Shown: piece by piece, positions 1 through 64,000 of the stretch
How positions within the stretch are numbered: the first letter of the stretch is position 1
Layout: each line of letters opens with the position of its first letter
Origin: Hyphococcus sp.
GTDB lineage: Bacteria > Pseudomonadota > Alphaproteobacteria > Caulobacterales > Parvularculaceae
DNA length: 64,000 bases
NCBI GenBank assembly: GCA_028289605.1
Contig: JANQON010000009.1
Location: 62,001-126,000 of the forward strand
Direction of reading: 5' to 3'
Position numbers and translations under genes: made by a program
The notes under the pieces: model-generated
Seen by the model: only the letters and a program-made list of their open reading frames with translations
The model's database searches: none
What the model was told of the DNA's origin: nothing

Positions 1-1
1 C

Positions 2-1528
2 AATCGCATCGGACAGGGGATCGAGTTCGACTATTGCTGCTGTCACGCAGCGTTTGCCCTTGCTGATATCGACGTTGAGTCGATCATGGTGAACTGCAAT
101 CCTGAGACGGTTTCCACCGACTATGACACGTCGGATCGGTTGTATTTCGAACCGCTCACGGCGGAAGACGTCCTGTCGATCGTCGACGCGGAGCGCGCCT
201 CCGGCGAACTTCTGGGCGTTATCGTCCAGTATGGCGGACAAACGCCGCTCAAGCTCGCAGCCGTCCTTGACGCGGAAGGCGTGCCGATACTGGGCACGCC
301 TTATGACGCCATCGATCTCGCAGAAGACCGCGAACGATTTCAAAAACTCGTACAGGAGCTCGGCCTCCGGCAGCCGAAAAACGCAACGGCGCCGTCTTTG
401 GAAGCCGCCGCCGAGATCGCCCAGGAGGTCGGGTATCCCCTCGTCACCCGCCCCTCCTACGTGCTCGGCGGGCGCGCCATGGAAATCGTGCGCGATCAGG
501 CCGCGCTGAACCACTATCTGGCAACGGCCCAGATCGAGATCAGCGAAGACGAGCCCCTGCTCCTCGATCAGTATCTGCAGAACGCGGTCGAGGTGGATGT
601 GGACGCCGTCTGCGATGGTGAGACCGTTTATATCGCCGGCGTCATGGAACATATCGAGGAAGCGGGCATTCACTCAGGAGACAGCGCCTGCTCCCTGCCG
701 CCCTACACCCTGTCGGACGATATCGTCGTGCAACTTAAAGAACAGACGGTTAAGCTCGCGCACGCCCTCGGCGTCGTCGGCCTGATGAATGTTCAGTATG
801 CGATCAGAGGCGAGGAAATCTTCATTCTGGAAGTCAACCCGCGCGCCTCGCGCACGGTTCCGTTCGTCGCCAAATCAACGGGACTGCCCGTCGCCAGATT
901 CGCCGCCAAAGTGATGGCGGGGAAAAAGATCGCAGGCATGGCGCTGCCGACGATCGATCCGGGCCACATGTCGGTAAAGGAAGTCGTCTTTCCGTTTTCG
1001 CGGTTTCCCGGCGTCGACACTGTGCTGGGACCGGAAATGCGCTCAACGGGCGAAGTCATGGGTATTGACCACGGCTTTGCAAAATCGCGCGCCAAGAGCC
1101 TGATCGCCGCCGGCGCTCCCATGCCGCTTGAGGGGCGCGTATTCGTCTCGCTCAAGGATTCTGACAAGGAAGGAATGCTTCTTTCCGCATCGAAACTTTT
1201 GAAGATGGGCTTTTCAATCGTCGCAACGCGCGGCACCGCCAATTTCTTCAAATCACAAGGCCTGGAAGTTGAAACCATCAACAAAGTCTTGGAAGGGCGC
1301 CCGCATATCGTCGACTCGCTGAAGAACGGCGAAGTGCAACTCGTCTTCAACACGACCGAAGGCGCCCAGGCGGTGAAGGATTCGCGCTCCATCCGGATCA
1401 CGTCGCTCGCCCAGAAGATTCCGTGCGTCACCACCGCCGCCGGCGCCCGCGCCGCCGTACGGGCGATCGAGGCGCTGCGCGACAGCGGCGTCGACGTCGC
1501 GTCGCTGCAGTCCTACTTTTCGCGATAA
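2..1528 (+). CDS. carB: Carbamoyl-phosphate synthase large subunit, C-terminal half (partial)
   Basis: The reading frame is open from the first complete codon of the window, so the 5' half lies outside. The visible 508 residues hold the second ATP-grasp (carbamoyl-phosphate) half, entering at [11 protein letters not shown], with [11 protein letters not shown] and the nucleotide and Mg-binding stretch [12 protein letters not shown]. The last ~130 residues are the MGS-like allosteric domain, where ligands such as UMP or ornithine bind in characterised enzymes. CarB uses ammonia channelled from CarA, bicarbonate and two ATP to make carbamoyl phosphate for pyrimidine and arginine synthesis. It is followed by greA, a common alphaproteobacterial order. 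No frameshift is seen, and identification is secure. Confidence 0.97.
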
Positions 1529-1654
1529 AGCGCCTTCCTGGCGCGCCGGAGGACCGGATGCGCATCTGGTGAGCGGCCCTTCACAATCCTGCTGTAAGGC
1601 GCTGATTTGTATCTGTTTTCAGGTATCCTGACGCGCATTTTAGTAGAATTCTTG

Positions 1655-1683
1655 TTGAAAAACGCCGGGGCGGGGTCTATATC
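1655..1683 (+). promoter_or_regulatory. Candidate housekeeping promoter for greA
   Basis: TTGAAA (1655-1660), a 17-bp spacer and TATATC (1678-1683) form a near-consensus sigma-70-type promoter about 110 bp before the greA start. It lies in the 265-bp gap after carB. It suggests that greA has its own promoter besides possible read-through from carB. It is called by eye only. Confidence 0.55.
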
Positions 1684-1793
1684 CCCGCTCCTGCCCGATG
1701 CGACGGCCGCGGCGATTTCGTCCCGGCCGCGCTCTTTTTTTGCTCTGCGGTCACGGCGGAGTGCGGGCGGACCTAGGAGAGAAAGGCTCGAGG

Positions 1794-2267
1794 ATGGACA
1801 AGGTCCCGATGACGATGGATGGCTTCCAGCAATTGGAGGCGGACCTGAAGAAATTGAAGAACGAAGAACGCCCGGCGGTGATCCAGGCGATCGCGGAAGC
1901 GCGCGCTCATGGCGACCTTTCGGAGAATGCCGAATACCACGCCGCCAAGGAACGCCAAGGCTGGATCGAAAGTCAGATTCTTGAACTGGAAGATAAAGTC
2001 ACCCGCGCCGAAGTCATCGACGTGACCAAGCTGAACGGCGACACCGTGAAATTCGGCGCAACGATTACGTTGATCGACGAAGACACCGAGGAAGAAAAGA
2101 TCTGGCAGATCGTGGGCGACCACGAAGCGGATGTGAAACAGCGCAAGATCTCTATCTCCTCGCCCATCGCCCGCGGCGTTATCGGCAAGGAAGTCGGCGA
2201 CTCTGTCGAAGTCTCAGCCCCCGGCGGCGCACGCGCGTTTGAGATCGCGAAGGTGATCTACAAGTAA
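1794..2267 (+). CDS. greA: Transcription elongation factor GreA
   Basis: 157 residues, the normal GreA length. GreA enters the secondary channel of stalled RNA polymerase and stimulates cleavage of backtracked RNA. The N-terminal coiled coil carries the expected acidic tip region in [18 protein letters not shown] (about residues 38-55). The C-terminal FKBP-like domain contains [14 protein letters not shown] and a typical GD-V-V-aromatic end. The ATG at 1794 was chosen over an in-frame upstream start because it matches the family N-terminus and follows a purine-rich AGGAGAGAAAGG tract. It sits alone between its own promoter and a strong terminator. Confidence 0.97.
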
Positions 2268-2296
2268 AACGCCCGTTTGATTGAAAACAACGCAGA

Positions 2297-2329
2297 AAAG
2301 CGCCGCCAGGCATTGGCGGCGCTTTTTTT
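2297..2329 (+). terminator. Intrinsic terminator after greA
   Basis: Stem AAGCGCCGCC / GGCGGCGCTT with the short loop AGGCATT, followed directly by seven T residues, 29 nt after the greA stop. The upstream A-run also pairs with the T-run. This is a textbook rho-independent terminator. Confidence 0.93.
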
Positions 2330-2354
2330 GTGGAGGCGAGTGGAGTTTTCGTTA

Positions 2355-2460
2355 CCCGCTCATTCCCGCGCAAGCGGGAATCCAGATGTTGGAAAAGGTC
2401 GCCGCCGAACGCGGGTTTCCTTCCATTTAATGGATCCCCGCTTGCGCGGGGATGAGCGGA
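2355..2460. repeat. Paired palindromic repeat, family A copy 1
   Basis: Two hairpins in opposite orientation. The left arm is CCGCTCATTCCCGCGCAAG followed by CGGGAATCCA; the right arm is TGGATCCCCG followed by CTTGCGCGGGGATGAGCGG. About 45 bp lie between them. The arms match copies near 15.8, 23.2, 34.7 and 40.1 kb. It lies between the greA terminator and the converging lipoprotein gene, a usual site for REP/BIME-like elements. Confidence 0.85.
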
Positions 2461-2474
2461 CGATCGTCATTTTG

Positions 2475-3131
2475 TTATTCTGGCGCCGCCTCAGCGCGCG
2501 CCCAAGCGCCGTCGCGATATTCGAATATGGAGCCGCTCGCCAGTTCTATGGTCGCGCCCGACTGAAATTCCGCTGACGATATCGTCACCAGCCGTCCGCC
2601 GTTGCCGACCATGCCGCTGACCTTAAACATGTTTTCAGTATGCTCATAAACGACCTCGCTCGTTGGATAGGGGATCGCGACGCCGCCGATAATGTCAAAG
2701 CCGCCAGAGATGATGCCGCGACTGACCGGCAGGTCCCCTCGCGTTTCCCCCATTACCTTCGTCCAATTTCCGTCCTTGAAACTCAAAAAATCCATCAAGT
2801 CTTGATCGAATGACTCATTGAAAGCCTCACTTTCCGCCGCATGCAACGCGGAAACAACGGCATCGGCTTCCGCCCTAAACGGATTGTCCGGATGCCTCTC
2901 AACGAATGCTGCAATGACTGACAGGTCGTCGCTTTCTTTCGCTGCATCCCATTCAATCGCAACGATACGCGCACGCGCGTCGGCCGCCCGTCGTGCGTCG
3001 GGGTTTTGTTCAATATAGGTCTCGTAGGCGGCTATTGTGTCTTCCTCCTCTGCGGCATCCCATGCTTCATCAGCGCATGCGACAATCGCGAGCCCCGACA
3101 AACCCAAAATGAACCGAAGATAGATGTGCAT
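2475..3131 (-). CDS. TPR-like repeat lipoprotein, function unknown
   Basis: 218 residues. The N-terminus is a lipoprotein signal with lipobox IVAC and predicted lipidated Cys19, so the protein should be anchored to a membrane facing the periplasm. Residues ~20-95 contain two helical repeats of the type YETYIEQNPDARRAADARAR, like TPR/Sel1-style repeats in envelope lipoproteins. The C-terminal ~100 residues look beta-rich and match no family I recognise. The ATG at 3131 was chosen because AGGAGAGG lies just upstream and the signal peptide starts there; a longer in-frame extension lacks a signal. It is monocistronic, diverging from the M24 peptidase gene. Confidence 0.8.
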   Translation of the reverse strand: MHIYLRFILGLSGLAIVACADEAWDAAEEEDTIAAYETYIEQNPDARRAADARARIVAIEWDAAKESDDLSVIAAFVERHPDNPFRAEADAVVSALHAAESEAFNESFDQDLMDFLSFKDGNWTKVMGETRGDLPVSRGIISGGFDIIGGVAIPYPTSEVVYEHTENMFKVSGMVGNGGRLVTISSAEFQSGATIELASGSIFEYRDGAWARAEAAPE

Positions 3132-3441
3132 CGCACCTCTCCTCTTTTGTTGGCGATGAAGAAACGCAACAAGGCAATGGCGCAATTGATCCGTCGCATG
3201 AGCAATATAGAGGAAAAACGCCCCGCATGCATGACCGGCGTTTAAGCCTTGGTTTTCGGCGTTTTTCGCCTTTTGTTCCCGCCTTCCAAAATGCTGATGA
3301 GCAAGCGCATCCTGCGCAGGCCGACTTTCGGCCTTCTTAAGCGCGTAACCGCCAACATGCGCGTTCCCTTTCAGCAAGGCGGCCGCCGTGTGGCGACACC
3401 GCACCGAATAGGTTAGTCTCGTTGGCAAAAAAGGAGGCCTC
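3132..3441. other. Divergent intergenic region, no gene seen
   Basis: This 310-bp gap separates the lipoprotein gene (minus) from the M24 peptidase gene (plus) and must carry both promoters. The clear signals are the two ribosome-binding sites at its ends, AGGAGAGG on the minus side and AAGGAGGC on the plus side. No RNA gene, repeat or convincing ORF was found. Confidence 0.5.
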
Positions 3442-4677
3442 ATGATCACCAAGCGCGACTTTCTGAAATCAGCAGCCGTCGGAACGGCCGCCGCGGGGAT
3501 TGGGGCTTCGGGGAGCCAGGCCGGCGCGACGACGTCGCCCGATCTGCCCGGTCCGATTTCGGCGGACGAGCGACGCGCGCGCATTGCCAAAGCGCAGGAA
3601 CTGATGGGCCGGCAAGGGCTATCGGGCGTCCTGCTCGAGCCAGGCGCCTCGATGCTCTATTTCGCCGGGCTCAGCTGGTGGCGATCTGAACGGCTGGTGG
3701 CGGTGGTCATCCCTGCAGAGGGAGACATGGCGATCATCGCGCCGGCCTTTGAGGAGCCGTCGATCCGGGAGCAGATGGAGCTCGATGCGGAACTCCGGGT
3801 CTGGCATGAAGACGAATCCCCCTTCGCCCTGGTCAAGGGCGTGCTTGATGATCGCGGCGCAGCGGGACCGTTGGGGCTCGAAGCGAGCGTCCGCTATTTC
3901 GTCGTCGACGGCCTCAAAAAGGATATGAGCAGCCGCGAAACGGCGTCAGCGGACGGCGTTGTCTATGGCTGCCGGATGATCAAGTCCGAACACGAACTAA
4001 ACCTCATGCAGACGGCCAACACCATCACCATGGCGGCCTATCGCGAAATTTATCCGAAGGTCGAGGCGGGCATGACGGGCTCGGATATTTCGGCGATGAT
4101 GCGCGAGGCGACCCGCAAGCATGGCGCGGAGCCGACATTCGCGCTTGCCCTTGTCGGGGAGGCAAGCGCCTATCCCCATGGTTCAAAGAAAGTCCACAAG
4201 GTTGAGGAAGGCCAGGTCATCCTGATGGATTGCGGGTGCGACGTACATGGCTACAAATCCGATATCTCCCGGACATGGGTGCATGGCGAGGCGGATGTGG
4301 AGCAATTGCGCGTCTGGAATACCGTTCGTGAAGGTCAGGAAGTCGCACTGAAGACTGCGAAGGTCGGACTGCCGGCCCGTAGTGTGGACGCCGCTGTCCG
4401 CAAATTCTACGAAACCGAAGGCTTTGGTCCTGACTATCAGTTGCCGGGCCTGTCTCATCGCCTGGGGCACGGCATCGGTATGGAGGTGCACGAGCCGATC
4501 AATTTCGTCGGCAATGAGGACACGCCGCTCGCGCCGGGCATGTGCTTTTCGAACGAACCGGGGATTTATCTGCCTGGAAAATTCGGCGTACGCCATGAAG
4601 ACTGTCTCTACATGACTGAGACGGGACCGACGCTGTTCACGGGCCTCACCCCGTCCATCGACAATCCGATGGGGTGA
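3442..4677 (+). CDS. Exported M24 family metallopeptidase (Xaa-Pro peptidase type)
   Basis: 411 residues. It starts with a Tat-like signal (TKRDFLKSAAVG, KR in place of RR), so a periplasmic location is likely. Residues ~45-180 resemble a creatinase N-terminal domain, and the rest is a pita-bread M24 fold. The dinuclear metal ligands are visible: Asp in MDCGCDVHGY, Asp in KSDISRTW, His in GHGIGMEVHE, Glu in NEPGIY and Glu in VRHEDC. Such enzymes remove residues next to proline from peptides, but the true substrate is not evident. A strong AAGGAGGC ribosome-binding site precedes the ATG. It appears to be transcribed alone. Confidence 0.88.
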   Translation: MITKRDFLKSAAVGTAAAGIGASGSQAGATTSPDLPGPISADERRARIAKAQELMGRQGLSGVLLEPGASMLYFAGLSWWRSERLVAVVIPAEGDMAIIAPAFEEPSIREQMELDAELRVWHEDESPFALVKGVLDDRGAAGPLGLEASVRYFVVDGLKKDMSSRETASADGVVYGCRMIKSEHELNLMQTANTITMAAYREIYPKVEAGMTGSDISAMMREATRKHGAEPTFALALVGEASAYPHGSKKVHKVEEGQVILMDCGCDVHGYKSDISRTWVHGEADVEQLRVWNTVREGQEVALKTAKVGLPARSVDAAVRKFYETEGFGPDYQLPGLSHRLGHGIGMEVHEPINFVGNEDTPLAPGMCFSNEPGIYLPGKFGVRHEDCLYMTETGPTLFTGLTPSIDNPMG

Positions 4678-4755
4678 ACCGTCTTCAGGGCTCCGGCGAG
4701 AAGACGCCAGTAGAAGCGCTTTTCCGCGCCGACCGACTCCTGTTGATTCGCCGCC

Positions 4756-5211
4756 TCACCATTTCGTCAATCGTTCTTTGAAATACGCCAAGAGGTCGGC
4801 GTCGGATATTTGCGTCAGCCCCTTGTCAAAGACGCCGATGAGTTTGGCCGTGACTTCGGGGGCGAGCTTCTTTCTGAGTTCCCCCAGCGCGCGCGGCGAC
4901 AATGCAAGCACGAGCTGATCATACAGCCCGTCCCGGTTGGCGTCATTCAACTTGCCCGCGAGCCGGTGGACAAATGCGTCTTCAAGCTTCTCGTCCTGAG
5001 CCGGCGCCTCCATCGCGATCCGCGCCCCCGACCCCGCTTTGCGGCCGCGTCCGGGACGTTCAGATCCCAGTTCCCGCGCCGCCTTGCGGGCGTCATCGGC
5101 GGCGTCTTCGCCGATGAGCACCCAAGGCTCTTTTGCGCCCACACTTTCAAACAGTCGCATCTTTGCGCCATCGGCGACAAGGAACCAGGTATTTCGTTTG
5201 GGCGTGTACAT
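4756..5211 (-). CDS. Host_attach family protein
   Basis: 151 residues. The N-terminus (TWFLVADGAKMRLFES) and the C-terminal pattern (LVLALSPRALGELRKKL) match the family annotated as 'protein required for attachment to host cells' (PF10116). That family has a release-factor-like RNase-H-type fold, and its molecular role in free-living bacteria is not established. The middle (residues ~40-75) is charged and low in complexity. No signal peptide is present, so it should be cytoplasmic. No strong Shine-Dalgarno precedes the ATG. An FNR/FixK-type box lies 62 bp upstream, suggesting oxygen- or redox-linked expression. Confidence 0.85.
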   Translation of the reverse strand: MYTPKRNTWFLVADGAKMRLFESVGAKEPWVLIGEDAADDARKAARELGSERPGRGRKAGSGARIAMEAPAQDEKLEDAFVHRLAGKLNDANRDGLYDQLVLALSPRALGELRKKLAPEVTAKLIGVFDKGLTQISDADLLAYFKERLTKW

Positions 5212-5272
5212 ATCAACGGCAGTGTGATCTAGCTTTGGCGATCAACGTTACGGGATAATATCTCTTGCGCAA

Positions 5273-5286
5273 TTGACGTGGGTCAA
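5273..5286. promoter_or_regulatory. FNR/FixK-type box
   Basis: TTGACGTGGGTCAA is a perfect inverted repeat (TTGAC, 4 bp, GTCAA). It fits the alphaproteobacterial FixK/FnrL pattern TTGA-N6-TCAA. It sits 62 bp upstream of the host-attachment-family gene on the minus strand. A weak -10-like TAACGT (minus strand, 5245-5250) would put the box near -41, the usual activating position. No other good match was noticed in the window. Confidence 0.6.
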
Positions 5287-5480
5287 CGCCGCACCGTCGA
5301 AATGTGCGCATTCAGCCGTGGTCGGACGCGCACTTTTCAAAACAGTTTTCAGACATGCAAATGCGCGTCATGAAGGTCGTCGTCAAACCGATTGCGGTCG
5401 TTGCCACATGAATTGCACTTTAAGGATGCTATGCGCCGAATACCGGGATGCGGCCTTGGGCGTAATCGAAAAGGCGGAAC

Positions 5481-5975
5481 TTATTGCGGTTTCCGAACCG
5501 GACTAACGTCTTCGCGCTGCGTCGAATAGATTTCCGCAGCAAACAATTTCCAATCGCCGTTGTCTCTGATCCAGATATTTGAGACATATCCGGAAAAGCC
5601 TTCCGTCGGCCCGTCGGGGCCCACAAATGATTCTGTTGTCTTGAAGCGAATAACAGCAAAGTCGTCCGCGATGTCCACGCCAACGAGCTCAATATCCCGG
5701 GACGAAACACGCATCCCGTATTCCCACCACTCTTTGAGACTGTCGATGAATTTTTGGCGGCCTTCATATACCTCGCCCATCGCCCAGCGCGAATAGGCCG
5801 GATGCAGCACGCTTTCGTATGCTTGCCAACCGGCTCCATCAACAAGTGTTGATGCCGATAAATCATGAAAGCTTTCTCTTAGTCTTTCATCGGAGATCAC
5901 CGATTCCGCGTGAACCGAAACAGAAACACCAAAACTGAAGAGGCCAGACAAAAAAGCCAACATTAGCGTGCGCAT
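5481..5975 (-). CDS. Secreted SnoaL-like (NTF2 fold) protein
   Basis: 164 residues with a Sec signal peptide (MRTLMLAFLSGLFSFGVSVSV, cleavage near HAES). The mature part has the SnoaL/DUF4440 pattern: an early helix ending in YESVLHPAY, then EGRQKFIDSLKEWW, a beta strand VDIADDFAVIRFKT, and the closing strands SNIWIRDNGDWKLFAAEIY. This fold binds small ligands in a cone-shaped pocket, and no catalytic residues can be assigned. GGGGAG precedes the ATG. The promoter should lie in the 224-bp gap to the DJ-1-like gene. Family placement is by pattern; the role is unknown. Confidence 0.72.
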   Translation of the reverse strand: MRTLMLAFLSGLFSFGVSVSVHAESVISDERLRESFHDLSASTLVDGAGWQAYESVLHPAYSRWAMGEVYEGRQKFIDSLKEWWEYGMRVSSRDIELVGVDIADDFAVIRFKTTESFVGPDGPTEGFSGYVSNIWIRDNGDWKLFAAEIYSTQREDVSPVRKPQ

Positions 5976-6199
5976 GAAAACTGCTCCCCGGGAATTTTGC
6001 TGCCAATGCTGTTTGGCACAGTCCCCACGATGAGAATACCGTCACACGAGATGGGCGTTTCTGCGTTCGACCAACCGGTCTAATCCGTCGATGAAGCGAG
6101 TTTGACAGACACATGTGCGAACGTCCGCGTCGAAGCGGGCTTGCGCTTTTCCCAAGCCATATTGTCCGTTTCGCAACGATACGCCCAAAGCAAGCCGCA

Positions 6200-7090
6200 T
6201 CATTCTCGCTTCTGCCGCCTGGAGGCCTCGTCCATTGCGAAAATCGCTGTGGCGTACATTTTATGCATGGCGTCACCCATCTTCGGGTCCGCAGACGACA
6301 ATGTGCCGGCGTTGAACATCGGATCCGGCGCATACTCGGCCGCGAGCTGCACCGATTTGGCGTAGGCTTCGCCGCGGATTTGCGCGAGCAGCGCCAACGC
6401 AAAGTCCAGCCCCGCGGAAACGCCGGCCCCGGTCATGACGTTGCCGTCGCGCACGACGCGCGCGTCAACCGCCTCAGCTCCGAAATTCGGCAGCAGATGA
6501 CGAACAGCCCAATGGGACGTCGCCTTCTTGCCGTTGATCAGGCCGGCCTGACCGAGGATCATCGATCCGGTGCAGACGGACGTAATGTGCCTCGCCCGCG
6601 CGCCGCGATCGGCGACGAAGTCCATGGACGTCTGGTCGTTCATGAAATCCACGGTTCCTGACGTGCCGCCGCCGACAAACAGAATATCCAAATCATTCGG
6701 ACAGTCCGCCATGCTGATGGTCGGCACAATCGCGAAGCCGGTATCGCCCATCACGGGGGACAAGGTTTCATCCTTTGAAACGAGATAAACGCTCGACCCC
6801 ATCATGGCGGAGAAAAAGAATTGCGGCCCGACAAGGTCAAGCATGGTCATTTTGGGATAGACGACCATGGCGATTTTCTCTTCGCCATGCATGCGCAGAT
6901 CCGGAAGCGTCATCAGATCTTCATGCGCTTTATAGGCGATCTGATAGGCTTCTTCCGCCGTCGATCCGAACCGCGCGCTTTCGACATCGGCGGCCGCGGC
7001 GCGTTGCGCCAAGGCGCCGACCGTCAGGAATGGGGCGATGGCGCCGAGTTGCGCGGCGCCGCGAAGAAATTGTCTGCGTGTGTTTGTCAT
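6200..7090 (-). CDS. Tat-exported DJ-1/PfpI protein, isonitrile hydratase-like
   Basis: 296 residues. A clear Tat signal (NTRRQFLRGAA, then a hydrophobic stretch to about residue 34) predicts periplasmic location. The body is a DJ-1/PfpI domain with nucleophile Cys173 in SVCTGSMILGQAGL. The blocks KATSHWA, VVRDGNVMTGAGVSAGLDFAL and EYAPDPMFNAG match isonitrile hydratase InhA, which converts isonitriles to N-formamides in the cytosol of Pseudomonas. The ATG at 7090 was preferred to an upstream GTG because AAGGAG lies 8 nt before it. It sits 12 nt after the TonB-receptor stop, so it is probably the last gene of that operon. Substrate is not proven. Confidence 0.85.
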   Translation of the reverse strand: MTNTRRQFLRGAAQLGAIAPFLTVGALAQRAAAADVESARFGSTAEEAYQIAYKAHEDLMTLPDLRMHGEEKIAMVVYPKMTMLDLVGPQFFFSAMMGSSVYLVSKDETLSPVMGDTGFAIVPTISMADCPNDLDILFVGGGTSGTVDFMNDQTSMDFVADRGARARHITSVCTGSMILGQAGLINGKKATSHWAVRHLLPNFGAEAVDARVVRDGNVMTGAGVSAGLDFALALLAQIRGEAYAKSVQLAAEYAPDPMFNAGTLSSADPKMGDAMHKMYATAIFAMDEASRRQKRE

Positions 7091-7102
7091 GATTTGCACT
7101 CC

Positions 7103-9217
7103 TTAGAATTCTGCAGAAAGCGTCACGAAAGCCGATCGCGGCGCGCCGGGCCGCAGGACGGCCTGCGCGAAATACTGATACGGCGTGAAATAATCAGCAC
7201 CGGCAATGTTCTGTATGCTGACTCCGATGCGGTAGCGGTCGAATGCGTAAGACGCCTGGGCGTCGAGCACCGCATAAGCGTCGGATCGGAAACTGTTCGG
7301 CAAGGTGATTTCCGCTTCGGACGACCAGGTCAGGCCTGCGCCCACGCCCAAACCCTCAAGAATGCCGGCAAAGCGGTAGCGCGCCGCAACGCGTCCGGAA
7401 TATTCAGCAACCCGCGGAATGCCGTCGCCCGACGGAATGGTCGTATCTTCCGTCACTTCGGAGTCTGTGTAAGCCGCGCTCAGGAGCAGCGAGAGTTGCG
7501 ATGTCGGTTCCCAAACGAGATCGATTTCGGCGCCGACGGCGCGCTGCTCGCCGGTTTGGATGGACGTAACAAAGGTCGTCGGATCCGGCGTCGGCACATT
7601 CTCGCGTACGATCTGAAAGCCCGCGAGCGTTCCGGAAAGCCCGTAGCGGTCAATATCGAACTTAAAGCCGCCTTCAAGCGAGCGCGACGTTTCAAGTTCC
7701 GGCGGCGATCCGTCGGCGCTGGCGAAAAAAACCGAGAGGCGGGACCCAGTGGACCAGCCAGCGAACGCCGACAACCCATCGACCAACTCAATGGTCGCGC
7801 CGATGCGCGGGTCAAACCGCGTGAAGGTCTGGTCGGTTCCCTGTCCGCCTTCAATTTCGACAAGCTCATAGCGGCTGACGCGGCCGCCGACGAGCACGCT
7901 CCATCGGTCGCCGATGCGAATATGGTCCTGCACATAGCCGGCGAGCGTTTTGTAGTCGCTTTCCAGGAAATTCGATAGCGGCGGAACCTCGCCGAATGAC
8001 AAGGCCGGTGTTTGCGTCACATAATCATACGGACCCAGAATATTAAAGAGGTCGAAGCCCGTCGCGCCTTGATAGTTCGTATCGTCATAGGTGACGCCGA
8101 CCAGCAATGTGTGGTCGAGCGCACCGGTCTTGAAGGTGGCTGTGACATTCGCGTCCGCCGTCCATTCGACGGTGTCGACCGGAAGCGATCCGCGAATCTG
8201 CGGCGCTGCGGTTCCATTGACGGGAAAGAATGCGAGGAACGGCGTGGTTGAAAACTCGTCAAAAGAATTTTGGAACCGCCGCAATTGCACTGTGGCTTCG
8301 ATATTGTCGTTAAATCGGTGCGTCACGATGCCATGAACGGTGATATTTTCGATCGCCGTATCCGGGGCGTCCGGGGCGCTTGGAAATTGAAACGGATCAA
8401 CGCCCGGCAAGTCTGCGACTTCAGCGGGCAGGCCGACATATTCGAGTTGCTCGACGCGGTTGTATCCGAACCGCAGGAGGATGTCGGACCGATCGCTTAA
8501 CGCGAAACCCAAAGACGGATTCAACGTAATGCGCTCGATTTCCACCTCGTCGATGAAGTCGTCTGAACGGAAATATTCCGCCGGCAGTCGGATCGCGACG
8601 CTGTCGCTCAACGGGATGTTGACGTCAATATTCGGCGCTGCTGTTGCAAAGCTGCCGGCGCGGACGCCGATGCGGGCGAAAGCGTCGTCCTGCGGGGTTT
8701 TGGTGACGACATTGATCAGACCGCCGACGGGCGCCCCCGTGCCGCCGCCAAACAGCACCGAGGTCGGACCCTTTGCAACTTCAATCCGCTCCACGCCGAC
8801 AAGGCTCGCCGGATCGATGACCGCAGTGTCGCCATAACCGATGAGTCCGTCCACATAGATTTCCGCTTCAAAGCCGCGCACGACCGGATTAGCGAGCACC
8901 AGTTCGGAAGGCTGCGACGGCACCACGCCCGAAACGTTCAGAAGCGCATCGGACAGCGTATTGAGTTCCTGCTCGCGCAGAAGCGTCGGGGTCAACACCT
9001 GGATCGATTGCGGAATCTCGCTCAAGGGAACAGGAATGCGCGCAACGGCGGCGTCGTCGGCGCCGTAAAGATCGCGCCGGATTCCTTCGACGATAATACG
9101 ATCGCCGCGCCATGTGGTTTCGTCGGATTGCTCTGTCGTAGACTGGGCATATGCTGTCGTCGCCAGGCAGGCGCACGCAGCAGCGCCGGCGGCCGCCGGC
9201 AAAATCGTTTTAGCCAT
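7103..9217 (-). CDS. TonB-dependent siderophore/metallophore-type outer-membrane receptor
   Basis: 704 residues with a Sec signal peptide ending near AYAQ. Residues ~40-165 are the plug domain (IPQSIQVLTPTLLREQ, VRGFEAEIYVDGL, VERIEVAKGPTSVLFG). The rest is the 22-strand barrel, ending in the terminal Phe of VTLSAEF used for BAM assembly. The plug resembles the siderophore-receptor branch, though copper receptors are related. No clear Fur box was seen upstream. The gene lies 68 bp after a DUF2946 gene and directly before the isonitrile-hydratase-like gene, suggesting one uptake-and-processing operon. The ligand is unknown. Confidence 0.92.
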   Translation of the reverse strand: MAKTILPAAAGAAACACLATTAYAQSTTEQSDETTWRGDRIIVEGIRRDLYGADDAAVARIPVPLSEIPQSIQVLTPTLLREQELNTLSDALLNVSGVVPSQPSELVLANPVVRGFEAEIYVDGLIGYGDTAVIDPASLVGVERIEVAKGPTSVLFGGGTGAPVGGLINVVTKTPQDDAFARIGVRAGSFATAAPNIDVNIPLSDSVAIRLPAEYFRSDDFIDEVEIERITLNPSLGFALSDRSDILLRFGYNRVEQLEYVGLPAEVADLPGVDPFQFPSAPDAPDTAIENITVHGIVTHRFNDNIEATVQLRRFQNSFDEFSTTPFLAFFPVNGTAAPQIRGSLPVDTVEWTADANVTATFKTGALDHTLLVGVTYDDTNYQGATGFDLFNILGPYDYVTQTPALSFGEVPPLSNFLESDYKTLAGYVQDHIRIGDRWSVLVGGRVSRYELVEIEGGQGTDQTFTRFDPRIGATIELVDGLSAFAGWSTGSRLSVFFASADGSPPELETSRSLEGGFKFDIDRYGLSGTLAGFQIVRENVPTPDPTTFVTSIQTGEQRAVGAEIDLVWEPTSQLSLLLSAAYTDSEVTEDTTIPSGDGIPRVAEYSGRVAARYRFAGILEGLGVGAGLTWSSEAEITLPNSFRSDAYAVLDAQASYAFDRYRIGVSIQNIAGADYFTPYQYFAQAVLRPGAPRSAFVTLSAEF

Positions 9218-9285
9218 GGAATGAAGTCTCTCACCTTACAAAAAACCACGCCGCACGCGGCGGCGCACGGCGAACAGCGTATTTG

Positions 9286-9684
9286 TCAGGAGAGATTGGG
9301 CGGTCCGCGTTGACCGAGCGGCGGGCCCGTAGTCTGAAGGGTCAACCCGATTTCGAAAAGGGGCGCAGCGCCCGTTGCGTCCCCGGCATTCGCCGGCAAT
9401 GACAGGAGCGCTGGCGTCGGCAAGGCGCCGGCATGCGAGAAGACGCAATGGGGGCAATGCTCGCGATCTTCCGGCGTTGGTTCACCCTCTATGCCCAGGG
9501 CTTGCATGAGGGCCTGCATTTCGGAAAGGGCGTCCGCTGAGACGGCCCCAGACGGCGCACAGATCGCTGTACGCACGGCTGCAGCGCTGTCTTCGCTTTG
9601 TGCAAAAGCGGCCGGTACGAAGGCCTGAAAGACGATCGCCAGAATGCCCGTTAGTCGGGCTGCCGTATGAAAACCAAGCGCCAT
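9286..9684 (-). CDS. DUF2946-like secreted small protein
   Basis: 132 residues. The N-terminus has a hydrophobic signal (LTGILAIVFQAFVPAAFAQ). A Cys/His centre, EHCPHCVFSHAGALP, and a proline-rich tail ending in LGQRGPPNLS are typical of DUF2946 proteins, short secreted proteins often found beside TonB-dependent copper or other metal receptors. The CPHC motif and nearby His could bind metal or be redox-active; this is inference. The ATG at 9684 gives the signal peptide, while the longer frame is arginine-rich and unlikely. A 10-bp palindrome TAGCTAGCTA lies just before the start. Likely first gene of the TonB-receptor operon. Confidence 0.7.
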   Translation of the reverse strand: MALGFHTAARLTGILAIVFQAFVPAAFAQSEDSAAAVRTAICAPSGAVSADALSEMQALMQALGIEGEPTPEDREHCPHCVFSHAGALPTPALLSLPANAGDATGAAPLFEIGLTLQTTGPPLGQRGPPNLS

Positions 9685-9851
9685 TGAATAGCTAGCTACC
9701 ACAGTCGATTGTCGCTGTGTAGGCGTGTGCGTTGCGCGAAATGATCGCAATGCACAGTTTCGATAAGACACCGGTAAAGCCGGACGCCGCGGATGGTTTT
9801 CAATTCGTGCGCTGGTGCGGCGCCGTCTGGCGCAACACCTCATAGCAACGC

Positions 9852-10037
9852 TTAACGGGCCGCTCCAATCGCCTGATAAAGGTCCAGAAGCGCCTCATTC
9901 GCCTTCTCGGCGAGCGAGGACCATTGCGGATTCGCCTTGATAATTGATCTTGACGCCAATTGTTCCTCTACGGCTTCGGCCAGAAATAAGCTCATATGCA
10001 AGACTTCGTGGCGGGCGAAGGCGTCGTCGTCGGCCAT
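9852..10037 (-). CDS. Small acidic helical protein, unknown
   Basis: 61 residues (MADDDAFARHEVLHMSLFLA at the start). It is predicted mostly helical, with no signal peptide or membrane segment. The pattern of Ala, Leu and charged residues and an AAGGAATAGGA tract before the ATG support it as a real gene. I recognise no domain; the HEVLHM segment resembles a metal-binding HExxH motif but has the spacing HEVLH without further support. It diverges from the beta-helix protein gene with only 71 bp between the starts. Confidence 0.55.
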   Translation of the reverse strand: MADDDAFARHEVLHMSLFLAEAVEEQLASRSIIKANPQWSSLAEKANEALLDLYQAIGAAR

Positions 10038-10108
10038 AGCGGGATCCTATTCCTTCCGAGTGCGGAATCAATCTAGACACGATTGCCGCACGTCGTCACT
10101 ATCGCTCC

Positions 10109-12196
10109 ATGGACGACGAGGCGAAGAAAAAAGAAGAAAGACTAAGAGCCGAAGTCGAAGAACGGCTCAATCCGACGCCGCCTGAGGACTTTGTTCCAAA
10201 CGAGGCGGAAGCGCGTTTAATCGGAGCGGCGGGCAAGGGAGCGCCGTGCGTTCTTCGTTCAGGAGAGGTTCGCGCCGCGATTATTCGCATTCTTCTCCTT
10301 GGTCTTCGAGAAGACTGGCCAATTACGCCGGCCGGCATTCGGCTGTCCGGCGGCGGAAACGTTGTCGTCTCCGGCCGATTAGACTTAAGCGGCGCACGGG
10401 GTCCGGACGGTCCTTTGCGCCCTCTGAGCATCAGCGGCTGCGCTTCTGATTTGTTCCTCAGCTTGAGCGGCGCTCAGCTGGAGAGCCTGTTCATTTACGG
10501 CTGCGACAACATCCGTATTCTGGCGGACGGCGCTGAATTGAGCGGAAACGTCTATATCGCGAACTGCGAGATCGCGATGAATTTTTCCGGCGCAGAAGTC
10601 GGCGGAGACGTTGTCCTTAGAAAGTCGCGCATCCGATCCGGCGGGCCTGATTATTCGATCGTGTTCGCGAATGCGCGGATCGACGGCGCCGTCACGATAG
10701 AGGGGTTGCGGTCCAGGGGCGAGGCCGTTTCCTTTTCCGGCGCAACGATCGCCGGCGCCTTTTCGGGTGAGCGCGCATGTCTGCTGGACGGCGACGCCAC
10801 CGTTTTAAACTTGGAAAACGCATCGATCGCGGGCGGCGTTAATCTGGACAACGCCCGTTTCCGCGGCCTTGTCAATTTCCGAAACCTGCGAACGGAAGCA
10901 TCGGTTTCAGCGCATGAAACCGTATTTGCGGGACGCACGAAGGCAGCCTTCGACGCGTCATTCGCAAAGATAGGCGGTATGGTAACGATCGCGCAGTCCG
11001 GTTTTCGCGGCCGGGTTTTAATGGACGAATGCCGGGTCGACGGCCCGATTGTCGCGGCCGGGTCGGTGTTCCGTCATCCAAGAGGCGTCGCTGTATCATT
11101 GACGGCCGCAGAAGCGCGGCTCGTCAGTTTCGACGCTGCCGTCGTTCATGGCGGTCTCAGGGCTGAACGCGGATCATTCACGGAGATTTCGTTTTTGGGC
11201 GCGCGGTTTGACCGCGGCGGAAAACTTCCGGCGATCGATCTCACCAGTACGACGATCACCCATGAGGTGCGGCTCGGCGCGGGGCCGAGCGACGATCAGT
11301 ATGTCAGCGGAGCGGAACTGATCGGCGCGTTCACCGCGCGCGATGCACGGATAGGCGGCAACCTAGCGCTAACGGGGGCGTCGTTCACGAAGTCGCCTAT
11401 GGGCAATGATTGCCTGAATCTGCATCGCGCGCGGATTGGCGGCGCGTTTGAGTTGCATTCGATAAACGGCGCTCGCGACGGGTGTTTTGACGTAAGCGGC
11501 GCGGAAATGGGCGCTTTAGACGATGATCCGGCTTGCTGGCCGGCGCCGGGGCTCGTCAATCTGGACGGATTGACGTACCGATACGTTGCAACCGGCCCGG
11601 CGTCAGGCAGCGGCGAAACGCTCGCGAAGAGCCGTCTTGACTGGCTAAAGCGTCAATACGCGCACGGCGAACCCCGAAAGGGTCGCTTTTCCCCGCAACC
11701 GTTTGAGCAGTTGGCGCGGGTATTGCGCGAGCAGGGCCAGGATTATGCGGCTACGCGCGTCGCCGTTGAAAAACGAGAGTTGCAACGCAAATACGCCGAC
11801 CGCGGTTTCGCCAGGTTTGTCCATACGATTCTGAAAGTCACGTCCGACTACGGCTATTCCCCGGCCCGAGCGCTCGCCTGGTTCGCCGCCTGGGTTCTCG
11901 CCGGCGCGGGCTTTGTTCGCCACGGCGTCGTCACCGGCCTTTACGAGCGGGCGAGCACAGATCAGCCGGAAAACTCGCACATTGAACCCTTTGTTTACGC
12001 GTTCGATCTCTCGACGCCGATCATCGATTTTGGTCAGGCGTCCGCCTACAGAATAATGCCGTCATGCGCCGCACTGGGACCGATCGAGTTCTGCAATTGG
12101 CGGGAGCTTCTTGAGACGGGCTATTCAACGGCGGGGTTCATCTTGTTTTCCATTCTCGTCTTGACGCTCTCGGGCGTTCTCCGCCGCGAGGCATGA
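10109..12196 (+). CDS. Large beta-helix membrane protein with C-terminal two-TM module
   Basis: 695 residues. From residue ~60 to ~500 it is built of short repeats such as LDLSGA, NVYIANCEI, GAVTIEGL and GGVNLDNARFRG, typical of a right-handed beta helix of the pentapeptide-repeat kind. A linker (residues ~510-560) has SRLDWLKRQYAHG and PQPFEQLARVLREQGQDYAA. Two membrane segments follow at ~588-607 and ~673-692, enclosing the conserved-looking FVYAFDLSTPIIDFGQ. Relatives are often labelled 'membrane-associated oxidoreductase', but I see no cofactor site that supports this. No signal peptide, so the helix domain is probably cytosolic. Function unknown. Confidence 0.8.
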   Translation: MDDEAKKKEERLRAEVEERLNPTPPEDFVPNEAEARLIGAAGKGAPCVLRSGEVRAAIIRILLLGLREDWPITPAGIRLSGGGNVVVSGRLDLSGARGPDGPLRPLSISGCASDLFLSLSGAQLESLFIYGCDNIRILADGAELSGNVYIANCEIAMNFSGAEVGGDVVLRKSRIRSGGPDYSIVFANARIDGAVTIEGLRSRGEAVSFSGATIAGAFSGERACLLDGDATVLNLENASIAGGVNLDNARFRGLVNFRNLRTEASVSAHETVFAGRTKAAFDASFAKIGGMVTIAQSGFRGRVLMDECRVDGPIVAAGSVFRHPRGVAVSLTAAEARLVSFDAAVVHGGLRAERGSFTEISFLGARFDRGGKLPAIDLTSTTITHEVRLGAGPSDDQYVSGAELIGAFTARDARIGGNLALTGASFTKSPMGNDCLNLHRARIGGAFELHSINGARDGCFDVSGAEMGALDDDPACWPAPGLVNLDGLTYRYVATGPASGSGETLAKSRLDWLKRQYAHGEPRKGRFSPQPFEQLARVLREQGQDYAATRVAVEKRELQRKYADRGFARFVHTILKVTSDYGYSPARALAWFAAWVLAGAGFVRHGVVTGLYERASTDQPENSHIEPFVYAFDLSTPIIDFGQASAYRIMPSCAALGPIEFCNWRELLETGYSTAGFILFSILVLTLSGVLRREA

Positions 12197-12199
12197 CGG

Positions 12200-12424
12200 C
12201 TACCCGGTGTCGTCGCTTTCCGGGCATTCCGGCGCTGGCGAGGCGCTGAGGATAGCGCTCAAATCTTCATCCGTGAGTTCGCTCGCCAATATGGCGCATC
12301 GATGGTTCTCAAGGCGAACCGCCGCGCCGGGCAACGCCTCATTTATAATTTGCAAGATTGTGTTTGGGTCGCCTTCCCGGTCGCCGGAGATCGTCACTCG
12401 GAATATGAATTCATGCGTCGCCAT
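12200..12424 (-). CDS. Small protein of unknown function
   Basis: 74 residues, starting ATHEFIFRVTISGDREGD. The pattern beta (EFIFRVTISG), helix (NTILQIINEALP), beta (AAVRLENHRCAIL), helix (DEDLSAILSA) suggests a compact ferredoxin-like alpha/beta fold, with a disordered acidic tail. AAGGA lies about 10 nt before the ATG. It converges on the beta-helix protein gene with 3 nt between the stops. No family was recognised. Confidence 0.55.
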   Translation of the reverse strand: MATHEFIFRVTISGDREGDPNTILQIINEALPGAAVRLENHRCAILASELTDEDLSAILSASPAPECPESDDTG

Positions 12425-12688
12425 GGACAGAGAATCCTTCTCTGGGGGCGTCGCCCGATCATATCATCCCGCTGCCGCCATCCCAAAAGCAGCCATCGGA
12501 CACCCAGCGGCGGATTTGTCCGGTCTGGGATCTTTGCTTGGCGCTCATTCATGGGACAGGGGTAATCCAGGCTCTCTAAAGAGCGTCGTCTTCAGAAGAC
12601 GGCGCCCGCCGGCCGGTTTTGAGCAGACACTTTGGAATACCGTCGATAGACTGTGATCTCCGGGTTTTCGTTTTTGGAGACAAAGCTA

Positions 12689-13126
12689 ATGCGGTCTCTC
12701 ATCGCCGGCGTCTTGTACGCGCTCGTCAGCCTGATCAGCCTTGGATTGGGGTCGATTTATGTCTTTAGCGATTCATTCATGCCCTATCACGGACAAGCGC
12801 TGCAATTGCAATGGAGCGAGTTGGACGGTTCGCTTCAGGTTCTCATCCTTGCGCTGATGGACGTGGCCGGCGCCGGATGGATCACGCTTGGACTGGTCAT
12901 TATCGTTCTCCTCATCGGCCCGTTTCGGTCCCAGCAGAGATGGGCCAGATTTCTCATCCCCGGCGCCATTGTCGTTTTCTATGGTCCCACCTTGATGGCG
13001 ACCCTGAACGTCACCAATCTCACCCCTGCAACAGCGCCGTGGTATGGCAACGCGCTTGCCATATTCGCCGCCATTGCCGGGTTGGCGGTCGATGCGCCGT
13101 GGATATCGCGCGATCGACAAGACTAG
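12689..13126 (+). CDS. Four-TM membrane protein, unknown
   Basis: 145 residues. Hydrophobic segments at about residues 4-26, 48-76, 84-103 and 118-136 indicate four membrane helices. There is no charged signature or known motif. The ATG at 12689 follows GGAG at good spacing, so it was preferred to an upstream GTG. The gene stands alone on the plus strand and converges on the next membrane-protein gene. Function not recognised. Confidence 0.65.
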   Translation: MRSLIAGVLYALVSLISLGLGSIYVFSDSFMPYHGQALQLQWSELDGSLQVLILALMDVAGAGWITLGLVIIVLLIGPFRSQQRWARFLIPGAIVVFYGPTLMATLNVTNLTPATAPWYGNALAIFAAIAGLAVDAPWISRDRQD

Positions 13127-13138
13127 ACTTCGCCGCGC

Positions 13139-13783
13139 CTATCGCCCGGTCATGATCATGTTGATCCCGATACAGACCAACCAGGCAAGCGCAGCAATCA
13201 GCGCCAGCGTCATCAGTCGAACGTCGAGCGTGCCGCCCTCAGCGAGTGCGGCGACAAGGGCTGCTGACGCGGCCCCGGAAACGCCGCCGAGAACAAGGGC
13301 GCGAGATTTTCGAACAACGAAATGGATCGCCGTGCAAAGCGCAGCGCCCGCCCACGCCGCGATAGCGAATTTTGAGAACGCCTGATTGATGCTAAAGACA
13401 AGTCGTCCGAAGGACCGAAAGGCCTCCGGCTCGTCGATGAAGCGATAGGCCAGTTCGGGTACGACAAACCCGGACATGATGGCGGCGACGGCGAACCCGA
13501 AAACGCCGGCGGCGAACAGAATTGCGGCGAAGTCCGTGAGCGTCCCCTGCTCCCGCCTGGCGAATACGAGAAACGCCCAGAGCTGCGCCGTCATGAAAAA
13601 GATCAGCACCCCGTGCACCGCGCCGTTGATGAACGCCTCCGCACGGACCTCTTTGATTGCTTCGGCCGCCGTCGGCGCGTTGATCACGGGGTGGTGCAGC
13701 ATGGCGAGCAGAGAGAGCCCGGCGGCGATCAGCAGCGCAGCGCCGGCCGCGGTCCGGCGTTGTCGATGGGGTGTGTCGGTCAT
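13139..13783 (-). CDS. Multi-pass membrane protein beside TetR gene
   Basis: 214 residues with about seven hydrophobic helices, beginning AAGALLIAAGLSLL-like after a short basic N-terminus (TDTPHRQRR). The topology resembles DUF4386-type membrane proteins, but I cannot assign the family firmly. The ATG at 13783 follows GGAG with 9-nt spacing and was preferred to an upstream start. It is transcribed divergently from a TetR-family gene 177 bp away, the usual layout for a regulator and its target. The gap contains GTCTGA (13829) and TCAGAC (13856), a possible but weak operator pair. Confidence 0.65.
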   Translation of the reverse strand: MTDTPHRQRRTAAGAALLIAAGLSLLAMLHHPVINAPTAAEAIKEVRAEAFINGAVHGVLIFFMTAQLWAFLVFARREQGTLTDFAAILFAAGVFGFAVAAIMSGFVVPELAYRFIDEPEAFRSFGRLVFSINQAFSKFAIAAWAGAALCTAIHFVVRKSRALVLGGVSGAASAALVAALAEGGTLDVRLMTLALIAALAWLVCIGINMIMTGR

Positions 13784-13960
13784 GCGCGATCTCCGCCTCG
13801 GTCTCACAAGCGTCCTTCGCGCAATCATGTCTGACGGTCCCGCATTGTCAGGAGATCAGACGGCGCATCCGTCCGATTCCGGACATTTCAGCGGTTTTGT
13901 CCGGCGACGCGACACTTACGCCGGGCGTTGCAGATCGCCGATTTCTGGTATTCTCGCTGG

Positions 13961-14539
13961 ATGACGTCAGCCCCGCCCAGAAACCCGGCTCCGGCCGACT
14001 ATTCCGGCCCGGCGAATGCAACACGGGCGCAGTCGAGGATCTTCAGCGCATTCGCGGCGCTGGTGCAGTCGACCCGCTATGATGAGATTCGCGTTTCGGA
14101 CCTGATTGACGCCGCCGATGTGGGGCGGTCCACGTTTTACGACCACTTTCGTGACAAGGACGACGTTCTGCGGCAGAGCGTCAAGGCGCCGCTCGCGCCC
14201 ATGGCCGACGCGGCGATCGGAATCGGCGACGCCGAACGCCTGACCTTGACCATGCGGCATTTTTGGGAGCGGCGGGCGCTGGCGCGCGTGATCCTCAGCC
14301 AGCCGACCCGAGACGTGGTCGCCGCTGCGCTGTTTGAGCTTATCACTGAGTCGGCCGCCGGCAATGAAAGCGCACGCAGCACGCTTGAGGTTATCGCCAC
14401 GACACGGGCCCACGGACTGATCGCATTTCTCGCCGGCTGGGTCGCCGGCCGCCCGGCCCTGTCTCCTGAAGACGCCGCCCGCGCAGTCCTGGCGGCGTGT
14501 CCGCCGACTGACTTTGTCGGCGGCCGGAGCCCTCGCTGA
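13961..14539 (+). CDS. TetR/AcrR family regulator
   Basis: 192 residues. The N-terminal helix-turn-helix is clear: IFSAFAALVQSTRYDEIRVS, then LIDAADVGRSTFYDHFRDKD, the standard TetR recognition region at about residues 45-65. The C-terminal ligand domain is variable and gives no hint of the effector. The ATG at 13961 was chosen because the family N-terminus starts close by; the longer version begins with a TTG. Divergent layout suggests it controls the membrane protein at 13139-13783 and itself. Confidence 0.88.
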   Translation: MTSAPPRNPAPADYSGPANATRAQSRIFSAFAALVQSTRYDEIRVSDLIDAADVGRSTFYDHFRDKDDVLRQSVKAPLAPMADAAIGIGDAERLTLTMRHFWERRALARVILSQPTRDVVAAALFELITESAAGNESARSTLEVIATTRAHGLIAFLAGWVAGRPALSPEDAARAVLAACPPTDFVGGRSPR

Positions 14540-14582
14540 CGGCGTTTTTGTCCCACGCATCCCTGCGCTTCGGTCTGCGCTG

Positions 14583-15101
14583 TCACGTAACAGCGAACAC
14601 CCGATGAATCGGCCCGCCGTCGCCGGTTCTGGATTTGGTGACGGCGATGATGTTGTTGAGCCAGGCGTAGCGCGGATCGCTGGTTTCAAACAGCGGCGCC
14701 GCGCGGAAGTAATAACGCCATGCCCCCGCCGGATCGTCCGGCTTTTCAACATCAAACGCATAGTCGGCGTCTTGCGGGGCCGACCAGAACCGGCCTTGCC
14801 AGTAAAGATAGAGCAAGGCGTTGTCATGGGTTTCCAGGCAGAAGCGAACGTCCAGGACGCCGCTTCCATCCGGGCGGATGCGGATCCAGTCAGCGCCTGA
14901 GTCCGGAATGACGCGTCCGCGCAGATGCGGCCCTTCGAACGCGCCGCCTTTCACAAAGAAAATGACACGGGCGCCGTCGGGCGTCGGGCCCACATCCATC
15001 GCCGGGACGTGAAGCTTCACGCGCGCTTCGAACAGAAACTCGAGCCCCGGCGCGCTGTCCGCGTCCCAGTTCGCTTCTTTCAGTTTCAGGCTTTCGAGCA
15101 T
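14583..15101 (-). CDS. DUF3237 family protein
   Basis: 172 residues. The start of the mature domain (LEFLFEARVKLHVPAMDVGP) and the blocks GGAFEGPHLRGRVIPDSGADW, RPDGSGVLDVRFCLETHDNA and YFRAAPLFETSDPRYAWLNN are typical of DUF3237, a beta-barrel family with no settled biochemical role. The ATG at 15101 follows AGGAGAC. It is divergent from the MarR-family gene, with a 19-bp inverted operator in the shared 187-bp gap, so it is the likely regulated target. Confidence 0.85.
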   Translation of the reverse strand: MLESLKLKEANWDADSAPGLEFLFEARVKLHVPAMDVGPTPDGARVIFFVKGGAFEGPHLRGRVIPDSGADWIRIRPDGSGVLDVRFCLETHDNALLYLYWQGRFWSAPQDADYAFDVEKPDDPAGAWRYYFRAAPLFETSDPRYAWLNNIIAVTKSRTGDGGPIHRVFAVT

Positions 15102-15213
15102 GATGATGTCTCCTCTGTAAGCCGCTGCTGATGGCGGCGGCGGCCCATCCGGCCGGCGCCTCATTCATGCGTAGGTAAGGCATGAGGCGCGAATCAGTTA
15201 ACCCTCTGTACAC

Positions 15214-15232
15214 CGATATATGCATAGCGCAT
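15214..15232. promoter_or_regulatory. MarR operator candidate, left half
   Basis: CGATATATGCATAGCGCAT. It forms an inverted repeat with 15265-15283, agreeing at 17 of 19 positions when one arm is reverse-complemented. The first 12 bases (CGATATATGCAT) are perfectly inverted. The site lies in the gap between the DUF3237 gene and the MarR-family gene and is AT-rich against its surroundings. Confidence 0.6.
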
Positions 15233-15264
15233 ATTTTAGAGTCAATCCGGCAATTGCAATTTTT

Positions 15265-15283
15265 ATGCGTCATGCATATATCG
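15265..15283. promoter_or_regulatory. MarR operator candidate, right half
   Basis: ATGCGTCATGCATATATCG, the reverse-complement partner of 15214-15232. It ends 5 bp before the MarR ATG, so a bound dimer would block the ribosome-binding region or the promoter of its own gene. The arms are 32 bp apart (51 bp centre to centre, about five helical turns). Confidence 0.6.
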
Positions 15284-15288
15284 TTACC

Positions 15289-15783
15289 ATGGACCGTACG
15301 ACAAACCTGCTCGGCGCTCTCGCCCTCGCCGTCACTGACCGGATCCAGTCCGGCATGCAACACGCTTTCAATCGCTCCGGTGAAATGGCGGCGGCGATCG
15401 TTGTTCTTGGCTATGCGCCCGGACTGTCCGTCGAAATCCTGCGCCAGGTTCTGGCTCGCTCGCATCCGGGTACGGTGCGATTGGTTGACCGCCTGGAAGA
15501 GGACGGCCTTGTGGAACGACGCAAAGCGTCAGACGGTCGCGCTGTTGCGCTGCATTTAACGCGAAAGGGCGCCAAGCTTCGTAAGCAGCTAATGGATCGT
15601 CGTCTTGATACGCTGGAAGCCGCCCTTGAAGGACTTACGGTAAACGAGCGGCGGGTTCTCGGCGGGTTACTCGCCAAAGTCCTGACCAACCTGCCGGAAA
15701 CCGAAATGGCGAAACACCGCATTTGCCGCCTCTGCGCCGTCGATGTGTGCAGCGACTGCCCTATTCCGGGTCACGCGATTTGA
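15289..15783 (+). CDS. MarR family regulator with C-terminal four-Cys motif
   Basis: 164 residues. A winged helix-turn-helix occupies about residues 45-110 (LSVEILRQVLARSHPGTVRL, DRLEEDGLVERRKASDGRAV with the wing). The last 22 residues carry Cys146-X2-Cys149-X4-Cys154-X2-Cys157 (ICRLCAVDVCSDCPI), a pattern that could bind zinc or sense oxidation. The ATG at 15289 was chosen because the upstream in-frame ATGs fall inside the operator repeat. No strong Shine-Dalgarno is visible. Divergent from DUF3237; autoregulation is likely. Effector unknown. Confidence 0.85.
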   Translation: MDRTTNLLGALALAVTDRIQSGMQHAFNRSGEMAAAIVVLGYAPGLSVEILRQVLARSHPGTVRLVDRLEEDGLVERRKASDGRAVALHLTRKGAKLRKQLMDRRLDTLEAALEGLTVNERRVLGGLLAKVLTNLPETEMAKHRICRLCAVDVCSDCPIPGHAI

Positions 15784-15818
15784 TTGGGGGTTTAAGAACG
15801 GCCCTGAATGGTCCCATT

Positions 15819-15921
15819 CCGCTCATTCCCGCGCAAGCGGGAATCCAGAGGTCTAAATGGGACGCGCTGGAGGACTGGCGCCCTTCGGTTGCTAGATCCC
15901 CGCTTGCGCGGGGATGAGCGG
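15819..15921. repeat. Paired palindromic repeat, family A copy 2
   Basis: The arms are nearly identical to those near 2.4 kb: CCGCTCATTCCCGCGCAAG at the left and CTTGCGCGGGGATGAGCGG at the right, with about 45 bp between. It lies between the converging MarR and gmk genes, where it may also act as a two-way transcription stop. Confidence 0.85.
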
Positions 15922-15959
15922 TTGTTGACTGGGGTTTTGGAAAACCGCGAAAAGCGGCC

Positions 15960-16604
15960 TCACTCCTCCCGCGTCATCCCCTTAACGATCGCGGCCAGCC
16001 CCACCTGGCGGCGTCGCTTCAATCGTTCCGCAAAGAGGATCGAACTCAACAGCTGCTCGGACTCGTCAAGGTCGTAGTTGACGATGACATAGTCATATTC
16101 CGCCCAGTGAGAGATTTCCGCGTCCGCTTTGGCCATGCGCTTTTGCACGACCTCTTCTGAGTCCTGCGCCCGGCGGCGCAGGCGCCGTTCCAGCTCTTCG
16201 CGAGACGGCGGCAGGATGAAGACTTTGACGACATCGTCGCCCGCAACCTGGTCAAGCTGCTGGGCGCCCTGCCAGTCGATGTCAAACAAGACGTCCTTGC
16301 CCTGCGCCAGCGTATCTTCCACGAGCGAGCGGGGCGTTCCGTAATAGTGGCCGAAGACATTGGCCCATTCCAGAAATTCTTCATTATCGCGCATACGGAA
16401 GAACTCGTCTTCCGAAACAAAAAAATAGTCCTGACCATGGGCTTCACCGGGGCGGCGCGTGCGTGTCGTCGCCGAAACGGACAGCACCATCTGGTCTTCC
16501 TTTTTGAGCATGCGCTCGGCCAGCGTTGTCTTTCCCGCGCCCGAGGGGCTGGAGAGAATAAACATCAGGCCTCTGCGGGCCACTTTGAGGTCGCCGCCGA
16601 TCAT
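15960..16604 (-). CDS. gmk: Guanylate kinase
   Basis: 214 residues. GMK phosphorylates GMP to GDP with ATP. The P-loop SSPSGAGKTT lies near residues 18-27. The GMP-binding blocks follow: SATTRTRRPGE, then GQDYFFVSEDEF, and DVLFDIDWQGAQQL. The lid region has PPSREELERRLRRR. The C-terminus is short and basic. AAGGG just before the ATG overlaps the end of yicC, whose stop is 7 nt upstream, so the two are co-transcribed. Last gene of the fab-mltG-yicC-gmk run. Confidence 0.97.
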   Translation of the reverse strand: MIGGDLKVARRGLMFILSSPSGAGKTTLAERMLKKEDQMVLSVSATTRTRRPGEAHGQDYFFVSEDEFFRMRDNEEFLEWANVFGHYYGTPRSLVEDTLAQGKDVLFDIDWQGAQQLDQVAGDDVVKVFILPPSREELERRLRRRAQDSEEVVQKRMAKADAEISHWAEYDYVIVNYDLDESEQLLSSILFAERLKRRRQVGLAAIVKGMTREE

Positions 16605-16611
16605 CCCTTAC

Positions 16612-17502
16612 CTACTCAATGTTTTGAACCTGTTCACGGAACTGATCGATCACCTTTTTCAGACTGAGGCCGGTTCGTTTCAGCTCAATATCCTGTACCT
16701 TGGAACAGAGCGTATTGGTCTCACGGTTAAATTCCTGTGTCAGGAAATCAAGTTCGCGTCCCACCGGGCCGCCCCGCGCCATAAGCTCCCGGGCCGCCGC
16801 AACATGCGCTTCAAGCCGGTCCAACTCCTCGCGCACATCGGCTTTCACCGCCATCAGCGCGGCTTCCTGGGCCAGTCTTTCTTCCGGAACGGCGCCGTCT
16901 TTGATGAGTTCGGCGAGCTGACCGGCGATGCGATCGCGGATGGCGCTGATCGAGGCGCCCGCCAGACCGCGCGCCGCGGCGATTAAGGATTCAATCTCGG
17001 CAAGGTGCGCGCGCAGGATTTGCGCCATGGCCGCGCCTTCCTTTTCCCGCGCGGCTCTGAGGGCGTCCGCCGCTTCGCCGAAACTCTTGATGATCGCCGT
17101 ATTGAGCGCGGCCTGTTCGGCTTCGCTGAGACCGTCGTCGGCCATTTCCAATACGCCGCGCAGGCCCAGTATGGCCTCCGCCCGCGGCGGCGGCGCGTCG
17201 ATCAGCCCCCGGACTTTTTCGAGAGCCGCCAGAATATCCGGAAGCGCTTCGGCGTTGAGTCGAACCCGCGCATGGCCCGTATCGGAGGCGAGTTGCAGAC
17301 TGATGAAAACCGATCCGCGACTAAGGCGCTTTTTCAATTCAGCCCGCAGCGTCGGTTCAATCGATTCCGCCGCCGAGGGCAGCCGAAATCGCGGCTCCAA
17401 CCCCCGGCTGTTGACGCTTTTAAGCTCCCAGGACCAACGCCAGGCTTCGTGCGCGCCGTCTGTGCGCCCGAAACCGGTCATGGAGGAGATTGCGCTCGCC
17501 AC
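16612..17502 (-). CDS. yicC: YicC family endoribonuclease
   Basis: 296 residues, usual length. The N-terminus has the hallmark SSMTGFGR and WELKSVNSRGLEPRFRLP; the C-terminus has REELDRLEAHV and GRELDFLTQEFNRETNTLCS, ending DQFREQVQNIE. Members of this family are metal-dependent RNases (YicC/YloC) that act on small RNAs in E. coli. The start is GTG; its first base is also the last base of the mltG TAG stop, so translation is probably coupled. The gmk-yicC pairing is widely conserved. Confidence 0.93.
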   Translation of the reverse strand: MASAISSMTGFGRTDGAHEAWRWSWELKSVNSRGLEPRFRLPSAAESIEPTLRAELKKRLSRGSVFISLQLASDTGHARVRLNAEALPDILAALEKVRGLIDAPPPRAEAILGLRGVLEMADDGLSEAEQAALNTAIIKSFGEAADALRAAREKEGAAMAQILRAHLAEIESLIAAARGLAGASISAIRDRIAGQLAELIKDGAVPEERLAQEAALMAVKADVREELDRLEAHVAAARELMARGGPVGRELDFLTQEFNRETNTLCSKVQDIELKRTGLSLKKVIDQFREQVQNIE

Positions 17503-18524
17503 TATCCGCCTTGCTGTCGGCGTTCGCGTTCGATCCGGCGCCAGGCGGCGACGTTTCTTTCGTGTTCGCGGTTCGTCTTGGCGAAAACGTGGCCGCCGGT
17601 TCCGTCGGCGACAAAAAAGAGATCGTCCGTATCCGCTGGATTGAGAACGGCGGCGATGGAGGCCGCGCCGGGGTTGGCGATCGGCGTCGGCGGCAAGCCG
17701 CGAATGATATAGGTGTTGTAAGGCGTTTCCCCGCGCAGCTCGCTTCGGCGCAGGCCCCGTCCGAGCGGCTCGCCCTTGGTCAGCCCGTAGATGATGGTGG
17801 GATCGGATTCCAGCCGCATGCCCCTTTTCAACCGATTGACAAAGACCGCGGCGACGCGCGGGCGCTCATCGGCGACGGCGGTTTCTTTCTCGACGATGGA
17901 GGCGAGAATAATCGCCTCTTCCGGCGTCGATATGGGAAGCTCGGTGGCGCGCAGGTCCCACAATTCCTCAATGAGGTCGGCTTGCGCTTTCATCATCCGT
18001 TCGATCATTTCATCGCGGGTCTGTCCGCGATTGAACGCGTATGTCTCCGGCAACAGCGCGCCTTCGTCCGGTTCCAGAGAGATGTCGCCGACAAGGACGT
18101 CATCGGCGGCGACGAGTTTCAAGATCTGCGCCGTCGTCAGCCCTTCCGGCAGGGTGAGCTGATGCAGGATGCTCTTGCCTTCGATGAGGATGTCGATGAT
18201 GTCGAGCGTGCTGGCGCCGGCAGGGATAGCGTATTCGCCGGCCTTGAGTTCGTTCTCGGACTGGCGAATGCGCACCACGGCGATGAACAGTTCAGCGTAC
18301 CGAATAACGCCGGCGTCATGCAGGCTATGGGCGATCGCGGAGACCGAACTGCCCTGGGCCAACAGGACCGTTTGATCCTCCGTCGCGGGCCCCGGTCGGC
18401 TGGCTTCCTTGTAACCAAGGTACCCGCCGACGCCGAGGGCGCCGGCCGCCAACACCGTCAGGCCCGCCACGAACAGAAGAAATGACTTAACGGCGCCGCC
18501 GCGCTGACCGCTGCTAGTCGTCAC
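17502..18524 (-). CDS. mltG: Endolytic murein transglycosylase MltG
   Basis: 340 residues. One membrane helix near residues 13-36 anchors the protein, with the rest in the periplasm. A LysM-like segment (residues ~50-100) precedes the YceG/MltG domain. The catalytic Glu lies in ILASIVEKE; MRLESDPTIIYGL and PTPIANPGAASI are the other hallmark blocks. MltG cuts nascent glycan strands and helps set their length. The start is GTG. It lies between fabF and yicC, as in many alphaproteobacteria. Confidence 0.95.
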   Translation of the reverse strand: MTTSSGQRGGAVKSFLLFVAGLTVLAAGALGVGGYLGYKEASRPGPATEDQTVLLAQGSSVSAIAHSLHDAGVIRYAELFIAVVRIRQSENELKAGEYAIPAGASTLDIIDILIEGKSILHQLTLPEGLTTAQILKLVAADDVLVGDISLEPDEGALLPETYAFNRGQTRDEMIERMMKAQADLIEELWDLRATELPISTPEEAIILASIVEKETAVADERPRVAAVFVNRLKRGMRLESDPTIIYGLTKGEPLGRGLRRSELRGETPYNTYIIRGLPPTPIANPGAASIAAVLNPADTDDLFFVADGTGGHVFAKTNREHERNVAAWRRIERERRQQGG

Positions 18525-18577
18525 AATCGAAAAACCCCTTCGCCTGGATTCTGTCGCCAGAACACCTCACCGGCATA

Positions 18578-19864
18578 TTAGCCGTCAACGCGGCGCATAA
18601 CCAGAGAGGCGTTAGTGCCCCCAAATCCGAACGAATTGGACAGAACCACATCGATTGGTTTCTCCACAGGCGCATTGGCGCAGAGGTTTATGGGGCTTTC
18701 AACCGAAGGATTGTCGAGATTCAAGGTCGGCGGCGCTGTGTTGTGGCGCATGGCCAGCAGGCAGAATATGGCCTCCACCGCGCCCGCCGCCCCGAGCAGA
18801 TGGCCGATGGACGATTTCGTGGACGACATCAACAGCCCGTCCGCCGCATCGCCAAAAAGCCGTTCGACGGCGCCCAGTTCGATCTCGTCGCCGACGGGCG
18901 TCGAGGTCCCGTGCGCGTTCACATAGTCTACGTCTTTCGGCGCGAGACCCGCACGCTTGAGCGCCATCTGCATGGAGCGATAGCCGCCATTGCCGTCTTC
19001 CGCCGGCGCCGTGATGTGATAGGCGTCGCCTGACAAGCCGTAGCCAACCACTTCTCCGTAGATTGTCGCGCCGCGCGCTTTGGCCCGTTCGTATTCCTCC
19101 AACACGAGGAAGCCGGCGCCCTCTCCCATCAGGAAACCGTCCCGGTCTTTGTCGTAAGGACGCGACGCTTTTTCCGGAGTGTCGTTGAAGTGGGTCGTCA
19201 ACGCTTTGCAGGCGTTGAACCCGGCGATGCCGATCGGGCAGACGGCCGCTTCGGCGCCGCCCGCGAGCATGATGTCCGCATCATCGAGCGCAATCAGGCG
19301 CGCCGCATCACCAATCGCATGAGCCCCAGACGAACAGGCCGTGACGACCGCGTGGTTCGGCCCTTTCAATCCCAACCGGATCGACACCTGGCCCGACACG
19401 AGATTGATGAGATTGCCGGCAATAAAGAACGGCGAAACCCGGCGCGGTCCTTTTTCGTTCAAAACAAGAGTTTGTTCCTCAATGCCCTGAAGACCGCCGA
19501 TCCCGGAGCCGGTCATGACGCCGAACCGTTCGCGCTCCTCGTCAGTTTTGAGTTCGATGCCGGCGTCGTCATACGCCATCTGCGCCGCGGCGATGCCGTA
19601 GATGATAAAGTCGCCCATGCGCTTTTGTTCGCGGGGTTCGACCCAGGCGTCCGGATCAAAGGCGGCGTCGCCCGCCGCTTCGCCGCCGCCGGAACCATCG
19701 ACTTTCGGCACCTCGGCGGCGATCCGGCACGCCATCGCCGACGCGTCGAATCTTTCGATCCAACCTGCGCCGGACTCGCAACCGACGAGACGGCGCCAGA
19801 CCGCATCGACGCCAAAGCCGAGCGGCGAAACAATCCCCATCCCGGTGACGACGACGCGACGCAT
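18578..19864 (-). CDS. fabF: Beta-ketoacyl-ACP synthase II (KAS II)
   Basis: 428 residues. It condenses malonyl-ACP with acyl-ACP to elongate fatty acids. The Cys-His-His triad is complete: Cys in VTACSSGAHAIG, His in NAHGTSTPVGD and His in SSIGHLLGAAGAVEA. The glycine-rich end NSFGFGGTNASL is present. The ATG at 19864 has CGGAG at suitable spacing and matches the family start (MRRVVVTG); a TTG eight codons upstream is less likely. Residues ~60-80 hold a small extra Gly/Ala/Asp-rich loop. It follows acpP by 91 bp. Confidence 0.97.
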   Translation of the reverse strand: MRRVVVTGMGIVSPLGFGVDAVWRRLVGCESGAGWIERFDASAMACRIAAEVPKVDGSGGGEAAGDAAFDPDAWVEPREQKRMGDFIIYGIAAAQMAYDDAGIELKTDEERERFGVMTGSGIGGLQGIEEQTLVLNEKGPRRVSPFFIAGNLINLVSGQVSIRLGLKGPNHAVVTACSSGAHAIGDAARLIALDDADIMLAGGAEAAVCPIGIAGFNACKALTTHFNDTPEKASRPYDKDRDGFLMGEGAGFLVLEEYERAKARGATIYGEVVGYGLSGDAYHITAPAEDGNGGYRSMQMALKRAGLAPKDVDYVNAHGTSTPVGDEIELGAVERLFGDAADGLLMSSTKSSIGHLLGAAGAVEAIFCLLAMRHNTAPPTLNLDNPSVESPINLCANAPVEKPIDVVLSNSFGFGGTNASLVMRRVDG

Positions 19865-19955
19865 ATACAGCGCTCCGTTTTGCGCCAACGCGCCGGCGCA
19901 GCCTCATGCAGCGGCTGCTGCGGCGAGACCCGTCGGCCGGCGCATACCTTTCGGA

Positions 19956-20195
19956 CTAGTTGGCTTTTTGTTCCTCGATGAACTTGATGGCGTCGCCGAC
20001 GGTCTGGATGGTTTCCGCAGCATCGTCAGGAATCTCTACGTCGAACTCCTCTTCGAACGCCATGACGAGTTCCACGATGTCCAGGCTGTCCGCGCCGAGA
20101 TCGTCGATAAAGCTCGCTTTTGGCTCGACCTTCGCCATGTCGACATCGAGGTGCTCGACGACAATTTTTTTCACGCGTTCTGCAAGTTCAGACAT
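19956..20195 (-). CDS. acpP: Acyl carrier protein
   Basis: 79 residues. Ser37 in [12 protein letters not shown] is the 4'-phosphopantetheine attachment site. The four-helix acidic pattern and ending [11 protein letters not shown] are standard. AAGGAG lies well placed before the ATG. It carries growing acyl chains among FabD, FabG, FabF and FabH. A TTGACA (minus strand, 20242-20247) about 50 bp upstream suggests a separate promoter, usual for this abundant protein. Confidence 0.98.
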
Positions 20196-20241
20196 CCAGG
20201 GCTCCTTATTTAATCCATTGTTTTTGTGGCGGGGGCGCTGC

Positions 20242-20247
20242 TGTCAA
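20242..20247 (-). promoter_or_regulatory. Possible -35 element of an acpP promoter
   Basis: A consensus TTGACA on the minus strand. No good -10 follows: the 17-bp position reads AAAACA. The gap between fabG and acpP is 139 bp, enough for a promoter. Reported as a partial match only. Confidence 0.35.
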
Positions 20248-20334
20248 CGCCGATGTAACACGGGTTTCGGGGCGCATTACGGCAAATTGATTAATGTTGC
20301 AACGCCGGAGGCCCGCCGGAATATAGGCGTTAGG

Positions 20335-21072
20335 CTAGATCATCGCCATACCGCCGTTCACGTGCAAAGTCTGGCCGGTGACGTAGTTGGCCGCATCCGA
20401 CGCCAGATAAAGCGCCGCGGCGGCGATATCGGCGGGCTCTCCCATCCGTCCGGCGGGGATTTTGCTCAAAATCGCCTCCCGCTGCTGGTCGTTGAGGGCG
20501 TCGGTCATGGCCGTGGCGATAAAGCCGGGGGCGATGCAGTTCACCGTCACGTTCCGGCTCGCGACCTCGGCGGCGAGCGACTTGGTCATGCCGATCATGC
20601 CGGCTTTGGAGGCGGCGTAATTGGCCTGCCCGGGATTGCCGGTCACGCCGACAATCGAGGTCACGCCGATAATCCGCCCGAAGCGTTGCTTGGTCATCGC
20701 GCGCAGGCTCGCCTTGGCCAGCCGGAAATACGCCGTCAGATTGATCTTGATGACGTCATCCCACATGTCGGGTTTCATCATCATCATCAGCGTGTCGCGA
20801 GTGACGCCGGCGTTCGACACCACAATGTCGAGCCCGCCCATGGCTTCGCCGGCCTGTTTGGGCAGCTTATCCACAGCGTCGAGCTCGGAGAGATTGCAGG
20901 GCGTAATATGGACCCTGTCCTTCAACTCGCCCGCAAGCGCCTCCAGTTTCTCCACGCGGGTGCCGGAAATCGCGACAGATGCGCCGGATGCGTGCATGGC
21001 TTTGGCGACGGCCGCGCCGATGCCGCCGGTCGCGCCGGTCACGAGCGCGCGCTTTTCAGTGAGATCAAACAT
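20335..21072 (-). CDS. fabG: 3-oxoacyl-ACP reductase
   Basis: 245 residues, SDR family. The NADPH-binding TGATGGIGAAVA is near residue 14. NNAG is replaced by SNAGVTRDTLMM, normal for FabG. The catalytic Ser-Tyr-Lys are in ITSIVGVTGNPGQANYAASK. The Thr/Met-rich active-site loop and ending VNGGMAMI are standard. It reduces beta-ketoacyl-ACP in elongation. The ATG at 21072 follows AGGGAG; a long in-frame upstream extension is an artefact of the DUF2332 gene on the same strand. Confidence 0.97.
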   Translation of the reverse strand: MFDLTEKRALVTGATGGIGAAVAKAMHASGASVAISGTRVEKLEALAGELKDRVHITPCNLSELDAVDKLPKQAGEAMGGLDIVVSNAGVTRDTLMMMMKPDMWDDVIKINLTAYFRLAKASLRAMTKQRFGRIIGVTSIVGVTGNPGQANYAASKAGMIGMTKSLAAEVASRNVTVNCIAPGFIATAMTDALNDQQREAILSKIPAGRMGEPADIAAAALYLASDAANYVTGQTLHVNGGMAMI

Positions 21073-21121
21073 GTAAGCTCCCTTCTTTTGGGCTGGTTGA
21101 TGCAGCCAATCCGCGGACGGT

Positions 21122-22168
21122 TCAACCCATCCATTCAATCCATTGGCCGTGCGACTGGGCTTTGGCGAGGCGGCGACGCTCCCCGCCGGGCCATGTCGTG
21201 AGATCCAGATTGAATTGAATGGAATCAAACGTTTCTTCAGGCTCGAACTGGACAAAGGCGAAAGGCGCGTCCTCGCACGCGCGCGCGCCCGTCCGTTCGA
21301 CGATCGTTTCCAACGCCGCGCGTTTATCGCCGTCGAGATAGACGGCGAAAACCGAGGTGAACACGACGCAAACGGCGCCGCTGCGCGGGATCGCCCGCGC
21401 GCTGAGCCAGTCGATAGCGTCCGCCCGGTCGACGGACGCATCGGCGGCGGTCGCCGACGCCAGGGCCGACTGAAACGTTTCCCGGCGATCGCTGTGCTCC
21501 GGCCAGATATAGGAAAGCGCCATATCTCTTTGTTCAGGATCGGAAAAATCCAGCGGATTGCGGTCGCATCCAAATCGACCGCGGATGTCCAGGGGTTCCG
21601 CTAGCGGCGGCGGAGAGCCGCGCCATTCCGACGACAATCGGACGGGCCCGTCGCCCCACGAAAAACGCCCGTAATCGACCCGGCATCGGTCCGGCGCCAG
21701 CAACAGCCCGCCGCTTGCGCCAAGCTCGAATAGATCGATCGGCAGATCGAACCGGCGGCTCACTTCCGAAAACGCCGGAAGCAACACCGCAATCCTGTTG
21801 ATTTCGTTGGTCTGCGGCGGACGGCTGATGAACAGGCGGAATACGGCTTCCTCCGCTTCGGCCAGTGCGGCGAAAGCGCCAAGCGCCTCAGTCGGGGAAA
21901 ACGCCCGCAGGCCGCGCAGATGGGGCGAAAACGCTCCGGCGCGTCCTTTGATGTGAAGATATTGCGCCGCGCCCGCGACCCTTAGGGCCAAGGCGGCTTT
22001 CCCCGGATCTTCGTCAAACCCGTCCACCATCTTGGCGAGCGGGCCCGCTTCCCTCAGGCATAGCGCAGCCGTGTCAATAACCGACGACGTCAGGTCCGCG
22101 CCGAGGCTTCGGCACAAGTCAGACTGGCGTTCGAAAGCCGCCGCGATCTCCGCCGTGGACGCCGTCAT
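21122..22168 (-). CDS. DUF2332 family protein inside the fab operon
   Basis: 348 residues. The blocks IDLFELGASGGLLLAPDRCR (glycine-rich, resembling a degenerate nucleotide or SAM site), RFGCDRNPLDFSDPEQRDMA, LSYIWPEHSDRRETF and a C-terminal FVQFEPEE are diagnostic of DUF2332. The biochemical role of this family is unknown. The ATG lies 5 nt after the fabD stop and fabG begins 49 nt after this stop, so the three are very likely one transcript. No signal peptide. It is not part of the usual fabD-fabG pair. Confidence 0.82.
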   Translation of the reverse strand: MTASTAEIAAAFERQSDLCRSLGADLTSSVIDTAALCLREAGPLAKMVDGFDEDPGKAALALRVAGAAQYLHIKGRAGAFSPHLRGLRAFSPTEALGAFAALAEAEEAVFRLFISRPPQTNEINRIAVLLPAFSEVSRRFDLPIDLFELGASGGLLLAPDRCRVDYGRFSWGDGPVRLSSEWRGSPPPLAEPLDIRGRFGCDRNPLDFSDPEQRDMALSYIWPEHSDRRETFQSALASATAADASVDRADAIDWLSARAIPRSGAVCVVFTSVFAVYLDGDKRAALETIVERTGARACEDAPFAFVQFEPEETFDSIQFNLDLTTWPGGERRRLAKAQSHGQWIEWMG

Positions 22169-22173
22169 GCCGG

Positions 22174-23109
22174 TCAGGCGTTTGCAAACGCATCGATATC
22201 CGCGGGCTCGCCGACATTCATGGTCTGCGCGCCTTTCGATATGCGTTTCACAAGCCCGCTCAGGACTTTCCCCGCGCCGACTTCGACGAAGCGCTCGCAA
22301 CCGGCGCCGGCCATCTTGGAAACGGATTCCGTCCAGCGGACGCGGCCTGTGACCTGTTTCACGAGCAAGTCCCGGATCTCATCGGGACTTTCCACCCTGT
22401 CCGCCGTCACATTGGCGATCAGCGCCGTCGCCGGCGCGGAAATGCTGGCTTCGCCGAGCGCTTCGGCCATGCGCTCAGCCGCCGGCGCCATGAGCGAGGA
22501 GTGAAACGGCGCCGAAACCGGCAACAATTTAGCGATCTTGGCGCCGAAGTCTTTGGCGCCGGCGCAGACCGCCTCAACCCGCGCCTTGTCGCCGGAGATC
22601 ACCACCTGCCCCGGCGCATTATCATTGGCGATCTCGCAGACCCCGCCCCCGGGCGCAGCGTCGATCGCCTTTTGCGCGCCGTCGAGATCGACGCCGATCA
22701 AGGCGGCCATTCCACCCTCGCCGACCGGAACCGCCGCCTGCATCGCCTCGCCCCGAATGCGCAAGAGCCGGGCGGTGTCAGCCAGACTGATCGATTTCGC
22801 GGCGCACAGGGCGGAATATTCGCCGAGCGAATGGCCCGCGACAAACATGGCGTCCGCCGTGTTGACGCCTGCTTCTTTTTCGAGAACGCGCATCGCCGCC
22901 ACCGAATGCGCCATCAGGGCGGGCTGGGTATTCGCGGTCAGGGTCAGCTCTTCCATGGGCCCCTCCCACATCATCGCCGAAAGCTTTTGACCGAGCGCCT
23001 CGTCCACCTCCTGGAAAACCTCCCTTGCCGCGGGAAAAGCCTCCGCCAGCGCCTTGCCCATGCCCACCGCCTGGCTGCCCTGGCCGGGAAATATGAATGC
23101 GCGCGTCAT
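22174..23109 (-). CDS. fabD: Malonyl-CoA:ACP transacylase
   Basis: 311 residues. It loads malonyl units onto ACP. FPGQGSQ is at the N-terminus, the nucleophile Ser in GHSLGEYSALCA, the active-site His in PVSAPFHSSLM, and the C-terminal VEVGAGKVLSGL is present. Two ATGs lie close together; the second (23109) was chosen because AGGAG would be only 1 nt from the first. First gene of the fatty-acid operon, divergent from rpsF. Confidence 0.97.
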   Translation of the reverse strand: MTRAFIFPGQGSQAVGMGKALAEAFPAAREVFQEVDEALGQKLSAMMWEGPMEELTLTANTQPALMAHSVAAMRVLEKEAGVNTADAMFVAGHSLGEYSALCAAKSISLADTARLLRIRGEAMQAAVPVGEGGMAALIGVDLDGAQKAIDAAPGGGVCEIANDNAPGQVVISGDKARVEAVCAGAKDFGAKIAKLLPVSAPFHSSLMAPAAERMAEALGEASISAPATALIANVTADRVESPDEIRDLLVKQVTGRVRWTESVSKMAGAGCERFVEVGAGKVLSGLVKRISKGAQTMNVGEPADIDAFANA

Positions 23110-23190
23110 GGTCATCTCCTTTTTTGGGGGTGGATTAACTATGGCGGCGTCTGAGGGCAAGGCGGGACCATGTTTCGTCCCTCATTTCTC

Positions 23191-23319
23191 CCGCTCATCC
23201 CGGCGCAGGCGCGAAGGCGCGCTGATTTTCAACTGACCGCTTCGCGGTCGGACCGGGACCTCGCGAAACTTGCTCCGAAATACGCCGCGAGAGATCCCGG
23301 CCTGCGCCGGGATGAGCGG
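23191..23319. repeat. Palindromic repeat, family A copy 5 (degenerate left arm)
   Basis: The left arm CCGCTCATCCCGGCGCAGG and right arm CCTGCGCCGGGATGAGCGG are close inverted copies, with related core bases (CCGGCGCAGG in place of CCCGCNNANG). About 90 bp lie between, longer than in other copies. It sits in the 410-bp gap between the divergent fabD and rpsF genes. Confidence 0.75.
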
Positions 23320-23352
23320 GGGAGAAATGAAACAAAGCCGCACGCCTTGCCC

Positions 23353-23381
23353 TTGCAAACCCCGCCCGGCTCCGCTATCCC
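23353..23381 (+). promoter_or_regulatory. Candidate rpsF operon promoter
   Basis: TTGCAA (23353-23358), a 17-bp spacer and TATCCC (23376-23381) match the loose alphaproteobacterial housekeeping pattern. It is ~140 bp upstream of the rpsF start and would give a leader containing the hairpin at 23465-23488. Confidence 0.4.
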
Positions 23382-23464
23382 CCCGCCTTCGCGAGCGACG
23401 GTCGCGGCGCGCCGGCGAGGCCGGTTCAAGGGGTGGTCCCTTAGCGTCAGCGAGCCGAAGGCCA

Positions 23465-23488
23465 GCGGAAACGCCAGCGAGTTTCCGC
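23465..23488 (+). promoter_or_regulatory. Leader hairpin upstream of rpsF
   Basis: GCGGAAAC and GTTTCCGC form a perfect 8-bp stem around an 8-nt loop GCCAGCGA. It ends 31 nt before the rpsF ATG. In several bacteria the S6:S18 complex represses its own mRNA by binding a hairpin in this position; whether this one is such a site is inference. Confidence 0.4.
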
Positions 23489-23519
23489 AAGTCTCCGTCG
23501 CCATAAAGGAGCTGGCTTC

Positions 23520-23870
23520 ATGCCGTATTACGAGCATGTCTTCATCGCGCGTCAGGACATTTCCCCGGCGCAGGTTGAAGGCCTTACCGAAACCCTCGCC
23601 AAGATCGTCACCGACAATGGCGGCAAGATTGAGAAGTCCGAGTATTGGGGCCTTCGCAATCTGCAATACAAAATCAACAAGAACCGCAAGGGCCACTACA
23701 GCCTGTTCAATATCGACGGACCGGCCGCCGCCGTGCAGGAGCTTGAGCGTCAGGAAAAAATCAATGACGACGTGTTGCGCGCCCTGACCATCCGCGTAGA
23801 GGAACTGAACCCCGAACCGTCGCCGGTTCTTTCGCGCCGCGATCGCGGCGACCGCGACAAGCGCCGCTAG
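23520..23870 (+). CDS. rpsF: 30S ribosomal protein S6
   Basis: 116 residues. The start ([20 protein letters not shown]) and the blocks [18 protein letters not shown] and [20 protein letters not shown] are standard S6. The tail is basic ([11 protein letters not shown]), as often in alphaproteobacteria. AAAGGAG precedes the ATG. First gene of rpsF-rpsR-rplI; S6 pairs with S18 on the small-subunit platform. Confidence 0.98.
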
Positions 23871-23888
23871 GAAAGAGGAAACCACATC

Positions 23889-24113
23889 ATGGCCAAACCG
23901 TTTTTCCGGCGCCGCAAAACCTGCCCGTTTTCCGGGGACGACGCGCCGACCATTGACTACAAAGACCCTAAACTCTTGCAGCGTTACGTTTCCGAACGCG
24001 GCAAGATTGTGCCGTCGCGTATTTCCGCCGTTTCGCAAAAGAAGCAACGCGAATTGGCGCGCGCAATTAAACGCGCGCGTTTCCTCGCGCTTCTTCCCTA
24101 CGTGTCGGAGTAA
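23889..24113 (+). CDS. rpsR: 30S ribosomal protein S18
   Basis: 74 residues, normal length. [14 protein letters not shown] opens the protein, and the RNA-binding core has [39 protein letters not shown] and [12 protein letters not shown]. It begins 18 nt after rpsF, with GGAAACC tract upstream. It binds 16S rRNA together with S6. Confidence 0.98.
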
Positions 24114-24118
24114 GCGCC

Positions 24119-24748
24119 ATGGAAGTCATTCTTCTCGAACGGGTCGAAAATCTTGGTCAAATGGGCGACGTTGTCAGCGTCAAGTCAGGATATGCGCGGA
24201 ACTATCTGTTGCCGCAACAAAAAGCCCTGCGCGCGAACGACGCCAACAAAAAGATCTTTGAAAACCAGCGCGCCGAACTTGAGGCGCGCAGTCTTGAGCG
24301 CAAAAACGACGCTGAATCAGCTGCAGAAAAACTGAACGGCCGGGCGTTTGTCGTTATTCGCCAAGCCTCTGAAGCCGGCGCCCTCTATGGTTCCGTAACA
24401 ACGCGGGACATTGCAGAAGCAGCGTCGGAAGACGGCGTCAAAATCGAACGCGCCCAGGTGCGCATCGACAAGCCGCTGAAAACAATCGGCATCTTTTCCG
24501 TTCGCGTAGCGCTGCATCCCGATGTCAGCGCGACAATCGACGTCAATATCGCTCGTTCGGAAGACGAAGCCGAACGTCAGGCGCGCGGCGAGAACGTTCT
24601 CGCTCAGGAAACAGACACTGAAGAGCAAGCCGAAGCCGAAAGCGAAAGCGAAAGCGGCGAGTCTCAGGCGGAGTTTTTTGATCCTGAAGCGCAAACGGCT
24701 GTCGCGCCGCAACAAGACGGCGAAGACGCCAACGAAGACAAAGAGTAG
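24119..24748 (+). CDS. rplI: 50S ribosomal protein L9 with acidic C-terminal extension
   Basis: 209 residues. The N-domain ([39 protein letters not shown]) and the C-domain ([20 protein letters not shown]) are standard. Typical L9 is about 150 residues; here about 55 extra residues follow, rich in Glu, Ala, Gln and Asp, and are probably disordered. Extensions of this kind occur in other alphaproteobacteria. It starts 5 nt after rpsR and is followed by a strong terminator. Confidence 0.97.
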
Positions 24749-24807
24749 TCCGCATCGCACCGCGCCAATTTACACACGGGCGCACGCAGTGCGGGGAAAA
24801 GTTTTGG

Positions 24808-24839
24808 CGCCGGCTGGCTTTCCAGCCGGCGTTTTCTTT
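24808..24839 (+). terminator. Intrinsic terminator between rplI and dnaB
   Basis: CGCCGGCTGG and CCAGCCGGCG form a perfect 10-bp stem with a 4-nt loop CTTT, followed by TTTTCTTT. It ends only 16 nt before the dnaB ATG, leaving no room for a promoter after it. Confidence 0.93.
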
Positions 24840-24855
24840 GATTTAAACGAGCGCT

Positions 24856-26337
24856 ATGGCTGACGGCTCGAACACATCAGACGGATTTCATCAGGACACG
24901 GAAGAAAAGCTTCCGATTAGCCTCGATGCGGAACAGGCTATTCTGGGCTCGATCCTGTTCGACAACGAGATCATGGTGCGCGCCACGCAGTTTCTGAAGG
25001 GCGAGCACTTCTTCGATCCCGTGCACGGGATGATCTATGATGCGGCGAAATCGCTGATAGACGGCGGGCGCCTCGCCTCGCCGGTCGCGCTCGATACTTA
25101 TCTCGCCAGCTCGCCCGGCTATATCGAAGCCGGCGGGCGCAAATATCTCGAACAACTCGCCGCCAACGTGCCGTCGACCACAGGCGCCATTGATTACGCG
25201 CGCATCGTCTTTGATTTATCGACCTGCCGCGGGCTGATGTCGCTGGGCGGTGAGATGGTCGACCGCGCCAAGCATTCCTCGCTGGACGACACGCCGGTGC
25301 GTCAACTCGAAGACGCCGAACAAGCGCTCTACAAACTTGCGGAAACCGGAAAATACGGCGGCGGTTTTCAGTCGTTCAGTCAATCTCTCGCCGAGTCGAT
25401 CGAACTCGCCGACGCCGCATTTCGGCGCGGCGGCGGCCTCGCCGGCATTTCCACGGGCCTGCGCGATCTCGACCGACAGCTGGGCGGCCTGCACCCCTCC
25501 GACCTCATCATTCTCGCGGGGCGCCCGTCCATGGGTAAGTCGTCCCTGGGCGTGAATATCGGCGTTAACGCCGCCAAAGCCTTCGCCGCCGAACGTCAAC
25601 CGGACGGATCGATGAAGACCATGTCCGGCGGCATGGTCGGTCTGTTTTCGCTGGAAATGTCGGCCGAACAAATTGCAACCAGGATCATTTCCGACTTCGC
25701 GCGGGTGCCCTCGGAAAAAATCCGGCGCGGCGAAATCGAGCAATCCGATTTTGACGAAATCTATCACGCCTCGCGCGAGCTTGAACAACTGCCGCTGTTC
25801 ATTGACGACACGGGCGGTCTGTCGATCGCTCAGGTCGCCGCGCGCGCGCGACGGCTGAAACGACAACACGGTCTCGATCTTCTGATCATCGACTACATCC
25901 AATTGCTGACCGGGTCCGGCAAGCGCAACGACAATCGCGTTCAGGAAATCACCGAAATCTCGCAGGGGCTCAAAGCGCTGGCGAAAGAGCTGAACGTGCC
26001 GATCATCGGTCTCGCGCAGCTCTCGCGCCAGGTCGAGCAGCGAGACGACAAGCGCCCGCAGCTGGCGGACCTCAGGGAGTCGGGTTCTATCGAGCAGGAC
26101 GCCGATGTCGTTCTCTTTGTCTTCCGGGAAAAATACTATCTCAGCCGCGCCGAACCGCGCGAAGGCACCGAAGAGCACGCCAAATGGATGGCGCGCCTGA
26201 CCGAAGTCGGCGACACGGCCGAAGTCATCATCGGCAAGCAACGCCACGGCCCCATCGGCAAGGTCGATCTGCACTTCGAGGAAAAATTCACGAAATTCTC
26301 CAACCTCGCGGCGGATCGATATTCGCGGGAAGACTGA
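24856..26337 (+). CDS. dnaB: Replicative DNA helicase DnaB
   Basis: 493 residues. DnaB is the hexameric 5'-3' helicase of the replication fork. The N-terminal domain (LDAEQAILGSILFDNEIM) is followed by the linker and the RecA-like domain with Walker A AGRPSMGKSS, Walker B LLIIDYIQLL and the arginine-finger region FREKYY. No intein is present. A weak ribosome-binding site and a terminator 16 nt upstream are unusual. It is followed, after a repeat-rich gap, by alr. Identification is secure. Confidence 0.97.
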   Translation: MADGSNTSDGFHQDTEEKLPISLDAEQAILGSILFDNEIMVRATQFLKGEHFFDPVHGMIYDAAKSLIDGGRLASPVALDTYLASSPGYIEAGGRKYLEQLAANVPSTTGAIDYARIVFDLSTCRGLMSLGGEMVDRAKHSSLDDTPVRQLEDAEQALYKLAETGKYGGGFQSFSQSLAESIELADAAFRRGGGLAGISTGLRDLDRQLGGLHPSDLIILAGRPSMGKSSLGVNIGVNAAKAFAAERQPDGSMKTMSGGMVGLFSLEMSAEQIATRIISDFARVPSEKIRRGEIEQSDFDEIYHASRELEQLPLFIDDTGGLSIAQVAARARRLKRQHGLDLLIIDYIQLLTGSGKRNDNRVQEITEISQGLKALAKELNVPIIGLAQLSRQVEQRDDKRPQLADLRESGSIEQDADVVLFVFREKYYLSRAEPREGTEEHAKWMARLTEVGDTAEVIIGKQRHGPIGKVDLHFEEKFTKFSNLAADRYSRED

Positions 26338-26352
26338 GGCGGTCGCGGCGAG

Positions 26353-26483
26353 ATTCTCCTCGTGCGGCCATCCTTCGAGGCAAACACTGCGTGTTTGCAC
26401 CTCAGGATGAGGCGAGAGCAAGCGGCGTTGATGAAATTCCTCATCCTGAGGCGCCGCGCAGCGGCCTCGAAGGACGAGGAATT
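26353..26483. repeat. Palindromic repeat pair, family B copy 1
   Basis: Two related elements face each other. One reads CTCCTCGTGCGGCCATCC, then TTCGAGG, then an inner hairpin CAAACAC/GTGTTTG and CCTCAGGATGAGG. The other reads CCTCATCCTGAGG, then an inner hairpin GCCGCGCAGCGGC and CTCGAAGGACGAGG. The motif CTCATCCTGAGG...CGAAGGACGAG is a common intergenic palindrome in alphaproteobacteria. It lies just after dnaB. Confidence 0.8.
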
Positions 26484-26559
26484 TCGACTAACCGCAAATG
26501 CAAATAGCCCGAACAACCGGGCATTTCCGCCTTAAAGCGAAGCACTAGCCTGCACCTTC

Positions 26560-26683
26560 CGTCATTCCGCGCGCGCTGCTGCGATTTATCGCTGCGGCGC
26601 AGACACGGGATCTTTTTTCGTTCGCCGAGAGCGGTCCCGTATCTGCGAGGCAGCACTTTGTGCTGCATCGCGTACGGGATGAC
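26560..26683. repeat. Palindromic repeat, family C copy 1
   Basis: Two arms in opposite orientation: GTCATTCCGCGCGC with an inner GCTGC/GCAGC-type core at the left, and CAGCACTTTGTGCTG, then CGTACGGGATGAC at the right. A related pair lies at 60.7 kb. Families B and C together fill most of the 405-bp dnaB-alr gap, in which no gene was seen. Confidence 0.7.
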
Positions 26684-26742
26684 GTTCAATCACGCGTTCT
26701 GAACCTTTGCGGACGCAGAGAAATCCCCCTAATGCTTCAAAG

Positions 26743-27840
26743 ATGAACAAAAAAGACGCAAAGGACGCCGTCACCTCCGGCCCCTGGGCGGAGATTGACC
26801 TGTCGGCGCTGTGCGCGAATTACGACATGCTGTCCGCCGCCGCGCCGGCCGCGGAAACCGCAGGGGTCGTCAAGTGCAACGCCTACGGCGTCGGCATGGA
26901 ACCGGCGGCGAAAGCGCTGGCGAAGCGATCGGGCTGTCAAACGTTCTTTGTCGCTTATCCGGAAGAAGGCGCAATTCTGCGCGCAGCGCTCGCAGGCGAT
27001 GCGCCGGATGCGGACATTTTCGTCTTCCATGGACCGTCGCCAACAACACTCGGTGTCTTTCGCGACGCCAGGCTGACGCCGGTGATCAACAGCGCCGAAC
27101 AGGCGGGATGGTGGGCCCAGGCGTTTCCATCGATCCCATGCGCCTTGCACGCCGACACCGGCATGAACAGGCTGGGCTTAGGGCTGGAGACTTTAGGCGA
27201 CATCAACGCGCTTAGCGGGATGAACGTCTCGGTCTTTATGAGTCACCTCGCCTGCGGCGCCGAGCCCGACCATGAGATGAACGCACGCCAGCGCGACGCG
27301 TTTGCGGAAGCGTCGGCGCTCTTTCCGGACGCGCGCAAAAGTCTCGCCGCGTCTGCCGGCGTCCTGATGGATGCATCCTACCATTATGATGTGACCCGCC
27401 CCGGCATTGCCCTCTACGGCGCGAGCCCTTTCAGCGAAGACGAGCGGCGCATCAAAAGCGTGATCACGCTGAAGGCGCCCATTATTCAGATCCGCGACAT
27501 CAACCCTGGGGACAGCGTCGGCTACAACGCAACCTTCACGGCGACAAAGCCGGCCCGAATCGCGACCGTTTCCATCGGCTATGGCGACGGCATCCCGGTC
27601 GGCGGATCCGGCCGCGCCTGCGCGATTGTGAACGGGGAGCGCGCGCAGATCGCCGGCAGGGTGTCGATGGATCTCATCGGCCTCGACATCACATCGCTCG
27701 CCGAGCCGCCGAAAATCGGCGACGCGGCCGCGTTTCTGGGTCCTGACATTCGAATTTTCGAGGCGGCCTCGGCCTGCGGCGTCAATTCATACGAATTGCT
27801 CACCGGGCTTGGCGGACGGGTGGATCGCCGCTACCTGTAG
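26743..27840 (+). CDS. alr: Alanine racemase
   Basis: 365 residues. It makes D-alanine for peptidoglycan. The PLP lysine is Lys44 in GVVKCNAYGVG (most relatives have KANAYGHG). The catalytic Tyr is in SVGYNATFTA, and the fold type III barrel ends in the beta domain with RVSMDLIGLDIT and YELLTGLGGRV. The ATG at 26743 was chosen as closest to the family start; the codons before it belong to the repeat-rich gap. In many alphaproteobacteria alr follows dnaB, as here. Confidence 0.96.
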   Translation: MNKKDAKDAVTSGPWAEIDLSALCANYDMLSAAAPAAETAGVVKCNAYGVGMEPAAKALAKRSGCQTFFVAYPEEGAILRAALAGDAPDADIFVFHGPSPTTLGVFRDARLTPVINSAEQAGWWAQAFPSIPCALHADTGMNRLGLGLETLGDINALSGMNVSVFMSHLACGAEPDHEMNARQRDAFAEASALFPDARKSLAASAGVLMDASYHYDVTRPGIALYGASPFSEDERRIKSVITLKAPIIQIRDINPGDSVGYNATFTATKPARIATVSIGYGDGIPVGGSGRACAIVNGERAQIAGRVSMDLIGLDITSLAEPPKIGDAAAFLGPDIRIFEAASACGVNSYELLTGLGGRVDRRYL

Positions 27841-27874
27841 GGATGGGCAACGCGAAGCCGGAACGAGTCACTCC

Positions 27875-28648
27875 ATGAACCCTATTGCAGCGATCGGGCG
27901 TCTCAGTCTCGACGTCCTGGGCGAGATCGGCCGGATCAGCAATTTCGCCATTGAAGGCGCCGTGGCGGCGCTGACGCCGCCCTATTTTTGGCGCGCGTTT
28001 TTCGTATCCCTGGCGCGCATCGGCTTTGCCTCCCTGCCGGTGGTGGGGCTGACCGCGATCTTTACCGGCGGCGCCCTCGCCCTCAACATTTACGAAGGCA
28101 GCATCTTCCCGAACGCGGATGCGTTTATTCCGCAGATTTTGGGCGTCTCGGTCGTCCGCGAATTGGGCCCTGTGCTCGCCGCGCTGATGGTCGCCGGCCG
28201 GTGCTCCTCCGCCATGGCGGCGGAAATCGGCGCCATGCGCGTCACCGAACAGATCGACGCCATGTCGACGCTGTCCGTCAATCCGTTCAAGTATCTTGTC
28301 GGCCCGCGCATTCTCGCCACGACGATCGCGCTGCCGCTGCTTGTGCTGATTGCCGATATCATCGGCGTTTACGGCGGCTATCTCGTGTCGGTTTATCTCC
28401 TCGACATCGCGCCGCCGATCTACATCAACAATCTGATCGAGTTCATTGACGCCGAAGACGTCACGAGCGGTCTCCTAAAAGCGACCGTGTTCGGCTTTCT
28501 GATCGCGGTTATGGGTTGCTACTACGGCTACCGGTCGGCCGGCGGCGCCAGCGGCGTCGGCAACGCCACGCGCACCGCGGTTGTCGCTGCGGCTGTTTCC
28601 ATCTTTGCGTCGAACTATGTTCTCACATCGCTGTTCGTGGATTTCTGA
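27875..28648 (+). CDS. mlaE: MlaE family ABC transporter permease
   Basis: 257 residues with about five membrane helices. The hallmark blocks are FTGGALALNIYEG, VVRELGPVLAALMVAGR, EIGAMRVTEQIDAM and GPRILATTIALPLLV. MlaE and the ATPase MlaF move phospholipids between inner and outer membrane. The ATG at 27875 was chosen over an upstream frame start. mlaF follows 3 nt after the stop, but no MCE-domain (mlaD) gene is present here, so the periplasmic partner must be elsewhere. Confidence 0.92.
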   Translation: MNPIAAIGRLSLDVLGEIGRISNFAIEGAVAALTPPYFWRAFFVSLARIGFASLPVVGLTAIFTGGALALNIYEGSIFPNADAFIPQILGVSVVRELGPVLAALMVAGRCSSAMAAEIGAMRVTEQIDAMSTLSVNPFKYLVGPRILATTIALPLLVLIADIIGVYGGYLVSVYLLDIAPPIYINNLIEFIDAEDVTSGLLKATVFGFLIAVMGCYYGYRSAGGASGVGNATRTAVVAAAVSIFASNYVLTSLFVDF

Positions 28649-28651
28649 GCG

Positions 28652-29446
28652 ATGAGCGAACCTGAAGCCAAAATCGAAATCCGCGGACTGACGAAGTCCT
28701 TTGGCCAGAACCATGTCCTGCGCGGCATCGATATCGATGTGGCGCAAGGAAAGTCCCTGGTCATCATCGGCGGCTCGGGTTCGGGCAAATCGGTCTTGCT
28801 CAAAAGCATCTTGGGGCTGATCAAACCCGATCGCGGCGAAATCCGCGTCGACGGGCGCAACGTCGCCAAACACTCCGAGGCCGACAAGCGTTTTGTCGCC
28901 GGCCAAACGGGCATGTTGTTTCAAGGCGGCGCCCTGTTTGACTCCTTGAAAGTCTGGGAAAACGTCGCCTTCCGCCTGCTCAACGCCGAACGCCGCCCGC
29001 GCGGCGCCTCGAAGAACAAGGCGCTTGAGTGCCTGGCCCAGGTCGGCCTTGCGCCGGAGGTGGGCGATTTAAAGCCCTCAGAGCTTTCCGGCGGCATGCA
29101 AAAGCGCGTCGGTCTCGCCCGCGCGATCGCGTCGGATCCGCACATTCTGTTTTTTGACGAACCGACGACGGGCCTCGACCCGATCATGTCCGACGTCATC
29201 AACAATTTGATTGTCGAGCGGGTCAAAGCGATCGGCGCCACGGCGATTTCCATCACCCACGATATGGCGTCGGCGCGCAAAATCGCAGACGAGGTGGCGA
29301 TGCTCTATCAGGGACAGATCATCTGGCGTGGCGGCCCTGACGATCTCGATAACTCGGGCAACCCAATGGTCGAACAATTTGTTCGCGGACGCGCGGAAGG
29401 CCCGATCCAGATGCAGGTCCGGCGCTACGCGAAGAAGTCCCGCTAG
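28652..29446 (+). CDS. mlaF: MlaF family ABC transporter ATPase
   Basis: 264 residues. Walker A GGSGSGKSVL, Q-loop in GMLFQGGALFDSL, signature LSGGMQKRVGLARA, Walker B ILFFDEPTTGLDP and H-loop ITHDM are all present. The long C-terminal tail after the nucleotide-binding domain (NPMVEQFVRGRAEGPI) is the usual MlaF tail. It energises the MlaE permease encoded 3 nt upstream. A GTG-start FkbM gene follows after 5 nt. Confidence 0.94.
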   Translation: MSEPEAKIEIRGLTKSFGQNHVLRGIDIDVAQGKSLVIIGGSGSGKSVLLKSILGLIKPDRGEIRVDGRNVAKHSEADKRFVAGQTGMLFQGGALFDSLKVWENVAFRLLNAERRPRGASKNKALECLAQVGLAPEVGDLKPSELSGGMQKRVGLARAIASDPHILFFDEPTTGLDPIMSDVINNLIVERVKAIGATAISITHDMASARKIADEVAMLYQGQIIWRGGPDDLDNSGNPMVEQFVRGRAEGPIQMQVRRYAKKSR

Positions 29447-29451
29447 AGACC

Positions 29452-30225
29452 GTGCATTTGCCGATCAAGCAACGCCTGAAACTGATACGGCAGGACATTT
29501 TGGCCGCGACGGGTTTTCGCGGACACAAGCGCGTGCATGTTCATCCCCATCCCCTCGGCGCGCAGATCGACGTCGAGGGAGACGTCGTGGTCGTTCCCTC
29601 GCCCTTGCGCTGGAAGCTGTACCGCAAGGGCTGGCACGCGCGCCTCGACCAACTCGCGGCGGAGTACGGCGTCGGGCGCCTTGCACAGCTCGATGAAAAC
29701 AGCGTCATCCTCGATATCGGCGCCAACGCCGGGGAGTTCGCCCACGTGGCCGCGCGCTACGGCGCCCGGATCTTTTGCGTCGAACCGGACCCGGCCGTGC
29801 ACGCCTGCCTGCAGGAAAACATCAAGGGGCTCGCCAACGCGTCGGCCCATGACGCGCTCATCTGGAAAGAAGAAGCCGACATTCCCTTTTATTCGGCGCC
29901 GGAACGGGCCGACAGTTCGGTTTTTGCGGAAGGCGCCGGGCCATCGCAGCAGCGACGCGCGACCACCGTTGAACGTTTTTGCACCGAGCACGGCATATCT
30001 GATATCGACCTTCTCAAATGCGATGCGGAAGGGGCTGAACCGGAAGTGCTTCAAGGCGTTGGCGCTATGTTCGCGAACATCAACGCAGTCGCCGTCGACA
30101 CCGGCCGCGAACGCCGCGGCGAACGCACCCACGAAGCCTGCCGGCGAATCTTGGAAGCCAACGGGTTCTCCGTGTCTGACGAAACCGTCGGTAAAAGGTT
30201 GATGACGTTTGGCGTGCGCGGTTAG
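29452..30225 (+). CDS. FkbM family methyltransferase
   Basis: 257 residues. A Rossmann-type SAM-binding site is seen in VILDIGANAGEFAHVAARYG with the acidic loop IFCVEPDPAVHACL. The FkbM hallmark TTVERFCTEHGISDIDLLKC, then DAEGAEPEVLQG, lies near residues 170-200. Such enzymes usually O-methylate sugars or polyketides; the acceptor here is unknown. The start is GTG, 5 nt after mlaF, so it is probably co-transcribed, though a link to lipid transport is not shown. Confidence 0.88.
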   Translation: MHLPIKQRLKLIRQDILAATGFRGHKRVHVHPHPLGAQIDVEGDVVVVPSPLRWKLYRKGWHARLDQLAAEYGVGRLAQLDENSVILDIGANAGEFAHVAARYGARIFCVEPDPAVHACLQENIKGLANASAHDALIWKEEADIPFYSAPERADSSVFAEGAGPSQQRRATTVERFCTEHGISDIDLLKCDAEGAEPEVLQGVGAMFANINAVAVDTGRERRGERTHEACRRILEANGFSVSDETVGKRLMTFGVRG

Positions 30226-30305
30226 ATCCGCTTCGCCAAGACCTAGCGCTTAGACCACATTTTCCGTCCGTAGGCTGACTCAAGACGTTTCATGGCGTCT
30301 TTCGC

Positions 30306-31022
30306 TCACCCGCTCTGAAACAAACTCTCATAGCGGGAAAGGGTCTGCTCGGTAGCGATTACCGCGCTGATATCGGCGGCGAGTCCCGATTTAAGCCGGC
30401 GCTTAATCCCTTCAAAGGCCTTGACCGGGTGCGCCGCCAGGCGAACCGCCGTCGCCCGGGCCCGCTCTGTGCATTCGCCTTCGGGGACGAGTTCGTCAAA
30501 GACGCCCGCTTCAAGCGCCTGTTTTGGCGAGAACTTGTCTCCCGTCGTCAGCGCGCGGTGAAACCAGCTCCGGCTCAGTCGCGCTTCCAGCAGCTTGAAG
30601 GCGTAAAGCGGGGGTACGATGCCGATCTCAACTTCGTTGAGACGCCAATAATAGTCCGTGTCGGCGCCAATGCGGTAGTCCGCCGCCAGAATCGTAAAGA
30701 GCCCCATCGGGAAGATGTGGCCCGACGCGGCGGCGACGATAGGCCTGGGAAAAACAAGCATCGCATGAATGAGCTCGCCGCCGGCTTTCACCATTTCCAG
30801 AGCGCCCTCGGGCCCGCCCTCGGCGAAGACGTTGAGATCAAACCCGGCCGAATAGACGGACGGCAGGTCCGAACGCAGCAACACGGCCGCCTTGTCCCCT
30901 TCAGCCCGCGCAAAAGCCGCCGTCAGCGCCTTGAGGAGCTTGGCGTTCATGATGTTAGCGCGGCCGTCATTCATGGAAATGGTCGCCACGCCGCCCTCAA
31001 TTGCATAATTCACTGAATCCAT
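30306..31022 (-). CDS. Crotonase family protein (enoyl-CoA hydratase/isomerase-like)
   Basis: 238 residues. The oxyanion-hole segment is VYSAGFDLNVFAEGG, and the second block is GHIFPMGLFTILAADYRIGA. Of the two glutamates of classic hydratases, the one in NEVEIGIVPP is present. The other, in the family's GGG-E segment, is replaced by hydrophobic residues. An isomerase or hydrolase-type reaction is therefore as likely as hydration. GGGAGAC lies before the ATG. Divergent from a TetR gene 87 bp away. Confidence 0.85.
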   Translation of the reverse strand: MDSVNYAIEGGVATISMNDGRANIMNAKLLKALTAAFARAEGDKAAVLLRSDLPSVYSAGFDLNVFAEGGPEGALEMVKAGGELIHAMLVFPRPIVAAASGHIFPMGLFTILAADYRIGADTDYYWRLNEVEIGIVPPLYAFKLLEARLSRSWFHRALTTGDKFSPKQALEAGVFDELVPEGECTERARATAVRLAAHPVKAFEGIKRRLKSGLAADISAVIATEQTLSRYESLFQSG

Positions 31023-31067
31023 CGGTCGTCTCCCAGAATCGCCATGGACAGGAATCTCTGGCTGATG

Positions 31068-31081
31068 TAGACCAGTCAATA
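31068..31081. promoter_or_regulatory. Weak TetR operator candidate
   Basis: TAGACCAGTCAATA lies centrally in the gap between the crotonase and TetR genes. TAGACC matches half of the TAGACC-GGTCTA operators described for LmrA/YxaF/AcuR-like TetR proteins, but the second half is degenerate. Confidence 0.3.
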
Positions 31082-31109
31082 TAAAACAACACAAACGCCA
31101 GGAACCGCC

Positions 31110-31706
31110 ATGCCGGCTATCGGAAAACACCGTGAACCGATCATCGATGCGGCGATAAAACATTTTCGCCAGCAGGGTTATCCGGGTACGGGGCTTAACG
31201 ACATCGTACGTTCCAGCGGCGCCCCCAAGGGCTCGCTCTACCACTACTTTCCAGAGGGCAAGCCGTCGATCGCCGTCGCCGCCGTTGAAGAAGCCGCCCG
31301 CCGCATGGCGCGGACCATGCGCGAGATCGCCGACGAGACAGACAGCGCCGGCGCGTTTCTCGTCGGCTTTGCGCGCACGCTTGGCGGGTGGCTGAAGCGA
31401 TCCGGCTATCGCGACGGCTGCCCCATGACAACGGTGCTCCTTGAGCTGGCCCCTCAGGATCGAAACATCGCCAAGGCGGGACGCGCCGCTTACCGTCAAA
31501 GAATGCAGGTTATGCAAGACGTGCTCGAACGCGACGGGATTGCGCCGACGGCCGCGGAAGACATCGCCTGCCTTTGGCTGTCGGCGCTGAACGGCGCGCT
31601 GATCCAAGCGCGGGTTTTCAAGAGTCCAAGACCGCTCGATTGCGTCGCCAGACAACTGGCGGCCGCTCTTCCCGCCGCCGCCGGCGCAAAGAAACAAAGC
31701 GGCTGA
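31110..31706 (+). CDS. TetR family regulator, LmrA/YxaF type
   Basis: 198 residues. The helix-turn-helix is LNDIVRSSGAPKGSLYHYFP near residues 29-50, and the ligand domain begins with SIAVAAVEEAA. The C-terminal block DGCPMTTVLLELAPQD is typical of the LmrA/YxaF C-terminal family. Its stop TGA overlaps the ATG of the VOC gene by one base, so the two are translated together. Divergent from the crotonase gene, its likely target. Effector unknown. Confidence 0.9.
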   Translation: MPAIGKHREPIIDAAIKHFRQQGYPGTGLNDIVRSSGAPKGSLYHYFPEGKPSIAVAAVEEAARRMARTMREIADETDSAGAFLVGFARTLGGWLKRSGYRDGCPMTTVLLELAPQDRNIAKAGRAAYRQRMQVMQDVLERDGIAPTAAEDIACLWLSALNGALIQARVFKSPRPLDCVARQLAAALPAAAGAKKQSG

Positions 31707-32095
31707 TGATCGACCACGTGTCCATCCAGGTTCAGGACATCGACGCCTCCGTCGCCTTTTATCAGACCGTTCTTGAGCCTCTAGGCTACAAGCTTTTTTT
31801 CGCCACCGATCGGACGGCGGCCTTCGGCGTAAAGTATCCGGAATTCTGGCTTAACGCCCGCCCGGACCTTCCAAAAGCCCATGCGCAAACGGGCGCCCAT
31901 GTCTGCCTGCGCGCGACGAGCCATGAGGCTGTCAGCGCGTTTCATCAGCATGCGCTCACAATGGGCGGAATCGATGACGGCGAACCAGGTCCGCGCCAAG
32001 CGCTCATGACGACCTATTTCGGCGCATTTATCCGCGATCTCGACGGCAATCGGGTGGAAGCGGTCTGCTTTCCCAAAAAGGAAACCGCGTCATGA
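31706..32095 (+). CDS. VOC family (glyoxalase-like) protein
   Basis: 129 residues. The N-terminal half begins IDHVSIQVQDIDASVAFYQT, with a metal-ligand-like His4 and the FYQTVLEPLGY motif. The C-terminal half has FGAFIRDLDGNRVEAVCF, with the Glu metal-ligand position in VEAV. Such proteins bind divalent metal and act as isomerases, dioxygenases or resistance proteins. Its start overlaps the TetR stop. The substrate cannot be deduced. Confidence 0.85.
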   Translation: MIDHVSIQVQDIDASVAFYQTVLEPLGYKLFFATDRTAAFGVKYPEFWLNARPDLPKAHAQTGAHVCLRATSHEAVSAFHQHALTMGGIDDGEPGPRQALMTTYFGAFIRDLDGNRVEAVCFPKKETAS

Positions 32096-32169
32096 CCTCG
32101 CGCCGCGAAGCGCCGATCAGTTCCTGATCGGAAAAACCATGGAATGAAATCCGCAGATGGCTTCGCTGA

Positions 32170-33744
32170 TTATTCCCACTCAATCGTGCCCGGCGGCTTC
32201 GACGTCACATCATAAACGACCCGATTGACCCCCCGCACTTCATTGATAATCCGGGTGGCGCAGGCGCCCAGGAAATCGTGCGGGAACGGATAATAATCCG
32301 CCGTCATGCCGTCGGTGGACGTCACCGCGCGCAGGGCGAGTACGTGATCATAGGTGCGTTCATCGCCCATCACGCCCACCGTGCGCACCGGCAATAGCAC
32401 CGAAAACGCTTGCCAGATCGCATCGTATAGCCCGGCCTTTCTGATTTCGTCGATGTAGATCGCGTCCGCCTTGCGCAGAATGTCCGCTTTTTCCTGCGTC
32501 ACCTCGCCCGGAATGCGAATGGCGAGGCCGGGTCCGGGGAATGGGTGACGACCGACGAAATGGTCAGGCAAGCCGAGCTCGCGGCCCAGCGCGCGCACTT
32601 CGTCTTTGAAAAGCTCGCGCAGAGGTTCCACGAGTTTAAGGTTCATGCGTTCCGGCAAGCCGCCCACATTGTGATGGGACTTGATCGTCACCGAAGGACC
32701 GCCGTCAAACGACACGCTTTCGATAACGTCGGGATAGAGCGTGCCCTGCGCCAGAAACGCCGCGCCTTCGATCTTGCCGGCTTCCTCCTCGAAAACGTCG
32801 ATAAAGGTGGCGCCGATAATCTTGCGCTTCCTCTCCGGATCGTCGACGCCGGCGAGCTTGCCCAGGAACAAGTCCTGCGCCTGCACATGAATCAGCGGGA
32901 TGTTGTAGCTGTCGCGAAAGAGCCGCACGACCTCCTCGCCTTCGCCGGCGCGCATGAGGCCGGTATCGACGAAGACGCAGGTGAGCTGTTCGCCGATGGC
33001 CTCGTGGATCAGGACCGCCGCTACGGAAGAATCGACGCCGCCGGAGAGCCCGCAGATGACGCACGCCTCGCCCACCTGTTGGCGAATCTTGGCGATCTCT
33101 TCTTCGCGGAACGCCGCCATGGTCCAGTCGCCGGACATGCCGGCGATTGACTTGACGAAATTTGACAGGAGTTTCGCGCCGTCCGGCGTATGGACGACTT
33201 CCGGATGGAACTGCACCGCATAGATTTGGCGAGCCTCGTCGGCGATGGCGGCGAAGGGCGCGCCGTCGGACTTGGCGACGACCTCAAAGCCGTCCGGAAT
33301 AGCGTTCACCCGGTCGCCATGGCTCATCCACACCTGATGGCGCTCGCCGGGCGCCCACACGCCGTCAAACAACGCGCAATCTTTGACGACTTCGATATGG
33401 GCGCGGCCGAATTCGCGATGATCGGAGCGCTCAACATCGCCGCCCAGCTGTGCGCAGATGGTTTGCTCGCCATAGCAGATCCCGAGAATCGGAACGCCGA
33501 GCTCGAAAACCTGTTCAGGAGCCCGCGGGCTGGTCTCGGTTTTCACGCTGGCCGGCCCGCCGGAGAGGATCACTGCTTTCGGCGAGAATGCATCCAGAAA
33601 CGCATCGTCGATCCGGTTGAAGGGATGGATCTCGCAATAGACGCCCGCTTCGCGCAGGCGCCGGGCGATGAGCTGCGTGACCTGACTGCCGAAGTCAACG
33701 ATCAGCGCGCGCTCGTGAATTTCCGTATGGGGATCTTTTGTCAT
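32170..33744 (-). CDS. guaA: GMP synthase (glutamine-hydrolysing)
   Basis: 524 residues. The glutaminase half has nucleophile Cys in [15 protein letters not shown] and the His-Glu pair in VQFHPEVVH. The ATP-pyrophosphatase half has the P-loop [14 protein letters not shown], and the C-terminal dimerisation domain has [14 protein letters not shown] and ends [10 protein letters not shown]. It converts XMP to GMP. The gene follows rsmB, itself behind guaB, so IMP-to-GMP conversion is encoded together. Confidence 0.98.
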
Positions 33745-33753
33745 GGCTGCAGT

Positions 33754-35136
33754 TTATTCCGTTCTCTTCAACGTCGCTATAAAAAACCCGTCGGCGCGGA
33801 TCTCGTCCGGGGTCAGGCGCAAGCCGCCGTCCGGCGTCAGGCAAGCTTCGAGCGCCGCCCGTCCCTCGTCCGTCAACATTCCGGATTCGGCGATCGCGTC
33901 GAGCGTCGGCGTCCGCGCGTATTCCGGATGATCGCCCAGAAACGCGCCAAGACGATCCTCGTTCTCCTCCATCAGGAACGAACAGGTGACCCAAACCAGG
34001 CGCCCGCCCGGTTTAACCAAGCGCGCGGCCTCTTGCAGCACGCGGTCCTGCTCACGCATACGGGTCGCCAGTTGTTTTTCGGTAAGGCGCCACTTGGTGT
34101 CAGGATGGCGCCGCCACGTGCCGGCGCCGGAACAGGGCGCATCGACGAACACCACATCCATCTTGCCCGCCAGACCGTCCAGCGTTTCAGTATCCGTCAC
34201 CGGATTGAGAATCTGCAGGTTACGCACGCCGGCGCGCTTGGCCCGGGCGTAGAGCGGCTTGAGCCTCCGCGCATCGCGGTCATAGGCGTAAAGCTGCCCG
34301 GTGTTCTCCATCAGGGCGGCGAGCGCCAGCGTTTTCCCGCCCCCGCCGGCGCAATAGTCGAGCGCCTGGGCGCCCTTGATGTCGCCGGCCGCGGCTGCGG
34401 CGATCTGCGAGCCCAAGTCCTGCACCTCGACCCAACCCTTGTTGAAGGCCGGAATGACGGTGACCGCCGGCGCTTTTTCCGAGGGATTGGGCGCGGCGAT
34501 GCGCGCCGCCGTCGTCAGTATGGGAACGGCTTTTCCTTTTACGGATTTGAGCGCCGCCAGCGTCTTGTCCGGCGTCGATTTGAGGGTGTTCATGCGAAGG
34601 TCGACGTCGGCGCGTTCCGCGAAGGCGGACATGACGCGCGCCGCGTTGTCACCGAAGACGCGCTCAATGTGCGGCGTCAGCCATTCGGGAAAGTCGCCTG
34701 AGATATGGGGCGCGTTTTTGTCTACCCGCTCATCCCCGCAAAAGCGGGGATCCATTTCCACGTCCGTCTGGATTCCCGCTTTCGCGGGAATGAGCGGAGG
34801 AGAGTTGAGCGCTTGGATTTCGTCCGCCGTAAGTTTCCCCGGACCGTGCGGCTCTTCCGCAGCAGCTTCCGCGAGTTCTTCTACCGAAACGCACCACAGA
34901 AACCGCATCGCCCCCAACACCAGCGTCCGCGGACGATCATCTTTCATGGCGGCCGCGAGAGAATTCCGCCGGCGCAACACATCAAGGCACAAGCCCGAAA
35001 TCCAGGCGCGGTCTTTTGCGCCGGCGTAGCGATTGCTGCGCGACCAATCGGCGATCGCCGTCTTCAGCGGTACGCGCCGCGCGTCAAAGTCAGACAGAAT
35101 TTCTATTGCAGCGGAGAGCCGTCCGGAAAGGCGCAT
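33754..35136 (-). CDS. rsmB: RsmB/NOP2-type rRNA m5C methyltransferase with inserted repeat peptide
   Basis: 460 residues. An N-terminal NusB-like RNA-binding domain (residues ~1-105) is followed by the methyltransferase domain, with SAM site ALDYCAGGGGKTLALAAL and both cysteines of the m5C mechanism, in VDAPCSGAGTWRR and WVTCSFLMEEN. It methylates a cytosine in 16S rRNA in characterised relatives. Residues 114-137 (LIPAKAGIQ...MDPRFCGDER) are encoded exactly by a 72-bp family A repeat, falling in the linker between the domains. The gene lies between guaB and guaA, a conserved position. Symbol given by family; exact target base unproven. Confidence 0.88.
   Translation of the reverse strand: MRLSGRLSAAIEILSDFDARRVPLKTAIADWSRSNRYAGAKDRAWISGLCLDVLRRRNSLAAAMKDDRPRTLVLGAMRFLWCVSVEELAEAAAEEPHGPGKLTADEIQALNSPPLIPAKAGIQTDVEMDPRFCGDERVDKNAPHISGDFPEWLTPHIERVFGDNAARVMSAFAERADVDLRMNTLKSTPDKTLAALKSVKGKAVPILTTAARIAAPNPSEKAPAVTVIPAFNKGWVEVQDLGSQIAAAAAGDIKGAQALDYCAGGGGKTLALAALMENTGQLYAYDRDARRLKPLYARAKRAGVRNLQILNPVTDTETLDGLAGKMDVVFVDAPCSGAGTWRRHPDTKWRLTEKQLATRMREQDRVLQEAARLVKPGGRLVWVTCSFLMEENEDRLGAFLGDHPEYARTPTLDAIAESGMLTDEGRAALEACLTPDGGLRLTPDEIRADGFFIATLKRTE
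34726..34797. repeat. Family A palindromic repeat inserted in frame inside rsmB
   Basis: Left arm CCGCTCATCCCCGCAAAAG followed by CGGGGATCCA; right arm TGGATTCCCG followed by CTTTCGCGGGAATGAGCGG. The element is 72 bp, a multiple of three, and coincides with rsmB codons 114-137. It is the shortest copy, with only about 12 bp between the arms. The reading frame is kept and contains no stop. Confidence 0.85.
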
Positions 35137-36621
<1,485 letters not shown>

Positions 36622-37203
36622 CTAATACAGTTCGGAAACGTCCGGTTCCGGATCGTCTTCCGTCTCGCCGACAGCCGGCGCGTTCACGCCGCGCGCGGCG
36701 GACTCAATCAGCGTGAGATGATAAAGGTCGCGGGCCTGATGAACGCCCGCGTAACAAAACCACATGTTCAAGATCAGTCCAGCGAGCGCCGTAGACAGTC
36801 CGATCCATGCAGAAACCGCAGTAGCCCCTTCAAGCAGCGCCGCCAATTCTCCGGGGAATATCTGGTTAAAGAAGACCAGCAGACCGACCGGAAGAGAGAT
36901 GCTGCTGATCACATTGATCCGCAACGACGCCGAGGCCTGTTCAAAGTTGACAAACGCCAGGGTCTGAAACTGGCGCAACTCTGTCGGCGACAACCGGTCG
37001 AGAACGACCTTTAGCGCCTGCGCCCGCGTCTTTTCGCGCAGCAGCGCGAGCCGATTGGCGCCGGTGCGTTCCGACAGGCCTGAAACCCAGAAACTGCTCG
37101 GGATCATTGCGGCGATGTTTTTGAAATGCGCCGCGGCTTCATCCCAGGCGCGGTCGACGGCGAGTGAAGAAACCCCGGTTTCGGACTGTTTCTTCTTCAG
37201 CAT
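36622..37203 (-). CDS. Two-TM membrane protein, unknown
   Basis: 193 residues. The N-terminal ~105 residues are soluble and helical (VDRAWDEAAAHFKNIAA, RTRAQALKVVLDRLSPTEL). Two hydrophobic helices follow at about residues 97-117 and 126-152. The C-terminal tail is acidic. The ATG is one base after the phosphatase stop, so the two are coupled. No family was recognised. The arrangement suggests a membrane partner of the phosphatase, but this is inference. Confidence 0.68.
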   Translation of the reverse strand: MLKKKQSETGVSSLAVDRAWDEAAAHFKNIAAMIPSSFWVSGLSERTGANRLALLREKTRAQALKVVLDRLSPTELRQFQTLAFVNFEQASASLRINVISSISLPVGLLVFFNQIFPGELAALLEGATAVSAWIGLSTALAGLILNMWFCYAGVHQARDLYHLTLIESAARGVNAPAVGETEDDPEPDVSELY

Positions 37204-37204
37204 G

Positions 37205-37738
37205 TTAGAATCTCGCCGGAATGAAAAAGGGGCTGGCCTCCTGCACCCGGTAAATCTCTTCCAGGCGCGTCTCGTCATTGCGGATTTTTTCAGCCGCGCG
37301 CGCCATGCGGCCTTTGCGGCCGAGGATTTCGTCGGCAATGGCGACAATTCGGGTATTTGGAAACGCCGTGCGCGACGCCGCTGCGAGCGCATCGCCTATT
37401 CTCGCTTCGTCCGTGTCGGGATTATGAAGACAGGCTGCGATCAGCGCGGTCGCCGTCGACCGGCTCATGCCCGCCCAGCAGTGCACGAGGAGCGGGTCCT
37501 CCGGCCGCCAGCTTTTCAGATGGCCGATAATGTCTTCGACATGGCCCTCACCCGGCGCCGCCCGCTCGCCGGCGTCCTGGAGAATATCGTGCACTTCAAT
37601 GCGATGGTGACGATCGTCTTCGTAACCTTCGAACGCCGGAAACTCTGAGCCCGGCGACAACAAACTGACGACTTTCGAGGCGCGGGACTTCGCATGCGCG
37701 TCGTATACGTCCCTGAGGGAGGATATCCAGATTTTCAT
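37205..37738 (-). CDS. Dual-specificity/tyrosine phosphatase-like protein
   Basis: 177 residues. The P-loop His86-Cys87-X5-Arg93-Ser (VHCWAGMSRSTA) is intact, and the general-acid Asp may be in VHDILQD (about residue 51). The predicted fold is a small DSP domain with an extra C-terminal helix. It could dephosphorylate phospho-tyrosine, phospho-arginine or phosphoinositide-like substrates. It forms an operon with the two-TM protein downstream. A palindromic repeat (family D) lies just upstream of its start. Confidence 0.85.
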   Translation of the reverse strand: MKIWISSLRDVYDAHAKSRASKVVSLLSPGSEFPAFEGYEDDRHHRIEVHDILQDAGERAAPGEGHVEDIIGHLKSWRPEDPLLVHCWAGMSRSTATALIAACLHNPDTDEARIGDALAAASRTAFPNTRIVAIADEILGRKGRMARAAEKIRNDETRLEEIYRVQEASPFFIPARF

Positions 37739-37752
37739 GACACGGTCTCCAA

Positions 37753-37875
37753 TCCCCCCCTTGAGGGGGGATCGAAATCTTCAATTTCGAGGGGGCGCGC
37801 TTGTATGATGAAGGACACGCGCCCCCCACCCGAAATTTGCGTTCGCAAATTTCGACCTCCCCTCAAGGGGGAGGT
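37753..37875. repeat. Palindromic repeat, family D
   Basis: CCCCCCTTGAGGGGGG and CTCCCCTCAAGGGGGAG flank two copies of a CGAAATTT-containing inner hairpin (TCGAAATCTTCAATTTCGA; CGAAATTTGCGTTCGCAAATTTCG) and GGGGGCGCGC / GCGCGCCCCC-type arms. It lies between the converging or divergent ends of the phosphatase and rlmE genes. The copy is one of a kind in this window. Confidence 0.75.
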
Positions 37876-37903
37876 AAAGACGCTGGAACGGTTGAAACAA
37901 CTC

Positions 37904-38707
37904 TCAATCATCAACTCTTCCCCGAAACCCCGTCGCCACCACATACTTTTCTGCCGAATCCTGGCGGCTCGCCTTCGGCTTGGCGTGTTTCACCACCTCA
38001 AAACTACGTTTCAAACGCGCCAGGAGATCGCCTTCAGCGCCGCCGGCGAACACTTTGCAGACAAAGGCCCCGCCGGGCGCCAGGACGTCTTCGGCGAAAT
38101 CGAGCGCTGCTTCGGCCAGCGCCACGATCCGCAGGTGATCGGTCGACTTATGCCCTGTGGTCGGCGCCGCCATGTCGGACAGGACGATGTCGGCCTCGCC
38201 GCCCAGGAGATCTTTGAGGGCCTGAGGCGCGGCTTCATCCAGAAAATCCATTTCTAAAACGTCCGCGCCGGCGACGGCCGGAACGTTCAGATAGTCGATC
38301 CCGACGACGCGTCCTTCCGTGCCGACCGCTTTCGCGGCGACCTGCAGCCAACCGCCGGGGGCGCAGCCGAGATCGACGACGCGCGATCCCCGCCTCAACA
38401 GAGAAAACTTCTCGTCGAGCTCCTTCAGCTTGTAGGCCGCCCGAGACCGATAGCCTTCGGCCTTCGCCTTGCGCACATACGGGTCGTTCAACTGTCGTTT
38501 GAGCCACAAGGTGGAGCCGTAATCGCGGCGCTTGGCGGTCTTCACATGGACGTTGAAGTCGCGGCTCGACGCTTCGCCTTTGGTTGGCGCGTTCTTTTTC
38601 CGCTCGCGTTTTTCCGGTTCGACGCCGAGCGCGGTTTTCGCGATGTCCGTTGATCTCGCGCGCTTGGGGCGTTTCGGCCCCTTGGAAGAAGATTTGCGTC
38701 GCTCCAT
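37904..38707 (-). CDS. rlmE: 23S rRNA 2'-O-methyltransferase RlmE (FtsJ/RrmJ)
   Basis: 267 residues. SAM site [17 protein letters not shown] near residue 110. The catalytic K-D-K-E set is visible: Lys in RSRAAYKL, Asp in [10 protein letters not shown], Lys in FVCKVFAGG and Glu in [12 protein letters not shown]. It methylates U2552 in the large-subunit A-loop. About 60 extra residues at the N-terminus are rich in Lys and Arg, longer than in E. coli. The usual ppx/gppA neighbour is absent. Confidence 0.95.
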
Positions 38708-38890
38708 GGGCCTTCATAGCGGAGTCTTCCGCGGGCGCAAGAGGCGAAACCGGCGTAAATTGTGCGCCTGTTTACAGGGGCGGGGTCGAAACCGTAAGAC
38801 AACCATAGGGGGTCCGGCGACGCGTCGTCGGCCGAGAGCGACGGGCGCGATTGTCACCCATGGCGCGCGCACAGGAATGGTGGAGATTTC

Positions 38891-39487
38891 ATGTCATTGA
38901 TGGACCAATTGACCGACGTGGTGGTCGGTCAGATGTCGCAGCAAGCGGCGCAGAAAACAGGGCTCAACGCTGATCTGGCGCAACAGCTGATGCCCATGGC
39001 CATGGCCGCGCTCATGGGCGGACTGAAGAAGAACACATCGGAGCCCGCCGGCGCCGAAGCCTTGTCCAACGCGCTGGACCGTCACGACGGCAGTTTGCTG
39101 AACAACATCGGCCACCTCGGCGACGACGCCGTCTTGGCCGACGGTCAGAAAATCCTCGGCCACATTCTCGGCGGCAAGCAGGCGCAGACCGAACGGGCGC
39201 TCGCCAAGTCCGCGGGCGTTGACCAAAGCCAGATTGGCCAGCTGCTCGCCGTCGCGGCGCCCGCCGTGTTGGCTTCGCTCGGCCAGGCGAAACGGGAACG
39301 GGGCCTCGACGCCTCCGCCCTCGCCGGCCTTGTGACGGAAGAAAGCGTTCGCGTGCAGCAAAAGGCGCCGACCGAGCTTAGCGGGCTGATGCAGTTTTTG
39401 GATCAGGACGGCGACGGCGACTTCAAGGACGACATGCTCGCGGCGGCGGGCAGCAAGCTGCTCGGCGGACTTTTTGGACGCAAATAA
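38891..39487 (+). CDS. DUF937 family protein
   Basis: 198 residues. The pattern MSLMDQLTDVVVGQ, then LMPMAMAALMGGLKKN and a Gly/Leu-rich tail, LDQDGDGDFKDDMLAAAGSK, is typical of DUF937/YidB-like proteins. It is helical and soluble, with no signal. The DQDGDGDFKDD segment resembles a calcium-binding EF-hand loop, though its pairing is not seen. GGTGGAG lies before the ATG. Role unknown. Confidence 0.78.
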   Translation: MSLMDQLTDVVVGQMSQQAAQKTGLNADLAQQLMPMAMAALMGGLKKNTSEPAGAEALSNALDRHDGSLLNNIGHLGDDAVLADGQKILGHILGGKQAQTERALAKSAGVDQSQIGQLLAVAAPAVLASLGQAKRERGLDASALAGLVTEESVRVQQKAPTELSGLMQFLDQDGDGDFKDDMLAAAGSKLLGGLFGRK

Positions 39488-39498
39488 ACCGGATCGAC

Positions 39499-39630
39499 GG
39501 TCACACCGGCCGGATCGCTTCATCCTGAGGGACAATTTTCTTCGTCCTTCGAGACGCAAGCTTGCAGCTTGCTCCTCAGGATGAAGAAAATTGTCGTCTC
39601 GAAGGACGGAGCGATACGGTCGGTGTGACC
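39499..39630. repeat. Nested palindrome, family B copy 2
   Basis: A 132-bp structure. Outer arms GGTCACACCG and CGGTGTGACC are perfectly inverted, inner arms GACAATTTTCTTC and GAAGAAAATTGTC (39531-39543 and 39583-39595) likewise. The core contains a CTTCGAGACGCAAGC/GCTTGC-type hairpin and CTCAGGATGAAG, related to family B near 26.4 kb. It ends 29 nt before the BON-LysM gene. Confidence 0.8.
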
Positions 39631-39659
39631 GGCGCGGCGCAAATCAGGAGAAAACACAC

Positions 39660-40088
39660 ATGCTGTTTAAGTTCGCGAAAGAAGCCGGAGAAAAGTTCCG
39701 CGAAGGCGTCTCGAATATTGCAGAAGGCATCCAGGACCGCATCAAGGGCCATAAGACCGAGGTCAAGGATCTGAAAGTCGAACAGGACGGCGAACGTGTC
39801 GTCCTTAAGGGTAAAGCGAAAACCCGCGCGGAAGCCGAAAAAGCGATCGTCGCCGCCGGCAACACACCCGGAATCGGCGAGGTCGAATCCCATATCGATA
39901 TTGCGGATGAACCGGCGCAAACGAACTTTTACACCGTCAAATCGGGGGACACGCTCTCCAAGATCGCCAAGGAGTTTTACGGCGACGCCATGAAGTATCC
40001 GGCCATTTTTGAAGCCAACAAGCCGATGCTGTCCGATCCCGACAAGATCTATCCGGGCCAGACGCTGCGGATTCCGACGGCGAGTTAG
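39660..40088 (+). CDS. kbp: BON-LysM protein (Kbp/YgaU-like)
   Basis: 142 residues. Residues ~30-85 form a BON domain (VKDLKVEQDGERVVLKGKAK). The last ~50 are a LysM domain (YTVKSGDTLSKIAKEFYG ... YPGQTLRIPTAS). No signal peptide is present, so it is predicted to be cytosolic like E. coli Kbp, which binds potassium. Binding to potassium here is not shown. CAGGAG precedes the ATG. The family B palindrome lies in its 5' region. Confidence 0.88.
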   Translation: MLFKFAKEAGEKFREGVSNIAEGIQDRIKGHKTEVKDLKVEQDGERVVLKGKAKTRAEAEKAIVAAGNTPGIGEVESHIDIADEPAQTNFYTVKSGDTLSKIAKEFYGDAMKYPAIFEANKPMLSDPDKIYPGQTLRIPTAS

Positions 40089-40133
40089 ATAGCGTCGTCC
40101 CGTGCGCGCTGCAGCGCAGAGCGCCAAACAGTT

Positions 40134-40232
40134 CGCTCATCCCCGCGTACGCGGGGATCCACTTATGCGACGGTAGGGCGATATGCGCAGCTACGCTTGC
40201 AAATGGACTCCCGCTTTCGCGGGAGTGAGCGG
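40134..40232. repeat. Paired palindromic repeat, family A copy 4
   Basis: CGCTCATCCCCGCGTACGCG at the left and CGCTTTCGCGGGAGTGAGCG-type bases at the right. It lies between the convergent BON-LysM gene and dksA and ends 9 nt from the dksA stop, so it may terminate both. Confidence 0.82.
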
Positions 40233-40241
40233 ATCAGGAGT

Positions 40242-40658
40242 TCAGTCGTCCCGGTGCACGCGCTCGGAACGTTCGTGGCGCTCCTGCGCTTCCAGCGATA
40301 GCGTCGCAATCGGCCGGGCGTCGAGGCGGCGCAACGCAATGGGCTCGCCCGTTTCTTCGCAGTATCCGTATTCGCCAGTTTCGATTCGGCGCAGCGCCGC
40401 ATCAATTTTCGAAATCACTTTTCGCTGACGATCGCGGGTGCGAAGCTCCAGCGCCTTTTCCGTTTCGCTCGAGGCGCGGTCGGCGATGTCAGGGAGATGA
40501 TTGTTGTCTTCCTGCAGATTATTGATGGTGCCCTGGCTTTCCTCAAGAATTTCTTCTTTCCAGCTGATCAGCTTTTGACGGAAATATTCTTTTTGCCGGT
40601 CGTTCATGAACGGTTCGTCCTCAGACGGACGATACGCATCAATTTCGCTCACAGACAT
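40242..40658 (-). CDS. dksA: RNA polymerase-binding factor DksA
   Basis: 138 residues. The coiled-coil region carries NDRQKEYFRQKLISWKEEIL and the tip-proximal DIADRASSETEKALELRTRDR. The C-terminal globular part has YGYCEETGEPI, RRLDARPIATL, with one Cys in place of the four zinc-binding Cys of E. coli, a common alphaproteobacterial form. DksA works with ppGpp in the stringent response. No strong Shine-Dalgarno. Convergent with the BON-LysM gene. Confidence 0.95.
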   Translation of the reverse strand: MSVSEIDAYRPSEDEPFMNDRQKEYFRQKLISWKEEILEESQGTINNLQEDNNHLPDIADRASSETEKALELRTRDRQRKVISKIDAALRRIETGEYGYCEETGEPIALRRLDARPIATLSLEAQERHERSERVHRDD

Positions 40659-40824
40659 CCCTTACTCCCTATGCGCGGTACGCTATTATTGCCCCGGCCC
40701 GGTTCGGATTGCGGGCTCTCTATAGCGACGGCGCCGCCCCTGCTCAAGCGTTACTTGCGCGCTTTGCGCCGTCACATTTCCTCAATAGAAATCAATTATT
40801 GAAGATTGGTTTTTTTGGCCGCCG

Positions 40825-41238
40825 TCACCGCCCCAGTTTGGCGAGCTCAACCCGGGCGCGCAGGGAAATTTCGTCATAGATTTCGAGCAGACGCGCGTCG
40901 GCGCCCGCATGGGCGCGCAATGTGGAAGCCGCTTCCAGCGCTTCTATCGCGTCGCGTCCGCCCTCTCCGTTAAGGAGCGCGTATTGTAGGCGATCCAGTT
41001 CGCCGAGAACTTGTTGCGCCGCAGCAATCGTCCGCCCGCGCGCGCCCTCGCCTTGCCCGTAGCCCGCGCTCTGAAGGGCGATGAGCGCGCTCAACGTCGA
41101 CGCCGGGGTCAGGCTGTCAGCTTTGGCCGCGGCGCCGGCGGCGGCCGCACCGGCCGGCTTGAACGCACCGCTCGCCGGCTTGGCTTTCTTCGCGGGCGCA
41201 GGCGCGCCAGATTTCCCCAGTCGTGAAATACGGGTCAT
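40825..41238 (-). CDS. fliX: Flagellar assembly regulator FliX
   Basis: 137 residues. An Ala/Lys/Pro-rich N-terminal segment (residues ~1-45) precedes a helical core with LSALIALQSAG, the run ARGRTIAAAQQVLGELDRLQ and the ending YDEISLRARVELAKLG. This matches FliX of Caulobacter (139 residues), which acts with FlbD to couple flagellum assembly to sigma-54-dependent gene expression. It lies divergent from flgI with 243 bp between, as in Caulobacter. Confidence 0.87.
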   Translation of the reverse strand: MTRISRLGKSGAPAPAKKAKPASGAFKPAGAAAAGAAAKADSLTPASTLSALIALQSAGYGQGEGARGRTIAAAQQVLGELDRLQYALLNGEGGRDAIEALEAASTLRAHAGADARLLEIYDEISLRARVELAKLGR

Positions 41239-41415
41239 TGGAAGCCGCTCATACTCCAGGCGAACTTATCGCCGCGCCGCCATAAAGGTTTCGTTAATGA
41301 CGGCAAAAAACGCCGGGCAGAAGCTGCCGCAGCGTCGGTGTTCGGCTGATACGCGCGCGCCGCAGAAACCGCTGGACGCCGCAGAAACACTGGTTTCCTG
41401 AAGCGCTGAACTGAA

Positions 41416-41430
41416 TGGCACGGGCCTCGC
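41416..41430 (+). promoter_or_regulatory. Sigma-54-type promoter of flgI operon
   Basis: TGGCACGGGCCTCGC. The GG (-24) and GC (-12) dinucleotides have the correct spacing for the RpoN pattern TGGCACG-N4-TTGC, with one mismatch (TCGC for TTGC). It lies 51 bp before the flgI ATG. In Caulobacter, FlbD and FliX act on promoters of this class. Confidence 0.72.
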
Positions 41431-41481
41431 TATGCAAGTGGCGACCAATCATTCGCCCAACCCGCCCGCGTCGGAAAAAAC

Positions 41482-42588
41482 ATGATGCTTCGATCCCTCA
41501 TCGCCTTGCTTGTTTCCTGGCTCTTTCTGTCGCCGGCGGCGTTTGCTGAGTCCCGCATCAAGGATCTCGCCGACATTGAAGGCGTTCGCGAGAACATGCT
41601 TATCGGATACGGCCTTGTGGTCGGCCTCGACGGCACCGGAGACCGCATCCGAAACACGCCCTTCACCCGTGAGAGCCTGGTTTCCATGCTCGAACGCATG
41701 GGCGTCAATATTCGGTCGGAAAATCTTGATACGGACAACATCGCCGCCGTCATGGTGACGGCGAGTTTGCCGCCCTTTGCAACGCAAGGCACCCATGTGG
41801 ACGTCTCGGTCAGCGCTCTCGGCGATGCTGAATCATTACGCGGCGGCGTGCTGCTCGTAACCCCGCTGCACGGCGCTGACGGCGAGGTTTACGCCGTCGC
41901 GCAAGGCGCCGTCGCCGTCAGCGGTTTCGCCGCCCGCGGCGAAGCTGCATCGGTCACGCGAGGCGTTCCCACAAATGGCCGTATCGCCAACGGCGCCGTC
42001 GTCGAACGCGAAATCGGTTTCGACATCGCCGACCGCGCTTCGGTCAAGCTCGCCCTGCGCAATCCGGACTTCACAACCGCCCAGCGCATCGCGGCCGCCA
42101 TTAACGCCCGCCTCGGCGGCGACGCCGCCAGCGTCAAAGATCCGGGTACGGTGCTCTTAAACCGGCCGCAGGCCTTCGCCGGCGACATGGTTGCGTTGAT
42201 CAGTGCGATCGAGGGATTGCGCGTGGATCCGGATAATGTCGCCAAGGTCGTCATCGACGAAGCTTCAGGCGTCATCGTCATGGGCGACGACGTGCGGGTG
42301 TCGACCGTCGCCATTGCTCAAGGCGCGCTCACCGTTTCCATATCGGAAACGCCGCAGGTGAGCCAGCCCTCGCCCTTTTCCGATCGCGGGCGAACGGTCG
42401 TCGTGCCGCGCACCACTGCGGGCGTCGACGAACCGCCGGCGAAGATTTCAATCGTCGAAGGCGGCGTGCGTCTTTCAGAGCTTGTCGACGGGCTCAACGC
42501 GCTCGGCGTGCCCCCGCGCGACATGATCGCCATTCTTCAGGCCATCAAGGCGGCCGGCGCCTTGCAGGCGGACATCGAGGTGTTGTGA
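41482..42588 (+). CDS. flgI: Flagellar P-ring protein FlgI
   Basis: 368 residues with a Sec signal peptide (LIALLVSWLFLSPAAFAES). FlgI forms the P ring around the distal rod in peptidoglycan. Diagnostic blocks are RIKDLADIEGVRENMLIGYG, VVGLDGTGDR, PPFATQGTHVDVSVSALGDA and the C-terminal LNALGVPPRDMIAILQAIKA. Two ATGs lie next to each other (41482 and 41485). Its stop overlaps the flgJ start by one base (TGATG). Expressed from a sigma-54-type promoter. Confidence 0.97.
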   Translation: MMLRSLIALLVSWLFLSPAAFAESRIKDLADIEGVRENMLIGYGLVVGLDGTGDRIRNTPFTRESLVSMLERMGVNIRSENLDTDNIAAVMVTASLPPFATQGTHVDVSVSALGDAESLRGGVLLVTPLHGADGEVYAVAQGAVAVSGFAARGEAASVTRGVPTNGRIANGAVVEREIGFDIADRASVKLALRNPDFTTAQRIAAAINARLGGDAASVKDPGTVLLNRPQAFAGDMVALISAIEGLRVDPDNVAKVVIDEASGVIVMGDDVRVSTVAIAQGALTVSISETPQVSQPSPFSDRGRTVVVPRTTAGVDEPPAKISIVEGGVRLSELVDGLNALGVPPRDMIAILQAIKAAGALQADIEVL

Positions 42589-42914
42589 TGGATGCAATCT
42601 CGCCCGCCAATCCCGCCTCTTTGTTGCCGGACCGCCAGATCGCCGCGATCGAGCGCAAGGCGGAGGAATTTGAAGCGCTCATGCTCGCCGAATTTTTGAA
42701 GCCGATTTTTGAAACCGCCAAATCGAGCAGCCTGTTCGGCGGAAGCGGCGCCGCCGGGAGCGGCCCGGAACAGTCGATGTTCGGTGCCATGCTGCAGGAG
42801 AAATACGCCGAAGGGATGGCGGCTCGAGGCGGGATCGGCATCGCCGATCAGGTCAAAGCCGCGCTCATCGACATGCAAAGCCAGTTGACAACCGAACAAA
42901 GGATCGCGCCGTGA
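42588..42914 (+). CDS. flgJ: Rod-binding protein FlgJ, N-terminal domain only
   Basis: 108 residues. The pattern KAEEFEALMLAEFLKPIFET and QEKYAEGMAARGGIGIADQV matches the rod-cap domain of FlgJ. The C-terminal muramidase domain found in gammaproteobacterial FlgJ is absent, as in most alphaproteobacteria. The ATG at 42588 overlaps the flgI TGA. Its own stop overlaps the GTG of the next gene. Rod assembly needs a separate peptidoglycan hydrolase. Confidence 0.88.
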   Translation: MDAISPANPASLLPDRQIAAIERKAEEFEALMLAEFLKPIFETAKSSSLFGGSGAAGSGPEQSMFGAMLQEKYAEGMAARGGIGIADQVKAALIDMQSQLTTEQRIAP

Positions 42915-43354
42915 ACACTGACACCGCCAAGTCCGACATCATCGACCCGATCGACCGTATTCGGGCGCTGATGGATATTACGCAGTCTCTGAGCGCCATT
43001 TTCGCGCGGGAGAACGAACTGCTCGAAACCCGAAGACCGCGCGAAATCGCCCCGCTGCAAGCGGAAAAGGCGAGGCTCGCCGCCGCTTACGCGCAATCGA
43101 TCCGCGACGTCGCCAGCAACCGAGCCGCCGTCCAGCACGCCGACAGCACCCTTCTGGCCGAACTGCGCGACATCACCGCTGGGTTCGAGGAACGCGCGGC
43201 GCATCAGCGATCATTGTTGGAAGCGGCCGCCAGGGCGGGCGAAGGCGTCGTTAAGGCCATCGCGGAAGAAGCCGCCGCGCAATCGAGCGCGCAATCCTAC
43301 GGCGGCGAAAACCGTGCCGAAGCGCCGCCAATTTCAATCAACGAAAAAGCCTAA
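42911..43354 (+). CDS. flbY: FlgN-like flagellar protein (FlbY-like)
   Basis: 147 residues, mainly helical and charged (DRIRALMDITQSLSAIFARE, then NELLETRRPREIAPLQAEKA). This matches the FlgN-type chaperone fold and the FlbY protein found after flgJ in Caulobacter-like flagellar operons. Start is GTG, overlapping the flgJ stop (GTGA). Its stop overlaps that of the converging YbjN-like gene by 4 bp. The exact role of FlbY is not established; the symbol is by position and pattern. Confidence 0.7.
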   Translation: MNTDTAKSDIIDPIDRIRALMDITQSLSAIFARENELLETRRPREIAPLQAEKARLAAAYAQSIRDVASNRAAVQHADSTLLAELRDITAGFEERAAHQRSLLEAAARAGEGVVKAIAEEAAAQSSAQSYGGENRAEAPPISINEKA

Positions 43355-44058
43355 TCGGCGTCGTAAACGAAAGACGCGTTGCCGGTATTTGCAATCGCGG
43401 CGGCAATGGCGCCGCTGGTCGACACCGCGCCGGCTCGTCGCAACGAGACGGTCCCGGTCGTCCCCGACGCGATGACGTTATCGGTCTTGCCGCCGGGTTT
43501 CTCCGACGCACGATCGGAAATGCTGGTCGCGCCGGTTTGTCTGTTCTCCAGAAAGCCCTGCATATCGTTGAGAAACAGGATCATCTCAAACTCGATATTG
43601 TCGCGGCTGACCCCGCCGTTGAAAAAACGCTGAATGCCGAACACGATGATGTTCTGCTCAGCGACATTCACCGCCTTTGCAACCTGGGCGTCTGTGTTGA
43701 AGGTATTGATATCGTCATAGGCCATGCCCGCATTCGAAAAAGCGGTGTAGGTCGCCGCGCCCCTGCAATCGGCGCCGGTTGTCGGGTCTTCGCAGCCGAA
43801 AAGCGAAACAAGGAATTTTCCACCGCCTTCGGTTGAGGCGGCGAGAGTCGCCGCATCCTGCCCCTCATAGGGAATCAACTGCGTCGTGATCTCGTATTTC
43901 GCCAATATGTCGGAAATGTCAGATGCGCTGAGCCGCTCAACCACCGGCGACAGCATGAGCTGGCTGTTTGACGCCGTCTGCCCTTGCGCGACCCCGGTCT
44001 GCGCCGCAAAACACATCGAAGAGGCGACGACTGTCGCCAATTTCAAGACCTTACCCAT
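43351..44058 (-). CDS. Secreted YbjN-like protein
   Basis: 235 residues with a Sec signal peptide (KLATVVASSMCFAAQTGVAQ). Residues ~40-165 follow the YbjN pattern: helix ASDISDILAKYE, strand FLVSLFGCEDPTTGADCRGA with a Cys pair, then YTAFSNAGMAYDDINTFN, and GVSRDNIEFEMILFLNDMQG. The C-terminal ~65 residues are disordered and rich in Gly, Thr and Ala. YbjN family proteins resemble type III chaperones but have no settled role. The stop overlaps that of the FlbY-like gene (convergent). Confidence 0.75.
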   Translation of the reverse strand: MGKVLKLATVVASSMCFAAQTGVAQGQTASNSQLMLSPVVERLSASDISDILAKYEITTQLIPYEGQDAATLAASTEGGGKFLVSLFGCEDPTTGADCRGAATYTAFSNAGMAYDDINTFNTDAQVAKAVNVAEQNIIVFGIQRFFNGGVSRDNIEFEMILFLNDMQGFLENRQTGATSISDRASEKPGGKTDNVIASGTTGTVSLRRAGAVSTSGAIAAAIANTGNASFVYDAD

Positions 44059-44238
44059 ATACTCGACACCCCTGCGACGCGAGAACTCCAGGCGAAAGGC
44101 TATCAGCAAAAGCCCGCAACCGCAAAGCGATGACGATTGCTCGCGCGCTGCTCGCGCGGATTTGCGCGCCGGCGTCCTACACATCGCCACATTTCTTCGC
44201 TATTATTGGACGTGAAAGCGTAGTGTGGGGTAGCGCAG

Positions 44239-45333
44239 GTGAAAACGTCGGCTCGCGGGATCGAACTGATCAAACAGTTCGAGGGACTCGAACTAGAGGC
44301 CTACCAGGACATTGCTGGTATCTGGACCATCGGCTACGGCCACACGGGCCCCGATGTGGAGCCGGGCATGCGCATATCCGAACGCGAGGCGGAAGCCCTG
44401 TTGCGCAAGGACCTGACCCCGCGCGAAAACGCGGTCTCCAATCTAACGTCGGTCGGGCTCAATCAGAACGAGTTCGATGCGCTGGTGAGCTTTGTCTACA
44501 ATGTCGGCATCGACGCCTATCGCCGGTCGACCGCGCGGCGGCGCCTTAACAGCGGCGATCGGGTCGGCGCCGCAGACGCGTTAACATGGTGGAACAAGGC
44601 CACCGTCGGGGGCGTCCTGCGGGAAGTGGCGGGCCTGACGCGGCGGCGCGCCGCAGAGCGCGCGCTTTTTCTGACGCCGGTCAATCCGATCATTGTCCGC
44701 GATCAGGAGAACATCAACGAGAACTCGCGGATCACGCCAATCGAGGACTCGCCGCGTCGCGGCAGTCTTCTTGAAAGCCGCAGCGTTCAAGGCGCGACCG
44801 TGGCCGGCGGCGCCGGCGCCGCGGCCGCCACGATGGGACGCGACAGCGCCGAGGAACTCGACGAACTCGAAACCAATATCGAATCCGGCGTCGGCTTAAC
44901 GGTGGATAGTTCGACCGGCGCCGAACCCACGAACGAAACCGAAGACGAAACAGCGGCGGACGCGACAGATAGCGACGCCGCCGCGGACGCGGCGGGTGAG
45001 GACGAGGCCAACGTCGACGCAGCGGGCGATACGTCCGGCGCGGTGAATGCTCTCCCTGGCGAGAGCGACGTCGACGATCAACCGGACGCTGACGGCGACA
45101 CCGACGGCGTCGTCGCCGAAACGGAAGACGGGGCGGTTATTTCGGGCGAAGGCGCCGAAAGCTCCATGGAACAGGGCGAAGTGGTGGTTTCTGAAATGCC
45201 GCAGCGTCCTTCAAAGCGCGAAGTGCACGCCGTCGAGGCGCAGGTTCAATTTGCGCTGCTGGTGCTCGTTCTGTTGGCGGTCGCCTTCGTCATCTTTGCG
45301 CGCATCGACGACTGGATGAATTTCCGGCGCTGA
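44239..45333 (+). CDS. GH24 lysozyme with acidic linker and C-terminal membrane anchor
   Basis: 364 residues. Residues 5-150 are a phage-type lysozyme (GH24) with the catalytic set Glu15, Asp24 and Thr30 at T4-lysozyme spacing (LIKQFEGLELEAYQD, TIGYGHTG). A linker of ~180 residues rich in Asp, Glu, Ala and Thr follows, then one membrane helix at ~336-353 (FALLVLVLLAVAFVIF) and a short tail. There is no signal peptide: the start is GTG and a stop lies five codons upstream in frame. How it reaches peptidoglycan is unclear. It follows the flagellar genes. Confidence 0.85.
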   Translation: MKTSARGIELIKQFEGLELEAYQDIAGIWTIGYGHTGPDVEPGMRISEREAEALLRKDLTPRENAVSNLTSVGLNQNEFDALVSFVYNVGIDAYRRSTARRRLNSGDRVGAADALTWWNKATVGGVLREVAGLTRRRAAERALFLTPVNPIIVRDQENINENSRITPIEDSPRRGSLLESRSVQGATVAGGAGAAAATMGRDSAEELDELETNIESGVGLTVDSSTGAEPTNETEDETAADATDSDAAADAAGEDEANVDAAGDTSGAVNALPGESDVDDQPDADGDTDGVVAETEDGAVISGEGAESSMEQGEVVVSEMPQRPSKREVHAVEAQVQFALLVLVLLAVAFVIFARIDDWMNFRR

Positions 45334-46239
45334 TCAACGCCGCGAGGCGCGCAGAAACATCACCCGAAGCTGGCCGGACTTCAACGCCTCGTAACGTTCC
45401 GCCCACAGACAAGCATGGGCGCTTAAGGCGTGGAGCATTTTTGCGCGCAACGCCATGTCTTCAACATGGGTCATCGCGGTATAGGCCTGTCGCCAGCCGG
45501 CCCAGCCATGCTCAATGAGCGGCAAAAACGCCGCCGTATCATCGCCGACTTCGTCAACGACAAGGTCAGCGGCGCGCAACGCATCGCGATACTCCGTTTC
45601 CGTCTTCGGCGCGCCGCGCGACACCGCCGGAAAGCACCGCGGCAACCGCGCGCCCTTTCGAACAACGGCGTAGTCGGCGAACACAACCCTGGCGTCAGGC
45701 ACGAGCATTTCGGCGACGAATTCCGAAAAGGCGGCGGGATTGGCATCGCGGCTTAGTTGAAAAAAGGACAACGCGCCGTTTGCACGCGCCTTGTTCATGC
45801 GCCCCATGGCGCCGTCATAGCCGCGCAGATGGGGACCTTGCGCGGCCTTGGCGTGGGTGAAGCCCTGCGCTTTCCAGCGCGTGCCATGGGCCAAATCAGT
45901 CAAGGGACCGCCCATGCCGGCGCCGAACACAACCACTCGTGCTTTCACCGGCAATCCCAGCATGCGCGCATAGCGCATGGTCCAAGCGGGCGAGCCGGGC
46001 TCAAGGCGCTCATGTCCCCATATGGATTCCGCAACAATGTCCTCGATCGGGCGACCGCTGGGGCTGCCCGCCACAGGCAACATCGCCTGCAAAGCGGCAA
46101 GCTCGGCCGCTTCGTCAAAAGCGTACCCTTCCCACCACGCGTGAAGGCGCCTTGCAGCGAACGCAAGTCGTGCGCGGACGCTCGGAAGTTTGGCGGCGTT
46201 CGCCGTCATCACATCACAACTCATTGTTACAGCCGCCAT
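45334..46239 (-). CDS. Degenerate methyltransferase-like protein
   Basis: 301 residues. The segment ESIWGHERLEPGSPAWTMRY with VVVFGAGMGGPLTDLA resembles the SAM-binding region of PMT-type methyltransferases (typically IWGEGFLSPGG followed by VLDIGSGTGG). The acidic residue after the glycine loop is missing, so SAM binding is doubtful. The rest, including PDARVVFADYAVV and LIEHGWAGWRQAY, looks like a methyltransferase core. Start choice (46239) is uncertain, and a start at 46269 is also possible. It converges on the lysozyme gene with no gap. Confidence 0.5.
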   Translation of the reverse strand: MAAVTMSCDVMTANAAKLPSVRARLAFAARRLHAWWEGYAFDEAAELAALQAMLPVAGSPSGRPIEDIVAESIWGHERLEPGSPAWTMRYARMLGLPVKARVVVFGAGMGGPLTDLAHGTRWKAQGFTHAKAAQGPHLRGYDGAMGRMNKARANGALSFFQLSRDANPAAFSEFVAEMLVPDARVVFADYAVVRKGARLPRCFPAVSRGAPKTETEYRDALRAADLVVDEVGDDTAAFLPLIEHGWAGWRQAYTAMTHVEDMALRAKMLHALSAHACLWAERYEALKSGQLRVMFLRASRR

Positions 46240-46412
46240 GGCTTGACCAATAGAATCTAGGGCGCGCATGGCTGAAAAAGGGTTAAGACCGCAGATGGGG
46301 AAAGCCTGGAAAGAGTCCGTTAAGCCCCGTTGCAGAAGCGTTAATGCAGGTTTGTCGAGCTCTATGGGTACAGAGCGTTCCGCTTTGACCGCCGCGCCGG
46401 GATGCGCCGGGT

Positions 46413-47036
46413 TTAGCGCATCAGCCGACGCACCCGCCGGCGCAGCACCGGCAACAGGTCTTTTTCGAACCACGGATTTTTCTTCAGCCAGGCGTTGTTG
46501 CGCCAGGACGGATGCGGCGTGGGAAAGAATTCCGGCGACACGTCCCGCCAGGCCAGAACAGTGTTGGTCAGGCTTTTTTGATTGCGCGCGCCGAGGTGCC
46601 ATTTCTGGGCGTAGCCGCCGACGAGGATCGCCGTTTCGATATTCGGCAGCGCCTCGGTCAGGCGCGCGCGCCAGGTTCTGGCGCATTCTCGCCGCGGCGG
46701 CAAATCCGATCCTTTTGCGTCATATCCCGGAAAACAGAATCCCATGGGAATGATCGCGAGTTTCTTGGCGTCATAGAATTCATCGCGGGTGACGCCCATC
46801 CAGGCGCGCAAACGATCCCCGGACGGATCATTGAACGGCTTGCCGGTTTGATGCACGAGGTTCCCCGGCGCCTGGCCGAAGATCGCCAGCCGGGCCGACT
46901 TTGAGACCTGCAATACGGGCCGCGGCTCGTGGGGCAGCGCCGTCTTGTCCGGCGCATCGACGCAGATCCGACAGGCTCGGATGTCCCGAACCAATGCCGT
47001 CAACGACTGCGGCTTTTCTGATGTAATCGACGTCAC
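46413..47036 (-). CDS. Uracil-DNA glycosylase family protein
   Basis: 207 residues. It begins VTSITSEKPQ (GTG start), preceded by GGAAGAG. A Cys pair, IRACRIC, precedes the catalytic loop GQAPGNLVHQTGKPFNDPSG and the second motif TPHPSWRNNAW. The pattern fits a UDG-superfamily branch close to the small family-4-like proteins; two more Cys lie at FCFPGYD and RECARTW, so an iron-sulphur cluster is possible. Activity on uracil is assumed from the family. Confidence 0.82.
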   Translation of the reverse strand: MTSITSEKPQSLTALVRDIRACRICVDAPDKTALPHEPRPVLQVSKSARLAIFGQAPGNLVHQTGKPFNDPSGDRLRAWMGVTRDEFYDAKKLAIIPMGFCFPGYDAKGSDLPPRRECARTWRARLTEALPNIETAILVGGYAQKWHLGARNQKSLTNTVLAWRDVSPEFFPTPHPSWRNNAWLKKNPWFEKDLLPVLRRRVRRLMR

Positions 47037-47242
47037 GTGCTCTTCCCGCCCGGCGCGGCGCGCCCGATCAGGATGCAGGTATTCTCTGCTCAGGGCGCAA
47101 CGCGACGGAGTATAGGGAGCTCGCGCCGGGAGCAAAGCGCCGCGCGATCACGATGCGGCGACGAAAATCCGGCCGCTCGCCTTGCGGTTTCGATCCGCGC
47201 CCCTAAAGTGCGCCGCGCATCAGAGGGATCAGGGAAGAGAAC

Positions 47243-48730
47243 ATGCTGCCGACGCCGCGCGCCGACCTAAACGCCAACACGCTGGAATATGAAATCACGC
47301 CGCTCGTGAAACCGACGGGATTTCGCGAATACGACGCACGCTGGGTGTTTGAAAAAGAAATCAATCTCCTCGGCATCCAGGCGCTCGGCGCCGGCCTCGG
47401 CACCCTGATCCGGGAAATGGGCAAGGACCCGCGCATCGTCGTCGGGCACGATTTCCGGGGCTATTCCTCCTCCATCAAGCAGGCGTTGACCGTCGGCCTG
47501 ATGAGCGCAGGAATTGAGGTTAACGACATCGGTCTCGCCCTCTCTCCGGTGGCGTATTTTGCGCAGTTCGACCTGGATATCCCGTGCGTCGCGATGGTGA
47601 CGGCGAGCCACAATGAAAACGGCTGGACCGGCGTGAAAATGGGCGCGGCGCGGCCCCTGACATTCGGTCCTGACGAAATGGGCCGGCTGAAGGAGATCGT
47701 CCTCGGCGGCGCAATCAAATCCCATCCGGGCGGCGCCTATAAATATGTCGAGGGACTGCGCGAGCGATATATCGCCGATCTCGTGGACGGCGTCTCGTTC
47801 TCGCGCAAGATGAAAGTTATCGCTGCGTGCGGCAACGGCACGGCCGGAGCGTATGCGCCGGAAACCCTGGAGCGCATTGGACTTGACGTTGTGCCCATGG
47901 ATGCGGAGCTGGACCATACTTTTCCGCGGTATAATCCGAACCCGGAAGACATGCAGATGCTGCATGCGATGCAGGACGCAGTGCGAGAACATGGCGCCGA
48001 CGTCGCGCTCGGTTTCGACGGCGACGGCGACCGTTGCGGCGTCGTTGACAACGAGGGCGAAGAGATTTTCGCCGACAAGATCGGCGTGATGATCGCCCGC
48101 GATCTTTCAGCGCTGCACGAGAATGCGCAATTCGTTGTCGACGTGAAGTCGACGGGCCTGTTCCTGACCGATCCGGTGCTGATCGAAAACGGCGCGCAAA
48201 CCGTTTACTGGAAAACTGGTCACTCCTACATCAAGCGTAAAAGCCACGAGCTCGGCGCATTGGCCGGTTTTGAAAAATCGGGTCACTTCTTTTTCAACGC
48301 GCCGGTGGGACGCGGCTATGACGACGGGCTCGTCGCGGCGATCGCCCTCCTCCAGATGCTCGACCGCAATCCGGACAAGAAACTCTCCGACCTGCGCAAG
48401 TCCCTGCCGAAAACCTATCAGTCGCCGACCATGTCGCCCCATTGCGCTGATGAAGAAAAATACGGGGTGGTGGAGAAAGTGGTCGCGGCGCTGTCCGACC
48501 GCAAAGAGATCATCGGCCAGAAGGTGCGCGACGTGGTCACGGTTAACGGCGTTCGCATCACGGCCGAGGACGGCACCTGGGGCCTCATTCGCGCCTCGTC
48601 GAACAAGCCGGAGCTGGTGGTCGTTGTGGAGAGCCCGACCTCAGAAGAGAACATGAAATCGATGTTCACCGAACTGGACGCGGAGCTGAAGAAACACCCG
48701 CAAGTCGGTGAATATAATCAGAAAATCTAA
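47243..48730 (+). CDS. manB: Phosphomannomutase/phosphoglucomutase
   Basis: 495 residues. The phosphoserine loop is VTASHNENGWTG, the metal loop GFDGDGDRCG, and the sugar-binding loop EKSGHFFF; the phosphate-binding loop is IRASSNKPELVVVVE. These are the four hallmark motifs of the alpha-D-phosphohexomutase family. It interconverts mannose or glucose 1- and 6-phosphates for surface polysaccharides. AGGGAAGAG precedes the ATG. The exact sugar preference is not certain. Confidence 0.93.
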   Translation: MLPTPRADLNANTLEYEITPLVKPTGFREYDARWVFEKEINLLGIQALGAGLGTLIREMGKDPRIVVGHDFRGYSSSIKQALTVGLMSAGIEVNDIGLALSPVAYFAQFDLDIPCVAMVTASHNENGWTGVKMGAARPLTFGPDEMGRLKEIVLGGAIKSHPGGAYKYVEGLRERYIADLVDGVSFSRKMKVIAACGNGTAGAYAPETLERIGLDVVPMDAELDHTFPRYNPNPEDMQMLHAMQDAVREHGADVALGFDGDGDRCGVVDNEGEEIFADKIGVMIARDLSALHENAQFVVDVKSTGLFLTDPVLIENGAQTVYWKTGHSYIKRKSHELGALAGFEKSGHFFFNAPVGRGYDDGLVAAIALLQMLDRNPDKKLSDLRKSLPKTYQSPTMSPHCADEEKYGVVEKVVAALSDRKEIIGQKVRDVVTVNGVRITAEDGTWGLIRASSNKPELVVVVESPTSEENMKSMFTELDAELKKHPQVGEYNQKI

Positions 48731-48815
48731 GGTCTCTTAGTCGCTGCGCTTTTCGGTCGCACAGCCCTCGCCCGTTCAGTAGAATGGCGCGAATCGACGC
48801 TTCGGAGCGCTTCCC

Positions 48816-49925
48816 ATGCTGTACACCGCCTTCGCCATCGGCGCACCCGTCGCCGCCGCCGCCGGCGCCGCGGCCGCTGCGGTCACCCGGTTTCACCTGA
48901 CCGGAGAGGACTTGTCAAAATATGACGCCGGCGCGTTTCCGGTGACGTTTGAGACCGACCCGGCTTCAGACGGGGCCGAAGAGGTTCGCCAGTATCTCAT
49001 CGAAAACTTCATCAAGCCTGCGTCGGCGCCCGGCTCGCCGAAGGAAAAACTCGCCGCTAAGCGCAAGCGCTTCGACGACGTGGGCCGGTCCCGGGAATAC
49101 GACTGTGCGTTCAAACCTGCCGTGATCAGAGCCAAGGGCAGGAACATCGCCGGCGAATGGACTTTGCCTGACAACGCCGACCCGGCGCGGCGCATTCTGT
49201 ACATCCACGGCGGCGCCAACACCGTCGGCAGCGCGGTCAGCCACCGTCCGATCATCTCAAACATCGCCAACAGAACCGGCTGTGCAGTCTTTGCGCCGAA
49301 CTATCGTTTGATGCCGGAGAACGCCCGTCTTGACGGCGTGGACGATTGCCGCGTCGCTTATGAGTGGATCTGCGCCAACGGCCCCGACGGCGAGGCGTCC
49401 GCCGCGACGGTCAGCGTCGGCGGCGATTCCGCCGGCGGCAATCTGACATTGTCCTTGATCAATTGGGTGCGAGACGAAAAGAAACGCGCCGCCGACGCGG
49501 TCTTCGTCCTTTCGCCCGCGACGGATTCCACTTGCACCAGTCCCAGTCTGCAGGACAACTTCAAAACGGATTTGATGCTTCAGCCGCTGGCCGAGCCGCT
49601 GACCCGAATCCCGCGCCCTGCGCTTTTGTGGGCGTTGTGGCGAGCGAACCGGACATCCCCCGCAAATCCCGTCGTGTCGCCGGTTTTTGCTGATCTCGGC
49701 GGGTTGCCGCCGACCCTTGTTCACGTCAGCGCCGCTGAGATGCTCTATGACGACTCGCGCCGTTACGCCGCCAAGCGCGCCGCCGCCAGTTCGCCCGTGA
49801 CGATCCAGATCTGGGATCACATGCCCCATGTCTGGCATGTCTTCGACCGGATGCTGCCGGAAGCGCACCACGCCTTTGATGAGATTGCGGGCTTTTTGCG
49901 GGACCACGGCGCCGCGGCGCGCTAG
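48816..49925 (+). CDS. Alpha/beta hydrolase, HSL/Aes type
   Basis: 369 residues. HGGANTVGSA (oxyanion HGG), the nucleophile elbow GGDSAGGNLTL, the acid in SAAEMLYDDS and the His in HMPHVWHVF are all present. This is the hormone-sensitive-lipase-like branch. The N-terminus is an Ala/Val-rich hydrophobic stretch, perhaps a membrane anchor. The substrate is not known. The stop overlaps the Crp/Fnr gene by 4 bp (convergent). Confidence 0.87.
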   Translation: MLYTAFAIGAPVAAAAGAAAAAVTRFHLTGEDLSKYDAGAFPVTFETDPASDGAEEVRQYLIENFIKPASAPGSPKEKLAAKRKRFDDVGRSREYDCAFKPAVIRAKGRNIAGEWTLPDNADPARRILYIHGGANTVGSAVSHRPIISNIANRTGCAVFAPNYRLMPENARLDGVDDCRVAYEWICANGPDGEASAATVSVGGDSAGGNLTLSLINWVRDEKKRAADAVFVLSPATDSTCTSPSLQDNFKTDLMLQPLAEPLTRIPRPALLWALWRANRTSPANPVVSPVFADLGGLPPTLVHVSAAEMLYDDSRRYAAKRAAASSPVTIQIWDHMPHVWHVFDRMLPEAHHAFDEIAGFLRDHGAAAR

Positions 49926-50596
49926 TCGCTTCGCTCCCTGATCCAAGTCCCGAAGCGGCTTACGCTTGGAACGGTAATATATCCGTACCCCAATTCAATC
50001 AGACCGTCGTCCTGCAGCGCGCCGAGGGCTTTTCCAATCGATACGCGCGACACGCCGAGCGTGAAAGCAAGATCGCTCTGTCGGCATGCTGCGGCCGCTT
50101 CGTCGCCGGCGGGATGCAGCATGCCGGCGATCAGTTTCGCCGCGCGCACCGGCAACGGCAAGGTGCGTAAATCATCGAGAAATCCGAGGGCGGAATAAAG
50201 CCGCCGCGTCAGCGCCGCCAGGAAGATGCGCGCCAGCGCCGGCTCATCATCGAGGATGCGGTCGAACCGCGCCTTGCCGACCTGCACGATCACGGTGTCG
50301 CCCACGGCGTGCGCGTCATAGGCGCGGTCCATGTCGGCGAACAGGGTTGCTTCGCCGAAGGTGTGCCCGGGCGAAAGCGTGGTCAGCGTCGTCTCGCTTC
50401 CGTCGCGGCGGGTTTTGCTGAACCGGACTTCTCCTTCGCGAATGATGGAAAGACCTGGCTTTTCATCGCCCCGCCCGTGAATACGCGCGCCGGCGCCGAA
50501 CCGTCGCTCAACGCCCGCCTCCAGCAGACGGCGGGAAAGGCGCGCGGGCAACAGATCCATCAGGGGCGGATCGCCGGAACTGAGAAGGTCGGCCAT
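49922..50596 (-). CDS. Crp/Fnr family regulator
   Basis: 224 residues. The cyclic-nucleotide-like domain (residues ~10-125) includes GEVRFSKTRRDGSET and GHTFGEATLFADMDRAYDAH, and the C-terminal helix-turn-helix has SDLAFTLGVSRVSIGKALGA. No N-terminal Cys cluster is present, so it is not an oxygen-sensing FNR. The recognition helix has Ser-Arg-Val-Ser-Ile-Gly-Lys where CRP has Ser-Arg-Glu-Thr-Val-Gly-Arg, so its target site probably differs. Divergent from the fatty-acid hydroxylase gene. Confidence 0.85.
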   Translation of the reverse strand: MADLLSSGDPPLMDLLPARLSRRLLEAGVERRFGAGARIHGRGDEKPGLSIIREGEVRFSKTRRDGSETTLTTLSPGHTFGEATLFADMDRAYDAHAVGDTVIVQVGKARFDRILDDEPALARIFLAALTRRLYSALGFLDDLRTLPLPVRAAKLIAGMLHPAGDEAAAACRQSDLAFTLGVSRVSIGKALGALQDDGLIELGYGYITVPSVSRFGTWIRERSD

Positions 50597-50677
50597 TTCA
50601 AATGCAAACTTTTTAGCATTCTTGGCCGATCCGGGCGCTTAAGACAAGGGGGAGGCAAGCAGGTCGGACAGCCGGTC

Positions 50678-51505
50678 ATGAAAACTGAAGCGCTGGTTAT
50701 TCTTGGGATATTCGTCGCCTTTGCGCTGCTGGAGATGGCGTTCACGCGCTTTTTCAAAAAGCGCGGCGAGACCGGCCAGGACGCGCCCGTTGAAGTCTTC
50801 AGCACGCTCTTTCTTGTATCGGTGACCCAGCCCCTCACCCTGCTCGGAGGAGGATTGCTGGCCTCGCTGGTCGCCCCCGGCGCCGCCGGCGCCCTTGCCG
50901 GATTACCGGTCGCGGCAGGGATCGCGCTGTTTTTGATCTTCGACGACATGACCCAATATTGGTGGCATCGCGCGTCGCACACATTTCCCTGGCTCTATAA
51001 ACTGCACCGGCCTCACCACAACGCCGAATATCTTTCGATCCGCGTCGTTTACCGGAACAATCTTTTCTACTACGCGCTCATGCCGGGGCTGTGGTTCTCC
51101 GGCGCGCTCATCTATCTCGGCCTCGGATGGGTCTACGCTGGGTACATCATCGTCAAAATGGCGGTGATTTTCGGCGCCCATTCCGACGTGCGCTGGGACG
51201 AACCCCTCTATCGGATCAAATGGCTGTCGCCGGTAATGTGGGTGGTCGAGCGCACGATCTCGACGCCGGCGACGCACAGCGCACATCACGGCAAACACGC
51301 CGATGACGGCGTCACCAACTACAAGGGCAATTTTGGGAATCTCTTGTTTTTCTGGGACGTGTTGTTCGGCACGGCGAAGATTACCAGACGGTATCCGGAA
51401 AAAATGGGAGTCGAGAACCTGCCCGGCACCAGCGTTGCGGAGCAGTTGCTGTGGCCGATTTGCCGTACTGACAGGCGAAACGCAAAAGTTCTGCCTGCTG
51501 AGTAG
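50678..51505 (+). CDS. Fatty-acid hydroxylase/sterol desaturase superfamily protein
   Basis: 275 residues with four or more membrane helices. Three histidine clusters for a di-iron site are seen: HRASH near residue 98, HRPHH near 112 and HSAHHGKH near 204. The family hydroxylates or desaturates lipids such as sphingolipids, sterols or carotenoids. It is divergent from the Crp/Fnr gene and convergent with fabH. Substrate unknown. Confidence 0.88.
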   Translation: MKTEALVILGIFVAFALLEMAFTRFFKKRGETGQDAPVEVFSTLFLVSVTQPLTLLGGGLLASLVAPGAAGALAGLPVAAGIALFLIFDDMTQYWWHRASHTFPWLYKLHRPHHNAEYLSIRVVYRNNLFYYALMPGLWFSGALIYLGLGWVYAGYIIVKMAVIFGAHSDVRWDEPLYRIKWLSPVMWVVERTISTPATHSAHHGKHADDGVTNYKGNFGNLLFFWDVLFGTAKITRRYPEKMGVENLPGTSVAEQLLWPICRTDRRNAKVLPAE

Positions 51506-51511
51506 TCAGTA

Positions 51512-52489
51512 TCAGTAGCGAATGAGAGCGGAGCCCCAGGCGAGGCCGCCGCCCAATGCGGCGAACACCAATAGCTCGCCGCGCTTGATGCGTCCGTCGC
51601 GAATGCCGGCGTCAAGCGCCAAGGGAATGGACGCCGACGACGTGTTGGCGTGCTTGTCGATGGTGACGATGATCTTTGATTCGCACAGTTCAAGTTTCTT
51701 GGCGCAGGACTGGATGATCCGAATATTCGCCTGATGCGGCACGAACCAGTCAATCTCGTGGCGCGACACCTCCGCCCGTTCAGTGACCTCAAACACCGCG
51801 CCGGAAATCTCTTCAACGGCGTTTCGAAAGACTTCCTTGCCGTTCATCTTGACCAACCCGACGGTGCCTGTCGTCGACGGTCCGCCGTCGGCGTACAGAT
51901 GCGGGGCAAGCCTTCCGTCCGCTGACAAATAAGTCGCCAGCATGCCGCGTTTGGGTCCCGCGACGCTGGGCGTTTCCGCGCTCAAGACGACAGCGCCGGC
52001 GCCGTCGCCGAAAAGAACACAGGTCCCTCGGTCATTCCAGTCGAGGAAACAGGAGAGTTTCTCCGCGCCGATCACGAGGGCGTGCTTCACCTGTCCGCTG
52101 GCGATAAACCCGTGCGCGATATTCAGCGCATAGATAAATCCGGCGCAGGCGGCGGAGACGTCGAACGCGATGCAAGGCGGCGTTCCGAGCTTTTCCTGAA
52201 CATATACCGCCGTCGACGGAAAGGTTTTGTCCGGCGTCACGGTCGCTACGATGATCAGGCCGATGTCTTTTGGTTTCAGCCCCGCCTGACCGAGCGCAGC
52301 CCACGCCGCCTCTCGCGCAAGGTCGGATGTCGCCTGTCCGTCTGCGGCCAAATGGCGTTGCGCGATACCGCTCCGTGATCTGATCCACTCGTCGGACGTG
52401 TCGACGGTTTTTGCCAGTTCCGCATTTGTCAGGATCCGTTCGGGCAGGTAGCTGCCTACGCCGGATATTATTGTTTCAATTTCACTCAT
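51512..52489 (-). CDS. fabH: Beta-ketoacyl-ACP synthase III (KAS III)
   Basis: 325 residues. The triad is complete: Cys in DVSAACAGFIYAL, His in FVPHQANIRI, Asn in HANTSSASIPLAL. It starts fatty-acid synthesis by joining acetyl-CoA and malonyl-ACP. The ATG at 52489 was chosen; a GTG four codons upstream is possible. Here it stands apart from plsX, its common partner, so it may be a second, specialised KAS III. Next to a fatty-acid hydroxylase gene. Confidence 0.93.
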   Translation of the reverse strand: MSEIETIISGVGSYLPERILTNAELAKTVDTSDEWIRSRSGIAQRHLAADGQATSDLAREAAWAALGQAGLKPKDIGLIIVATVTPDKTFPSTAVYVQEKLGTPPCIAFDVSAACAGFIYALNIAHGFIASGQVKHALVIGAEKLSCFLDWNDRGTCVLFGDGAGAVVLSAETPSVAGPKRGMLATYLSADGRLAPHLYADGGPSTTGTVGLVKMNGKEVFRNAVEEISGAVFEVTERAEVSRHEIDWFVPHQANIRIIQSCAKKLELCESKIIVTIDKHANTSSASIPLALDAGIRDGRIKRGELLVFAALGGGLAWGSALIRY

Positions 52490-52592
52490 GATCGCCCGCA
52501 CTGCACCTGCGAAACGGTAACAGCATCCTCTCCTGAAGGATACAGCTCATGGCGATAACAACTGAAAAAACGTCCTGCAAAATAACTTTCTG

Positions 52593-53420
52593 CTAAGCAA
52601 AAATGTCAGCGCCCAGCGCAATTGCAGCCGCCAGGACATAAACGGCAAAGATTCGTGACAGCAATCCGCTGTCGAGCCGGTGGGCCACTCTCGCGCCGAT
52701 GGGCGCCATGACGGCCGCTGTTACGGCCACCGCCGCGAACCCCGGCAAGTTTACAAAGCCGACAGACATCGGCGGCAAGGCGCTTTCGCCGAGGCCGGAG
52801 ACGACAAATCCGGCGACGCCGGGCACGGCGACAGCGAGCCCGAACCCGGCGGACGTCGCAATGGCCTGGTGCATCGCACGCCCCGCAAGCGTCATCACCA
52901 TCACCCCCACCGCACCGCCGCCAAGGCCCATGAGCGCGGAAAACACGCCGGCGCCGAACCCGACAGGGATTTTGAGACGTTTTGCGTTGAGATCGATTCC
53001 GGCGGCCTTGCCGCTATTGCCGCGCAAGCGACGCAGCGCGATGTAGATTGCGCCGCCGACGAAAACGACCGCCAGCGCCTCGACCGGGACCCAGCGCGCG
53101 ACAAGACCGCCGACCGCTGCGCCGACAGCGATCCAGGCGCCCCATCCCAACAACACTTCGCGATCGACGTGACCTGCGCGGTGGTGGGCTGCAAGCGACC
53201 TGGCGGACGTCACAACGATCACGGCGAGCGATGTGCCGATGGCCGTTTTCAGGCTTGATTCGTCGGGCGCGCCGACGCTTCGAAAGGCCGCATACAGAAC
53301 CGGCACGGTGACGATGCCGCCGCCAATGCCGAAGAGGCCGGCGGCGAAGCCCGTTGCGCAGCCGGCAAGCAGCAGGCCTGCGAGCAGCCATCCGTATTCT
53401 GACAGAAGGCCGAGTTCCAT
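52593..53420 (-). CDS. TSUP (TauE/SafE) family transporter
   Basis: 275 residues, about eight membrane helices. The two repeats of the family are seen at GLFGIGGGIVTVPVLYAAFR (N-terminal) and SALMGLGGGAVGVMVM (C-terminal). Such proteins export sulphite, sulphoacetate or related anions. It starts 3 nt after the dusA stop on the same strand, so it is probably co-transcribed. Substrate not known. Confidence 0.9.
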   Translation of the reverse strand: MELGLLSEYGWLLAGLLLAGCATGFAAGLFGIGGGIVTVPVLYAAFRSVGAPDESSLKTAIGTSLAVIVVTSARSLAAHHRAGHVDREVLLGWGAWIAVGAAVGGLVARWVPVEALAVVFVGGAIYIALRRLRGNSGKAAGIDLNAKRLKIPVGFGAGVFSALMGLGGGAVGVMVMTLAGRAMHQAIATSAGFGLAVAVPGVAGFVVSGLGESALPPMSVGFVNLPGFAAVAVTAAVMAPIGARVAHRLDSGLLSRIFAVYVLAAAIALGADIFA

Positions 53421-53423
53421 CGA

Positions 53424-54422
53424 TCAGGCCTGAACCGGAGTGCGTTGCTGCGCGTCGCGCGCGCGATCCAGGACATCGCTCCGGAACAGGGGCGCGCTTT
53501 CCGACAAGAAACGCCGCCACGCCCGGGCGCCCGGCGCACCATGATATAGGCCCAGCATGTGCCGCGTGATCGCATGGGGGCGCACGCCCTTTTCGAACTG
53601 CGCCTGCAAGTAGGCGGACATCGCCTCGACAACGTGCTCGCGCGAAACCGGGTCCGCGACATCGTTAAACAGGACGCTGTCGACCTGCGACAATATATAG
53701 GGATTTCCGTAAGCGGCGCGTCCGAGCATAACGCCGTCAAATTCAGCGACCAGCCTCTCGGCCTGCCCAATCGTATCGATGCCGCCGTTAAGGATGATCT
53801 CCAGATCCGGATACTTCGCCTTCATCCTGCGGACGATATCATAGTCGAGGGGCGGTATGGTTCGGTTTTCCTTTGGCGACAAGCCTTCCAGCCAGGCCTT
53901 GCGGGCGTGGACGATGAAAACGCGAACGCCTCCGGCGACGCAGGCGCGCAGCAACGCCGGCAGCGCTTCTTCCGGGTCCTGATCGTCAACCCCGATACGG
54001 CATTTGACCGTTACCGGGACACGCACCGCTTGCGTCATCGCGGCGACGCATTCGCCGACAAGATCAGGCGTCCGCATCAGGCACGCGCCGAAGGCGCCGG
54101 ACTGCACGCGGTCGGACGGACAGCCGACATTGAGATTGATTTCGTCATAGCCCGCGTCTTCGCCGATCCGGGCCGCGTCGCGCAACTTGTCAGGATCGCT
54201 TCCGCCCAACTGCAGCGCAACGGGATGCTCGCTCGGATCGAATCCCAGGAGATAGTCGCGGTCGCCATGGATCGCCGCTTCCGCAGTGATCATTTCAGTG
54301 TAAAGGCGCGCATGTTTGGTCAGCAGACGGTGGAAATATCGGCAGTGCCGGTCAGTGCCGTCCATCATGGGCGCAACGCAAAAGCGCCAGGGCGATGTTG
54401 CATTGGTCCCGGAGTGAAGCAT
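53424..54422 (-). CDS. dusA: tRNA-dihydrouridine(20/20a) synthase
   Basis: 332 residues. FMN-binding barrel opening FCVAPMMDGTDRHCRYF. The catalytic Cys is in LNVGCPSDRVQSGAFGACLM. The DusA-type blocks LHLxGxxxx-like FIVHARKAWLEGLSPKENR and HAITRHMLGLYHGAPGARAW are present. It reduces U20 or U20a in the tRNA D-loop. It follows the amidase by 15 nt. Confidence 0.95.
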   Translation of the reverse strand: MLHSGTNATSPWRFCVAPMMDGTDRHCRYFHRLLTKHARLYTEMITAEAAIHGDRDYLLGFDPSEHPVALQLGGSDPDKLRDAARIGEDAGYDEINLNVGCPSDRVQSGAFGACLMRTPDLVGECVAAMTQAVRVPVTVKCRIGVDDQDPEEALPALLRACVAGGVRVFIVHARKAWLEGLSPKENRTIPPLDYDIVRRMKAKYPDLEIILNGGIDTIGQAERLVAEFDGVMLGRAAYGNPYILSQVDSVLFNDVADPVSREHVVEAMSAYLQAQFEKGVRPHAITRHMLGLYHGAPGARAWRRFLSESAPLFRSDVLDRARDAQQRTPVQA

Positions 54423-54437
54423 GCAAAAAAACGCCGA

Positions 54438-55931
54438 CTAATAGCGCTGAGCGAACGCTTGAGGCGTCCGCTGCGCCCAGGGCGCCGCCTCCTCAAGCTC
54501 ATAGGCCAGTTCAATCAGCATCGCATCGCCGCCTTGCGCCGCCGCCGCCATGACGCCGATCGGCAATCCGCTCTCAGATTGCGCAAGCGGCAGCGAGATC
54601 GCAGGCGCGCCTGCGATGTTGGCGAAATGGGTGAACGGAGAATACTCAAGGAGTCGCTCAAAAATGACCGGGAACGCGCCGGTCGGCGAAAGCCGGCCGA
54701 TCGGCGGCGCGGTCGACGCCAGCGTCGGAGACAACAGGATATCATAGTCGTCAAACGCCGCGCGCCAGTCGCCCGCAAACGCGGCAAGCCGGTTGACGGC
54801 GTCTTCCAGTCCTTCCTTCCGCGCTTCGTAATAATCGATCAGGCCGAACGTCCACGGTTCGAAATCATTATAGGCCGCCTTGCGCCCGGCAGCCTCTTCC
54901 CAGCCGGCGACAGCGGAGGACGCGCCCGCGCCCCAATACAGAATAAAGTCCTGTCCCACCGTAACCGGGAACGGCGGCTCGATTTCCGTGACCTCATGGC
55001 CCGCTTCCGCCAGCAGCGCCGCCGTATTGCGGACCGCTGCGGCGACGTCCTCATCGACCGGGGTCTCTGTCGGCGCGACGGTATGAAAAGCGATCTTTCG
55101 ACGCGTCGTCGCAGGTCCCTCGATAAAGCCGACGGCCGGGTGATCACTCTCAATTTCCATCATCGCGAAAAAGGCGGCCGTGTCGCGGACGGTGCGCGAT
55201 TCGATGCCGTGTTCGCTCAAACGCACCGGGCGCCCCGCTGGACGCTCCGGTTCGGGAAATCGAAAGCTGGACGGCTTCAGGCCGACAAGGCCGCAGCAGG
55301 CGGCGGGAATGCGAATGGATCCGCCGCCGTCGGACGCGTGAGCGACAGGCACCACGCGCGCCGCCACCAGCGCCGCCGCGCCGCCGGACGATCCGCCTGC
55401 GGAGTGATCCAGATTCCACGGATTTCTGGCGTGCCCCGAAAGAGACGTCTCCGTTGTGGCGTGAAGTCCGAATTCAGGCGTCGCGCTTTTACCGAGGCTG
55501 ATCAGCCCCGTTCCCAGATAGGCGCCGATGAAATCGGATTGGGTCGCTGCAATGTTATTTGCAAAAACCCGCGAGCCGTAGGTGGTGCGCTGTCCTATAA
55601 CGTTGTTCAAATCCTTGACGAATGTCGGAACGCCGAACCACGGCCCGGCCGGCGTCTGCGCCGCCTGTTCCCGCGCGGATTCGTAATAGGGCGACACGAT
55701 CGAGTTGATCATTGGGTTAGCGACTTCGGCGCGGGCGATGGCGGCGTCCACCACCTCCAGCGCTGTCACGTCCCCGTTTTTGATCGACTGGGCGACGGCG
55801 ACGGCGTCCATGTCGGCGAGGTCCGCCTCCTGCGACGGCGCATCGCTATTTCGCGCACAGGCTGTGAGTATGAAGGGCGCTGCGGCGGCGGACGACAAGG
55901 CGCGCCGGCGGGTGATGGATGAAGAGTTCAT
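54438..55931 (-). CDS. Exported amidase, probable Tat lipoprotein
   Basis: 497 residues. The signal has a twin-arginine start (SITRRRALSSAAAAPF) and lipobox LTAC, suggesting a Tat-exported lipoprotein. The amidase-signature triad is seen: Lys in FVKDLNNV, Ser in SAGGSSGGAAALVAA with the cis-Ser before it, all at normal spacing. Substrates of secreted amidases in this family vary widely and none is indicated. No strong Shine-Dalgarno. It begins 70 bp after leuB. Confidence 0.87.
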   Translation of the reverse strand: MNSSSITRRRALSSAAAAPFILTACARNSDAPSQEADLADMDAVAVAQSIKNGDVTALEVVDAAIARAEVANPMINSIVSPYYESAREQAAQTPAGPWFGVPTFVKDLNNVIGQRTTYGSRVFANNIAATQSDFIGAYLGTGLISLGKSATPEFGLHATTETSLSGHARNPWNLDHSAGGSSGGAAALVAARVVPVAHASDGGGSIRIPAACCGLVGLKPSSFRFPEPERPAGRPVRLSEHGIESRTVRDTAAFFAMMEIESDHPAVGFIEGPATTRRKIAFHTVAPTETPVDEDVAAAVRNTAALLAEAGHEVTEIEPPFPVTVGQDFILYWGAGASSAVAGWEEAAGRKAAYNDFEPWTFGLIDYYEARKEGLEDAVNRLAAFAGDWRAAFDDYDILLSPTLASTAPPIGRLSPTGAFPVIFERLLEYSPFTHFANIAGAPAISLPLAQSESGLPIGVMAAAAQGGDAMLIELAYELEEAAPWAQRTPQAFAQRY

Positions 55932-56001
55932 ATCTGCTCGCAGTAGCTTCGTCGGGCGGTTTTAAACCCGATCCCCGCCGGCGATCCAGACAGTTCGGCG
56001 C

Positions 56002-57048
56002 CTATCGGCCAATTCGATCGGCGATCGCCCGCGCGAGGGCGTCGCAGCCGTCCGGCCCTCCGATATCGGCGGTTCCCCTGCCCTCCGACAGCGCGTCCGC
56101 CACCGCTTTCTCGATGACGTCCGCAGCCTCCGGCGCGTCAAGGCTCAGGCGAAACATCATCGCCGCAGACAGGATCGCGCCGATGGGATTGGCCTTGTCC
56201 TCGCCGGCGATGTCCGGGGCGCTGCCATGGATCGGTTCGTACAGCCCCTTCTTGCCGGCGCCCAGAGAAGCCGACGGGGCCAGCCCGATGGACGCCGCAA
56301 TCACGGAGGCTTCGTCGCTCAGAATATCGCCGAACATGTTCTCGGTGAGAATAACGTCAAAGTCCGCCGGCGCCTGAATCAGCTTCATCGCCATGGCGTC
56401 GACAAGCACGTGATCGAGCGCAACGTCTTGATAGTCTGTCTCTTGAAGCGCGCTGACCGTTTTGCGCCACAGACGGCTTGTGGCGAGCACATTGGCCTTA
56501 TCGACAGAGGTAACGCGCCCCTTTCGCAACCGCGCCGTTTCGAACGCCACGCGCGCGACGCGTTCGACCTCGGCTTTCGAATAGGAACACTCGTCCCGCG
56601 CAACGTCGTCGCCTTCCTCGCGCTTTCCGAAGTAAATGCCGCTGGTCAATTCGCGAACGAACACCATGTCGACCCCCGTCGCGCGAGACGGCGTCAGCGG
56701 CGATTTCGTCTCGTGCCCAGGAAAAATGCGGACGGGACGGAGATTGGCGAAGAGCTCCAGCTCTTTTCTGATGGCGAGCAAACCCTGCTCAGGCCTTACA
56801 TCGGCGCCGTCCCATTTCGGTCCGCCCACCGCGCCGAGAAAAATGGCGTCCGCGCGAGCGCAAACCGCCCTCGTTTCGTCGGGATACGGCGCGCCGTGCG
56901 CGTCAATGGCGGCGCCGCCGAAGGCGCATTCGACAAAGTCGACGTCAATGCCGCATCGCTGCGCCGCCGCCGTCGCCGCCCGTTTCGCCGCAAAGGCAAC
57001 CTCCGGTCCGACGCCGTCTCCGGAAAGAAACGCAATGAGAAAACTCAA
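56002..57048 (-). CDS. leuB: 3-isopropylmalate dehydrogenase
   Basis: 348 residues. It makes 2-oxoisocaproate, the leucine precursor, with NAD. FLSGDGVGPEV opens the protein. The metal and substrate region has TENMFGDILSDEAS, and the NAD region YEPIHGSAPDIAGEDKANPI. The start is TTG at 57048; it overlaps the leuD TGA stop (TTGA), and no ATG or GTG lies close by. Last gene of the leuA-leuC-leuD-leuB run. Confidence 0.96.
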   Translation of the reverse strand: MSFLIAFLSGDGVGPEVAFAAKRAATAAAQRCGIDVDFVECAFGGAAIDAHGAPYPDETRAVCARADAIFLGAVGGPKWDGADVRPEQGLLAIRKELELFANLRPVRIFPGHETKSPLTPSRATGVDMVFVRELTSGIYFGKREEGDDVARDECSYSKAEVERVARVAFETARLRKGRVTSVDKANVLATSRLWRKTVSALQETDYQDVALDHVLVDAMAMKLIQAPADFDVILTENMFGDILSDEASVIAASIGLAPSASLGAGKKGLYEPIHGSAPDIAGEDKANPIGAILSAAMMFRLSLDAPEAADVIEKAVADALSEGRGTADIGGPDGCDALARAIADRIGR

Positions 57049-57626
57049 GATCTTCCGTCCTCAAAAGCTTCGATCGCCGATGTCTGGTTGAGGAGATGAC
57101 CCAGAGGGTCAACCCCATCGAGCAGGCACCGTCGCGCGAAGGGTTCGACTTCAAACACCGTCTGCCATCCGTCCGGCAGCCGCACGGTCTGCGTTTGCAG
57201 GTCAATGGTGACCGCAGCGCCGGGCGACTGCAAAAGTTTCTGATGTGTTTTGGCGTCGACAACAACGGGCAGAAGACCGTTCTTTAGTGCATTACTTGTG
57301 AAGATATCTGCAATGTCGGAACTGATTACGGCTCTGAAGCCGAAATCATAGAGCGCCCATGGCGCATGCTCCCGGGACGAACCGCAGCCGAAATTGGCGC
57401 CGGCGACGAGAACTTTGTGCGTTTGGGGGTCGACGCCGTTGAGCGTTGATGAGTTTCTCGCTCGGCCCTGGTCGTCGTACCGCCAGTCGTAAAACGCCGA
57501 CCTGCCGAGCCCCTCTCGCGACGTGGTGGTCAGGAACCGCGCCGGAATAATCTGGTCGGTATCGATGTTGTCCTTGGCGAGCACAACCGTCTGCGACGTC
57601 AAGGCGGTGAAAGGTTCAAACGACAT
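57045..57626 (-). CDS. leuD: 3-isopropylmalate dehydratase small subunit
   Basis: 193 residues. The swivelling domain has [14 protein letters not shown], then [14 protein letters not shown] and [20 protein letters not shown] [15 protein letters not shown]. It pairs with LeuC. The ATG at 57626 lies inside the leuC end, overlapping by 11 bp; GGAG is in front of it. Its stop overlaps the leuB TTG. Confidence 0.96.
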
Positions 57627-59037
57627 CAAAACGCTCCGCCGGATCTTTCAGATAGGGCCGCGGATCAGCGATGCGGCCTTCGATGGCGCTCGCCGCCGCC
57701 GTTGCGGGACTGGCGAGGACGGTGCGCACGCCTTTGCCTTGCCGCCCCATGAAGTTGCGATTCGAGGTTGAAACAACGAGATCTCCCGGCGCGCCGGCGT
57801 CCCCGTTCATGGCGATGCACATGGAGCAGCCCGGTTCGCGCCACTCTGCGCCCGCGTCTAAAAAGACCTTGTGCAATCCCTCCGCCTCCGCCTCCCGGCG
57901 CACGGCTTCCGAGCCCGGCACAATGAGCGCCACGACGTCGTCCTTGACGCGCCGTCCGCGCAGAACCCGCGCAGCCAGGCGAAGATCGGACAGACGCGAA
58001 TTGGTGCAGCTGCCGATGAACACGCGATGAACCGCGTTTTCCGAAAACGGCTTGTCAGGCTCGAACTGCATGTAGTCGGCGGCGACGTCGTCGTCCGCCG
58101 CAGAGGGTTGCACGCCGTCCACCGCGGCGGCGGCGTCCGGAGAAACGCCGAATGTGATCATTGGTTTCACCGCAGCCGCATCGACAACGACGTCCTTATC
58201 GAAATGCGCGCCTTCCTCGGTCTGCAACGCGCGCCAGTCGGACACCGCCTCGTCCCATGCGGCGTCTGTCGGCGCATAGTCTCGACCCTTGAGCCAGTCA
58301 AAAGCGGTTTTGTCCGGCGCGATCATGCCGAACCGGGCGCCCGCTTCGATCGACATATTGCAAAGGGTCATCCGCCCTTCCATCGACAGATTTTCAATGG
58401 CCGGGCCGGCGAACTCCACCGCATATCCCTGCCCGCCGTCGGCGCCGATCTGGGCGATGGTCGCCAATGCGAGGTCTTTGGCGGTGACGCCGAACGCCGG
58501 CGCGCCTTCAAAGCGCACGCGCATGGATCTCGGCTTACGCTGCAATACGCATTGCGTCGCCAGCACGTGCCCGACTTCCGTCGTGCCGATGCCGAAGGCG
58601 AGCGCGCCGAACGCGCCGTGAGTCGACGTATGACTGTCCCCGCAGACGATCGTCTTGCCCGGCTGGGTGAGACCAAGCTCCGGTCCGATCACATGGACAA
58701 TGCCGCGCCGGGGATCGCCCAGACCGAACAGCGTGATCCCGTGCTCTTTGCAATTGTCAATCAGCGTTTCCACTTGCGCCTTCGCTTCGGGCGTGGCGTA
58801 GGGCAATTCGCCTTTTTCGTCCGCCGGCAGGGTCGGCGTTGAATGATCGAGCGTCGCGATCGTGAGATCCGGGCGGCGGACCTTCAGTCCACGGTCTTTC
58901 AGGACTGAAAACGCCTGCGGCGACGTCACTTCATGAACAAGATGCAGGTCGATAAACAGGACCGCGGGCGCGTCCGCGGTCTCTTCCACGACAACATGTC
59001 TCTCCCACAATTTGTCAAACAGCGATTTCGCAGTCAT
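57616..59037 (-). CDS. leuC: 3-isopropylmalate dehydratase large subunit
   Basis: 473 residues, aconitase family. It isomerises 2- to 3-isopropylmalate with LeuD. The three Cys that hold the 4Fe-4S cluster are in [10 protein letters not shown] and [11 protein letters not shown]. The active-site [19 protein letters not shown] is present. It starts 7 nt after leuA and overlaps leuD. Confidence 0.97.
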
Positions 59038-59044
59038 GGCCTCC

Positions 59045-60601
59045 TCAAGATGCTTCTTCTACGGCGCAGTCGCGCCTTGCTCGCACGGCCGCGGCCTGAT
59101 TGACCGCAGCTACAAACGCCGCGACGGCTGCGTCCGCGACGTCAACTTCCTGGGCCTTGCCGAAATACTGATCCTCGCCCACGTCGATGACGGCCTCGGC
59201 GCGCACGACGCCTTCGGACGCCACATGATGAAGATCAAGAACGCTGATTCGCGCCGGCACGTCGGCGATGGCGCATACAGCGGCGAACGCCGCATCGATC
59301 GGCCCTTCGCCCTTGTGGCGCACCGTGCGCCGCTCGCCATTGTCGTGCTCCATGGTGACGCGGGCGTAAGGACGCTCGCGCCCTTCCATGTCCACATGCA
59401 ATTCCGTCTGACGCATGCGCCAGGGACCGATGCGGCCGTCGGCCTCCGCGTTGCCGGTCAGCAGCTTGACGAGATCGGCGTCAGTGACCTCCCGGCATGT
59501 GTCGGCGAGACGTTTGAACGCCGGAAAAATGTCTTCGATCTTCTGTTTGGAAACATTGAAACCCAGATACTGCGCGCGTGCCAAGACGGCGTGCTTTCCG
59601 GAGTGCTTACCCAGCACCAGCGTATTCGACGGCATGCCGACGGCTTCCGCATCCATGATTTCATAGGTGCGCTTGTCGGCGAGCACGCCGTGCTGGTGAA
59701 TGCCGGCTTCGTGGGCGAACGCGTTCTTGCCGACGATCGCCTTGTTGCGCGGTATCGGATTGTGGGTCACCCGCGACAAGGCGCGCGCCGCCGGATAGAG
59801 CTTGGTCGTATCGATTTGGGTCTTGCAGCCGAAAAAGTCCCGGCGCGTCGCCAGCGCCATGACCGCCTCTTCCATGGAACAATTGCCCGCCCGTTCGCCG
59901 ATGCCGTTGACGGCGCATTCGATCTGGCGCGCGCCGCCGCGGACGGCGGCGAGCGAATTGGCGACCGCCATGCCGAGATCGTCGTGACAATGGACTGAGA
60001 ATGTCACGCCGTCGGCGCCGGGGACGGTTGCAATCAGGAACCGGAACAGATCGGTAATTTCCTCCGGGGTCGTGTATCCGACCGTGTCAGGAATATTGAT
60101 GGTTTTGGCGCCCGCCTCGATCGCCGCCTGCACGGCTTCAGCGAGATAGTCCCGTTCGGTGCGAATGGCGTCTTCGGGCGAAAACTCAACATCGTCGCAG
60201 GCGTCAACGGCGTAGCGAACCGTCTCCGCAATCGCCTTCAGGATTTCGTCCTGCGACATCTTCAGTTTGGCGTCCCGGTGAAGCGGGCTCGTGCCGATGA
60301 AGGTGTGGATGCGTTTGCTCGCCGCCGGTTCAATCGCCCGGGCGGACGCGTCGATATCGCCGGGGTTGAGGCGCGAGAGCGAACAAATCCGCGGACCTTG
60401 AATTTCCGCCGCGATGGTGCGGATCGCCTCGGCGTCCCCCGGCGAGGCGGCGGCGAATCCGGCCTCGATAATGTCGACATTCGCTTCGGCGAGGGCTCTC
60501 GCCACAACCAGCTTGGCGCTGGTCGACATGGAAAACCCCGGCGCCTGTTCGCCGTCGCGCAAGGTGGTGTCAAATATCTTTACATGCGGTTCTTCGGTCA
60601 T
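59045..60601 (-). CDS. leuA: 2-isopropylmalate synthase
   Basis: 518 residues. The catalytic barrel begins [16 protein letters not shown], and the metal-binding histidines are in [14 protein letters not shown]. The C-terminal ~140 residues form the leucine-feedback domain ([20 protein letters not shown]). It condenses 2-oxoisovalerate and acetyl-CoA, the first leucine-specific step. First gene of the leu run; a family C palindrome lies upstream. Confidence 0.97.
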
Positions 60602-60676
60602 CTCACTTGTCCCTTTTGTTGATCGTCGCCCTTCAACATGCGCGAGGGTCGGCCCTCACGCGGGACTAAGTCGATG

Positions 60677-60800
60677 CGTCATCCCGGGCGCATTGCAGCA
60701 TCTTTGATGATGCAATGCAGAATCGGGATCGCTATCCGTTTGACACGGGTCCCGTGTCTGCGCCGCATCACTGCGTGCTGCGGCGCGCACGGGAAGACGG
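60677..60800. repeat. Palindromic repeat, family C copy 2
   Basis: Left half CGTCATCCCGGGCGCATTGC with an inner GCATC/GATGC hairpin; right half CCCGTGTCTGCGCCGC and an inner GCAGC-type hairpin. The halves face each other and resemble the copy near 26.6 kb. It lies in the 224-bp gap between ilvN and leuA and may separate their transcripts. Confidence 0.7.
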
Positions 60801-60825
60801 ATTATGTTGCGCGCCTTTTGAGCCA

Positions 60826-61392
60826 TCAGTCGCTCTCCGCGCCGCGCCGGATCGAGAGGACGCCCGTTCGGGAGACTTCCTTCAGGCCGAGCGGCTTCAT
60901 CAAATCGATGAACGCCGTGATCTTGTCGCGGGCGCCGGTGACTTCGAATACGAACGAATGTTGCGTCGTATCCAGGACCCGGGCGCGAAAAATGTCGGAA
61001 ACGCGCAAGGCCTCGACGCGCTGCTCGCCCTCATTGAGCACCTTTACGAGCGCAAGCTCGCGTTCGAGCGCGTCGGTTTCCGCGGTCACGTCAATGACGC
61101 GCCGGACCGGCACCAGACGGCCGAGCTGGGCTTTGATCTGATCGATTTTCGCGACCGTGCCGTTGGTGACGATGGTAATGCGCGATGCGTGTTTCTGCGC
61201 GTCGATCTCAGCGACCGTCAGGCTCTCGATGTTGTAGCCGCGCGCGGAAAACAATCCGACGACGCGGGACAAGACGCCGGGCTCGTTGTCGACAATGACG
61301 GCGATAATGGACTCCCGCGCCGCGCCCTGGTCCGGGCTGACGGGATAGACCGACTGCGAATGCATCGTCGTTTGGGCGGTTGAAGCGCTCAC
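60826..61392 (-). CDS. ilvN: Acetolactate synthase small (regulatory) subunit
   Basis: 188 residues. An ACT domain (residues ~28-105) has [20 protein letters not shown] and [14 protein letters not shown], and the C-terminal regulatory domain ends [11 protein letters not shown]. It gives valine feedback to the large subunit. A GTG start overlaps the ilvB TGA (GTGA). The N-terminal ~25 residues are extra relative to E. coli. Confidence 0.95.
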
Positions 61393-63188
61393 ACCAACAC
61401 CTTCCCTTCGTCGCTGATTTCATCGCCGGTGACCTTGCCGCCAAGCAGCATTTCGTTGTGGGCCGCCCCCGACGGGATCATGGGAAAGACGTTCTCTTCG
61501 TGGGTGACGACGCAGTCGAAAAGCACCGGCTTTTTCGACGCAATCATTTCCTCGATCTTGGCGTCAAGTTCCTCCGGCTTTTCCGCGCGCAGGCCGACGC
61601 CGCCATAGGCTTCGGCCAGTTTCACGAAGTCCGGCAGGCTGTCGGAGTAAGAGTGGGAATAGCGCCCGCCATGGAGCAGCTCCTGCCACTGGCGCACCAT
61701 GCCGAGATAAGCGTTGTTCAGGATAAAGATCTTGATCGGCAGGTCGTGTTGCACGGCGGCAGACATTTCCTGCATGGTCATCTGCACTGAGGCGTCGCCG
61801 GCAATATCGATCACCAGCGCGTCCGGATGAGCGACCTGAACGCCCAACGCCGCCGGCAAGCCGTAGCCCATGGTGCCGAGACCGCCCGACGTCATCCATC
61901 GATTGGGCTCTTCGAACTGGAAATACTGCGCCGCCCACATCTGATGCTGGCCGACTTCCGTGGTGACATAGACGTCTTTGTCGCGCGTCAGCGCATACAA
62001 TCGTTCGATTGCATATTGCGGTTTGATGCTTGTGGCGCTGGGCTCGTAGCGAAACGACTTGCGCGCGCGCCAGCCGTCGATGAGCGACAACCAGGCGTCC
62101 ATGCGGGTCTTGTCGTGTTTTTCCTTCGCCTCGCGCGCGTTCCACTCGGCGAGCAGCGCCTCCAGCACCGCGCCGGCGTCGCCGATAATGGCGAGATCGA
62201 CGGGCACGTTCTTGTTGACCGACGACGGGTCGATATCGATGTGGATCTTGCGGGAATTTGGCGAGAATGCATCAAGCCTGCCGGTGACGCGGTCGTCAAA
62301 GCGCGCGCCGACGCAGATCATCAAGTCGCAATCATGCATGGCATTGTTGGCTTCGAGACTGCCATGCATGCCGAGCATGCCCAGCCATTGGGGATCGGAC
62401 GCCGGAAACGCGCCCAGCCCCATCAGGGTCGACGTTACTGGAAAGCCCGTCGCTTTGGCCAACGCGCGCAATCCTTCGCATGCGGACGGACCGGCGTTGA
62501 TGACGCCGCCGCCGGTGTAAAGGATCGGCCGGCGCGCATAGCGCATCAGATCGACGGCCTGATCGATTTCAGCCGATTTGATGTCGGGCAACACAATGCA
62601 ATTGCGGTTACGCGCATTTTCTCGATTGGTGTACGGCGCTTCTTCGAACTGAACGTCTTTGGGAATATCGATCAACACCGGACCGGGCCGGCCGCGCCGG
62701 GCGATATGAAACGCTTCGTGCACAACCCCGGAGAGTTTATGCGCGGACTCAACGAGGTAATTGTGTTTCGTGCACGACCGCGTAATGCCGGTGGTGTCGC
62801 ATTCCTGGAAAGCGTCGGTGCCAATGAAGGGCCGCGCGACCTGGCCCGAAATGCAGACAACTGGAATAGAGTCGAGGAGCGCATCGGCGAGACCCGTCAC
62901 CGCATTGGTGGCGCCGGGTCCTGACGTGACGAGCGCAACGCCGACCTTGCCCGTGGATCGGGCGTAGCCTTCCGCCGCGTGCACCGCGCCCTGTTCGTGC
63001 CGCATCAAGACGTGCCGGATCGTGTCGCGTTGATGCAGCGCGTCGTAGATCGGCAGCACCGCGCCGCCAGGATAGCCGAAAATGACCTCGACGCCCTGCT
63101 CTTCCAGCGCGTCGAGAACAAGCTCCGCCCCCGACCGGTTCAGGCGGGCGGCAGCGGGCTTAACGGTTTTGGCGTCGGCGACGGTCAT
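61389..63188 (-). CDS. ilvB: Acetolactate synthase large subunit
   Basis: 599 residues. ThDP enzyme; catalytic Glu65 in [14 protein letters not shown], and the ThDP/Mg motif [15 protein letters not shown] with NNAYLG. The FAD-binding middle domain has [16 protein letters not shown]. It makes acetolactate or acetohydroxybutyrate. It starts 2 nt after the ilvC stop, and ilvN overlaps its end. All key motifs are present. Confidence 0.97.
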
Positions 63189-63190
63189 CG

Positions 63191-64000
<810 letters not shown>

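Follow-up and report, generated by a model that had tools for sequence, protein, structure and literature searches.

The window, which is the whole 64,000-nucleotide stretch of DNA that was analysed (G000:C17:62001-126000), originates from a genome of 4.29 Mb in 19 contigs (G000, the host) belonging to the Marinicaulis group of the Parvularculaceae, with Marinicaulis and other Parvularculaceae providing the nearest named records. It carries an intact rsmB gene flanked by guaB and guaA (Table 1). Within the predicted protein, Pfam domains RsmF-B_ferredox (residues 149-214, 4.8e-7) and Methyltr_RsmB-F (residues 257-457, 1.5e-41) were detected. In a Foldseek search PH0851 ranked first, followed at ranks 2 and 3 by the E. 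coli Fmu structures 1SQF and 1SQG, with TM values of 0.71/0.76 against 1SQF. Residues C335 and C385 were invariant in an alignment of 40 sequences. The parts of RsmB are named here after what we take to be the domains of Fmu (N-terminal helical, ferredoxin-like and methyltransferase), and its target base is presumably C967 of the 16S rRNA (m5C967).

Table 1. Positions in the window of rsmB, the parts of its repeat and other copies of the same family
Feature	Position	Strand	Description
rsmB, 16S rRNA m5C methyltransferase RsmB/Fmu	33754..35136	-	460 aa, intact ORF
Head-to-head REP dimer, 72 bp	34726..34797	-	rsmB codons 114-137; peptide PLIPAKAGIQTDVEMDPRFCGDER
Arm 2 as read in the gene	34726..34754	+	CCGCTC tag, 8-bp stem, 4-nt loop, CCA tail
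Spacer, 14 bp	34755..34768		between the arms of the rsmB dimer
Arm 1, first in the coding strand	34769..34797	-	rsmB dimer
Dimer read as intergenic, 104 bp	2356..2459		same family, arms common with the rsmB copy
Dimer read as intergenic, 103 bp	15819..15921		same family, arms common with the rsmB copy
Composite copy read as intergenic, 131 bp	23190..23320 (also given as 23187-23323)		extra hairpins inside one arm
Dimer read as intergenic, 100 bp	40133..40232		same family, arms common with the rsmB copy

As described in the initial annotation, a 72-bp repeat lies inside rsmB and fits its codons exactly, adding 24 residues with no stop. It is built of two 29-bp arms on either side of the spacer, with each arm reading in the order tag (CCGCTC), 8-bp stem, 4-nt loop and CCA tail. 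Both arms match known variants of the family (0/58 mismatches), the loop of arm 2 being AAAA instead of the usual GAAA, which gives RFC where RFR would be expected. Four of the six frames over the element are free of stops, i.e. two of three on each strand, and it is due to this and to the 72-bp length that the rsmB reading frame survived.

The insert had been assigned to a linker between the RNA-binding and catalytic domains. Its position in an interdomain linker holds, but it precedes the ferredoxin-like domain and is not immediately ahead of the catalytic one. The AlphaFold model of RsmB (alignment of 40 sequences) has a mean pLDDT of 92.3, with values below 50 at residues 121-130 and 132-134, which are 13 of the 24 insert residues and where the low values are partly due to the scarcity of aligned residues, many of the 40 sequences having no insert. 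Judging from the low pLDDT, the insert may be exposed in the protein. It should also be noted that a 623-codon antisense ORF (window 34705-36576, + strand) begins shortly before the repeat and covers rsmB and guaB; it is most likely spurious, yet is an annotation hazard.

The repeat family in the host genome and its congeners

The arms of the rsmB copy recur, as had been noted initially, in four other copies within the window, which match it in the arms and not in length. These four were read by eye as intergenic from the seven longest stop-to-stop ORFs near each of them. The longest ORF spanning any of the four was one of 211 aa over the composite copy, beside a ribosomal-protein-S6-like start. 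To the eye, this composite copy resembles the longer rsmB inserts or arms of two congeners (G010 and G026).

Throughout the host genome the family is present far beyond chance. A BLAST search with the 72 bp returned 80 rows, and a strict pattern (GCTCATYCCSGCNNNNGCSGGRAT) was found at 61+68 places and at none when read backwards. All 16 genomes searched, comprising the host and 15 congeners, contained the same pattern, and in none of them did it occur backwards. A looser pattern allowing up to three mismatches was found at 162+169 host places against 35+39 backwards. Among the host loci examined there were 40 distinct head-to-head dimers, this being the only arrangement counted, with length peaks at 72-73 bp (12/40), 85-86 bp (7) and 100-104 bp (7). 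The initial annotation had drawn attention to the insert being a multiple of three, which is correct but not special, as 72 bp is the most frequent dimer length in the host (9/40) and 16 of the 40 lengths are divisible by three.

The 80 host arms had a mean identity of 0.86, while the nine 14-bp host spacers had a mean identity of 0.327 against 0.316 when shuffled, so that the arms represent the conserved unit; the spacing of the dimers seems to be kept and the spacer sequence not. The spacer in rsmB resembles none of the eight other 14-bp spacers, with the best pair of any two being 0.57 identical. Unrelated spacers call into question whether the 72-bp dimer moves as one unit. The dating of copies by pristine arms was abandoned, since arms that are alike genome-wide alongside random spacers cannot indicate the age of a copy. 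A search of the host for the Y1 transposase family PF01797, the only transposase family searched, gave 0 matches, with the control matching in 5 of 14 genomes. The one match to a known RNA family, MIR1437, reached 26 bits where the gathering score is 168 and was discarded as a chance hairpin match.

To look for copies inside other genes, the encoded peptide was searched for in two frames across the host and 28 genus genomes, and longer frames were then analysed with Pfam. In the host, 63 clusters were compiled by hand from the places found by BLAST, the looser pattern and the peptide search, and stop-free frames of approximately 150 aa or more were followed, Pfam leaving out C14:325980 (156 aa) and one of two frames in L238, L247. 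Among the matches listed for the congeners, stop-free frames of approximately 250 aa or more and one shorter frame (G004) were followed, a scope within which weak or short copies may be missed. The peptide search recovered RsmB in seven of the eight genomes with a dimer in that gene (not G010) among the matches listed. Among the candidates followed from the matches listed in host and congeners, none apart from rsmB was a gene with a copy enclosed between conserved domains. The broader proposal that the family may invade coding regions in general is not supported. Of the other long frames followed, some matched nothing in Pfam, and the remainder carried their domains downstream of the repeat. 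The latter were rejected as 5' regions, with start codons picked by eye: in the host, ORFs for a short-chain dehydrogenase, GFA, GIY-YIG, UvrB_inter (probably mfd), an antiporter-like protein and DUF1287, and in the congeners, KARI/ilvC, Fe-ADH, MurB, DUF3429 and DUF1287. An aldehyde-dehydrogenase-like ORF (L064) was set aside by eye alone.

What comes closest to a further gene of this sort is the DUF1287 protein of M. flavus (G022; L231:1406-1478, equal to G022:C12:288205-288277). Here a 72-bp dimer separates MKKIIS from the hydrophobic core of what is likely a signal peptide. An ATG within the repeat, in ATGAGCGG or a near copy of it, may serve as the start codon of the DUF1287 gene. A dimer is also located upstream of a DUF1287 gene in the host (L245, G000:C19).

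RsmB linkers across relatives

Matches to RsmB came from 59 of 60 genomes; within the family, 59 of 62 genomes had one at E 1e-60, and both counts include the host. Within the genus, linkers could be read in 27 of 28 genomes including the host (G005 gave no match and G018 was read from fragment L182). A dimer was present in eight of these (G000, G001, G010, G013, G015, G019, G022 and G026), always in one slot and, of two possible frames, always in the same, beginning 11 or 12 codons past the conserved HGPG.L motif. Its length was 72 bp in six species, 111 bp in G010 and 117 bp in G026, all multiples of three. Eleven linkers were short, five (G003, G004, G008, G012 and G027) were of a type containing 'SSPC', and two (G011 and G023) had probable remnants, their degenerate look being judged partly by eye. 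The linker of G020 fits no class; its 15/29 arm mismatches do not favour a remnant. The SSPC-type linkers of the five congeners were 42-44 codons long, and a similar piece was observed in the 55-codon linker of G011 (L026, L027, L030-L032, L034).

The suggestion that the segment arose by insertion from a family of intergenic repeats gains from the lengths of these linkers, as those with a dimer come to 18-30 codons once the dimer is subtracted (n=8) and the short ones to 19-30 codons (n=11, with G018 at 27). With 11 of the 27 linkers short and the copies resembling the intergenic ones, it is also not the case that all relatives carry a segment unlike the intergenic repeats.

An inverted-repeat scan of 100 RsmB genes gave a score of at least 14 in five (G000, G013, G015, G019 and G032), in all of them in the linker; these genes are kin and the five are not independent draws. 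The next scores were 13 (L186, codons 105-130) and 12 (L157, codons 257-278). Four of the eight dimers were flagged by the scan, and the other four, with decayed or interrupted arms, were recognised by sequence. The palindrome in G032 (L041), which belongs to another genus, is long, unrelated to the dimer and has a score of 24. A short hairpin noticed by eye in the linker of G031 (L040; CCTTCTCCCCGATGGGGAGAAGG) scored 10, which is not above background and is reached elsewhere by chance in other RsmB genes, and was not considered a signal.

History of the slot and interpretation

We favour reading the repeat in rsmB as an insertion that is tolerated in an interdomain linker. The account as a whole, that of a CGTC-1-like REP head-to-head dimer sitting in a flexible linker and probably both translated and tolerated, is held with high confidence. 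In this account, the dimer came to lie between the N-terminal helical domain and the ferredoxin-like and methyltransferase domains, and its translation most likely yields a largely disordered loop with the enzyme continuing to work. The kept frame and the largely disordered prediction agree with the tolerated linker peptide that had been put forward initially; its description as a route to new protein segments is speculation. The slot probably has a long history of occupation within the genus, during which its content changed in place, with old common copies decaying in frame (as G001 and G015 suggest, with G023 and G011 as probable remnants), arm 2 differing in length between the sister species G019 and G026, and the arms of the host looking fresh.

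A tree was constructed from GuaA, GuaB and RsmB without its linker (39 tips, G018 left out), with node supports down to 16. On this tree the dimer is patchy, requiring five changes when gains and losses cost the same (four with the two remnants), while a single origin would need 10 losses for the dimer alone or eight with the remnants. The host differs from 13 congeners at 47-59% of four-fold sites, due to which there is no clean empty site, and junctions and target duplications are unreadable. G001 and G015, with 10 and 8 arm mismatches in 58 bp respectively, share five changes from one chosen family arm variant, and from their sequences would most simply represent one inherited copy. Across arm 1 plus the spacer, 48 of 50 bases agree between G019 and G026, yet the two differ in arm 2 by 45 bp, in frame, which indicates that the slot changes in place.

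It is slightly short of evenly probable that several independent insertions reached the slot, with the linker of RsmB being either a hotspot or one of very few conserved places where such an insertion survives. The patchy tree, with its four to five changes against eight to ten losses, argues for this, as does the unrelated palindrome in the same linker of G032. M. flavus likewise has a dimer and its sisters G025 and G009 have none; the arms of this dimer carry 4 mismatches in 58 bp, as against differences of 39% and 45% from those sisters at four-fold sites. However, a copy cannot be dated by its pristine arms, support is low at several nodes of the tree, and the same start and frame in all eight copies would be easier to obtain from one origin.

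Close to an even chance is also given to one ancestral insertion in the genus that was kept or lost by lineage, its arms being renewed either through recombination with further copies or through template switching at the hairpins. The common position, frame and usual length are consistent with this reading, along with the derived changes common to G001 and G015 and the degenerate-looking pieces in G023 and G011. The dimer and remnant tips also cluster on the tree, since none of 2000 label shuffles of the ten positive tips needed as few changes. Between G019/G026 and G010, paired synonymous swaps (CCG/GCC against CCC/GCG) preserve both the palindrome and the peptide. The eight to ten losses required speak against a single insertion, as does the lack of likeness between the rsmB spacer and the other host spacers, where only those of 14 bp were compared. 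We infer that old and new insertions, together with renewal through recombination, all contributed to the history. More tentatively, and rather unlikely as it stands, the RsmB linker in this bacterial family could be a standing slot, entered repeatedly near one codon by unrelated repeat families and with resident copies renewed in frame from other genomic copies, and with almost no such repeats in the remaining proteome.

A selected function of the palindrome in rsmB, as an mRNA hairpin tuning translation or a peptide modifying RNA binding, is improbable. Such a function would fit its persistence in several lineages and the difference between G019 and G026 at only 2/50 element bases against 39/220 four-fold sites; homogenisation, however, also predicts slow change, 19 of the 27 readable linkers in the genus have no dimer, the arms in G001 and G015 are decayed, and in G032 the slot is occupied by an unrelated palindrome. 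An assembly or annotation artefact can practically be dismissed, even though repeats are common at misassemblies and many of the genomes here are metagenome bins, given that the element occurs at nearly the same codons with differing sequences in eight separately assembled species, the host protein being 71-75% identical to the other seven.

As a probable tolerated insertion, the rsmB dimer is of interest because palindromes within functioning genes offer a test of how selfish DNA turns into protein. Here one slot can be traced through 27 genomes of a genus in fresh, decayed, collapsed, extended and empty states, which makes repeated insertion against inheritance with renewal testable with more genomes. 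The effect of the insert on RsmB is testable through the methylation of a single rRNA base.

Comparison with known palindromic elements

Di Nocera et al. (2013; PMC3733652) describe the CGTC REPs of alphaproteobacteria as having 8-9-bp stems, 4-5-nt loops and CCA tails, occurring as head-to-head dimers, which predominate in CGTC-1, and having no transposase. Some are intragenic, coding for 20-30 residues, and were argued to sit in flexible linkers or loops. The host family shares with CGTC-1, as portrayed there, the occurrence of head-to-head dimers, the alphaproteobacterial host and the 20-30 residues inside some ORFs. Its arms also have the AT-first 8-bp stem and 4-nt loop (ATTCCCGC-GAAA-GCGGGAAT), both rsmB arms end in ATCCA, and a dedicated transposase is absent from the host as far as PF01797 is concerned. 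It differs in the tag, which in CGTC-1 is an unpaired terminal CGTC, or TGTC or CCTC, and in the host family reads CCGCTC before the stem. It differs further in that the 14-bp spacers of the host 72-bp dimers are unconserved and one target gene was found here.

In the same paper, RPE-6 and RPE-4 are equated with CGTC-1 and CGTC-4. The Rickettsia palindromic elements (RPEs), to which the rsmB repeat had been likened initially, do provide a parallel for its behaviour (PMC3767692; PMC3733652). In PMC3767692, RPE-4, RPE-6 and RPE-7 are found in frame in conserved genes at solvent-exposed places, RPEs affect many genes (18 in its Table 1), and they occupy the same sites in orthologues, with different groups for one gene and the matter of hotspots left open. 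The rsmB copy is similarly in frame in a conserved gene, at a place for which low pLDDT suggests exposure, and at the same site in orthologues. Unlike the RPEs, it was found in one gene, in a host of the Marinicaulis group, and orthologues are often without it. It is by this host, which is not Rickettsia, and not by alignment to the RPE groups, that it is set apart from the RPE class proper.

The GTAG REPs and REPINs with RAYT are also short palindromic dimers of which some are intragenic (PMC3733652), and in this they resemble the family here. Unlike them, the host family has a CCGCTC tag and no GTAG, and the host is without a PF01797 Y1 transposase. No earlier report of REPs in rsmB was found in a literature search, the scope of which stopped short of the list of target ORFs in Additional file 3 of PMC3733652. 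The kind of element is already in print, as intragenic alphaproteobacterial REPs and as RPEs at one site in orthologues (PMC3733652; PMC3767692); what is new here is the lineage of the host, along with the CCGCTC tag and the signs of turnover in place.
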